Origin: Minisyncoccota bacterium
Lineage (GTDB): Bacteria > Patescibacteriota > Minisyncoccia > Phycocordibacterales > JAGLOS01
Reading direction: 5' to 3'
DNA length: 39,812 bases
NCBI GenBank assembly: GCA_023137615.1
Contig: JAGLOS010000003.1
Span: 1-39,812, forward strand
Shown: in pieces, positions 1 through 39,812 of the stretch
Position numbering within the stretch: the stretch's first letter is position 1
How the letters are laid out: the number at the start of each line of letters is the position of its first letter
Notes under the pieces: generated by a model
Told to the model about the DNA's origin: nothing
The model's database searches: none
Seen by the model: only the letters and a program-made list of their open reading frames with translations
Program-made: the position numbers and the translations under genes

Positions 1-113
1 CCACTGTATTCAAATTGCCGCTGTCTTACCTTAGACTTGTCCGGCAATATTTAAAATGCACCAAACAGGTGCGTAAATATAATACCATATTTTCCTCCAA
101 AAACAATTCTACT

Positions 114-302
114 AAGCAAAAAGAAAAGCCCCCGGATGGATAAGGACCTTTCAAAAACATTAACTATTAAACTATCGAAAAGTGTGTGACCCCCGTGGGT
201 CTTCCTCGTACAAATGGAATATACCATCCTACAATTCGTCCCATTTGGGCCAGATTTCAAAAAATCGGAAACACTCTAAATAGCTGTGTGAAGATCTGAC
301 CA
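114..302 (-). ncRNA. Candidate structured non-coding RNA downstream of dnaX (unidentified)
   Basis: Consensus promoter just upstream; stem GGTCAGAT/ATCTGGCC (294-301 with 248-255, one G-U); GACCC/GGGTC hairpin (189-202); C/G-rich then T-rich end (minus CCGGGGGCTTTTCTTTTT). No known family recognised. Confidence 0.3.
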
Positions 303-308
303 AGGTTG

Positions 309-338
309 ATAATACTATATATTATACTTTCTTGTCAA
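309..338 (-). promoter_or_regulatory. Sigma70-like promoter inside the dnaX 3' end, reading toward window start
   Basis: Minus strand TTGACA (338-333), 18-nt spacer, TATTAT (314-309). Confidence 0.5.
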
Positions 339-1365
339 GCAGATCGATCAATGCAAGCTCGACGGGCAGATGTACAATATATGAAAAATCGAGTTTTGAA
401 TACGCCTCAAGAAAAGCAAGAACTGTTTTTGATGAAATGGCGGTATTTTTCGCATCGCTCAACTTTTTCAAGAATTCAAAATCGTCTTCGTCGAGTTCTT
501 CTTTGATCTCCTTTTCCATAGCCGGAGCATTGCGAAGAAGAAGAACGAAACGAAGTTTCGCCAAAATAAGCTTTACAAATATTTTCATATTAATATTCCC
601 CTCAGCCGCCTTGTTGACCGCAACAAGCCCCGCCTCAAGATCGTTTTCAGAGATCGCAATGATCACATTGTCGATAAGCGCTCGGCGCGGCGCACCGGTG
701 ATCGCCTCCACCTCCTCTGCTGTGATCTTTTTGTCAGCCGAAGTACTGATCACTTTTTGTACTATTCCCAAAGTATCGCGAAAAGCTCCGTCACCAAGGA
801 TCGCAATGAGCTGCGCCGCGGACGGATCAAGAGTATAACCCTCTTTTTTTGCTATTTTAAGCGACACCTCTTTGAGTGTTGTTTGTGAGGGTTTTTTGAA
901 GTTAAAGGTCTGACATCGCGATACGATCGTCGTAGGAAGTTTCTCTGCTTCCGTGGTCGCCAAGATAAAGACAACATGTGAAGGTGGTTCTTCCAAAGTC
1001 TTTAACAATGCATTGAACGCTTCTTTGGTAAGCATGTGCACTTCGTCTATGATATATACTTTATATTTTGAGTCGAACGGAAGCGTCGACACCGAGTCTC
1101 GCAGTTCGCGGATGTCATCAATACCTCGATTCGACGCGGCGTCTATTTCATACAGATCACTTGCCGATGTACCCAACTCTTTTGCAAAAATACGCGCAAT
1201 ACTCGTCTTTCCGATACCTCGGCTACCCGCAAAAAGATATGCGTGTGCAAATGTCTCGTTTTTGAGTGAGCTTTGAAGCGTATTTACAATATGATCCTGT
1301 CCAATAATATCTTTGAATTCCATTGGACGATGTTTTCTATAGAGTGTTGTTTCTTCTTGAGTCAT
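322..1365 (-). CDS. dnaX: DNA polymerase III subunit gamma (DnaX-like clamp loader ATPase), short form
   Basis: ORF with YRKHRPMEFKDIIGQDHIVNTL, Walker A GSRGIGKTS, EIDAASNRGIDDIRELRD, YIIDEVHMLTKEAFNALLKTLEEPP, SRCQTFNFKK. Confidence 0.95.
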   Translation of the reverse strand: MTQEETTLYRKHRPMEFKDIIGQDHIVNTLQSSLKNETFAHAYLFAGSRGIGKTSIARIFAKELGTSASDLYEIDAASNRGIDDIRELRDSVSTLPFDSKYKVYIIDEVHMLTKEAFNALLKTLEEPPSHVVFILATTEAEKLPTTIVSRCQTFNFKKPSQTTLKEVSLKIAKKEGYTLDPSAAQLIAILGDGAFRDTLGIVQKVISTSADKKITAEEVEAITGAPRRALIDNVIIAISENDLEAGLVAVNKAAEGNINMKIFVKLILAKLRFVLLLRNAPAMEKEIKEELDEDDFEFLKKLSDAKNTAISSKTVLAFLEAYSKLDFSYIVHLPVELALIDLLDKKV

Positions 1366-1398
1366 GTCTCATATTATACACGAACATATGAGACAAAC

Positions 1399-1425
1399 AA
1401 AAAACCCGCATTTAACGGGTTTTTT
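1399..1425. terminator. Intrinsic terminator between the 157-aa gene and dnaX
   Basis: AAAAAACCCG-cattta a-CGGGTTTTTT perfect hairpin with A/T tracts. Confidence 0.8.
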
Positions 1426-1499
1426 GCCATGTAAAATATTTTAATCTATAAATCTATATCATTTAAAGTTTTCATAGTATTTTTATTATACGGATCTCG

Positions 1500-1973
1500 T
1501 TATTTCTTAGCAACTTTTTTGACCGCTTTTTTCTTCACCGGCTTCTTCTCCGCCGTTGCTTTGACCACTTTCTTGGCTGCTTTGTTTGTGGCCTTTTTTA
1601 CAACCTTCCTCGCTTTCTTTGCGGTTTTTTTAGCTTTTGGTTCTATATCTTTTTGGATCTTTTTCCAGTGCTTGCGCAGATCATCCATCATCTCGTGAAC
1701 ATCATCACTGTCTATGTCTTTAACTTTTGAGTATTTGTCACTAACTTTGTCGATGATCTTATTATAATCATCTTCATCAACCTTCTGAAGCTTTTCGATC
1801 TTCTCAAGAACCTCTCCTTTTGCCTTGAGCATCCAACCTTTTACTTTTTTGCGGTTCTTTGCCGCTTCTTTACCTCCATATAAAAAATACCCCGCAGCTG
1901 CGGTCGCGGCAAGGATTGCAAGACCAAATCCGTGAGAACCTTTGTCGTCACACTTTTTAATTTCTTTTGTCAT
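1500..1973 (-). CDS. Membrane-anchored protein with Lys/Ala-rich histone H1-like C-terminal tail
   Basis: N-terminal hydrophobic segment FGLAILAATAAAGYFLYGG followed by KKTAKKARKVVKKATNKAAKKVVKATAEKKPVKKKAVKKVAKK. Confidence 0.7.
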   Translation of the reverse strand: MTKEIKKCDDKGSHGFGLAILAATAAAGYFLYGGKEAAKNRKKVKGWMLKAKGEVLEKIEKLQKVDEDDYNKIIDKVSDKYSKVKDIDSDDVHEMMDDLRKHWKKIQKDIEPKAKKTAKKARKVVKKATNKAAKKVVKATAEKKPVKKKAVKKVAKK

Positions 1974-1995
1974 AATAATACCTAAAAACTAATAA

Positions 1996-2283
1996 TTATT
2001 TTTTCTTTTTTTTGTTCTGCCTTTTTTGGTTAAAACCGGCGACAGCGGTAACGATGGACAAAATAAATCCTGTCCATACTCCTTTATCGTTGAGTTTCAT
2101 ACGTACCTCGGAGAGATCTTCTGACAAAGTCTCTGTGCCCTTGCGTATCGTTGCCAAAAAACCATGTATGTCTCGCAGTATCTTTATCACATACATGATC
2201 GCGATCAAAAATACAACCGTGATAAAGACCACAGAAACAGAGCTGATAAAAAAGAAAACATCTGATTGAAGAACGCTATTCAT
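1996..2283 (-). CDS. Small membrane protein with two predicted hydrophobic segments
   Basis: FFISSVSVVFITVVFLIAIMYVI and GFILSIVTAVAGF; positioned between two genes of the same strand. Confidence 0.6.
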   Translation of the reverse strand: MNSVLQSDVFFFISSVSVVFITVVFLIAIMYVIKILRDIHGFLATIRKGTETLSEDLSEVRMKLNDKGVWTGFILSIVTAVAGFNQKRQNKKKKK

Positions 2284-2327
2284 ATATATAATTATACTTT
2301 GTTTTCTCTTTTAAGAAAAGTGGAGAA

Positions 2328-3317
2328 TTATTTTTTGAGAAATTCTTCAACTATTTCTTCCACTTCATCTGCTGAGGACACTTCCATAAGTCGTATACGT
2401 AATTCCTTTGCACCGTCAAAGCCGGTCACATATGCCTTGAAGTGTTTTTTCATAATTGCAAAATTTTTGACATCACCAAGTTTTTCTTTAAAGAGTTTTG
2501 TATGTTCAACCATAACACGCAATATTTTTTCAAGCGGCAAATTTTCTTTTGCCACTTTCTGATTAAAAAACCACGGATCACCAAAAACACCGCGCCCCAC
2601 CATAACACCATCAACACCGTACTGTTGCACTTTCTCCTGCGCCTCTTGGATACTTTTCACATCACCATTACCAATAATAAGAGTATCCGTGCCTTTTGCC
2701 ATTTCAACCACTTTTGCAATATCATCCCAACGCGCATCTGTAAGTGACAATTCTTTCCTTGTTCTGCCATGTATGGTGAGCACGGGCACTTTAGTATCGA
2801 GAAGGTACGGTATCCACTCGTCTATCTCTTCTTTGTTATAACCGATGCGAGTCTTGACTGACACGGGGATATCACCGGCGCCCTCCATTGTCGCATAAAT
2901 AACCTCTTGCGCGAGTTTTGGTGTTTTGATCATTGCAGCTCCGGCACCTTGTTTTTCGATACTTCTATCCGGGCATCCCATATTGATATCAACCCCATCA
3001 AATCCCATTTTGTTTACAAGCTCTGCTGTCTTGCGACAATTATCAGGGTCACTGCCAAATATCTGCGCTACGATCGGTCTTTCATTCTCTTGAAATTTTA
3101 GATCGCGTTTAATGATGTCGCGCCCAGGGCTGCACAAACCGTCACACGAGACAAACTCAGTCCAAAAAACATGCGGTCCGCCGTGTGATGTACCGTGTTC
3201 ACTGTACTTTACAAACATTTGTCGAAAAGGCGCATCGGTGACATCCGCCATCGGCGCTAATACAAAAAATGGTTTTTTTAATTCCGCCCAAAATCCCCGT
3301 ACGATCTTTTTCTTCAT
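2328..3317 (-). CDS. dus: tRNA-dihydrouridine synthase
   Basis: FVLAPMADVTDAPFR, VDINMGCPDRSIEKQGAGAAMI, PVSVKTRIGY, LTIHGRTRKE, IIGNGDV, GVMVGRGVFGDPWFF. Confidence 0.93.
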   Translation of the reverse strand: MKKKIVRGFWAELKKPFFVLAPMADVTDAPFRQMFVKYSEHGTSHGGPHVFWTEFVSCDGLCSPGRDIIKRDLKFQENERPIVAQIFGSDPDNCRKTAELVNKMGFDGVDINMGCPDRSIEKQGAGAAMIKTPKLAQEVIYATMEGAGDIPVSVKTRIGYNKEEIDEWIPYLLDTKVPVLTIHGRTRKELSLTDARWDDIAKVVEMAKGTDTLIIGNGDVKSIQEAQEKVQQYGVDGVMVGRGVFGDPWFFNQKVAKENLPLEKILRVMVEHTKLFKEKLGDVKNFAIMKKHFKAYVTGFDGAKELRIRLMEVSSADEVEEIVEEFLKK

Positions 3318-3385
3318 TGAACTACTATATGGAAGAAATTCAAATAAATCAACCGGTTAGCAACTAGTAACTAAAAACCAATCAA

Positions 3386-5860
3386 TCAAGTAAGATCCTC
3401 CGGCAAAAGAGTAAATTTGCTTCCTTCTTTGATATCTCCACGAATAAGTTTCTCTGCGATCACTTGTTCCAGATTTTCTTGTATATAACGATTCATTGGT
3501 CGCGCTCCAAAAACAGGATCAACTCCCTGCTGTGCCACATACTCGACCATCTCAGACGTGATTTCCATATCAAGACCTCGATTGCGCAAACGCAGACGCA
3601 GCTTCTCCAACATGATCCCTGATATTTTCCTAATATGTTCCAACTCAAGAGGATGAAACAATACTACCGCATCAAAACGATTCAAAAACTCCGGTTTGAA
3701 AATGCGTTCTTTGATAATATGATCCACAATCTCTTTTTGAATATTTTTTGTATCAACCTCTTGTTGCATTTTTTCAAATATCAAATTACTTCCCGCATTT
3801 GATGTTGCAATGAAAATGACATTTCGTGCATTCACACGCTTACCCTTAACATCGGAAAAGAACCCTTCGTCAAGTATCTGCAAGAAAAGATCGTGTACCT
3901 GCGTAGCGCTTTTCTCAAACTCATCAAGAAGCACCACGCCATATGAATGTTCCCGCAAGGTTCGTGTCAAAACACCTATTTGTCCACCATCAAACGAACC
4001 AATGAGACGCGCAACCGCGTCACCTCCGGCAAATTCCGACATATCAAGTCGTGTCATATTCTTCTCATCTCCAAAGAAAAGTGCCGCAAGGGCTTTTGCC
4101 GTCTCGGTCTTCCCCACTCCCGTAGGACCGACAAACAAAAATGATCCTATTGGTCGACGAGTGTTGCGCACACCGGCTCTCGAGCGGCGCATGGCATTAC
4201 TCACTACAACGATCGCCTCATCTTGTCCAATAACACGCTTGTGCAGCAGATCTTCAACGTTAAGCAATGTTTCTCTTTCCGCTTCTTTGATCTGACCAAG
4301 TGGCACTCCCGTCTTTTTCTCGACTATATCAAGAATATCCTGCTTCTCGACGAGAATTTTATGTTTTCTGATAACATGCGCCGGTAATTCCACAAGAATA
4401 TCGATAGCCTTATCGGGCATAACAGGATCAGAAAAATGATCCATTACCGCGCGAATCACCGTTTTGAGAGAATTATAGGTGAACAAAACACCACTATGCT
4501 TTTCGAGTTCTTCCGCAACATTTTGTAGTACCTCTACCATTTCTTCGTCGCCGGGATGCTCAACAAGTATGTGTTCAAATCTCTGTTTGATCGTTGGATC
4601 TTGTTCCAACAAATGATGATAGTTATCTTTGTTCGAAAGAGCAACGATCTGGATCCCCGCGGACGCAAAATACGGATCCATCAAACGTATAACATCAGTT
4701 CCCAAATACTGTGCACTCAACACAAAAGCCGACAGATCTCTAAAAATAAAAAGAATATTTCCGGCGGCAACCGCATCGTTGAGTATTTTTATAAATTGAA
4801 TTTCAAGATCATTCTTGCTTTGTGATTGTGAGACCAAAAACTCACCGTCAAAAAGCATGGGGCGTTTTCTCTCCAGAGCGGGCGGCACTTTTCCGGAATG
4901 GATATCTCGGGCAAATGAGTAGACAACGTCCATCTTGCCTTCTCCCGGTTCGCCGACAAGCAACACATTTGATTCTCGCGCGCACGACAAAAGATCCTTG
5001 AGTTGTTGAAGGTACTCGGCTCCTTTCTCGGATAGTGCGTTGAGAGACGCACCCCCTTCGTGTCCACTCAATTCATGCGCATAGCGGCGCAGTATATATG
5101 CTTGTCCGTACGACCAGTCAGAACCGATCCCTTCTATTTTTTCGAGATTGGCAGCAGTCCACCAACGCCTCTTTTCTTTTGTCTTTTCGTTTATCTTTAC
5201 AACCCAACTTGTCGCACCAAAGAAATCTTCTTTTTGAGTTCCTTTAGAGAACAAAAAATCAGCAAAAGTGGGATCATTTTGAAAAATATATTGTGCCAGA
5301 TCAGTGAGTGCAAAAACCTCTCCATCACGCATCTGCGGGTGTGAATAACGAACAACATGTTCTCTTGTATTCAAATGTGTCTCAACAATATCATCGTACA
5401 GACCGCTACGGTGCAATATCTCCCTGCCGATATCTGAGAGACAAAATGCCGCGGTAATATCTCTGTCTTGCACATTTAAAAGTATACGCAACACATGAAA
5501 ACTGAACATGTCTTCCGGTATACGATCTTTTCCATTTACCGTCGCGTCCTCTTTTTCTTTAAAATAATAGGAACAAAAGAATGCCTCAATAGAATATACA
5601 CATATCCAAAAAGCGAAAGAAAGTAATACAAGACCAAATATCTTTGGCAGTATCATATCAAACACCAACTCAATGTTACCATTGAGCAAATGAAATTGGT
5701 TTATAACCATAATCACAATGATCACTGTCAAAAAAGACAAAAGGAACGCGACTGTTATTTTATAGATACGTCTTCGAAAACTCGAAGATAGCACCTCCTC
5801 AAGAAGCACGATCGGATACAAGTAACTTTTTTTTAATTGATATCGGCTTTTTTCTTCCAT
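3386..5860 (-). CDS. Membrane-anchored ClpB/ClpC-type double AAA+ ATPase
   Basis: Two N-terminal hydrophobic segments; D2 Walker A GPTGVGKTETAKAL, Walker B VVLLDEFEKS, IATSNAGSNLI, FKPEFLNRFDAVVLFHPL. D1 Walker motifs degenerate (see findings). Confidence 0.9.
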   Translation of the reverse strand: MEEKSRYQLKKSYLYPIVLLEEVLSSSFRRRIYKITVAFLLSFLTVIIVIMVINQFHLLNGNIELVFDMILPKIFGLVLLSFAFWICVYSIEAFFCSYYFKEKEDATVNGKDRIPEDMFSFHVLRILLNVQDRDITAAFCLSDIGREILHRSGLYDDIVETHLNTREHVVRYSHPQMRDGEVFALTDLAQYIFQNDPTFADFLFSKGTQKEDFFGATSWVVKINEKTKEKRRWWTAANLEKIEGIGSDWSYGQAYILRRYAHELSGHEGGASLNALSEKGAEYLQQLKDLLSCARESNVLLVGEPGEGKMDVVYSFARDIHSGKVPPALERKRPMLFDGEFLVSQSQSKNDLEIQFIKILNDAVAAGNILFIFRDLSAFVLSAQYLGTDVIRLMDPYFASAGIQIVALSNKDNYHHLLEQDPTIKQRFEHILVEHPGDEEMVEVLQNVAEELEKHSGVLFTYNSLKTVIRAVMDHFSDPVMPDKAIDILVELPAHVIRKHKILVEKQDILDIVEKKTGVPLGQIKEAERETLLNVEDLLHKRVIGQDEAIVVVSNAMRRSRAGVRNTRRPIGSFLFVGPTGVGKTETAKALAALFFGDEKNMTRLDMSEFAGGDAVARLIGSFDGGQIGVLTRTLREHSYGVVLLDEFEKSATQVHDLFLQILDEGFFSDVKGKRVNARNVIFIATSNAGSNLIFEKMQQEVDTKNIQKEIVDHIIKERIFKPEFLNRFDAVVLFHPLELEHIRKISGIMLEKLRLRLRNRGLDMEITSEMVEYVAQQGVDPVFGARPMNRYIQENLEQVIAEKLIRGDIKEGSKFTLLPEDLT

Positions 5861-5863
5861 GAT

Positions 5864-6289
5864 CTATACAAAAAATATTAAATGCAGCCCGGCAACTCCG
5901 ACAAACAAGACAACCGCCGGCAATACCGCCCATACCACCAAAAATTGGATACCGACAATAACAACGATCATAATAAATATAAATCCGATGGTAATGAGCA
6001 TCAGACGCATCACAAATCCAACAAGCCGCATCATAAGATTGACCATTTTTGTAGATAGATAATCTCCGATATCAAATCCTCGGGTCTCGCGCTGTGCTTC
6101 AATCCTTTTCCATGGTTGAAAGAGTGTCCGAAACAACGCAGAGATAGAAAAAAAATGAAATACAAAATGCGTTATGTTCCGCCAAATGTGAAAAATATCA
6201 ACAAACGCTTTGGAGTAATGCCAACGAAAATAGTCACGCAAAATAATTGTGAATATCATACAAAAATTATACACCAGAACCCTCCTCAA
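5864..6289 (-). CDS. Integral membrane protein encoded next to the Clp-type ATPase
   Basis: Several hydrophobic segments; only 3 bp separate it from the Clp-type ORF. Start may be at internal Met (MIFTII). Confidence 0.65.
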   Translation of the reverse strand: MRRVLVYNFCMIFTIILRDYFRWHYSKAFVDIFHIWRNITHFVFHFFSISALFRTLFQPWKRIEAQRETRGFDIGDYLSTKMVNLMMRLVGFVMRLMLITIGFIFIMIVVIVGIQFLVVWAVLPAVVLFVGVAGLHLIFFV

Positions 6290-6322
6290 AAGTAGTGTGT
6301 GTAATATTTTTTAAACTATTAT

Positions 6323-7228
6323 TTATTCAAATTTAAACAGTACTTTATTCGCAAATCGCACATCGACATATTCTATCTGAGAGGGGGTCTTTTCTGATGA
6401 CTCTGTAAATTTCTTTTCATACGCGGTCTTTATTTTTCCCAAAACCTCCACCAAGTCCTGTGTCGGAGAAAATTTAAGAATACCTCCACTGTCCATACTG
6501 ATCTCGAAAAGGTCTTCGTCTCGTATTGTTAGTGAATATGAACCGATGGATATCTGTTCGAGAGAACGGACAAAGCTTATAACAAGCACAAAAGTCTCTT
6601 TAGGCAATAACTGTATTCCAATAACACTTGCCAGATCATCTACCGCTTTTTCTGCAAGAATATCAGGTGACGTCGTCGCTTCAACCTTTTTATCAAAAAC
6701 AAGCGGAGATCCATAAAGTTCAAAATATACATGATCTGAAAAATATGGTGCTTCTGTAAACACATACCCTGTCTTATCGACAAAATAGCAATCACTCATA
6801 TCATTCTCACTGTCCAACATATATTCCCTGCACCACAATACCGCCGGCTCACGTTCGACAACAGTTATAAGTATCTTTGAAAAATTTATACTGTCTACAG
6901 AAATACTTTTTATTCGAGGGTATTTATCTAAAAGCATGCTCTCTGTGTTTTTCTTCGGAAACAAAAAAGTGTTACGTTTTGGAAATAACCATAATATTTT
7001 TTTTGCCATTTCTTCCTCAACAACTGAAACGATCTCTCCCGCGAGCGTCTCGCTCGCACCTTTGACCTGCACCTTTTTTATCTGGTGACTGTCCATTTGA
7101 GAAAGCCAAACAACACCCGCCACAGCACAAACGACAAGCACCAACACAACGCCACCATAAAATACATTTCTCTTTCGATGGTTACTGGTTGATCTTTTTG
7201 AAATAAGCGGTAAACGTTGAATTCCCAT
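6323..7228 (-). CDS. ftsQ: FtsQ/DivIB-like cell division protein (POTRA-type)
   Basis: Short N-terminal cytoplasmic stretch, single TM (VFYGGVVLVLVVCAVAGVVWLS), POTRA-like VKGASETLAGEIVSVVEEE...ILITVVEREPAVLWC. Confidence 0.7.
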   Translation of the reverse strand: MGIQRLPLISKRSTSNHRKRNVFYGGVVLVLVVCAVAGVVWLSQMDSHQIKKVQVKGASETLAGEIVSVVEEEMAKKILWLFPKRNTFLFPKKNTESMLLDKYPRIKSISVDSINFSKILITVVEREPAVLWCREYMLDSENDMSDCYFVDKTGYVFTEAPYFSDHVYFELYGSPLVFDKKVEATTSPDILAEKAVDDLASVIGIQLLPKETFVLVISFVRSLEQISIGSYSLTIRDEDLFEISMDSGGILKFSPTQDLVEVLGKIKTAYEKKFTESSEKTPSQIEYVDVRFANKVLFKFE

Positions 7229-7237
7229 AGTATATAT

Positions 7238-8425
7238 CTATATAATAGTGTCTCGATCTGTTTTTTCAATAGCAATCCCTTCCTCTGTGTTCTTATTCCA
7301 TATTACCAGAGATTCAACCCCGACATATTTTTGAAGACTTTTTGGTATTCGAATAGACCCGTCTTCGTTTTGGAAATTTTCAATAATACCCTGAAGTATA
7401 CCCTCTCCTGTTACAATACTTCCGTGTAAAGAATGAACAAAGCGGGTAACCTTCTGCTTGTCGACGTATTTAATATTAAGCCGACGTGCTTGAAAATCGT
7501 GAGAATATGACGACGAACACACTTCACGATATTTGCCCGATGTTGGAAAATATATTTCAATGGAATACTTTTTTACATGCTTGGACCCAAGAAGCCCACC
7601 GCAGTATGTCACCACCCGATATGGCAGCCCAAGGGCTTGTATGATCATTTCTTGATCTTTCGTCATCTCTTCGTGCAAAGACACGCTTGTCATGTGATTT
7701 GCTTCACTCAATATGATCTGTTCAAGCACAAAATCCTCTTTTTTATTTTTACGAGAAAATCCATGTGAAAAAGAAATATATTTTTTAGGTAATTCTCCCG
7801 TAACGATCGTTTTGTCCATATGATGAGACAATACTGATGCTTCCGAAGAATGAGCCAAAAACATCCCGTCCTGTGTTATGTAAAAGTCTTCATCTTTTTG
7901 TGGGAAAGATCCGATGCCAATAAAAGCGCTTTTTTCAACAAGAGAGGGTGCGATGACCGGCATATATTCTTTTCCTTTCATGGTGTCGAAAACAAACTGC
8001 CAAAGTGCCATCAAAAGTACGGCGCCTGAATTTTTTAAAAAGGTCTCACCATTATACGTATCTACCATATCGTGATCCTTCGTGAGCCGAGCATATGTAC
8101 GAGGAGTAAAAGTAAATTGTGGAACATCACCCCAGTTTCTTTCCACTCTGTTCTCTTTTGTGGTTTTACCTTCCGGAGTCGACATATCGGGAATATTCGG
8201 AACTTCGATCATCAATATTTGCCATTTCTCCATTGTTTCCTTGAGTCGCTCTTTTTCTTTTGATGTGTCTTGCAGATCTTTTTGTTTTGACCGTATTGTC
8301 TCAAGCAGCTCTCTGCGTGCATCATCTATTGCTATAAGTTTATCAACATCAAGATCAACGTGCTTTTTTTGCGCCGCCATTTTCATGATCTCTTTGTTCT
8401 GTCGGATAAAATTGATGTCGAGCAT
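7238..8425 (-). CDS. serS: Seryl-tRNA synthetase-like protein (class II core, degenerate motifs)
   Basis: MLDINFIRQNKEIMK N-terminus; VPNIPDMSTPEG; ALGLPYRVV; YSIEIYFPTSGKYREVCSSSYSHDFQARRLNIKY; IIENFQNEDGSIRIPKSLQKYVG. Confidence 0.85.
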   Translation of the reverse strand: MLDINFIRQNKEIMKMAAQKKHVDLDVDKLIAIDDARRELLETIRSKQKDLQDTSKEKERLKETMEKWQILMIEVPNIPDMSTPEGKTTKENRVERNWGDVPQFTFTPRTYARLTKDHDMVDTYNGETFLKNSGAVLLMALWQFVFDTMKGKEYMPVIAPSLVEKSAFIGIGSFPQKDEDFYITQDGMFLAHSSEASVLSHHMDKTIVTGELPKKYISFSHGFSRKNKKEDFVLEQIILSEANHMTSVSLHEEMTKDQEMIIQALGLPYRVVTYCGGLLGSKHVKKYSIEIYFPTSGKYREVCSSSYSHDFQARRLNIKYVDKQKVTRFVHSLHGSIVTGEGILQGIIENFQNEDGSIRIPKSLQKYVGVESLVIWNKNTEEGIAIEKTDRDTII

Positions 8426-8466
8426 GCATTACATCATACCATGCCGCATATCAAAGAAAACTGCCG

Positions 8467-9336
8467 ATGTGTTACAATATTTTGATGCACGACATTGAAA
8501 CAAAAGACTCTCTTCCTTTCTCACAACTCAAAGAAATACCTCAACCACCAAAGAAACTCTATACTCAAGGAACCCTTCCTCTCTCTGATACAAAATTCCT
8601 TACTGTTGTGGGTTCACGCAAATTTTCCTCATATGGCAAAATGGCATGCGAGAAACTTATTGGTGGTTTGCGAGGATATAACATATCTATAGTATCCGGT
8701 CTTGCCCTCGGTACCGACACCATCGCACACCAAAGCGCACTCGAAGCGGGGCTGCACACGATTGCAGTACCCGGCTCGGGCTTGAATGAAAAAGTGCTAT
8801 ATCCCGCAACTAATAGACAGCTTGCAAAAAAGATCATTGAGCGGGGCGGGCTTTTGATCTCGGAATTCGAGCCCGATTTTAAAGCAACAATTTGGAGCTT
8901 CCCTCAACGTAATCGTATAATGGCGGGACTCGCCGATGCCGTACTTATAATAGAAGCCGCTGAAAAATCCGGTACGCTCATCACTGCGCGAATGGCGACC
9001 GATTACAACAAAGACGTACTCGTCGTACCCGGCTCAATATTTTCTGAAAATTCAAGCGGTACCAATATGCTCATCCGCCTCGGTGCCACTCCCATTAGAA
9101 ACAGCGACGATATACTTGATGCTCTGGATATGGAAAAAACCGAAAAAGAAGAAACGGACCTTTCAGAATTGTCCGAGGAGGAGCAAAAAATAATTATCGC
9201 TCTTGCCGAGCCACTTTCAAAGGATGAACTGTTGCGTCAAAATATTCTTCCCGCAGAAAAGACAAATGCAACGCTTACTCTTCTTGAGATCAAAGGTATT
9301 ATTAAAGAAGTGGGCGGAAAAATATATAGAGTGTAA
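8467..9336 (+). CDS. dprA: DNA processing protein DprA
   Basis: FLTVVGSRKFSSYG, IVSGLALGTDTIAHQSAL, TIAVPGSGL, ISEFEPDFKATIWSFPQRNRIMAGLADAVLIIEAAEKSGTLITARMA. Start may be internal ATG at 8485. Confidence 0.95.
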   Translation: MCYNILMHDIETKDSLPFSQLKEIPQPPKKLYTQGTLPLSDTKFLTVVGSRKFSSYGKMACEKLIGGLRGYNISIVSGLALGTDTIAHQSALEAGLHTIAVPGSGLNEKVLYPATNRQLAKKIIERGGLLISEFEPDFKATIWSFPQRNRIMAGLADAVLIIEAAEKSGTLITARMATDYNKDVLVVPGSIFSENSSGTNMLIRLGATPIRNSDDILDALDMEKTEKEETDLSELSEEEQKIIIALAEPLSKDELLRQNILPAEKTNATLTLLEIKGIIKEVGGKIYRV

Positions 9337-9429
9337 AAATAGAAGTATTTTTATGAAAATAAACTTTTCTTCACTTTTCCCCTTGTAAAAAATTTGCCAA
9401 AAAAAATTATTTATAGTACATATACATAG

Positions 9430-11610
9430 ATGAAACTTTTAGTTGTTGAGTCGCCGACAAAAATAAAAACCATTTCCAAGTATTTGGATGACCCGTCATT
9501 TACTGTCAAAGCAAGTGTCGGACACATCCGGGACTTGCCGAAAAGCAATAAAAAAGCCATTGATATAGATGGCGGTTTTGTGCCACATTATGAAACTTCC
9601 AAAGGTAAAGAAAAAGTTATCGCGGAATTAAAAAAATACGCAAAGAAAGCCGATGAGATCCTGCTCGCTACCGACCCCGACCGTGAAGGAGAAGCCATCG
9701 CTTGGCATATTGTGCAAGCATTGGGTATTGAAGGCGACAAGCGGATTAAACGCATTGTTTTCAACGAAATTACCAAATCCGCGGTAGGAGAAGCTCTGAA
9801 AAATCCTCGTACTATTGACCAAGACTTGCGAAAAGCGCAGGAGGCGCGCCGTGTTTTGGATCGTCTCGTGGGATATGACCTATCCGGTCTTATTTGGAAA
9901 AAAGTGCGCTATGGACTTTCTGCCGGACGTGTCCAGTCCCCCGCGCTTCGCATCTTGATGGAACGTGAACGTGAGATTCGCGCATTTGATCCGGAAACAT
10001 TTTGGACAATTACGGCAGAAAACAAAGCATTGAGCGGTTCAACTTTTGAAACAGTTTGCAGTGAAGAACCGCGAGACAAAAAACAAGTGGATGATATTTT
10101 GAAAAAAGGACGCGCGGGCAAATGGTTTGTCCGTGATATTAAAGAAACAGAAGCTAAGCGCACTCCACGCCCGCCATTCACCACTTCCACTCTTCAACAA
10201 ACCGCGAGTTCTCGTCTTGGTTTTGCTCCGTCACGCACCATGGGTGTCGCGCAAAAACTCTACGAAGCTGGTCATATTACATACATGAGAACCGACTCCC
10301 TGACTCTTTCCAAAGAAGCGTTGGGAGCTATCACAAAAACAGTTGCGGAAGAATTTGGCAAAGACTTGCATCAATTCCGAACATACAAAACAAAGTCAAA
10401 GAATGCACAAGAAGCACATGAAGCAATACGTCCATCTCACGTCAACGTAAAGCGCGCCGGAACAACCGACGATCAGAAAAAACTCTATCAACTTATCCGC
10501 GCGCGAACACTCTCCTCACAAATGAGCGACGCGAATATACTGCGAACCAAAGTAACAACAAACACAGAAAAACAAAATGTTCCAGATTTTTCCATCAACG
10601 GTTCGCGTGTTATCTCGCCCGGCTGGCTTCTTGCCGATCCGGCAGCGCGAGGTGAGGATGTTGAACTGCCGGAACTTAAAAAAGATGACAAGATCGAGCT
10701 TCTTTCCATTGATTCGGAAGAAAAACAAACTCAACCACCCAATCGCTACACCGAAGCCGGACTTATCAAAGAGTTGGAAAAACGAGGGATAGGACGACCA
10801 AGTACATATGCGAGTATTATGAGAACGATCGTAGACCGCGGATATGTGGAGAAACAAGGTCGCACACTTTTCCCCACCGACACGGGCGATGTGGTAAGTA
10901 GTTTTCTGGAAGAACATTTTACAAAATATATCAGCGACGATTTCACGGCGCAGATGGAAGATGAGCTTGATGAGATCGCGGAAGGAAAACGTGAATATGC
11001 AAAAATGCTTAAAGAATTTTACACACCGTTTTCAAAAGAAGTAACGTCAAAAGACAAGATTGAGAAAATTACCAATTTGGGTGATGCGCCGGAAGAATTC
11101 AAATGTCCAAAATGCGGAAAAAATATGGTCATCAAACTTGCCAAAAACGGTAAATTCATGAGCTGTTCTGACTTCCCTGATTGTGTAGGAGCAAGAACAA
11201 TTGAAGGAAAAGAATTGGAAGGTCCCAAAGAGATCGGAAAAGATTGCCCAAAATGCAAAGACGGAAAACTGGTAGAACGCGAAGGACGTTTTGGCATGTT
11301 TATCTCATGCAGTAACTATCCAAAATGTAAATACATTGAAGAATCTGAAGAAGAGAAGAAACGAAAATCAACCGGTATAAAATGTCCACTTTGTGACGAC
11401 GGCGAAATGATAGAGCGGCGCGGACGATTTGGATTATTTTACAGTTGCTCAAATTATCCTGACTGCAAGCATGCAATCAAAGCAAAGCCAACAGGTAATT
11501 TTTGTCCTGAATGTGGCGCGCTTATGATGGAGGGAACTAAAACCATCCCGGAGCGTTGTTCTGTAAAGACATGCAAAATGCACAATCCTCATAAATTGGA
11601 TAAAAAATAA
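9430..11610 (+). CDS. topA: DNA topoisomerase I (type IA) with C-terminal zinc fingers
   Basis: MKLLVVESPTKIKTISKYL, ATDPDREGEAIAWHI, GHITYMRTDSLTLS, GIGRPSTYASIM; C-terminal CxxC zinc modules. Confidence 0.97.
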   Translation: MKLLVVESPTKIKTISKYLDDPSFTVKASVGHIRDLPKSNKKAIDIDGGFVPHYETSKGKEKVIAELKKYAKKADEILLATDPDREGEAIAWHIVQALGIEGDKRIKRIVFNEITKSAVGEALKNPRTIDQDLRKAQEARRVLDRLVGYDLSGLIWKKVRYGLSAGRVQSPALRILMEREREIRAFDPETFWTITAENKALSGSTFETVCSEEPRDKKQVDDILKKGRAGKWFVRDIKETEAKRTPRPPFTTSTLQQTASSRLGFAPSRTMGVAQKLYEAGHITYMRTDSLTLSKEALGAITKTVAEEFGKDLHQFRTYKTKSKNAQEAHEAIRPSHVNVKRAGTTDDQKKLYQLIRARTLSSQMSDANILRTKVTTNTEKQNVPDFSINGSRVISPGWLLADPAARGEDVELPELKKDDKIELLSIDSEEKQTQPPNRYTEAGLIKELEKRGIGRPSTYASIMRTIVDRGYVEKQGRTLFPTDTGDVVSSFLEEHFTKYISDDFTAQMEDELDEIAEGKREYAKMLKEFYTPFSKEVTSKDKIEKITNLGDAPEEFKCPKCGKNMVIKLAKNGKFMSCSDFPDCVGARTIEGKELEGPKEIGKDCPKCKDGKLVEREGRFGMFISCSNYPKCKYIEESEEEKKRKSTGIKCPLCDDGEMIERRGRFGLFYSCSNYPDCKHAIKAKPTGNFCPECGALMMEGTKTIPERCSVKTCKMHNPHKLDKK

Positions 11611-11699
11611 AATATCGTGGTATCATTAAATCACAAATTAGATGATTGAATTCTCTTAATTTGTAATATCCTAAAAAGAATCCTGAAATTCTGAGACAA

Positions 11700-12368
11700 A
11701 TGAGAGTAAAAACAAACAATAAACTACTAAAAACCATTTATTATCTGGCAAGTATTACACTAATACTTGCCATACTTTGTACACTTTTTTATGTGTTTTG
11801 GTTTTTAAGAGATCCTATAAGAACAGTTCCGGAAGGAAATTTAATCCTAAGTCCTGCTGACGGCAAAGTTGTAAGACTGTTTAAAACAACCGACACCGAG
11901 TCTCTTGATATTGATAAAGGAATATTGGGTGGAATAAAAACGACTGCTTCCGAAATATCAGATTCCGCTTATATTTTGGTAATTATGATGACACCTTTTG
12001 ACGTACATTATCAGAGAGCTCCGATAGAAGGAACTATCAGATCTGTGGAATACAAAGAAGGATCTTTTTTAAATATAATGGATGATGCGAGGTCGTTGGT
12101 TGCTTTTAATAATGAAAAAAATGAAATAGTAATGAGCGGAAACAGAAACGGAGAAGAGTTTGATATAAAAATAATACAAGTAGCGGGATTTTTGGTCAGA
12201 AGAATTGTAGATTATGTTGATGTGTCACAAATAGTGGAAAAAGGTGAACATATCGGGTTAATTAAATTTGGAAGCATGGTTGTTATGATCTTCCCCGACA
12301 CCTTTGATCCAATGGTCTCAGAAGGAGATTATATTTATGGAGCTGAAACCGTTATTGCCGAATACTGA
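11700..12368 (+). CDS. psd: Phosphatidylserine decarboxylase family protein (short form)
   Basis: N-terminal TM; LILSPADGKVV; MMTPFDVHYQRAPIEG; IGLIKFGSMVVMIFP (GS processing site). Confidence 0.85.
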   Translation: MRVKTNNKLLKTIYYLASITLILAILCTLFYVFWFLRDPIRTVPEGNLILSPADGKVVRLFKTTDTESLDIDKGILGGIKTTASEISDSAYILVIMMTPFDVHYQRAPIEGTIRSVEYKEGSFLNIMDDARSLVAFNNEKNEIVMSGNRNGEEFDIKIIQVAGFLVRRIVDYVDVSQIVEKGEHIGLIKFGSMVVMIFPDTFDPMVSEGDYIYGAETVIAEY

Positions 12369-12391
12369 TCGTTTACTAAGATCAGATCATT

Positions 12392-12907
12392 ATGGAACAT
12401 ATTAATATTGAAATAAAAACCAGATCAAATGATCAAGATGCGATTAGGAAAATCTTAAGCTCAAAAAATGCTGAGTTCAAAGGAGCTGATCATCAAATTG
12501 ACACTTACTTTAAAATAAATTTTGGCAGATTGAAATTAAGAGAAGGAAAAATTGAAAATCATCTCATTCATTATCAAAGAGAAGACAAAGAAGGTCCAAA
12601 ACGATCAGACGTTATTTTATTTGAGTCTGACCCAAAATCTTCTTTAAAAGAAATTTTGACAAAAGCATTGGGGGTTTTGGTTGTGGTTGATAAAAAAAGA
12701 GAAATATATTTTATAGATAATGTAAAATTTCATATTGATATAGTTGAAAATTTGGGTACGTTTGTTGAAATTGAAGCCATTGATAATGATGGAAACATAG
12801 GTAAAGATAAGTTACTGGAACAATGCCAATTTTTCCTTGACCTGTTTAATATCTCTCAAGAAGATCTGATCCCGGTTTCCTACAGCGATCTATTATTGCA
12901 AAAATAA
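12392..12907 (+). CDS. CYTH domain protein (class IV adenylyl cyclase / thiamine triphosphatase-like)
   Basis: NIEIKTR start (ExExK-like), DTYFKINFGRLKLREG, YQREDKEGPKRS, VEIEAI. Confidence 0.8.
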   Translation: MEHINIEIKTRSNDQDAIRKILSSKNAEFKGADHQIDTYFKINFGRLKLREGKIENHLIHYQREDKEGPKRSDVILFESDPKSSLKEILTKALGVLVVVDKKREIYFIDNVKFHIDIVENLGTFVEIEAIDNDGNIGKDKLLEQCQFFLDLFNISQEDLIPVSYSDLLLQK

Positions 12908-12948
12908 CAGGCTGTATTTCAACTTAAATTAAAAATCCTTTTGATCTA

Positions 12949-13461
12949 TTGGAAAACAAAAAAACAAAAAACATGATTATCTTTATAAACGGATCAATAA
13001 ATGCTGGAAAAACCACTGTCGCAAAAATGCTTACGACAAAGATTCCCCAAACTGCTAATATTGAAATGGACGAATTACGTAATTTTATTGATTGGTTGGA
13101 AATTGATAAAGCGATACCGATCAATCTGGAAAACGCAGTTTTAATTATCAAAAATTTTGCCAAACATGACTATAATGTTGTTGTACCCTATCCTCTATCA
13201 CAAGATAATTATGAATACTTGAGCCACGAATTAAGTGATTTTTCCAAACAACTATATTTTTTTACACTGTCTCCAGATATTAAAAAAGCTCAGATGAGCA
13301 CAGAAGACCGAAAAATATCACAATGGGAACACAGCCGCATCCAACATCATTATGATGTTGGCATCAATAACCCCTCCTTTGGTAAAATTATTGATAACAC
13401 CAAACAAACACCTGAAGAAACCGCTAACGAAATTTTGTCGCATTTAACAACTAATAATTAG
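12949..13461 (+). CDS. Small P-loop kinase/phosphotransferase-like protein
   Basis: MIIFINGSINAGKTTVAKML Walker A; EMDELRNFI. Track start is TTG; ATG at 12973 is more likely. Confidence 0.65.
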   Translation: MENKKTKNMIIFINGSINAGKTTVAKMLTTKIPQTANIEMDELRNFIDWLEIDKAIPINLENAVLIIKNFAKHDYNVVVPYPLSQDNYEYLSHELSDFSKQLYFFTLSPDIKKAQMSTEDRKISQWEHSRIQHHYDVGINNPSFGKIIDNTKQTPEETANEILSHLTTNN

Positions 13462-13471
13462 ACCAAACAAT

Positions 13472-13840
13472 ATGAAAGTAAATTATAAAAGGTATTTTTT
13501 TTATTTATGTAGATGGCAACTAAGTACCCCTCTTTTGGCTGGAGTATTAATATGGTTATCAACATACGATAAATGGACTGCAACAATTATTGCTAACCTT
13601 ATTGGAGGATTGATCTTTTTTTGGGTTGATAGATTTATTTTTAGAACAAATTTTTTGTCTGCTCAGTGGGAGGTCAAAGAAAACATCAAATGTTCTGATT
13701 GCGGAAAAACCACGAGAGGATATAGACTTACAAAAACATCAAATTATGATAAAAGCGAGGATAAAACTCCAAAATTTAGGTGTGAAGAATGTTCTGAGAA
13801 AAAAACTAAATTCCTAAGAGAACAAGGGATAAAAGTATGA
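13472..13840 (+). CDS. Small membrane protein with C-terminal zinc-ribbon-like module
   Basis: Two hydrophobic segments; CSDCGKTTRGYRL...FRCEECSEKK. Confidence 0.6.
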   Translation: MKVNYKRYFFYLCRWQLSTPLLAGVLIWLSTYDKWTATIIANLIGGLIFFWVDRFIFRTNFLSAQWEVKENIKCSDCGKTTRGYRLTKTSNYDKSEDKTPKFRCEECSEKKTKFLREQGIKV

Positions 13841-13859
13841 AACTATTTTGGATTTTTGT

Positions 13860-13885
13860 TTTACTTAATTTATAAATTAAGTAAA
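13860..13885. terminator. Perfect 26-bp palindrome between convergent genes, possible bidirectional terminator
   Basis: TTTACTTAATTTA|TAAATTAAGTAAA. Confidence 0.5.
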
Positions 13886-13905
13886 GAATTCAACCTAAAT
13901 AATTT

Positions 13906-14673
13906 TTATTTTAACTCAATGATTATTGGGCAATGGTCAGAGCCGTAAACATTGTCTAAAATATTAGCGCTTTTTAGACGCGGTATTAAATTATTGGAGA
14001 CAAAAAAATAATCTATTCTCCAGCCCACATTGCGGTCTCGGGCGCGAGTTTTCATGTCCCAATATGAGTAAGCATCCGCTTTGTTTGGATAAAAATGACG
14101 GAAAATGTCCGTGTATCCGGCGTTTATAACCTCATCGATCCACGCACGCTCAATCGGCAAGAAGCCGGTATTTTTTTCATTTTCCTTTGATCGCGCAAGA
14201 TCGATCGCCTCATGTGCCGTATTCACATCACCGCAAAAAATAACACTCTTCCCTTCTTTTCGTAAATTTTGTATATACATCAAAAACTCGTCATAAAAAT
14301 CAAGTTTGTATGCAAGTCTTACCGGTCCTCCACCGCCATTTGGAAAATATACATTGAGAAGCACAAAATCCTTAAAGTGCGCCTCGACGATCCTTCCCTC
14401 CTGATCAAATTTCTTAATACCCATACCATACTTCACTTTAAGTGGCTTTTCTCTGGTATAGATCGCAGTACCGCTATAGCCCTTCTTTACTTGCGACCAT
14501 GAAAAGAAAGAATGATATCCTTTAACCTCGCGTACCTCATCGGGCAATTGGTCCGGGTGCGCCTTTGTCTCTTGCAGACAAAAAATATCGGGGTCGAGTT
14601 TTAAAAACTTCTCCCAATACCCATTGCGATGCACCGCCCGCAGACCATTTACATTCCAAGAAACAATTTTCAT
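13906..14673 (-). CDS. xthA: Exodeoxyribonuclease III
   Basis: MKIVSWNVNGLRAVHRNG, DIFCLQETKAHPDQL, VIFCGDVNTAHEAIDLA, GWRIDYFFVS, YGSDHCPI. Confidence 0.95.
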   Translation of the reverse strand: MKIVSWNVNGLRAVHRNGYWEKFLKLDPDIFCLQETKAHPDQLPDEVREVKGYHSFFSWSQVKKGYSGTAIYTREKPLKVKYGMGIKKFDQEGRIVEAHFKDFVLLNVYFPNGGGGPVRLAYKLDFYDEFLMYIQNLRKEGKSVIFCGDVNTAHEAIDLARSKENEKNTGFLPIERAWIDEVINAGYTDIFRHFYPNKADAYSYWDMKTRARDRNVGWRIDYFFVSNNLIPRLKSANILDNVYGSDHCPIIIELK

Positions 14674-14741
14674 TTCATTACTATATCATGAATTGTTGAT
14701 AAAATTTTGTCATTCGTCGTATTTTATGTAAGAATTGAATT

Positions 14742-16202
14742 ATGTCAGATGTACAAGAAATTATCAGCTTAATGAAAGAACCGTCGAAAGAAAACGTAGC
14801 GCTTACTAAAAAAGCTTATGAATTTTCTCAAAGGGCTCACGAAGGAGATAAACGTTTTAGCGGCGAACCTTATTTTAATCACGCTTTTGAAACCGCAAAG
14901 AATCTTGCGGAATTTGGTATGGATGCACCGTCTATTGCCGCGGGATTTCTGCATGACACACTTGAAGATGGCAACACTGACGAAAAAACACTCGAGAAAG
15001 AGTTCGGGAAAGAGGTCTCTTTCCTCGTCGAAGGAGTAACCAAACTCGGTAAACTAAAATATCGTGGGCTTGAAAGACACGCCGAAAGCTTGCGAAAACT
15101 TTTTATTGCCACAGCAAAAGACGCACGCGTACTTATCATAAAACTCGCCGACCGACTTCACAATGTTTCAACACTTGACGGGCACCCGGAAAAGGAAAAA
15201 CGTTACCGTATCGCCCTCGAAACTCTTGAGATATATGTGCCTCTTGCAGATAGACTTGGTATGGGTCGTCTCCACGGAGAACTTGAAGACTACGTTTTCC
15301 CATATGTATTCCCCGAGGAATATAAAAAAACAAAAGAGATAATGAAGAAAAAAAGGGCTGACCACGAAAAACACCTCGAAAAGTTTCGTCGATCTCTTCA
15401 AAAAGAACTCGCCGGGCATGGAGTAAAAAACTTTAAGACAAGCTATCGTGTCAAACATCTTTACAGTCTTTACAAAAAACTACTTAGAAAAGAGATGGAT
15501 ATCGATAAAATCTATGATATCACGGCACTTCGAATAACTACGGAAACTGTCGGGGAATGCTATCAGGTGCTCGGTATCATACATGGAATATGGAAGCCCC
15601 TGCCCGGTCGTATTAAAGATTACATTGCTCTTCCAAAACCAAATGGATATCAAAGCATTCACACAACCGTCTTTACCGGGGACGGCGCTATCGTTGAAAT
15701 ACAAATACGAACAGAACAAATGCACCGTGAAGCTGAATACGGTATCGCATCACATCTTGCATACAAGAAAGGTTTCTTTGAAAAATTCAAATCTTCAAAA
15801 AACCGTCAAGCTGTACAAAAAAAACTGGGTTGGATCAATGAGCTCATTCAATGGCAAGAGAATGTTAGTGAAAATAAAAAATTCTTAAAGGAGCTTAAAA
15901 TGGACTTTTTTAAACACCGTGTGTTTGTTTTTACTCCTCATGGAGATGCTATTGATCTCCCCGAAGAATCAACTCCGGTTGATTTTGCATATATGATCCA
16001 CTCTGATATTGGAAACCATCTATCTGGGGCAAAAGTAAATGGGAAAATGGCTTCTATCAAAACCAAACTACGCAATGGCGACATTGTATCCATAGAAACC
16101 AAAAAGAACGCCCACCCGTCACGCAAATGGCTTGAATACGTAAAAACCGGTATGGCACAACGCCATATTCGTCTTTGGCTACAAAAAAATCAACAAAATT
16201 AG
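14742..16202 (+). CDS. RelA/SpoT-type (p)ppGpp synthetase/hydrolase (HD, synthetase, TGS)
   Basis: AAGFLHDTLED, KLADRLHNVSTL, RIKDYIALPKPNGYQSIHTTV, EIQIRTEQMHREAEYGIASH, VFVFTPHGDAIDLPEESTPVDFAYMIHSDIG. Confidence 0.95.
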   Translation: MSDVQEIISLMKEPSKENVALTKKAYEFSQRAHEGDKRFSGEPYFNHAFETAKNLAEFGMDAPSIAAGFLHDTLEDGNTDEKTLEKEFGKEVSFLVEGVTKLGKLKYRGLERHAESLRKLFIATAKDARVLIIKLADRLHNVSTLDGHPEKEKRYRIALETLEIYVPLADRLGMGRLHGELEDYVFPYVFPEEYKKTKEIMKKKRADHEKHLEKFRRSLQKELAGHGVKNFKTSYRVKHLYSLYKKLLRKEMDIDKIYDITALRITTETVGECYQVLGIIHGIWKPLPGRIKDYIALPKPNGYQSIHTTVFTGDGAIVEIQIRTEQMHREAEYGIASHLAYKKGFFEKFKSSKNRQAVQKKLGWINELIQWQENVSENKKFLKELKMDFFKHRVFVFTPHGDAIDLPEESTPVDFAYMIHSDIGNHLSGAKVNGKMASIKTKLRNGDIVSIETKKNAHPSRKWLEYVKTGMAQRHIRLWLQKNQQN

Positions 16203-17611
16203 ACCGAGAAGTTCTTGACCGAATATATGTCGTCATCATCCTCTTCTTCTGTCTGTGGTACCGTATTGGTATCTCCCCCGCTCTTGAGACTTTGTGTAAA
16301 TGAATCGGTATTTTGATCTGTACCTGCCTCCTGTATCAGTTTGTCATTTTCATCAGACGTCTTATTTGGATCTGATAGAATGCTGTTTACTTCTTCTCGA
16401 AACCTCCCAGTGTCAGGCAGTTCAAATTCATCATCTTCTTTGTCTTTCTGTTTGTCATTTTTTTTATCGACTTCGTTGTGTTCGTTGAATGAAGTTGTCT
16501 TTATTTCATCAGTATGAGCCGCCATATCATTATCTTGAGACAAAACACCCGTTTGGTCTGTTTGGTCTTGCTGTTCTCGGGACTCTTCCTTATCCTCATT
16601 TTGCTCTTGCACAACCTCGGGTTGCGACTCTGTTCGGAGTTTTTCATCCGTTGTGTCTTTAGAAAAACGATCTTCTTTTTCAACATTCTCTTCTTCAATA
16701 TCACCGCCTGCGCTGTCAGAACCGGTATGTGAAAATGTTTTTGACAACACTTCAGCATCTACGGTGTTCATGAGCTCAAGAATATTCTTAAGATCCTCCT
16801 CTGAAAAGAAGTCAATTACGATCTTTCCACCCACCTCACGTGACTCGATCTGCACGCGGGTTCCAAGTTGCTCCGTAAGTTCTTTTTCCATTTTGAGAAT
16901 CTCGGGATTAAAATCCCGATTCTTTTTTCTGATCTTATCTTGTGCACAACGACGTGCAATACTTTCTGCGTCACGAACAGTAAGTTTTTTATGCATGACC
17001 TCTTTAAAAAGTGTCAGTTGCTCTTCGGGCTTATCTCTGAGCATCATGATCGGTCGCGCGTGTCCTTCTGTAATTTTGCCCGCAATAAGTGCATCGAGTA
17101 TTTCGTCCGGTAGGGCAAGCAGCCGAAGACTGTTCGAAACGTATTCACGACTTTTACCAACCTTTTTTGCGATCTCTGAATGTTTGTATCCAAATTCCTT
17201 TATAAATTGATGAAATGCTCTTGCTCTGTCTACCGGGTTCAAGTCTTCGCGCTGTAAGTTCTCAATTATTGCAAGCTCCAATTTCATGAGGTTGTTATCC
17301 TCACCTGTTCGAATGACAACAGGAACCTGACCTACACCTGCCAATTTTGAAGCACGCAGACGTCGTTCTCCGGCGATAAGTTCGTACTCAACAGAAATAC
17401 CTCCATCATGTTTTGGAACTTCCCGACGTGTTACCACAAGCGGCTGCAAGACACCATATTGACGAATGGATTCAGAAAGCGCTTCCAGTGCCTCCTTGTC
17501 AAATTCCCGACGTGGCTGATATGGGTTTGGGCTTATTTTATCTACTTCAACCCAGAAGATCGAATTGCTGGCAAGTTGAGTTTTATGTGTTTCGTGAAGT
17601 GATTGAGACAT
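16199..17611 (-). CDS. parB: ParB-family chromosome partitioning protein with long acidic C-terminal extension
   Basis: VDKISPNPYQPRREFDKEALEALSESIRQYGVLQPLVV, YELIAGERRLRASKLAG, VPVVIR, AIIENLQREDLNPVDRARAF, HTH KVGKSREYVSNSLRLLALP. Confidence 0.95.
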   Translation of the reverse strand: MSQSLHETHKTQLASNSIFWVEVDKISPNPYQPRREFDKEALEALSESIRQYGVLQPLVVTRREVPKHDGGISVEYELIAGERRLRASKLAGVGQVPVVIRTGEDNNLMKLELAIIENLQREDLNPVDRARAFHQFIKEFGYKHSEIAKKVGKSREYVSNSLRLLALPDEILDALIAGKITEGHARPIMMLRDKPEEQLTLFKEVMHKKLTVRDAESIARRCAQDKIRKKNRDFNPEILKMEKELTEQLGTRVQIESREVGGKIVIDFFSEEDLKNILELMNTVDAEVLSKTFSHTGSDSAGGDIEEENVEKEDRFSKDTTDEKLRTESQPEVVQEQNEDKEESREQQDQTDQTGVLSQDNDMAAHTDEIKTTSFNEHNEVDKKNDKQKDKEDDEFELPDTGRFREEVNSILSDPNKTSDENDKLIQEAGTDQNTDSFTQSLKSGGDTNTVPQTEEEDDDDIYSVKNFSV

Positions 17612-17711
17612 GAGTTTAAAATATAATCTTCATCTAATATATAGCTATTTTAACATATTCATAAAGACGCGCAAAAACAAAAGAGCGGGGAAAAGAAGTG
17701 TATAAATATGA

Positions 17712-17809
17712 TTAGCTATTAGTTGATAGGTTTTAGGAAATAAAGAAAATGCGCTAAAGCGCATTTTCCAAAAACTAAAAACTACAAGCTAACACCTAAC
17801 ATCTAAATC
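17712..17809. repeat. Inverted degenerate heptad arrays around a terminator hairpin
   Basis: TTAG/ATAG at 17712, 17719, 17726, 17733; CTAAAAA CTACAAG CTAACAC CTAACAT CTAAATC at 17775-17809. Confidence 0.7.
17745..17768. terminator. Hairpin terminator flanked by heptad arrays
   Basis: GAAAATGCGC-TAAA-GCGCATTTTC. Confidence 0.75.
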
Positions 17810-17990
17810 GTCATTGCGAGGAGTGATACAAAGCGAAGCGGAGTAAAATGACGAAGCAATCCAGGGTATGGTGGTTGTAACTCTGGATTACTTCGCCTGC
17901 GGCTCGCAATGACGGACGTAACCGAATTTTCGTCCACGGCTTGCAATGACGGACGTAACCGAATTTTCGTCCACGGCTCGCAATAACGAT
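17807..17990. repeat. REP/MITE-like palindromic intergenic repeat with internal 37-bp tandem units
   Basis: ends ATCGTCATTGCGAG / CTCGCAATAACGAT inverted with one mismatch; GCAATGACGGACGTAACCGAATTTTCGTCCACGGCTYG repeated at period 37 (17906, 17943, partial 17980). Confidence 0.75.
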
Positions 17991-18130
17991 GGATTAGCGA
18001 CAATCGATTATTGTTGAATCATTGTATCATTGAAAATTTTTTGTAAATTGAATATTGAACTTTGGTCATTTAAAACATTAACAATATAGAGTACAAGATA
18101 TCTCCACAAGATAACAAAACAACATATCTA

Positions 18131-18769
18131 TTATTCTATCTTCATAGCATCTTCCACGGCAAAATCCCCTATTTTTGTTCGACGCAGTTCTTTTACTGTT
18201 GTCGGCAGGTCAAAAAGTCTTCCAAATTCTTCCGCGACAGATCGAACATACACACCACTTGCCACATCCATTTCAAGCACAACAACATGCTTATCTTTTT
18301 GAAATTCAACAAAACGAACATCGAACACTTCCATATCCCGGACCGGGACAATTATCTTTTTACCTGAACGCGCTTTTTTATACAATGGCACACCGCCTTG
18401 TTTTATTGCAGAATATATAGGTACCGGCAATCTCAACACTCCAACAATCTTTTGCGCCGCTTTTTGCAATACTTCTTCATCGATATCACCAACTTGTTTT
18501 TCTTCCAATATTTCACCCTCAAGATCGCCTGTTGTAGTCTTTTTGCCCAACAACACCTCTACACGATACGTCTTATCCAACCCTATAAGTTTGTGGAGTT
18601 TTTTGGTGCCGGACCCTACCCCAATGATCATAAGTCCTGTCGCAAGCGGATCTAGGGTACCGGCATGCCCCATCTTCCGCACACCGAGCTTTTTACGCAA
18701 TACGCGGATCACATCAAAAGACGAGATGCCTTTTGGTTTGTCGATCAAAATAATATCTTGCACATCCAT
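18131..18769 (-). CDS. truB: tRNA pseudouridine(55) synthase
   Basis: IDKPKGISSFDVIRVLRKKLGVRKMGHAGTLDPLATGLMIIGVG, KTYRVEVLLGKKTTTGDLEG, SGVYVRSVAEEFG. Confidence 0.95.
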   Translation of the reverse strand: MDVQDIILIDKPKGISSFDVIRVLRKKLGVRKMGHAGTLDPLATGLMIIGVGSGTKKLHKLIGLDKTYRVEVLLGKKTTTGDLEGEILEEKQVGDIDEEVLQKAAQKIVGVLRLPVPIYSAIKQGGVPLYKKARSGKKIIVPVRDMEVFDVRFVEFQKDKHVVVLEMDVASGVYVRSVAEEFGRLFDLPTTVKELRRTKIGDFAVEDAMKIE

Positions 18770-18801
18770 AATTATATTTTATTGCGGAGCAACGGTCTTC
18801 T

Positions 18802-19755
18802 CTAGAGTATCTCGAATAGATTGAGAATAAAGAGCGCGTAAAAAAGTAAAAACATCATACCTTCCCAACGATAGATCGTTTTTGAAATACCGGAAATGAT
18901 AAATATAAAAGTGGCAAGTGCCATTGCTGGGACACCATAGACAAACGTCTTTTCATCGATCGGCAAAAAATGAGAAGATGTTATAATGCCCGGAATACCC
19001 ACGACCATGAGCGCGTTAAAAGCATTTGAACCAAAAATATTCCCCACCGCAACCTCGGTCTTACCCGCAAGCGCCGCGCGCATAGAAACAATAATTTCCG
19101 GCAAAGAAGTACCAAAAGCAATCGCAGTAATAGAGATGATACCCGGCGCTATATCAGTCAATATGGATATTTCCACCACCGCATCAATGAGATACTTCGC
19201 GCCAACAAGCAGCCCGACAACTCCTATGATGAGTTTTCCGGCATCAAGCATCATAACCTTATCGGGTCGCCCAAAGGAAAAGGCACTTTTCGACTCATCA
19301 CCCTCACCGCTGTAAATAGTATAAAAAATATATATAAAATACGCTGCGATCAAAAAGAACGCTTCGCCAGATGTAACCACTTTGTCATATACCACAGACA
19401 AAAAGATGGACGTTGAAATAGCGAGCATGGGAAGCTCTGAATCGATAAGGTTTTTCGATACAGTAAGTCTTTTGGTAACAAGGGCGGAAAGACCGATCAC
19501 TAACAAAATATTTGCAATATTCGAACCGACAGCGTTGGCGACCACTACCTCGGGTACTTCTTTTAACACCGCCGCAAGACTTGATATAAGTTCCGGAAGC
19601 GACGTACCAAGACCAACAATAAGAACCCCCACCACAAAAGAAGAAAGTCCCATGCGCAATCCGATCTTTTCGGCCGCATCCAAAAGCCAATCAGCCCCCT
19701 TGATCAATATTATAAGCGCACCAATAAATACAAGTATCCAAATCCCTAATTCCAT
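18802..19755 (-). CDS. CaCA-family calcium/sodium antiporter
   Basis: Duplicated alpha repeats GLGTSLPELISSL and AFGTSLPEIIVSM; NAVGSNIANILLVIG and GNIFGSNAFNALMVVG. Confidence 0.9.
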   Translation of the reverse strand: MELGIWILVFIGALIILIKGADWLLDAAEKIGLRMGLSSFVVGVLIVGLGTSLPELISSLAAVLKEVPEVVVANAVGSNIANILLVIGLSALVTKRLTVSKNLIDSELPMLAISTSIFLSVVYDKVVTSGEAFFLIAAYFIYIFYTIYSGEGDESKSAFSFGRPDKVMMLDAGKLIIGVVGLLVGAKYLIDAVVEISILTDIAPGIISITAIAFGTSLPEIIVSMRAALAGKTEVAVGNIFGSNAFNALMVVGIPGIITSSHFLPIDEKTFVYGVPAMALATFIFIISGISKTIYRWEGMMFLLFYALFILNLFEIL

Positions 19756-19886
19756 AGAACCTTTATTTTACACTAAAAACTCCAATTACTAAAATACTTC
19801 GACCGTGCTTTTTTCATTTCAACATCCGCAGACTCAACAATAACCGCATGAAACTGAAGACCACTAAGAAAATACTTAAAAATTTG

Positions 19887-19908
19887 ACAAATTTCTTAAA
19901 AAATGTAT
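19887..19908 (+). promoter_or_regulatory. Sigma70-like promoter of the coiled-coil gene (approximate coordinates)
   Basis: TTGACA-N16-TATTAT, followed by a structured leader. Confidence 0.5.
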
Positions 19909-20021
19909 TATTTTCCTCAGTCAGCTGTTTGGCAAAAACTCAGCGATGCTGAGGTAGTTTATTAAGTAACACTTATTAACACCTCCGGCATATCAAGCTG
20001 GAGTAAATAAAATTTATAATT

Positions 20022-20516
20022 ATGTTTAATTTTTTAAAATTTTTATTCACGTCTGAGAAATCGTTCCAAGACAAGATGCATGAAACTTTGCTGCAAGAAA
20101 ATGTCCTGTTAAAACAAGCTCATGAGCATATGAAAGCTTATCACAATTATTGCTTAGAGGCAGAAGACGCCTCTACAAACTTACGAGGGAAAAGCGGGGA
20201 AAAAGATAAAGCAAAAGCAGAACTTGACGGGGCTCAAGCTAGATACGCTACCGTCTGCAAAGAGCGTGCGGAAGCTAAAAAACGTCATGAGACAAGCTGT
20301 GAAAATTGCGATTTTCACCTTTCTACGGCAAATTACAAAGAAAAGGAAGTGAGCAAAAATAATCTGATAGTTTCTGCTCTTAAAAAACTCAAAGACCTTA
20401 AGCAAAAACGTCGAGAGACACAAGAAACAATAAGAAAGGGACGTGAGACACTCTCTGGGATCAATCCAGCTGTCTCCAAAGCTTACTCACAACTGGCGCA
20501 GGCCAGTAGCGAATAA
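20022..20516 (+). CDS. Coiled-coil protein of unknown function
   Basis: Charged heptad-rich sequence; own promoter-like sequence, leader and terminator. Confidence 0.7.
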   Translation: MFNFLKFLFTSEKSFQDKMHETLLQENVLLKQAHEHMKAYHNYCLEAEDASTNLRGKSGEKDKAKAELDGAQARYATVCKERAEAKKRHETSCENCDFHLSTANYKEKEVSKNNLIVSALKKLKDLKQKRRETQETIRKGRETLSGINPAVSKAYSQLAQASSE

Positions 20517-20550
20517 AATAAACATGAGTCAAACAACGAAACAACTAATT

Positions 20551-20572
20551 AAAAGCTCCTTGCGGAGCTTTT
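20551..20572 (+). terminator. Intrinsic terminator of the coiled-coil gene
   Basis: AAAAGCTCC-TTGC-GGAGCTTTT then ATTTT. Confidence 0.9.
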
Positions 20573-20612
20573 ATTTTATCAATAATTATCACGATTAAAA
20601 CCGCACGCAACC

Positions 20613-20638
20613 AAAAAGCGCGTCTGAACGCGCCTTTT
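20613..20638 (-). terminator. Intrinsic terminator of the SPFH gene (approximate ends)
   Basis: Plus strand AAAAGCGCGT-CTGA-ACGCGCCTTTT; T-run on the minus strand. Confidence 0.75.
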
Positions 20639-20659
20639 AGTTGTCCATAATTAATAATT

Positions 20660-21670
20660 TTATATCCCTCTCAAAAGAGGTAGGTCATATGGTACATATA
20701 TCGTACCTTCTCTGTTCTCAAGATTTTGAATATACAAATATTGCAAGTACCTGTCTGTAAGACTCTGGTTAATAATGGACTGCGCATCACGCTGCCCTGC
20801 CGCTTCAATCCGTTTTCGGTCCGCCTCCTTTTCTTCTTTTTGAAGCACAAAATCATATTTCTGCGCTTCCTGTTCCGCGGTTAATTTATCTTCAATAGCT
20901 CCGGTTAACATTGCCGGCAAGATCACATTCCGCAAAAGAACTGTTTCGATCTCAATCCCACGCGGACCGATATTCTCGACCATAATGGTTTTTATTTTCT
21001 CTACCGCCTCTTCCCTCTTTTCCGAATAAATATCTTTTGCCTCATACAAAGCGATCACCTCACGTATCGCACTGCGCACTTCGGGACGTATGATCTTCTC
21101 TTCATAATTCACACCAATATTACGATAAACATCAGACGCTTCACCTTCCATAAGATGATAAAGCACTGTTATATCCAACGCCACTTTCAAACCTTCTTTT
21201 GTTAACGCTTCAATAGAATCGTCCCCGGTACGCTGACCTTCCTTTGGCGCGATACTCATCGTGTATTGCTCCGTGCGAATACTCATCAGACGAATAGAGG
21301 CGAATGGATTGATAAGATGGATACCCGACGACACCTCTTTGTCTCGAACTTTTCCAAAGAGATGGTACACTCCTGTCTGACCGGCAGGAATGATCACTAT
21401 CATGTTTGCCAACAACACAACACCAAGAACAACAAGGACGACCATACCCGAAGTATGTGTCACTTTCCTCTTGAATTCTTCAAAACTAAAATTTCCCATA
21501 GAAGTTGTTTGATTAGGATTAATAATCTTTACTCTACTGTCTTGTTTTATAAAATAATATGCGATACTGCCAATAATGAGAAGCGGCAACAGCAACTGCA
21601 AGCCACCCATGATAAACACTATCGCTACCCCCGCTATCAGCATCGACACAAGGTCTTGATCATTCTTCAT
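20660..21670 (-). CDS. SPFH/Band 7 (prohibitin-like) membrane protein
   Basis: IIPAGQTGVYHLFGKVRDKEVSSGIHLINPFASIRLMSIRTEQYTM, KEGLKVALDITVLYHL, KLTAEQEAQKYDFVLQKEEKEADRKRIEAAGQRDAQ. Confidence 0.9.
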   Translation of the reverse strand: MKNDQDLVSMLIAGVAIVFIMGGLQLLLPLLIIGSIAYYFIKQDSRVKIINPNQTTSMGNFSFEEFKRKVTHTSGMVVLVVLGVVLLANMIVIIPAGQTGVYHLFGKVRDKEVSSGIHLINPFASIRLMSIRTEQYTMSIAPKEGQRTGDDSIEALTKEGLKVALDITVLYHLMEGEASDVYRNIGVNYEEKIIRPEVRSAIREVIALYEAKDIYSEKREEAVEKIKTIMVENIGPRGIEIETVLLRNVILPAMLTGAIEDKLTAEQEAQKYDFVLQKEEKEADRKRIEAAGQRDAQSIINQSLTDRYLQYLYIQNLENREGTIYVPYDLPLLRGI

Positions 21671-21722
21671 ATGAACGTATTATAACACCTTTTTAACCAA
21701 TCTGTGTGCCAAAAACAAGGTA

Positions 21723-22202
21723 TTATCTCTTTACAGTTATGTCGATCTCGACCGGTATGCGCCGTATTTCCATATAATCGGTTTCTCCTACATCTTTCAT
21801 GCGTACAACAATATAGTACGTGCCGCTTTTTGTGACCGGCAAGCCATTCAACGCCGCGATCATACGTAAATTTATCAAATTTTTGGGAAAAGCAAGAGAC
21901 CCTTCCGCCTTGCTACCGAGAACCTTATTGTCAGGATCAACAACAAGTAATTGAAAATTAAAACTAAGATCCGTGCCCTCTTCTTTGCGGTAAAAATGTG
22001 AAACTACACGGAGGTTGATCGGCGTCGTGTACCAACCGATCTTTTCCTTTTTCTTTTCAATATCCACATTGGCGGTGATAGTAATCTTTAGGCGCTCAAT
22101 GATATTTATAAGACTGATGCCATTGGTGTCTTTATCGACAATGGTTGAGCTGCATACGATACTCCACAACGGGTCTATTTTGTTTAAAATATTTGTTGTC
22201 AT
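21723..22202 (-). CDS. Conserved-looking hypothetical protein (beta-rich)
   Basis: 159-aa ORF with good coding character; no confident family. Confidence 0.6.
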   Translation of the reverse strand: MTTNILNKIDPLWSIVCSSTIVDKDTNGISLINIIERLKITITANVDIEKKKEKIGWYTTPINLRVVSHFYRKEEGTDLSFNFQLLVVDPDNKVLGSKAEGSLAFPKNLINLRMIAALNGLPVTKSGTYYIVVRMKDVGETDYMEIRRIPVEIDITVKR

Positions 22203-22300
22203 ATGCTGTTACTATACTACCTTTTACCAGTTATACAAAATACACCTCCGCCGGAATAATGACATAGGATCGGATGCCCGAATAAACCTATTTTCAAAAC

Positions 22301-23962
22301 TTACCCCTTTTTACCCTTTTTTTGTCTATGGTCGGAATAATTACCTAAATATTTTGTCACTTTACCGTTTTCTATTTCCCAGATGACACTACAGACCTCA
22401 TCAAGAATATATCTGTCATGCGAAACTATCATGATAGGACCGTTGAAGTTCTTCAAAACTCCGGCAATAATACTTTTGCTCTCCAGATCCAAATGATTGG
22501 TCGGCTCATCTAAAAATAGCATGTTGACATGCCCAAGAATCAACTCGGCAATTGCGACTCGCGCGCGTTCCCCACCGCTTAATTCACTGATCAATTTGTA
22601 AACATCTTGCCCTGAAAAAAGAAGCGCTCCCAAAATACTCCTGACCTTGTTTTCATTGTCGTCAGTTTTTGATTCCACCTCCTCCAAAATGGTTTTATTT
22701 GGGTCGAGATCTTCGTGTGCTTGAGCATAATAACCAACTTTAACTTCATTGGAAAACTCAATCTTGCCTTGAGTAACCTCTTTTTTACTGATCAATGTTT
22801 TTAGAAGAGTTGATTTCCCGGCACCGTTTTGACCGATTATTCCTATTTTGTCTTCTTTTTCTATTTCCCATTTGCCTTTAAAGGTCGCCAAAGGCATATC
22901 TTTTTTGCCGAAAGCCAAGTCTTCAATTTCTAAAACCCTGTGTGGCAAACGAGGAAATTCATCAAATTTAATTCTGATCTTTTTTCCGTCTTTTTCTCCT
23001 TTTTCTACCTTTTCAATTTTATCAAGCATTTTTATTCTGCTTTGCACCGCTTTTGCTTTCGTGGCTTTAGCCCTGAAACGATCAATAAACTCTTGCTGTT
23101 TACCTAGATATTTTTCCTGCTTTTTATATATTGCTTCCTCTCCTTCTCTCCTTTTCTTTTTTTCTTCAAGATATCCCGAATAATTGCAATAATATTTTTC
23201 CAAACCATTCTTAGTTAATTCAAAAGTTTTATCGAAAACCAAATTCAAAAAATACTCGTCATGAGAAACGGCAATGATCGTCATATCGGAATCAACCAAA
23301 ACATTTTCTAGCCAAATAATAGTTTCCAGATCCAAGTGATTGGTCGGCTCATCGAGGATTAAAATATTCGGCTGACACAAGACGATCTTTGCTAAAGCGA
23401 GCCGCGTTCTCTCTCCTCCACTCAAAGACCTTACGGTTCTCTTCCAATCCTTTTCGGGAAAACCAAATTCCCTCAGGATCTTCTCTGTCGATATTTCATA
23501 TTTATATCCTTTGTTCTTTTCGTACTTCTGCACAACTTTTTCATATTTGTTTACATTTTCTTCTGAGTCTCCGTCCTTTGTTTCAAAAACCAAATGTTCA
23601 TATTCTTTCTTTTTATTTATCAGATCAAATATCTCATTGTCCGCAGACTTCATCTCGGTTATTATTTCATTATCAAGCGAACCCCAGTTTGTTTCCTGCG
23701 GCAAATAACCTATCTTAAGATTTTTATTTCTGTCGACACTTCCCTCATCACAATCCACTGTTCCTACGATCATTTTCAACAAAGCACTCTTCCCCGTTCC
23801 GTTGGGTCCCACAATAGCGATACGGTCTTTTTGCTGCACCATAAGATCAACCCCGGAAAAAATTTCTCTATTGGAAAAACTTTTGGACACCCCGCTCAAA
23901 ATAAGCAAGGGGTTTTTAAGAGGAGCTGAATTTGATCTTAATTTGATTTTATATTTTGTCAT
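22301..23962 (-). CDS. ABC-F family ATP-binding protein
   Basis: Two ABC domains: GPNGTGKSALLK, LSGGERTRLALAKIVLCQPNILILDEPTNHLDLETI; GQNGAGKSTLLK, LSGGERARVAIAELILGHVNMLFLDEPTNHLDLESK. Confidence 0.95.
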   Translation of the reverse strand: MTKYKIKLRSNSAPLKNPLLILSGVSKSFSNREIFSGVDLMVQQKDRIAIVGPNGTGKSALLKMIVGTVDCDEGSVDRNKNLKIGYLPQETNWGSLDNEIITEMKSADNEIFDLINKKKEYEHLVFETKDGDSEENVNKYEKVVQKYEKNKGYKYEISTEKILREFGFPEKDWKRTVRSLSGGERTRLALAKIVLCQPNILILDEPTNHLDLETIIWLENVLVDSDMTIIAVSHDEYFLNLVFDKTFELTKNGLEKYYCNYSGYLEEKKKRREGEEAIYKKQEKYLGKQQEFIDRFRAKATKAKAVQSRIKMLDKIEKVEKGEKDGKKIRIKFDEFPRLPHRVLEIEDLAFGKKDMPLATFKGKWEIEKEDKIGIIGQNGAGKSTLLKTLISKKEVTQGKIEFSNEVKVGYYAQAHEDLDPNKTILEEVESKTDDNENKVRSILGALLFSGQDVYKLISELSGGERARVAIAELILGHVNMLFLDEPTNHLDLESKSIIAGVLKNFNGPIMIVSHDRYILDEVCSVIWEIENGKVTKYLGNYSDHRQKKGKKG

Positions 23963-24067
23963 ATTTTAAATAAGTTAATTTTTCCACAAAAAAATCTACT
24001 GTTCAAATGGACTATTTTTAAACTTCTTTTTGCCTTATACTTTAGGCAAAATTTAAAAACACTCCAC

Positions 24068-24187
24068 CTAATCAGTAGATTTCGCAACAAAAATAACAGC
24101 AGATCCGGCAATCTCCTTCATGTAAATATTATCCAGTTTTAGGTCGTTGTTACTCATAAATTTATTCAACCTTAATTTACCAGAGTA
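24068..24187 (-). pseudogene. Possible C-terminal remnant of a SAM-dependent methyltransferase
   Basis: Minus-strand reading YSGKLRLNKFMSNNDLKLDNIYMKEIAGSAVIFVAKSTD* preceded by an in-frame stop; resembles methyltransferase C-termini. Confidence 0.35.
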
Positions 24188-24315
24188 TTATCGACACGTC
24201 AACGTCAAACCGCTACATTTTTATAAAGGTGTGGGATTTGATGTATTAGACTTAGAGCTTTAACTAACCCACTTTTTGCGCATTATTCGCTAAAAGATGC
24301 TAAAATGCAGACAAC

Positions 24316-24969
24316 ATGAATGAATTAACAGATCAACTCATAGAGTCCGGTATTCTTCATTCACCTAAGATCATTGATGCGTTTCGCAATATTGATCGCA
24401 AAGATTTTGTTTTGGATATATACAAAACATTAGCATACGAAGATCGTCCTTTGCCGATCGAACACGATCAGACCATCTCACAACCAACAACCGTCGCTTT
24501 TATGCTTGAGCTTTTGGCACCGCATGAAGGAAATATTATACTTGATATCGGTTCCGGCTCCGGCTGGCAGAGCGCGCTTCTTGCAAATATTGTAGGTCCG
24601 AAAGGTCGCGTCTTTGCCATTGAGATCGTTCCTGAACTAAAAACATTCGGAGAGAAAAACATTGAAAAGTATAATTTTATAAAGTCCGGTGTTGTCACTT
24701 GTTTATCTTTGAACGCGCAAAATGGACTTACGGAAAAAGCGCCGTTCGATAGGATCATCGGCGCAGCATCTGCCGAAAAAGTACCGCCGGCGTGGAAAAA
24801 ACAACTAAAAGTCGGAGGAAAAATAGTAACCCCCGTAAAAGAATCCATCTACCTTATCGAAAAGAAAAATGAGAATGAATTTAAAGAAAAAGAATTTCCC
24901 GGATTTCTTTTTGTGCCTTTTGTGGAAAAACAAAAAAGAACTTCACCACACAAAGAAGACATCAACTAA
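24316..24969 (+). CDS. pcm: Protein-L-isoaspartate O-methyltransferase
   Basis: RKDFVLDIYKTLAYEDRPLPIEHDQTISQPTTVAFMLELL, ILDIGSGSGWQSALLA, FDRIIGAASAEKVPPAWKKQLKVGGKIVTPV. Confidence 0.95.
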   Translation: MNELTDQLIESGILHSPKIIDAFRNIDRKDFVLDIYKTLAYEDRPLPIEHDQTISQPTTVAFMLELLAPHEGNIILDIGSGSGWQSALLANIVGPKGRVFAIEIVPELKTFGEKNIEKYNFIKSGVVTCLSLNAQNGLTEKAPFDRIIGAASAEKVPPAWKKQLKVGGKIVTPVKESIYLIEKKNENEFKEKEFPGFLFVPFVEKQKRTSPHKEDIN

Positions 24970-24993
24970 ACTTTTTTAAAATTTTTACAACCT

Positions 24994-25713
24994 CTATTTT
25001 TTGAGCTCCTCTACCTCTTTCTCGGTAAGATACATCCACTTACCGCTTGCAAGATTCCCCAGTTTAAGTTTTCCCAATGAAACTCGTTGCAAATACACCA
25101 CATGCTCATCAAGCTCTCTAAACATCATACGCACTTGTCGTTTTTTCCCCTCTGTCAAAACAACTTCAAAAGTATCGTCCCCTACGTGTTTGATTCTCTT
25201 TGCTCTTACCTGCCCGATGTCTTCAATATCCATACCGTCCACAAATACTTTCAAAATCCTCCTTACATTTCTTGCCTGATCTTTCCGCAGTGTCACAATG
25301 TATTTTTTCTCATGCTCATAGCTGGGATGTGTAAGCTCTTGTGTAAGATCTCCATCATTTGTAAGCAACACCAAACCTTGCGAATCTTTGTCGAGCCGAC
25401 CAACAATATGCAATGACATATTTTTCCAAACTTTTTGAGGCAACAAACTATATACATTCTTTTCATCTTTGAAGCTTTTGGTTGTACAAGTATAACCCGT
25501 CGGCTTGTTCATTTTTATATATACCTTCTTTTTTTCAGAACCAATGATCTTTCCGCCGATCTTCACCTCGTCGTGTTCATCTACTTTCATACCAAGTACA
25601 GCCAACTTTCCATTAACATACACGCCTCTGCCGTTACCGATAAGCTCATCCGCCTTGCGCCGGGAACAAAATCCCGAATGTGCTATAAATTTTTGTAATC
25701 TTTCTTTTTTCAT
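24994..25713 (-). CDS. RsuA/RluB-family pseudouridine synthase
   Basis: S4 domain ERLQKFIAHSGFCSRRKADELI; HIVGRLDKDSQGLVLLTNDGDLTQELTHP; GKKRQVRMMF. Confidence 0.93.
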   Translation of the reverse strand: MKKERLQKFIAHSGFCSRRKADELIGNGRGVYVNGKLAVLGMKVDEHDEVKIGGKIIGSEKKKVYIKMNKPTGYTCTTKSFKDEKNVYSLLPQKVWKNMSLHIVGRLDKDSQGLVLLTNDGDLTQELTHPSYEHEKKYIVTLRKDQARNVRRILKVFVDGMDIEDIGQVRAKRIKHVGDDTFEVVLTEGKKRQVRMMFRELDEHVVYLQRVSLGKLKLGNLASGKWMYLTEKEVEELKK

Positions 25714-25719
25714 AATTAA

Positions 25720-26496
25720 CTATTTAGAATCATCTGCCAACTTTCTTTCTTGGATAGCATTTTGATGCTTTGCACTCCAAGCATATAATGCGATCGCCGC
25801 AGATGCCGCTGCATTGAGTGACTCACATTTTTGATCGATCGGTATGGAAAGCATAATGTCACAAAGATCACGTGTCTTTTCGCGCACACCCTTTGCCTCA
25901 TTACCAAGAACAAACACAGTCGGAGCATCAAATTTTTCATCAGTTACTTTTGTCTCAGCTTCACCTGCAAGTCCATACACCCAAAAACCGCGTTTTTTGA
26001 GGTCTCGAATCGTATCATTGATATTTCCAATAGTTACCAATGGAATTCTAAACGCCATCCCCGCAGAAACTTTTACAACAGCCCCTGTCGCTTGACCTTG
26101 ATTGTGTGACGGCATAAGTACGCCCGACACCCCAAAAGCAGCCGCAGAGCGTATCACCGCACCGATATTTTGCGGATCCTGCAATTCACCCAAGATCACC
26201 AATGACGTGTCTTCCTTTATTTCAAGATCCTTGATAAATTCTTTGTATGGACGCATCAAGCCCTCATTTGCAACAAGCGCCACCACACCTTGATGAGTGG
26301 CTTCACGCAGGTCTTTTCCCAAAGTGGCATCTCCTGAGAGTTTTGATGTCGGCACACCCGTTTCCTTAATAAGAGTCAAAAGCTCCTCATCGTCAATATT
26401 CGACGAAAGAAACACTTTCTTGATCGACTGCGGCGAATGCGCCAACGCCTCGATCAGCGCGTGTTTTCCATAGATATATGTCTTCCTCTCTTTCAT
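25720..26496 (-). CDS. rlmB: TrmH/SpoU-family rRNA 2'-O-methyltransferase (RlmB-like)
   Basis: IYGKHALIEALAH, LGELQDPQNIGAVIRSAAAFGVSGVLMP, FVLGNEAKGVREKTRDLCD, IPIDQKCESLNAAASAAIALYAW. Confidence 0.9.
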   Translation of the reverse strand: MKERKTYIYGKHALIEALAHSPQSIKKVFLSSNIDDEELLTLIKETGVPTSKLSGDATLGKDLREATHQGVVALVANEGLMRPYKEFIKDLEIKEDTSLVILGELQDPQNIGAVIRSAAAFGVSGVLMPSHNQGQATGAVVKVSAGMAFRIPLVTIGNINDTIRDLKKRGFWVYGLAGEAETKVTDEKFDAPTVFVLGNEAKGVREKTRDLCDIMLSIPIDQKCESLNAAASAAIALYAWSAKHQNAIQERKLADDSK

Positions 26497-26544
26497 GGTA
26501 TCAATTATACTATATCAGATAGAATATATTACAATACATAAAAA

Positions 26545-26582
26545 GAATTAGGTAATTAAAATATGTTTTAATTACCTAATTC
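26545..26582. terminator. 17-bp perfect inverted repeat, possible terminator
   Basis: GAATTAGGTAATTAAAA-TATG-TTTTAATTACCTAATTC. Confidence 0.5.
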
Positions 26583-26621
26583 TTTCAGCAGCAGCCATAG
26601 GCGTAAGATGAAATTTCTCTT

Positions 26622-26776
26622 TGTGACTCTACGGGGAGTCGGGGTCAAGTTTCTAAGTATTTTCTTCACTCTTTCAGAGCTCAAAAATACTAAGAACTTC
26701 CTCCCCGGACTCGGCTACAGTTCTCCTTTCGGTCGAACTGGCTTCGCCGCCTCCGTCTTTCGACTCCCCGTAGAGT
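26622..26776. repeat. tRNA-Glu-derived structured element with 16-bp terminal inverted repeat
   Basis: ACTCTACGGGGAGTCG (26626-26641) inverted at 26761-26776; 18-bp direct repeat TGTGACTCTACGGGGAGT shared with the tRNA 3' end (26622-26639 and 26823-26840). Confidence 0.7.
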
Positions 26777-26781
26777 TCTCA

Positions 26782-26822
26782 GGCACACGAAAAAATCCAT
26801 CTTTCAGATGGATTTTTGTGCC
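26782..26822 (-). terminator. Terminator hairpin downstream of tRNA-Glu
   Basis: GGCAC-acga-AAAAATCCATC-TTTCA-GATGGATTTTT-GTGCC. Confidence 0.75.
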
Positions 26823-26824
26823 TG

Positions 26825-26896
26825 TGACTCTACGGGGAGTTGAACCCCGATTGCCGGCTTGAGAAGCCGATGTCCTAACCATTAGACGATAGAGCC
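26825..26896 (-). tRNA. tRNA-Glu (anticodon CTC), CCA not encoded
   Basis: Cloverleaf folds by eye: GGCTCTA/TAGAGTC acceptor, GTCT-AATGGTTA-GGAC, TCGGC-TTCTCAA-GCCGG, CGGGG-TTCAACT-CCCCG, discriminator A. Confidence 0.93.
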
Positions 26897-26897
26897 G

Positions 26898-26939
26898 AAA
26901 TTAGTTTGTAGTTTGTAGTTTGTAGTTTGTAGTTACTAG
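26898..26939. repeat. Heptad tandem array next to the tRNA-Glu 5' end
   Basis: AAATTAG (TTTGTAG)x4 TTACTAG. Confidence 0.9.
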
Positions 26940-26986
26940 TAAAACAGAATACCAGATTATTTCAAAAACGTCTACACGATCACCTG

Positions 26987-27234
26987 TAACCACTCACACT
27001 TAACATCAATAATCTGTAAAAAATAAGTCATTACAACTTTGTTCTAATCATAATTCAATGGCTATGGGTATAGCCATTGAATTGTCCGACCTCCTTCATA
27101 ACAACGGCAAAGCCGTCTTTGCGAGCGTTTAGCGTGGCAATCCAGAGTCACAACCACAATACTCTAGACTGCCACGTCACTCCACTGCGTTCCGCTCCTC
27201 GCAGAGACGGGTGGTTTTAGGTGTGAGTGGTTAT
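26987..27234. mobile_element. MITE-like non-autonomous element with TIR and 9-bp target site duplication
   Basis: TAACCACTCACAC (26987-26999) / GTGTGAGTGGTTA (27221-27233); direct GATCACCTG at 26978-26986 and 27235-27243; internal 14-bp hairpin AATTCAATGGCTAT-GGGT-ATAGCCATTGAATT (27052-27083). Confidence 0.75.
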
Positions 27235-27236
27235 GA

Positions 27237-28535
27237 TCACCTGCTCTGCCACTCTTTTTCCTGTCGCACCAATACTTGTTTTTTGTTCTCCGGATGTGCC
27301 ATTATCTCTTCCACGGCGTACTCCATGCGCATACCTTGTGATCCTTTTATAAATATAACATCTTCTTCTTTAATAATTCTTTCAGCATGTTTCCCCGCTT
27401 CTTTAGAATCGGCAAATTCCACGATATTCTTTTCTGACATGCCGCCGATCAACGCACCGTCCACCACAGATTGCGCACGCGGTCCAACTACGAACAAAAG
27501 GTCACACATTTTACCAACCATTACACCCACCTCTTTATGTGCCTCTATGGTAAATTTTCCAAGTTCGAGCATATCCCCCAAAATAGCGATCTTTTTACCT
27601 TTTATATTAAGTTCCCCGACAGTTTCAAGCCCCGCCAAGACAGCGACAGGAGAGGCGTTATATGTATCATCTATGATGATACATCCTTTCAAGCCCTCAA
27701 CAAGACGCAATCGCCCGGGTGGTGGCGTATAGCTTGAAAGCGACTCAAGAATGTCCTTTGTGTCCAACTTGAAATATCTCCCAACAGCGAGCGCGCACAG
27801 GGCAACATAGACATGATGTCTTCCAAAAACATTTTTCATGTGTATTGTTATTTTCTTTCTCCCATCTTTGAGTTCAAAAGAAAGACCTATCGGAACACCA
27901 TCATTGTATGAGATCTGCACGTTATCCGCTCGAATATCTGTATTTTTTTCAAATCCGTATGTAATATATTCATGATCGGTAGTGTCTTTTAGAACACGCA
28001 CTTTTTCGTCATCCCCGTTGAGAATGAGAAGTCCGTCTTTTTTTAGTGAATTTATAAGAAATGCCTTTTCCCGAACAAGATGTTCAACGGAATCAAAAAA
28101 TTCAACATGTGTCGGCACATCCCCAAATCGTGTGATGACCACAATATCAGCCACAAGCCATTTTGAAACATTTTCAACATCTCCCGGTCTTTCGGCACCA
28201 ACCTCAAGGATCAACAATTCCGGATAATGATGTCTGAATATCAAAAGAGAAACACCTTTTATAATATTCTTTAACCATAAAAAAGGGTTATTCCATCCTG
28301 TCGGACAATTCAAAATGGTCAGAAGCACATTGAATTCACCACTAAAACTCTTTTTGCTCTTCCGTACAAAAAAAGATTTGTTCAAAACAGTATAAAGAGC
28401 GTCTTCGGTAGATGTTTTTCCCACGCTTCCTGTGATCGCGATAACGCGCGGGTGATATTTTTTCAAAACAAGTTTTGCCTCGTATATAAGTATCGCAACG
28501 ACGATCTTCTTGAACATGACTTTCATAAAAAACAT
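27237..28535 (-). CDS. murF: UDP-N-acetylmuramoyl-tripeptide--D-alanyl-D-alanine ligase (MurF-like)
   Basis: VIAITGSVGKTSTEDALY, EVGAERPGDVENVSKWLVADI, LNGDDEKV, IIIDDTYNASPVAVLAGLE, IAILGDMLELG. Confidence 0.93.
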   Translation of the reverse strand: MFFMKVMFKKIVVAILIYEAKLVLKKYHPRVIAITGSVGKTSTEDALYTVLNKSFFVRKSKKSFSGEFNVLLTILNCPTGWNNPFLWLKNIIKGVSLLIFRHHYPELLILEVGAERPGDVENVSKWLVADIVVITRFGDVPTHVEFFDSVEHLVREKAFLINSLKKDGLLILNGDDEKVRVLKDTTDHEYITYGFEKNTDIRADNVQISYNDGVPIGLSFELKDGRKKITIHMKNVFGRHHVYVALCALAVGRYFKLDTKDILESLSSYTPPPGRLRLVEGLKGCIIIDDTYNASPVAVLAGLETVGELNIKGKKIAILGDMLELGKFTIEAHKEVGVMVGKMCDLLFVVGPRAQSVVDGALIGGMSEKNIVEFADSKEAGKHAERIIKEEDVIFIKGSQGMRMEYAVEEIMAHPENKKQVLVRQEKEWQSR

Positions 28536-28571
28536 TATACCCTGTTTTACGACCCAAGAACACTCTGTTTT

Positions 28572-30287
28572 TTATCTATCCGGCGGTATGTTGTAATAAT
28601 TTATAAGAAACTTTGTCACATCCATAAACGGATGTGTGAGTGTTTGTGAGGCATATCGTACCTCTTTTGGATCAACCGCATACAAAAATACTAAAAATTT
28701 AGGATCATATGCGGGGAAATACCCAAAGAAAGAGTGAAGAAATTTGTCCTCATAATATCCACCCTCCGGATCAGCCATCTGTGCGGTTCCTGTTTTGGCA
28801 GCGATACTGTATCCATCCATCTTGACCGTTCCGTTCAAAAGCGCGGTATCAACAACTTCCACCAACATTCGGGATATTTCATCCGATGTTTCTTCCTTGA
28901 GCACTCGAGAACCTTCCTCGTGTGCTATCTCTTGTGAATACCCGAGAGTATAGTCGATCTCTTTAACCAAATGTGGTGTTATAAGAGTACCTCCGTTTGC
29001 CAAAACAGAAAGAGCTTTTACCATTACAAACGGTGTTATTGCTATACCTTGTCCAAACGAAGCAGTAGCATATTCAATATCGCGAGAACTTTTAAGGTTC
29101 GACACAAGACCCTTTGTGTCGTTTGGCAGATCGACCCCGGAGCGCTCTGCCAGACCGAAATCATACATATACTTTTTGAAATTTTCTTTCCCAACTTTCT
29201 GCATGACATGCACCGCGCCGGTGTTAAGCGATTGATTTAACACTTCCTGCATAGGAACAACACCACGACCTATACCATCGTAATTCTCTATCCGCAAACC
29301 GTCGAGAACAACATAACCATCATCTTTGTATGTTGAATCATAAGTAACAACTCCCGTATCAAGCCCTGTAGCCATAGTAAGTGGTTTCATGATGGAGCCC
29401 ATCTCATATACATTCTCTACCAATGGGTTGGTAAATACCGAGATATCATCTACTTTATTAAAATAATTCGGGTCAAAGCCCGGTCGACTGGCAAGCGCAT
29501 ATATGGAACCGGTGCGCGGATCAATAATAATACCTCCGACACTGTCAGTATTCCACTTCTCTTCAAGACCCAGCAAGCTCTCTTCTAACATACCCTGAAC
29601 AGATAGTTCGATCGTCGTTACAATATCTCCATCACGATTGTTTCTGCTGTTTGATCTAAGAAGCTCGTTTACATTGGAAAATACTTCCGCAAAAAAATTT
29701 ACATAGAGCTTATTCTCGCCACGAGACAGTATATCATCATAATACCTCTCAAGACCATATCGCCCCCCAAGAACATTTCCTTTATACCCGACAAAACCGA
29801 TCGCATGTGCGGAGAGAGTCCCCCCGGGGTAAAAACGCCACTTATCTTCTGCTAAAACAACGCCTTTTATATCAAGCGCCTCTATTTTCTGCGCGGTTTC
29901 TTTGTCGAGACGCTTAACTATTTCTTCATAGGGATCGTCTTTTTTCCCCGCACGCAAAAAGAATATGTCTTTTTCTATGTCAACAATACTCGAAAGCTGC
30001 TTGTAAACATATGAAATATTACTTATCTGAGAAGGGTCAATGGCTAATATATAACCTGAACGAAGTGTCGCGCAAGAAATACGTGTTCCATCCTTTTTTT
30101 CAAAATAGATCGTACCACGGTCAAACACATACGATTGGTCGGTGACATACTGACCGTCTGCTTGCTGCGCATACAGCTCTCCTCGTATGATCTGTACAAT
30201 AAAAAGCCGCCCCAACAAGATAAGCGCGACGACAATAATGCCAAAGTATAAAATTCCTATTCTTGATACGGATCGTATTTTCATCAC
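28572..30287 (-). CDS. ftsI: Penicillin-binding transpeptidase, FtsI-type
   Basis: N-terminal TM; active-site SIMK (YEMGSIMKPLTMA), SLN (NQSLNTGAV), KTGTAQ; located in dcw order. Confidence 0.92.
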   Translation of the reverse strand: MMKIRSVSRIGILYFGIIVVALILLGRLFIVQIIRGELYAQQADGQYVTDQSYVFDRGTIYFEKKDGTRISCATLRSGYILAIDPSQISNISYVYKQLSSIVDIEKDIFFLRAGKKDDPYEEIVKRLDKETAQKIEALDIKGVVLAEDKWRFYPGGTLSAHAIGFVGYKGNVLGGRYGLERYYDDILSRGENKLYVNFFAEVFSNVNELLRSNSRNNRDGDIVTTIELSVQGMLEESLLGLEEKWNTDSVGGIIIDPRTGSIYALASRPGFDPNYFNKVDDISVFTNPLVENVYEMGSIMKPLTMATGLDTGVVTYDSTYKDDGYVVLDGLRIENYDGIGRGVVPMQEVLNQSLNTGAVHVMQKVGKENFKKYMYDFGLAERSGVDLPNDTKGLVSNLKSSRDIEYATASFGQGIAITPFVMVKALSVLANGGTLITPHLVKEIDYTLGYSQEIAHEEGSRVLKEETSDEISRMLVEVVDTALLNGTVKMDGYSIAAKTGTAQMADPEGGYYEDKFLHSFFGYFPAYDPKFLVFLYAVDPKEVRYASQTLTHPFMDVTKFLINYYNIPPDR

Positions 30288-30598
30288 TCACCCAATTTTG
30301 CAAAACCAGTACGAGTTCCACCATGTGCAAAAATAACATGATCCGGTTCGACAAAACCAAGTGAACCGGCAACTATCGGTGTGACCTCAGTGCTTAATTT
30401 CATATATACGGATTCAAGTTCACTGATATGAATAGTTGTTTCTGCGATCTTTTGTTCAACTGTTTTTCTCTCAACAATATGTAAAATAGTAGCATTCAAA
30501 AAGTATGTATACAACAAGAGCATTAAAAGCATTGCTGATAATATGCTCCAGAAAGATATGGTTCTTTTATTAAATTGTAATGTTTTTGCTTGAGTCAT
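30284..30598 (-). CDS. ftsL: FtsL-like small membrane protein
   Basis: 104 aa, single TM, coiled-coil region, between rsmH and ftsI. Confidence 0.65.
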   Translation of the reverse strand: MTQAKTLQFNKRTISFWSILSAMLLMLLLYTYFLNATILHIVERKTVEQKIAETTIHISELESVYMKLSTEVTPIVAGSLGFVEPDHVIFAHGGTRTGFAKLGE

Positions 30599-31515
30599 TA
30601 TGCTATTTCTATTTGATCATGTGCCTTTTGTACTATGCGTAATTTGGCGCTGCGTGCCTTTGGATTATTTGAAAGTTCTTCTTCAGAAGGTACTATGGGT
30701 TTTTTGTTCACTATCTCGACGATCTGCTGTTGGGCAAGGTCCCTGAATGTTTTTTTGACGATCCTGTCCTCTCCGCTATGAAATGTAATAATTGCCAATC
30801 GTCCATCTTTTTTCAATAGTGCAACAGCTTTTTCAATTCCTGTTTTGAGCGCCCCGAGTTCATCATTTACCGTTATACGAAGTGCTTGAAATGTTTTTGT
30901 CGCCGGGTTTCTGCTTTTTTTCTTATACCAAAAGGGAATACTTCTATTTACTATCTCAACCAACTGAAATGTACGTCTTATGGGAGATTCTTTCCTTGCC
31001 TCCACTACATTTTTTGCGATACGTCGTGAAAATCTTTCTCCACCATACCCGTATATAATGTCAGCAATATTTTCTTCATCCCACGTATTGAGGATTTCAT
31101 AAGCCGTCAATTCATCTTCCTTTGGATGCGGATTGAAAGTCATAAGAAGAGGTTCGTCTTTGGCAAATGAGAAGCCCCTTCCACTATCTGTCAATTGACG
31201 ATTCGAAAGTCCAATATCAAGCAAAATGGCATGAACCGACACAATACCCGTCTCCTGTAATAAGATATCCATATCACGATAATTACCTCTAAGAAGTGCG
31301 AGTTTGGATTCTATCTTTTCCAGATTCTTCTGTGCAAGACAGAGCGCATCGCTATCCTGATCAATACCGATGATATAACCTTCTTTTCCTATAAGCTTTG
31401 CGATCTCAATGCTATGTCCACCAACATTTATGGTGCCGTCTATAACAACGTCTCCTTTTTTCAAATTAAGACCGGAGATCGTCTCTTTTAAAAGAACCGG
31501 GATATGATCTGTCAT
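30598..31515 (-). CDS. rsmH: 16S rRNA (cytosine(1402)-N(4))-methyltransferase
   Basis: HIPVLLKETISGLNLKKGDVVIDGTINVGGHS, LLDIGLSNRQL, GRGFSF, AFQALRITVNDELGAL, AIITFHSGEDRIVKKTFR. Confidence 0.95.
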   Translation of the reverse strand: MTDHIPVLLKETISGLNLKKGDVVIDGTINVGGHSIEIAKLIGKEGYIIGIDQDSDALCLAQKNLEKIESKLALLRGNYRDMDILLQETGIVSVHAILLDIGLSNRQLTDSGRGFSFAKDEPLLMTFNPHPKEDELTAYEILNTWDEENIADIIYGYGGERFSRRIAKNVVEARKESPIRRTFQLVEIVNRSIPFWYKKKSRNPATKTFQALRITVNDELGALKTGIEKAVALLKKDGRLAIITFHSGEDRIVKKTFRDLAQQQIVEIVNKKPIVPSEEELSNNPKARSAKLRIVQKAHDQIEIA

Positions 31516-31522
31516 GTGTGAA

Positions 31523-31571
31523 CCAATAACTGATAACTGATAACTGATAACTGATAACTGATAACTTACAA
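31523..31571. repeat. Heptad tandem array between mraZ stop and rsmH
   Basis: CCAATAA (CTGATAA)x5 CTTACAA; the last unit contains the mraZ stop codon. Confidence 0.92.
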
Positions 31572-32000
31572 CACACCAATTTCACCTAACTTTTCCGCCA
31601 ATACATCGGCCTGTTTTTCAATACGCTTTTTGTACTCACCCCATGCCTTATCGTTCCAGATCTCGATACGATCATGAACACCGATCACTGCAACTTTTCC
31701 CTTGAGATGTGCAAATCCTTTTAAGTATTCGGGAATCAAAATTCGACCTATTGAATCAACCTCTGTTTCCACCGCTCCTGCAAGCATAAAACGGTTGAAT
31801 CCTCGAGAGTCAGCTTGACCAAGTGGAAGCTCGGTCAGCTTCTCGGCGACCTTTTCCCATTCTTTGAGTGTGTACACAAACAGACAACTATCCAGTCCAT
31901 GCGTAACAACGACTTTTTTGCCAATTTCCTTTCGGAATTTTGACGGTAATGAAAGCCGTTTTTTCGCATCTAATGTATGTGTATACTCGCCAATTAACAT
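31566..32000 (-). CDS. mraZ: Transcriptional regulator MraZ
   Basis: MLIGEYTHTLDAKKRLSLPSKFRKEIG; duplicated DxxGRILIPEYL motif; first gene of dcw block. Confidence 0.95.
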   Translation of the reverse strand: MLIGEYTHTLDAKKRLSLPSKFRKEIGKKVVVTHGLDSCLFVYTLKEWEKVAEKLTELPLGQADSRGFNRFMLAGAVETEVDSIGRILIPEYLKGFAHLKGKVAVIGVHDRIEIWNDKAWGEYKKRIEKQADVLAEKLGEIGVL

Positions 32001-32152
32001 ATGTTTTGATTATGTTATAGGGAACATTTGCGAGCCCATTTTAAAATAATAGTGTAGCGATGATAGTATGCATAAAGCATTTACATTTTTACACGATTGT
32101 TTTGAGATGGGCCCCTTAACTTTTAGTACCAATAAGCAAAAAGAGAGGTCTC

Positions 32153-32204
32153 CCACTTCTTCCCACCTGTCTACCACTATATACCACCCCTCACCACTTT
32201 GCAA
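32153..32204 (-). promoter_or_regulatory. mraZ promoter overlapped by five GTGG[G/T] boxes (probable MraZ operator)
   Basis: Minus-strand TTGCAA (32204-32199), 17-nt spacer, TATAGT (32181-32176); GTGG boxes at plus-coordinates 32153, 32163, 32174, 32184, 32194. Confidence 0.75.
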
Positions 32205-32210
32205 CCCCCG

Positions 32211-32253
32211 CTATCCACAACAGCCCACTTGAAAAGTGGGCTGTTGTGGATAG
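32211..32253. repeat. 20-bp perfect inverted repeat upstream of the mraZ promoter
   Basis: CTATCCACAACAGCCCACTT-GAA-AAGTGGGCTGTTGTGGATAG. Confidence 0.9.
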
Positions 32254-32262
32254 CCAGTTGAT

Positions 32263-32315
32263 AGTAAAAAGCAACAAAAAAATGCGCTTTGCGCATTTTT
32301 TTGTTGCTTTTTACT
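32263..32315 (-). terminator. 25-bp perfect inverted repeat, probable greA terminator
   Basis: AGTAAAAAGCAACAAAAAAATGCGC-TTT-GCGCATTTTTTTGTTGCTTTTTACT. Confidence 0.8.
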
Positions 32316-32334
32316 ATTTGCTTTTTACTTCTTT

Positions 32335-32835
32335 TTATTTAATACTCACGATCGTATACAGTATATCCCCCTTTGGCGTATTACATACCACGTCATCATT
32401 TTTTGTTTTGCCTAAAAATGCTATTCCAAGAGGAGACTTGTTTGAGATCTTTCCGGACGCCATATCAACCTCTTCCGAACCCACAATGGAAAAAGTTTGT
32501 TTTTCTTTTGATCCTTTTTTCTTAACGACCACAGTCGAACCAACTTCCACGGTATCACCGCTTTTGTACGACACGATCTCTGCCGTTTTAAGAATTGCCT
32601 CAAGGTTCATAATACGGTCCTCGACTTTTGCCTGATCATCACGGGCTTCCTGATATTCAGCGTTTTCTGACAGGTCACCAAGAGACTTTGCAAATTCAAG
32701 TTTCTCAGCAACTTCTTTTCGTTTTTCTGTTCGAAGACTTTCAAGCTCCCCCGAAAGTTCTTTATATTTCTCTTTACTTAAATATTGTTTTTCATCCATA
32801 GTCCGCACATTATACATGCTTTCATATGTCGCCAC
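32335..32835 (-). CDS. greA: Transcription elongation factor GreA
   Basis: YLSKEKYKELSGELESLRTEKRKEVAEKLEFAKSLGDLSENAEYQEARDDQAKVEDRI; SPLGIAFLGK. Start probably internal Met near 32799. Confidence 0.95.
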   Translation of the reverse strand: MATYESMYNVRTMDEKQYLSKEKYKELSGELESLRTEKRKEVAEKLEFAKSLGDLSENAEYQEARDDQAKVEDRIMNLEAILKTAEIVSYKSGDTVEVGSTVVVKKKGSKEKQTFSIVGSEEVDMASGKISNKSPLGIAFLGKTKNDDVVCNTPKGDILYTIVSIK

Positions 32836-32915
32836 AACTTGATTTTTTCTGTTTTTATTGTCTTTTTATATGACAAAACTTTTCAGAATATAAGCTTATT
32901 TTAACAGTCCAAAAA

Positions 32916-34631
32916 CTAGTCAAAATACTCCGGAGTATATATATTCATCCAATCAAATACCTGTCTCATGATATAGAGTCCACCAATGGTATTTTCCCTC
33001 GGACCTTCCTCCATCATAACAGTAAAGGCATATTGCGGATCATCATAAGGAAAATATCCTATAGCCCATGAATTTACTCTACTCTTTGAGATCCCAACCT
33101 CTGCCGTACCGGTCTTTGCCGCAACTTTTATATACGGAAGATACAAGCCTTTTGCTGTCCCATCAGTAACCGCCTGCCGCAGACCTTCCTTGACCGTTGT
33201 GTAATGAACATCACTTATCACTGTTATTTCTTCTGTGGGAATGTCCTGTTTTACGACATGTGGAACAACCAACGCTCCGTTTGATGCGATCGCGGCAATT
33301 GCACGCACCATTTGTATGGGTGTAACCTGAAAACCGTATTGTCCGATGGCAGTATTATAGGTATCACCGATACGCCACTCTTCACCATCGAAATTTATTT
33401 CTTTCCATGCGGGGTTTGGGATAACTCCGTCAACTTCTCCCGGTATATCAACACCGGTTATTTCCCCGATACCGAACATACGAGCATACCGTTCGATATT
33501 TGCAATTCCGATGCCTTCTTGATCGTCCGGTTCAAAACCACCGCCAACCTCATAAAAATAGATATTTGAAGAAACCGCGAGTGCGTCACGTATATCGACA
33601 TATCCATGTGCTCTCCAGTCGGTAAAAATCGTATTAAATTCCGGATTCCATGGATTTGGTATGACCAACTTTCCCGTACTTAATATTTTTTTGTCGGGAG
33701 ATATAACTCCTTCGTTCAATGCACCAAGCGCAACAAAAGGTTTTACGATCGAACCGGGGGTATAACGCCCTGATATGGCACGATTAAGATACGGTTTTCC
33801 TTCATTAAGACTATATCCTGCAATTGTTTCTGCGTCTTCTCCCGCCGATATGACAGACGAGTTATATTCGGGATAATTTGTAAGTGCCAATATTTCTCCG
33901 GAATGAATATTCATAATAATACCCGTACCGCCTTTAAAACCTTTTTCATATGAAAGGTCTTTAATAAATTTATACATTTGTGTCTGCACACGAGTATCTA
34001 TGGTCAAAGTAAGATCCTCTCCATCCTCAGGGGGGTTAATGATATTTTCCGATTCAACTTCAAGTAATGCATTTCTTTCAACCAGTTTGACACCGTTTAC
34101 ACCATTAAGTTCCACATTATATTGTTTCTCAATTCCGGCAACACCACTATACTCTGTTTTGTAATAAACACCGCTTGAATCCGCTTGCGGATATTTTACA
34201 TATCCCAACACGTGAGAAAGTCCTGACGTTGCGATATAAGCTCGAGTGGTAAAATCCTCACTTATCCCCGGAATATTCCAAGCCAACACCTCATCATTGC
34301 AATCAAAAATAACCCCTCTTTCCGGGAACAAAAAAGTATGAGCAAGCCGATTGTTTTCACTTATCTCAACATATTCCTGTCCCTTAACTATCTGCAACAA
34401 ACCAATTCTGCATAAAAAAATGATCGTAACAAGAACAAAAAACATCCCGAGAAACATAATGGTTGTCTTGGATAACGAACGAACGATCCTTCCTTCAAAC
34501 TGATACACATCAAACTGCGGTAAATTACTTGAATCGAGAAAGATCTCATCGGGATCTATGTCTTCATACGACCGAGAACGCGGACCATTGATCTTGAGCA
34601 AACTGTTCAAAAAATTTTTACCCATATCCAT
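32916..34631 (-). CDS. mrdA: Penicillin-binding protein 2 (elongasome transpeptidase)
   Basis: TPGSIVKPFVALGAL (SxxK), AVSSNIYFY (SxN), AAKTGTAEVG (KTG); adjacent to mreBCD. Confidence 0.92.
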   Translation of the reverse strand: MDMGKNFLNSLLKINGPRSRSYEDIDPDEIFLDSSNLPQFDVYQFEGRIVRSLSKTTIMFLGMFFVLVTIIFLCRIGLLQIVKGQEYVEISENNRLAHTFLFPERGVIFDCNDEVLAWNIPGISEDFTTRAYIATSGLSHVLGYVKYPQADSSGVYYKTEYSGVAGIEKQYNVELNGVNGVKLVERNALLEVESENIINPPEDGEDLTLTIDTRVQTQMYKFIKDLSYEKGFKGGTGIIMNIHSGEILALTNYPEYNSSVISAGEDAETIAGYSLNEGKPYLNRAISGRYTPGSIVKPFVALGALNEGVISPDKKILSTGKLVIPNPWNPEFNTIFTDWRAHGYVDIRDALAVSSNIYFYEVGGGFEPDDQEGIGIANIERYARMFGIGEITGVDIPGEVDGVIPNPAWKEINFDGEEWRIGDTYNTAIGQYGFQVTPIQMVRAIAAIASNGALVVPHVVKQDIPTEEITVISDVHYTTVKEGLRQAVTDGTAKGLYLPYIKVAAKTGTAEVGISKSRVNSWAIGYFPYDDPQYAFTVMMEEGPRENTIGGLYIMRQVFDWMNIYTPEYFD

Positions 34632-34902
34632 AAGAACGAACGCGCCTTTTAAAACGACTTCCTATCAGATACACAAAGAAAGAGATCGTGGAAAAAATAA
34701 TAGGAGCATTGAGTATAGTAAAACTTCCATCAACACCATACAAAAGATCAGTAAGAATACCGGCGGCAATAGCTTCATAATATCGCGGGAAAAACACAAC
34801 GCCCATCACCATAAATACAATGACCAACCGCCAATCAAAAAACAGCACGCTCGTGAAGAGCCCAATGTTGTATGCGATACGAATATATACTTTCTTCTTC
34901 AT
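34618..34902 (-). CDS. mreD: MreD-like rod shape protein
   Basis: Small multi-TM protein between mreC and PBP2. Confidence 0.6.
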   Translation of the reverse strand: MKKKVYIRIAYNIGLFTSVLFFDWRLVIVFMVMGVVFFPRYYEAIAAGILTDLLYGVDGSFTILNAPIIFSTISFFVYLIGSRFKRRVRSYGYG

Positions 34903-34908
34903 GATGTG

Positions 34909-35706
34909 TTAGGGAACTATTTCTACAAATCGCAATGTAAATGGATTGATGGGAGACTTGAATAATACTCGTTCGAAAGCATCATTTGGATTATCGTCTA
35001 TCTCTTCTATCATACCCAAGACACGCGGAAAGATGTTTGGTAAATATACCGTATCACCGATAGAAACGCCGCTGTTTCTTGGAAGTTTTATTTCAAAATT
35101 TCCCGCCCCATATCCCAGAGCATCCACACGTATCGCCTCTTCTCCAATAATAACTTCGACAATGTTACCGGAAGATGAGTATAATTTTACCTTTGAAGAT
35201 GTATAGAAAGTTTCAAACACCTCTCCGATCGCCACATCTTCCAATAAAACCATGTCCCCTTTGGATACCCCTTGTTTTACACCGACATCAACAATGATCG
35301 TATCGTATAAAGTCTGATCTGCATTTGCCAATACTACTGCAAATATACGAGACTCCTTATCGTCTCTCCCCAACATCTCTTTTAGTTGTCTGTTTTCAAT
35401 ACGGAGGAAATTTCTCTCAGCGACCTTCGCCACCATAGAATCTATTTGAACTTGCAAATCTTTATTTTCGATCCACAGTGATCGACGAGACGAAAAATAA
35501 CTCAAAAACGGGCTCATTGAGTTCTCTATTGAATATCCGATCTTCCAAACAGGTGTCATTACTGTATGCGCCACACCTGAAAAAAATAATGCCGCAGGAC
35601 TAAAAAAAAGTCCGTATATTAAAAACACCCCTACTGTAAAAACAGTAACATTTCTTTTTGTCTTATTTTTTTTATCTCGGTGCGTTATCATCATCGTAAT
35701 CAACAA
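34909..35706 (-). CDS. mreC: Rod shape-determining protein MreC
   Basis: TM + coiled coil + DTIIVDVGVKQGVSKGDMVLL; VSIGDTVYLPNIFPRVLGMIEEI; next to mreB. Confidence 0.88.
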   Translation of the reverse strand: MLITMMITHRDKKNKTKRNVTVFTVGVFLIYGLFFSPAALFFSGVAHTVMTPVWKIGYSIENSMSPFLSYFSSRRSLWIENKDLQVQIDSMVAKVAERNFLRIENRQLKEMLGRDDKESRIFAVVLANADQTLYDTIIVDVGVKQGVSKGDMVLLEDVAIGEVFETFYTSSKVKLYSSSGNIVEVIIGEEAIRVDALGYGAGNFEIKLPRNSGVSIGDTVYLPNIFPRVLGMIEEIDDNPNDAFERVLFKSPINPFTLRFVEIVP

Positions 35707-36724
35707 GTATCTCTCTGTGTTTTTCTATATCTTCCAATATGATCCCCGTCCCACGAGCAACCGCAGAGAGTGGCTCAGAAGCAATATGGACAGGAACCTT
35801 AAGCATGTCTGATATAAGCTTATCGAGCCCCTTGATCATAGTCCCTCCTCCCACAAGCACGATCCCACGCCTCATAACATCAGCAAGTATTTCCGGAGGA
35901 GTAGTCTCAAGTACTTCTTTTACAGCATCAATAAGTATAGCGATCGAAGGACCGATCGCTTCTCGTATATCTGCTTCAGTAATGATCACCTCTCGTGGAA
36001 GCCCCGTTACAAGGTCGCGTCCACGAACCGGTGCCTCCAACGGTTCATCCCCTTCCGCGATCGAACCAACAGCTATTTTAATATCCTCCGCAGTCCTCTC
36101 TCCGATCAATATTTTAAATTCATCACGAATATATGACGCAATATCACTATTGAGTCTATCTCCGGCAATCGTAAGATTTTTTGAGTTTATAATCCCTCCA
36201 AGCGAGATCACTGCGATATCCGTGGTACCCCCTCCCATATCTATGATCATGCTTCCAATGGGTTCGTGCACAGGAAGCCCGATCCCGATCGCAGCCGCCA
36301 TCGGCTCTTCAACAATAAAGATCTCGCGCGCGCCGGCATTTGTCGTAGCATCAACAACAGCACGTGTCTCAACATTTGTGATCCCGGACGGCACACCTAC
36401 AACAACCCGAGGACGTCCAAACTTCTTCGATATTTGTTGCGCTTTTTTTATAAGATACATAAGCATCTCTTCGGTTACTTCAAAATTAGATACCACTCCA
36501 TCAACAAGCGGACGTATTGCTTCGACATGTCCGGGTGTTCGACCGATCATCTCTTTGGCATCCGTACCAACAGCCACGACTCGACCGGTTTTTTTATTGA
36601 GAGCAACAACAGACGGCTCGTTAATAATGATTCCGTGTTCACTCAAATATACAAGCGTGTTAGCTGTCCCTAAATCAATTCCGATATCGCCGGAAAATAA
36701 ACTGTGGAATTTTTTTAATATCAT
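35672..36724 (-). CDS. mreB: Rod shape-determining protein MreB
   Basis: DIGIDLGTANTLVY, EPSVVALNK, GRTPGHVEAIRPLVDGVVSNFEVTEEML, IIDMGGGTTDIAVISLGG, GIVLVGGGTMIKGLD. Confidence 0.97.
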   Translation of the reverse strand: MILKKFHSLFSGDIGIDLGTANTLVYLSEHGIIINEPSVVALNKKTGRVVAVGTDAKEMIGRTPGHVEAIRPLVDGVVSNFEVTEEMLMYLIKKAQQISKKFGRPRVVVGVPSGITNVETRAVVDATTNAGAREIFIVEEPMAAAIGIGLPVHEPIGSMIIDMGGGTTDIAVISLGGIINSKNLTIAGDRLNSDIASYIRDEFKILIGERTAEDIKIAVGSIAEGDEPLEAPVRGRDLVTGLPREVIITEADIREAIGPSIAILIDAVKEVLETTPPEILADVMRRGIVLVGGGTMIKGLDKLISDMLKVPVHIASEPLSAVARGTGIILEDIEKHREILVDYDDDNAPR

Positions 36725-37971
36725 TATAACTCTTTAATAAACTCTATAAGTGCTTGCGGTGACATTATCTGACTTTCTTCGCTGTTTCGGTTCTTTACCT
36801 CAACACCACCTTGATCCAGACTTTTCTTGCTTATAACAATTCTAATAGGAATACCAATAAGGTCAGAATCGGCGAACTTTTCTCCTGGACGCAATTGTCG
36901 ATCGTCCAACAACACGTCGACCCCGTTTTCCTGTAGTGATTCATATATCTGTTTTGCTTGCTGTTGTTGCGCAAGATCGATCAAATGCACATCAAACGGG
37001 GCAACGCTCTTTGGCCAAATAATTCCTTTTTCGTCGCTAAAAATTTCTACAATCGTTCCCATCAGACGTGGAATACCAATCCCATATGAGCCCATATATA
37101 CATTTTTTTCTTCTCCATTCTCGTCTTTATAGGTAAGCCCCAAAGCTTTGGAATATTTTTCTCCAAGTGTGTAGATATCTCCCACTTCAACAGATTTGGC
37201 CTCTTTAAAATTAAATTCTGTTTTCTTTAATCCAAAATCATCAAAAATTTCTTCTGAATAATCATCTTTGTTTATAGCGATCTTTTTATTCTCGTCATAC
37301 ATAATAATATCTTCACCGGCGTCTGTAATTGTTTGAAATTCAAAAGAATATTTTGAAAAGGAACCTCCCGAAGACATTGTAAGATAGGTTTGCTCGCCGA
37401 TTCCCGTCTTTGTAAAAATACTCATATATACCTCCTTCATTTTTTCATAGAACTTGTCATGCTCTTCTTTATCTAAAGAAAAGTCATACAGATCTTTCAT
37501 AAGAAACTCTCTTCCCCGCAAAATTCCGGATTTTGCCCGGAGTTCATTTCTGAATTTTGTTTGAAATTGATACGCGTAAACCGGCACATCTTTATACGAA
37601 GAAATATAATTCTTCATAATATTGGTGAGAACTTCTTCGTGTGTAAATGCCAGTCCGAGCTCTGTCCCGTTTTTCAAAGGAGTTTTAAACCAATCGTCTA
37701 CCACCTCATCATCCCATCTACCGCTTTTTTCCCAAATATCTTTTTGCTGAAGAGCGGTCATCTTCATTTCATGTGCGCCAATATTATTCAATTCTTCTCT
37801 AATAATATCTTTTATCCTCTCTATTACACGAAGTCCAAGCGGTAAAAACGTATACACACCCGCCATTTCTTTATGAATAAAACCGGCGCGAGTTAATAAT
37901 TGAGCGTTTTTACTGGATTCGTCTTTTGGAGCTTCTTTGCGTGTTTTTGTAAATAATTGTGATTGTAACAT
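36724..37971 (-). CDS. proS: Prolyl-tRNA synthetase (short form)
   Basis: GVYTFLPLGLRVIERI, KFRNELRAKSGILRGREFLMKDLYDF, MGSYGIGIPRLMGTIVE, C-terminal anticodon-binding domain. Confidence 0.95.
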   Translation of the reverse strand: MLQSQLFTKTRKEAPKDESSKNAQLLTRAGFIHKEMAGVYTFLPLGLRVIERIKDIIREELNNIGAHEMKMTALQQKDIWEKSGRWDDEVVDDWFKTPLKNGTELGLAFTHEEVLTNIMKNYISSYKDVPVYAYQFQTKFRNELRAKSGILRGREFLMKDLYDFSLDKEEHDKFYEKMKEVYMSIFTKTGIGEQTYLTMSSGGSFSKYSFEFQTITDAGEDIIMYDENKKIAINKDDYSEEIFDDFGLKKTEFNFKEAKSVEVGDIYTLGEKYSKALGLTYKDENGEEKNVYMGSYGIGIPRLMGTIVEIFSDEKGIIWPKSVAPFDVHLIDLAQQQQAKQIYESLQENGVDVLLDDRQLRPGEKFADSDLIGIPIRIVISKKSLDQGGVEVKNRNSEESQIMSPQALIEFIKEL

Positions 37972-38116
37972 TACCCCTCATAGTACCGAAGTTGAGCTGT
38001 AAAATCAAGAAAAGCAAAAATACCGCCCAAGCTCACGATCAAAACGGTTTTTATCTATGATCAAGAATATTCAGTATAAAATGTTATCAAAAAACGGCTG
38101 CCTTTAAAGACAATAT

Positions 38117-39232
38117 CTAAAACATTTTAACGACATCATGATATGTTATCATTATCATCAAAAAAATAAGGAAGAAAAAACCAAGAGAATTTAGCACATT
38201 TATAATTTGCGGTTGTATTGGTTTTCCTCTAAACGCTTCAATACCCAAAAAGAGCAATCTCCCTCCATCGAGTGCGGGAAACGGAAGAAGATTTATGATC
38301 CCAAGATTAATGGAAATTACCGCAGTTAACATAATAATGGCAACGGACCCACCGGCAGCGGCATCACCTACAATACCAAACAATCCAACCGGTCCGGCAA
38401 CTTCCTCAAAATTAGCTGACCCGGCAATAACATTCATCAAAAAAGAATGGAGTCCGCCCGCGATCCCGACTATCGCCGCACCGGTATACTTTGTTCCCTC
38501 CACCACCGCAGAACCAAATGACGGTAAAACAAGTGTTCCCACATCTTCAACAGCAACACCCAATATCGAACGACCAAGAGTCTCACTCATCTGTGGCACA
38601 ACATTTACGCTATATACATCTCCACTTCTTTTCTTATACTCAACGGTGATCGTATCTGTTGTATGATCGGCAACAAACTCCTGCAGATCGGCATTTGTCA
38701 TTTTAAGCAAGGTATCGCCTTCCGAGATCAAACGTGTTGGCAGATCACCAGACCTGATACCTGCTTCATAAGCCGCGCTTGTTTTAGCAACAGCAACGAA
38801 CATTGGCTGTGCATCCTCTATATACGCACCTTCCGGAAGAGTATTGTTCACAGAAGAAAGGATCCCCAAAGAAAAGGTCAAGATGATGAGCACCCATGCC
38901 AACAAAAAATTAAAAAAAACACCTGCAGACAAGACCGCTGCTTGTGTTAATTTTGATTTGTGTATGAAGCTCCTTTGAATATCCTTCTCCGATAGAGATC
39001 CTTCGTTGGGGGTTTCTCCAAATATTTTTACAAAACCGCCTATCGGCAAGAGATTAAATGTATATTCCGTTTCACCAAATTTTTTGCCGAATAATTTTGG
39101 CGGAAATCCAAAACCGAATTCATCCACACGGATACCGGACTTTTTTGCAACAATAAAATGCCCAAATTCATGGACAAGGATGATAACCAACAAAACAAGT
39201 ATAAATATCATAACATCTGTAATGACGATCAA
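38117..39232 (-). CDS. rseP: RIP (site-2) metalloprotease with PDZ domain
   Basis: VHEFGHFIVAKKSGIRVDEFGFGFPPKLFG; PDZ-like segment; NLGIINLLPFPALDGGRLLF. Confidence 0.95.
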   Translation of the reverse strand: MIVITDVMIFILVLLVIILVHEFGHFIVAKKSGIRVDEFGFGFPPKLFGKKFGETEYTFNLLPIGGFVKIFGETPNEGSLSEKDIQRSFIHKSKLTQAAVLSAGVFFNFLLAWVLIILTFSLGILSSVNNTLPEGAYIEDAQPMFVAVAKTSAAYEAGIRSGDLPTRLISEGDTLLKMTNADLQEFVADHTTDTITVEYKKRSGDVYSVNVVPQMSETLGRSILGVAVEDVGTLVLPSFGSAVVEGTKYTGAAIVGIAGGLHSFLMNVIAGSANFEEVAGPVGLFGIVGDAAAGGSVAIIMLTAVISINLGIINLLPFPALDGGRLLFLGIEAFRGKPIQPQIINVLNSLGFFFLIFLMIMITYHDVVKMF

Positions 39233-39238
39233 TGTATT

Positions 39239-39790
39239 TTATAACATGATCTCGCGCTCTTTTTTCTTTCCATTGTCTTCCAATTGATCTCCCGCCTTGT
39301 CTATAATCTTCTGTAGGTCGTCCTTAAGTCGGAACTTATCATCTTCAGAAAACTCTCCCTCTTTTGCTTTATCTTGAATGTCATTCCATGCTTTTTCTCT
39401 TTCTTTGCGTATTGAGATCTTTGCTTGTTCAAGCTTTTCACCAACAATTTTTTTGAGCATATCGCGTCTTTCGGCTGTCAATTCAGGGAATGAAACACGC
39501 AGCCCCGAATCATCTACAGATACCGACACGCCGAGATTGGCGACAGTGATCGCCTTTTCGATCTCTTTTATCTGCCCTTTATCCCATGGTGTAATACGAA
39601 GTGTTCGTGCGTTTTCCGATGTTACACTTGCAACATGTGCGATCGGACTTTTGGTACCATATGAGTCAATCGATATATTATCTAGCAATGTCGGTGTCGC
39701 TTGCCCTGTGCGAATACTTAAAAATTCTTTAGTAAGCCACCCTTCAACTTCCATTATCTCTTTTTTTAAACTTGAAAAATCGTATGACAT
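39239..39790 (-). CDS. frr: Ribosome recycling factor
   Basis: LSIRTGQATPTLLDNISIDSYG, ITPWDKGQIKEIEKAI, LRVSFPELTAERRDMLKKI. Confidence 0.95.
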   Translation of the reverse strand: MSYDFSSLKKEIMEVEGWLTKEFLSIRTGQATPTLLDNISIDSYGTKSPIAHVASVTSENARTLRITPWDKGQIKEIEKAITVANLGVSVSVDDSGLRVSFPELTAERRDMLKKIVGEKLEQAKISIRKEREKAWNDIQDKAKEGEFSEDDKFRLKDDLQKIIDKAGDQLEDNGKKKEREIML

Positions 39791-39812
39791 ATAATATGAA
39801 TTATGAATTAAG

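Follow-up and report, generated by a model that had tools for sequence, protein, structure and literature searches.

The genomes of Patescibacteria are very small and hold little spare DNA. In one of them (hereafter G000, a draft assembly that is 95.7% complete), the 3′ tail of a tRNA-Glu gene is repeated behind the gene, once in direct and once in inverted orientation. What kind of sequence carries two further copies of its neighbour's end? The window analysed here is the whole stretch of 39,812 nucleotides of contig JAGLOS010000003.1 that contains this locus. A sequence-only reading of the window had described a tRNA-Glu-derived element and offered three explanations: a structured RNA, an att-like remnant of integration or a tRNA-derived MITE. 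Here we report that the element belongs to a family of structurally conserved units found at the 3′ ends of tRNA and tmRNA genes. Our analysis suggests that these units are probably non-autonomous, gene-less elements that fold as single-stranded DNA, depend on a mobiliser acting in trans and have an inverted arm that is matched to the local tRNA by copying.

Architecture of the window element

The sequence TGTGACTCTACGGGGAGT occurs at positions 26622–26639 and 26823–26840, 201 bp apart, with an inverted copy at 26761–26776, as originally reported. Read along the tRNA strand, the tRNA-Glu tail (X1) is followed by a hairpin (t–t′), the inverted tail copy (X′), a two-armed core, the direct tail copy (X2) and a further terminator (Table 1). 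The unit extends beyond the element first described and includes the t–t′ hairpin, whose position, 50–60 bp from the tRNA, is common to most copies of the family. X2 in the window reads as the displaced original 3′ end of the tRNA, in which case an ordinary terminator would be expected behind it; the terminator found there is probably the original one of the tRNA-Glu gene, and many other family copies have their own terminators behind X2. Upstream of the tRNA-Glu gene, at 26900–26935, lies a short tandem repeat of agtttgt.

Table 1 Features of the tRNA-Glu locus in the window
Feature	Positions	Strand	Basis
tRNA-Glu(CTC), target gene	26824–26896	minus	ARAGORN; Rfam RF00005, 62.3 bits
X1, 3′ tail of tRNA-Glu(CTC)	26824–26842	minus	ARAGORN placement of tRNA
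t–t′, terminator-like hairpin between tRNA and X′	26780–26823	minus	sequence
X′, inverted tRNA-Glu tail copy, 5′ arm of basal helix	26761–26776	minus	sequence, fold
Core arm P2, CGGA...TCCG, GGA/GA internal loop, variable tip	26706–26755	minus	fold, covariation
Core arm P3, AGTTCTTA...TTAGAAACT motif	26641–26706	minus	fold; covariation in 11/15 helix pairs
X2, direct tRNA tail copy, 3′ arm of basal helix	26622–26641	minus	sequence
Terminator behind X2	26541–26586	minus	sequence

A conserved three-way junction

On the minus strand, the X′–core–X2 segment is predicted to form a three-way junction of −77.6 kcal/mol (z = −8.5; 0/200 shuffles as stable), in which a basal helix of 15–16 bp carries both arms, and the terminal helix and two arms proposed earlier are thus borne out. 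The plus-strand fold of the element has a z of −7.3. Over ten homologous copies, from which we built the covariance model R1, 96% of the pair cells are in standard pairing, compared with 36–46% in slid controls, and 22 of the 34 pairs show double-sided changes; none of 500 shuffles attains any pairing or covariation measure of this alignment. Given this covariation and the difference between 96% pairing and the roughly 40% of the slid controls, the three-way junction is not a product of chance.

A family behind tRNA and tmRNA genes

R1 finds 18 copies in the window genome (E ≤ 1e-5) and matches in 199/297 genomes of the order, with a maximum of 32 in one genome. A single-copy element with neither covariation nor homologues, the outcome that the sequence-only reading had named as speaking against it, is clearly not what we observe. 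A DNA search detected homologous cores in 11/60 genomes of the order, nearly all adjoining tRNAs of different types. Elsewhere in Patescibacteria, matches are rare. In a whole-phylum sample, 30/380 genomes match, some of them from other classes, and the copies in other orders and classes keep the layout, with cores down to about 87 nt. Named genomes in which an exact core pattern occurs belong almost exclusively to Paceibacterota, including Kaiser-, Nomura-, Taylor-, Zambryski-, Lloyd- and Vogelbacteria. One element lies on a short contig labelled Parachlamydiales (L119), probably a binning error. The elements are gene-less, and their median size, from tRNA end to element end, is about 190 bp. 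Searches of phage and plasmid sequences and of IMG/VR returned no match to the family, and we found no description of such elements in the open-access literature; the family is apparently undescribed so far.

Among 224 distinct copies, 188 lie on the same strand as a tRNA or tmRNA gene and at most 450 bp behind it. Their targets carry 38 labels, of which one is tmRNA and 37 are anticodon types; copies are not confined to tRNA-Glu, and nearly all tRNA types are used. The distance between tRNA and element peaks at 50–60 bp, with a second, tandem position near 220–260 bp, and no opposite-strand copy was present among the first set of 128. For many of the copies with no assigned tRNA, the surroundings are a contig end, masked sequence or a broken or interrupted tRNA; others have no tRNA visible nearby. 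Of the 80 copies with a full-length X2, 53 have an X2 that stops no more than 1 base from the tRNA end. This precision partly accords with the suggested att-like remnant, but the element recurs as a whole unit, which a leftover would not. In the window genome, a model-free comparison revealed an inverted copy at equal distance behind many tRNAs, and over half of its tRNA genes seem to bear a unit or a remnant of one. The same-genus genome G001 has no R1 copies, and 0/26 of its tRNAs have an element behind them; this absence could reflect a loss of copies. Within genomes, tRNAs with and without an element do not differ in encoded CCA.

Three loci of the window genome, at tRNA-Thr(tgt), tRNA-Ser(gga) and tRNA-His (L251, L260 and L256, respectively), have a second, unrelated core type, ACTGGAAAGGGGTCGGG..., within the same layout of X1, X′, core and X2; at the tRNA-Ser(gga) locus, the hairpin and X′ are repeated exactly after this core. 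In locus L130 (at about 3400–3600 of that locus), what looks by eye like a group I-like intron seems to interrupt the tRNA upstream of the element.

Shared cores and target-matched arms

The nearest relative of a core lies in the same genome in 67/97 cases (17 in shuffled data), and 65 of these 67 relatives sit at another tRNA. In genome G155, for example, near-identical cores stand at Asn, Pro and Arg tRNAs, and their hairpins and X′ arms differ. X′ follows its location: at T-stem position 4, its agreement is 0.89 with its own tRNA and 0.30 with other tRNAs. The clustering of cores within genomes could also be explained by gene conversion among fixed copies. Outside T-arm positions 1–9, X′ and X2 depart from X1 independently, and their pairing beyond these positions is therefore not selected. 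Within positions 1–9, 7/9 double deviations of X′ and X2 agree with each other, which hints slightly that pairing is under selection there.

A mini-hairpin (8-bp stem, CTGC or CCGC loop, flanks AG...CG) often lies inside X′, where it splits the acceptor and T-arm parts, for example at L002, L006, L017 and L054; it also joins tandem copies. Elsewhere, a tRNA-Ala is broken exactly in its T-loop, with an element attached (L116), and the same contig holds a core of this type followed by the missing tRNA-Ala tail (L098), possibly a rearrangement that marks the crossover point.

Single-stranded DNA as the probable functional form

Structured RNAs accept G–U pairs and do not accept A–C pairs. The tRNA acceptor stems at the same loci, used as a control, contain 66 GT and 2 AC pairs. 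In model-free counts with the register chosen on Watson–Crick pairs, the P3 stem contains 321 Watson–Crick pairs, 1 GT and 0 AC, and P2 contains 8 GT and 9 AC. In P1, as in P2, the two exceptions are near parity. The loops differ between strands. Perfect-stem C-GNA-G triloops number 54 in 29 kb of elements and 40–44 in 550 kb outside them, that is, 1.85 versus 0.07–0.08 per kb (about 25-fold), and the complementary strand of the elements has only 2 (0.07 per kb), so the enrichment is confined to the tRNA strand. GNRA tetraloops are not enriched in the elements over outside sequence. As DNA, mini-hairpins with GNA loops have extraordinary stability (PMC4686876). The near-equal GT and AC exceptions, together with GNA triloops on one strand, favour a folded single strand of DNA, and the functional form, judged from sequence patterns, is most likely the tRNA-sense strand in that state.

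These observations bear on the reading of the elements as structured non-coding RNAs, produced from the tRNA strand or by convergent transcription and then processed in the manner of tRNA-like RNAs. The structure that the sequence-only reading ascribed to an RNA is real and conserved, and the strong fold, the covariation and the constant proximity to tRNA genes would all suit an RNA, as would the excess of GT over AC (204 to 71) in the R1 alignment; this mild RNA-like lean is partly expected, because the model rewards G–U. However, near parity in P1 and P2, the almost complete lack of GT in P3 and the DNA-type triloops point to DNA. In addition, a hairpin terminator stands between tRNA and core, no promoter-like site was found in 26500–27100 of the window, and a genome of the same genus does without any copies. 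In an Rfam 15 search of 26400–27250, the tRNA alone passed the gathering score and the element had no match. We therefore regard an RNA function as unlikely.

Proposed mechanism of insertion

The favoured reading, of non-autonomous elements mobilised in trans, can be put as a series of steps. The tRNA-sense strand would fold once it becomes single-stranded, and the X′:X2 helix would recreate a short double-stranded T-arm site. This rebuilt site may be recognised by a recombinase or transposase supplied in trans, the element having no enzyme of its own. Insertion would duplicate the tRNA 3′ end as X1 and X2, which would leave the tRNA intact. X′ would later be brought to match the local tRNA by hairpin-templated copying of X1 of the quasipalindrome type, a form of correction known in Escherichia coli (PMC7202029). 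We saw no insertion event: no orthologous pair of empty and filled sites could be aligned, and the conserved neighbours found in the empty-site comparison with G001 were mostly tRNA self-matches. That the family forms a novel class of single-stranded DNA mobile element, which targets tRNA 3′ ends, acquires an inverted copy of the target during or after each insertion so that its folded end comes to reproduce the new site, and is moved by an enzyme, is a more tentative proposal, which we consider possible rather than probable.

Alternatively, host replication could spread and shape the units by template switching alone, with no dedicated enzyme: the polymerase would snap back at the terminator hairpin, copy the tRNA tail as X′, jump to a core elsewhere via the shared T-loop TCGA and return to the tRNA. 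Perfect X1–t–t′–X′ palindromes (for example, at tRNA-Gly in L031 and tRNA-Arg in G028) are what such copying would leave, tandem copies occur, and in L206 an ordinary terminator in the X2 flank recurs, with an extended arm, in the X1 flank. The idea that both flanks retain the original terminator does not hold generally: the flanks are mostly unlike, with 5/94 loci above the 99th percentile of controls. The conserved core structure and the strand-specific loops moreover suggest recognition by a protein. Template switching alone thus seems improbable to us, even though the mobiliser families that we searched for were not detected in some element-rich genomes.

Those families gave the following picture. 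The tyrosine recombinase family (PF00589) has one gene in G000 and is present in 278/297 genomes, and it was not detected in the complete genome G106, which has 19 copies. Reverse transcriptase (PF00078) had no match in G000. Y1_Tnp (PF01797) had no match in G000 and is present in 182/297 genomes of the order. For none of the three is the co-occurrence with the elements convincing. At tRNA-Glu(ttc) (L255) and, in G001, at tRNA-Ser(tga) (L153), a gene that by eye resembles a large serine recombinase ends beside the tRNA, and it is a candidate mobiliser.

The least probable reading, which seems to us very unlikely, is that of a REP-like element mobilised by a Y1 transposase (RAYT) of the IS200/IS605 type: the hairpins of single-stranded DNA and a weak association between Y1_Tnp and the elements (odds ratio 1.9, p 0.012, with no phylogenetic correction) are offset by a window genome with 18 copies and no detected Y1_Tnp, a copy-free G001 with three, and a GTAG tag that is not conserved (29/220 upstream stretches, about 19 expected).

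If the preferred reading of mobile elements is correct, the target site of the family is one that adapts itself. Site-specific insertion on such a principle would be new and might serve as a tool for directing insertions to tRNA genes; mobility would also account for the tRNA-tail repeats behind the tRNA genes of Patescibacteria.

Comparison with known systems

MITEs, the closest of the three explanations first offered, are likewise small, gene-less and multi-copy. Of the MITE hallmarks, family-wide terminal inverted repeats and a target duplication, the elements show a direct repeat of the tRNA end and an inverted arm that differs with each target. The mobile-looking character of the family agrees with that proposal, but only the arms are tRNA-derived; no pair of terminal inverted repeats seems to be common to the family, and the arms are copies of the local target. 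Integrative elements and casposons at tRNA 3′ ends also leave a direct repeat of the tRNA end and an intact tRNA. Unlike them, the elements described here measure about 190 bp, have no integrase gene, contain an internal inverted tRNA copy and occupy many different tRNAs within one genome.

Integron attC sites resemble the family in that the site is a folded single strand, units stand in tandem and insertion takes place at a fixed leading site. However, the R-box pair GTTRRRY/RYYYAAC is present in 0/224 elements on either strand, the site is a tRNA T-arm and there is no cargo gene. REP and REPIN sequences with their RAYT are short, gene-less, structured DNA repeats with DNA hairpins, whereas our family has a three-way junction and a fixed place at tRNA 3′ ends, in addition to the differences in tag and transposase noted above. 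The family works most like attC (PMC2727003) or REP (PMC3733652), although it fails the defining features of both, and its self-adapting arm is possibly a new principle among non-autonomous structured DNA elements.
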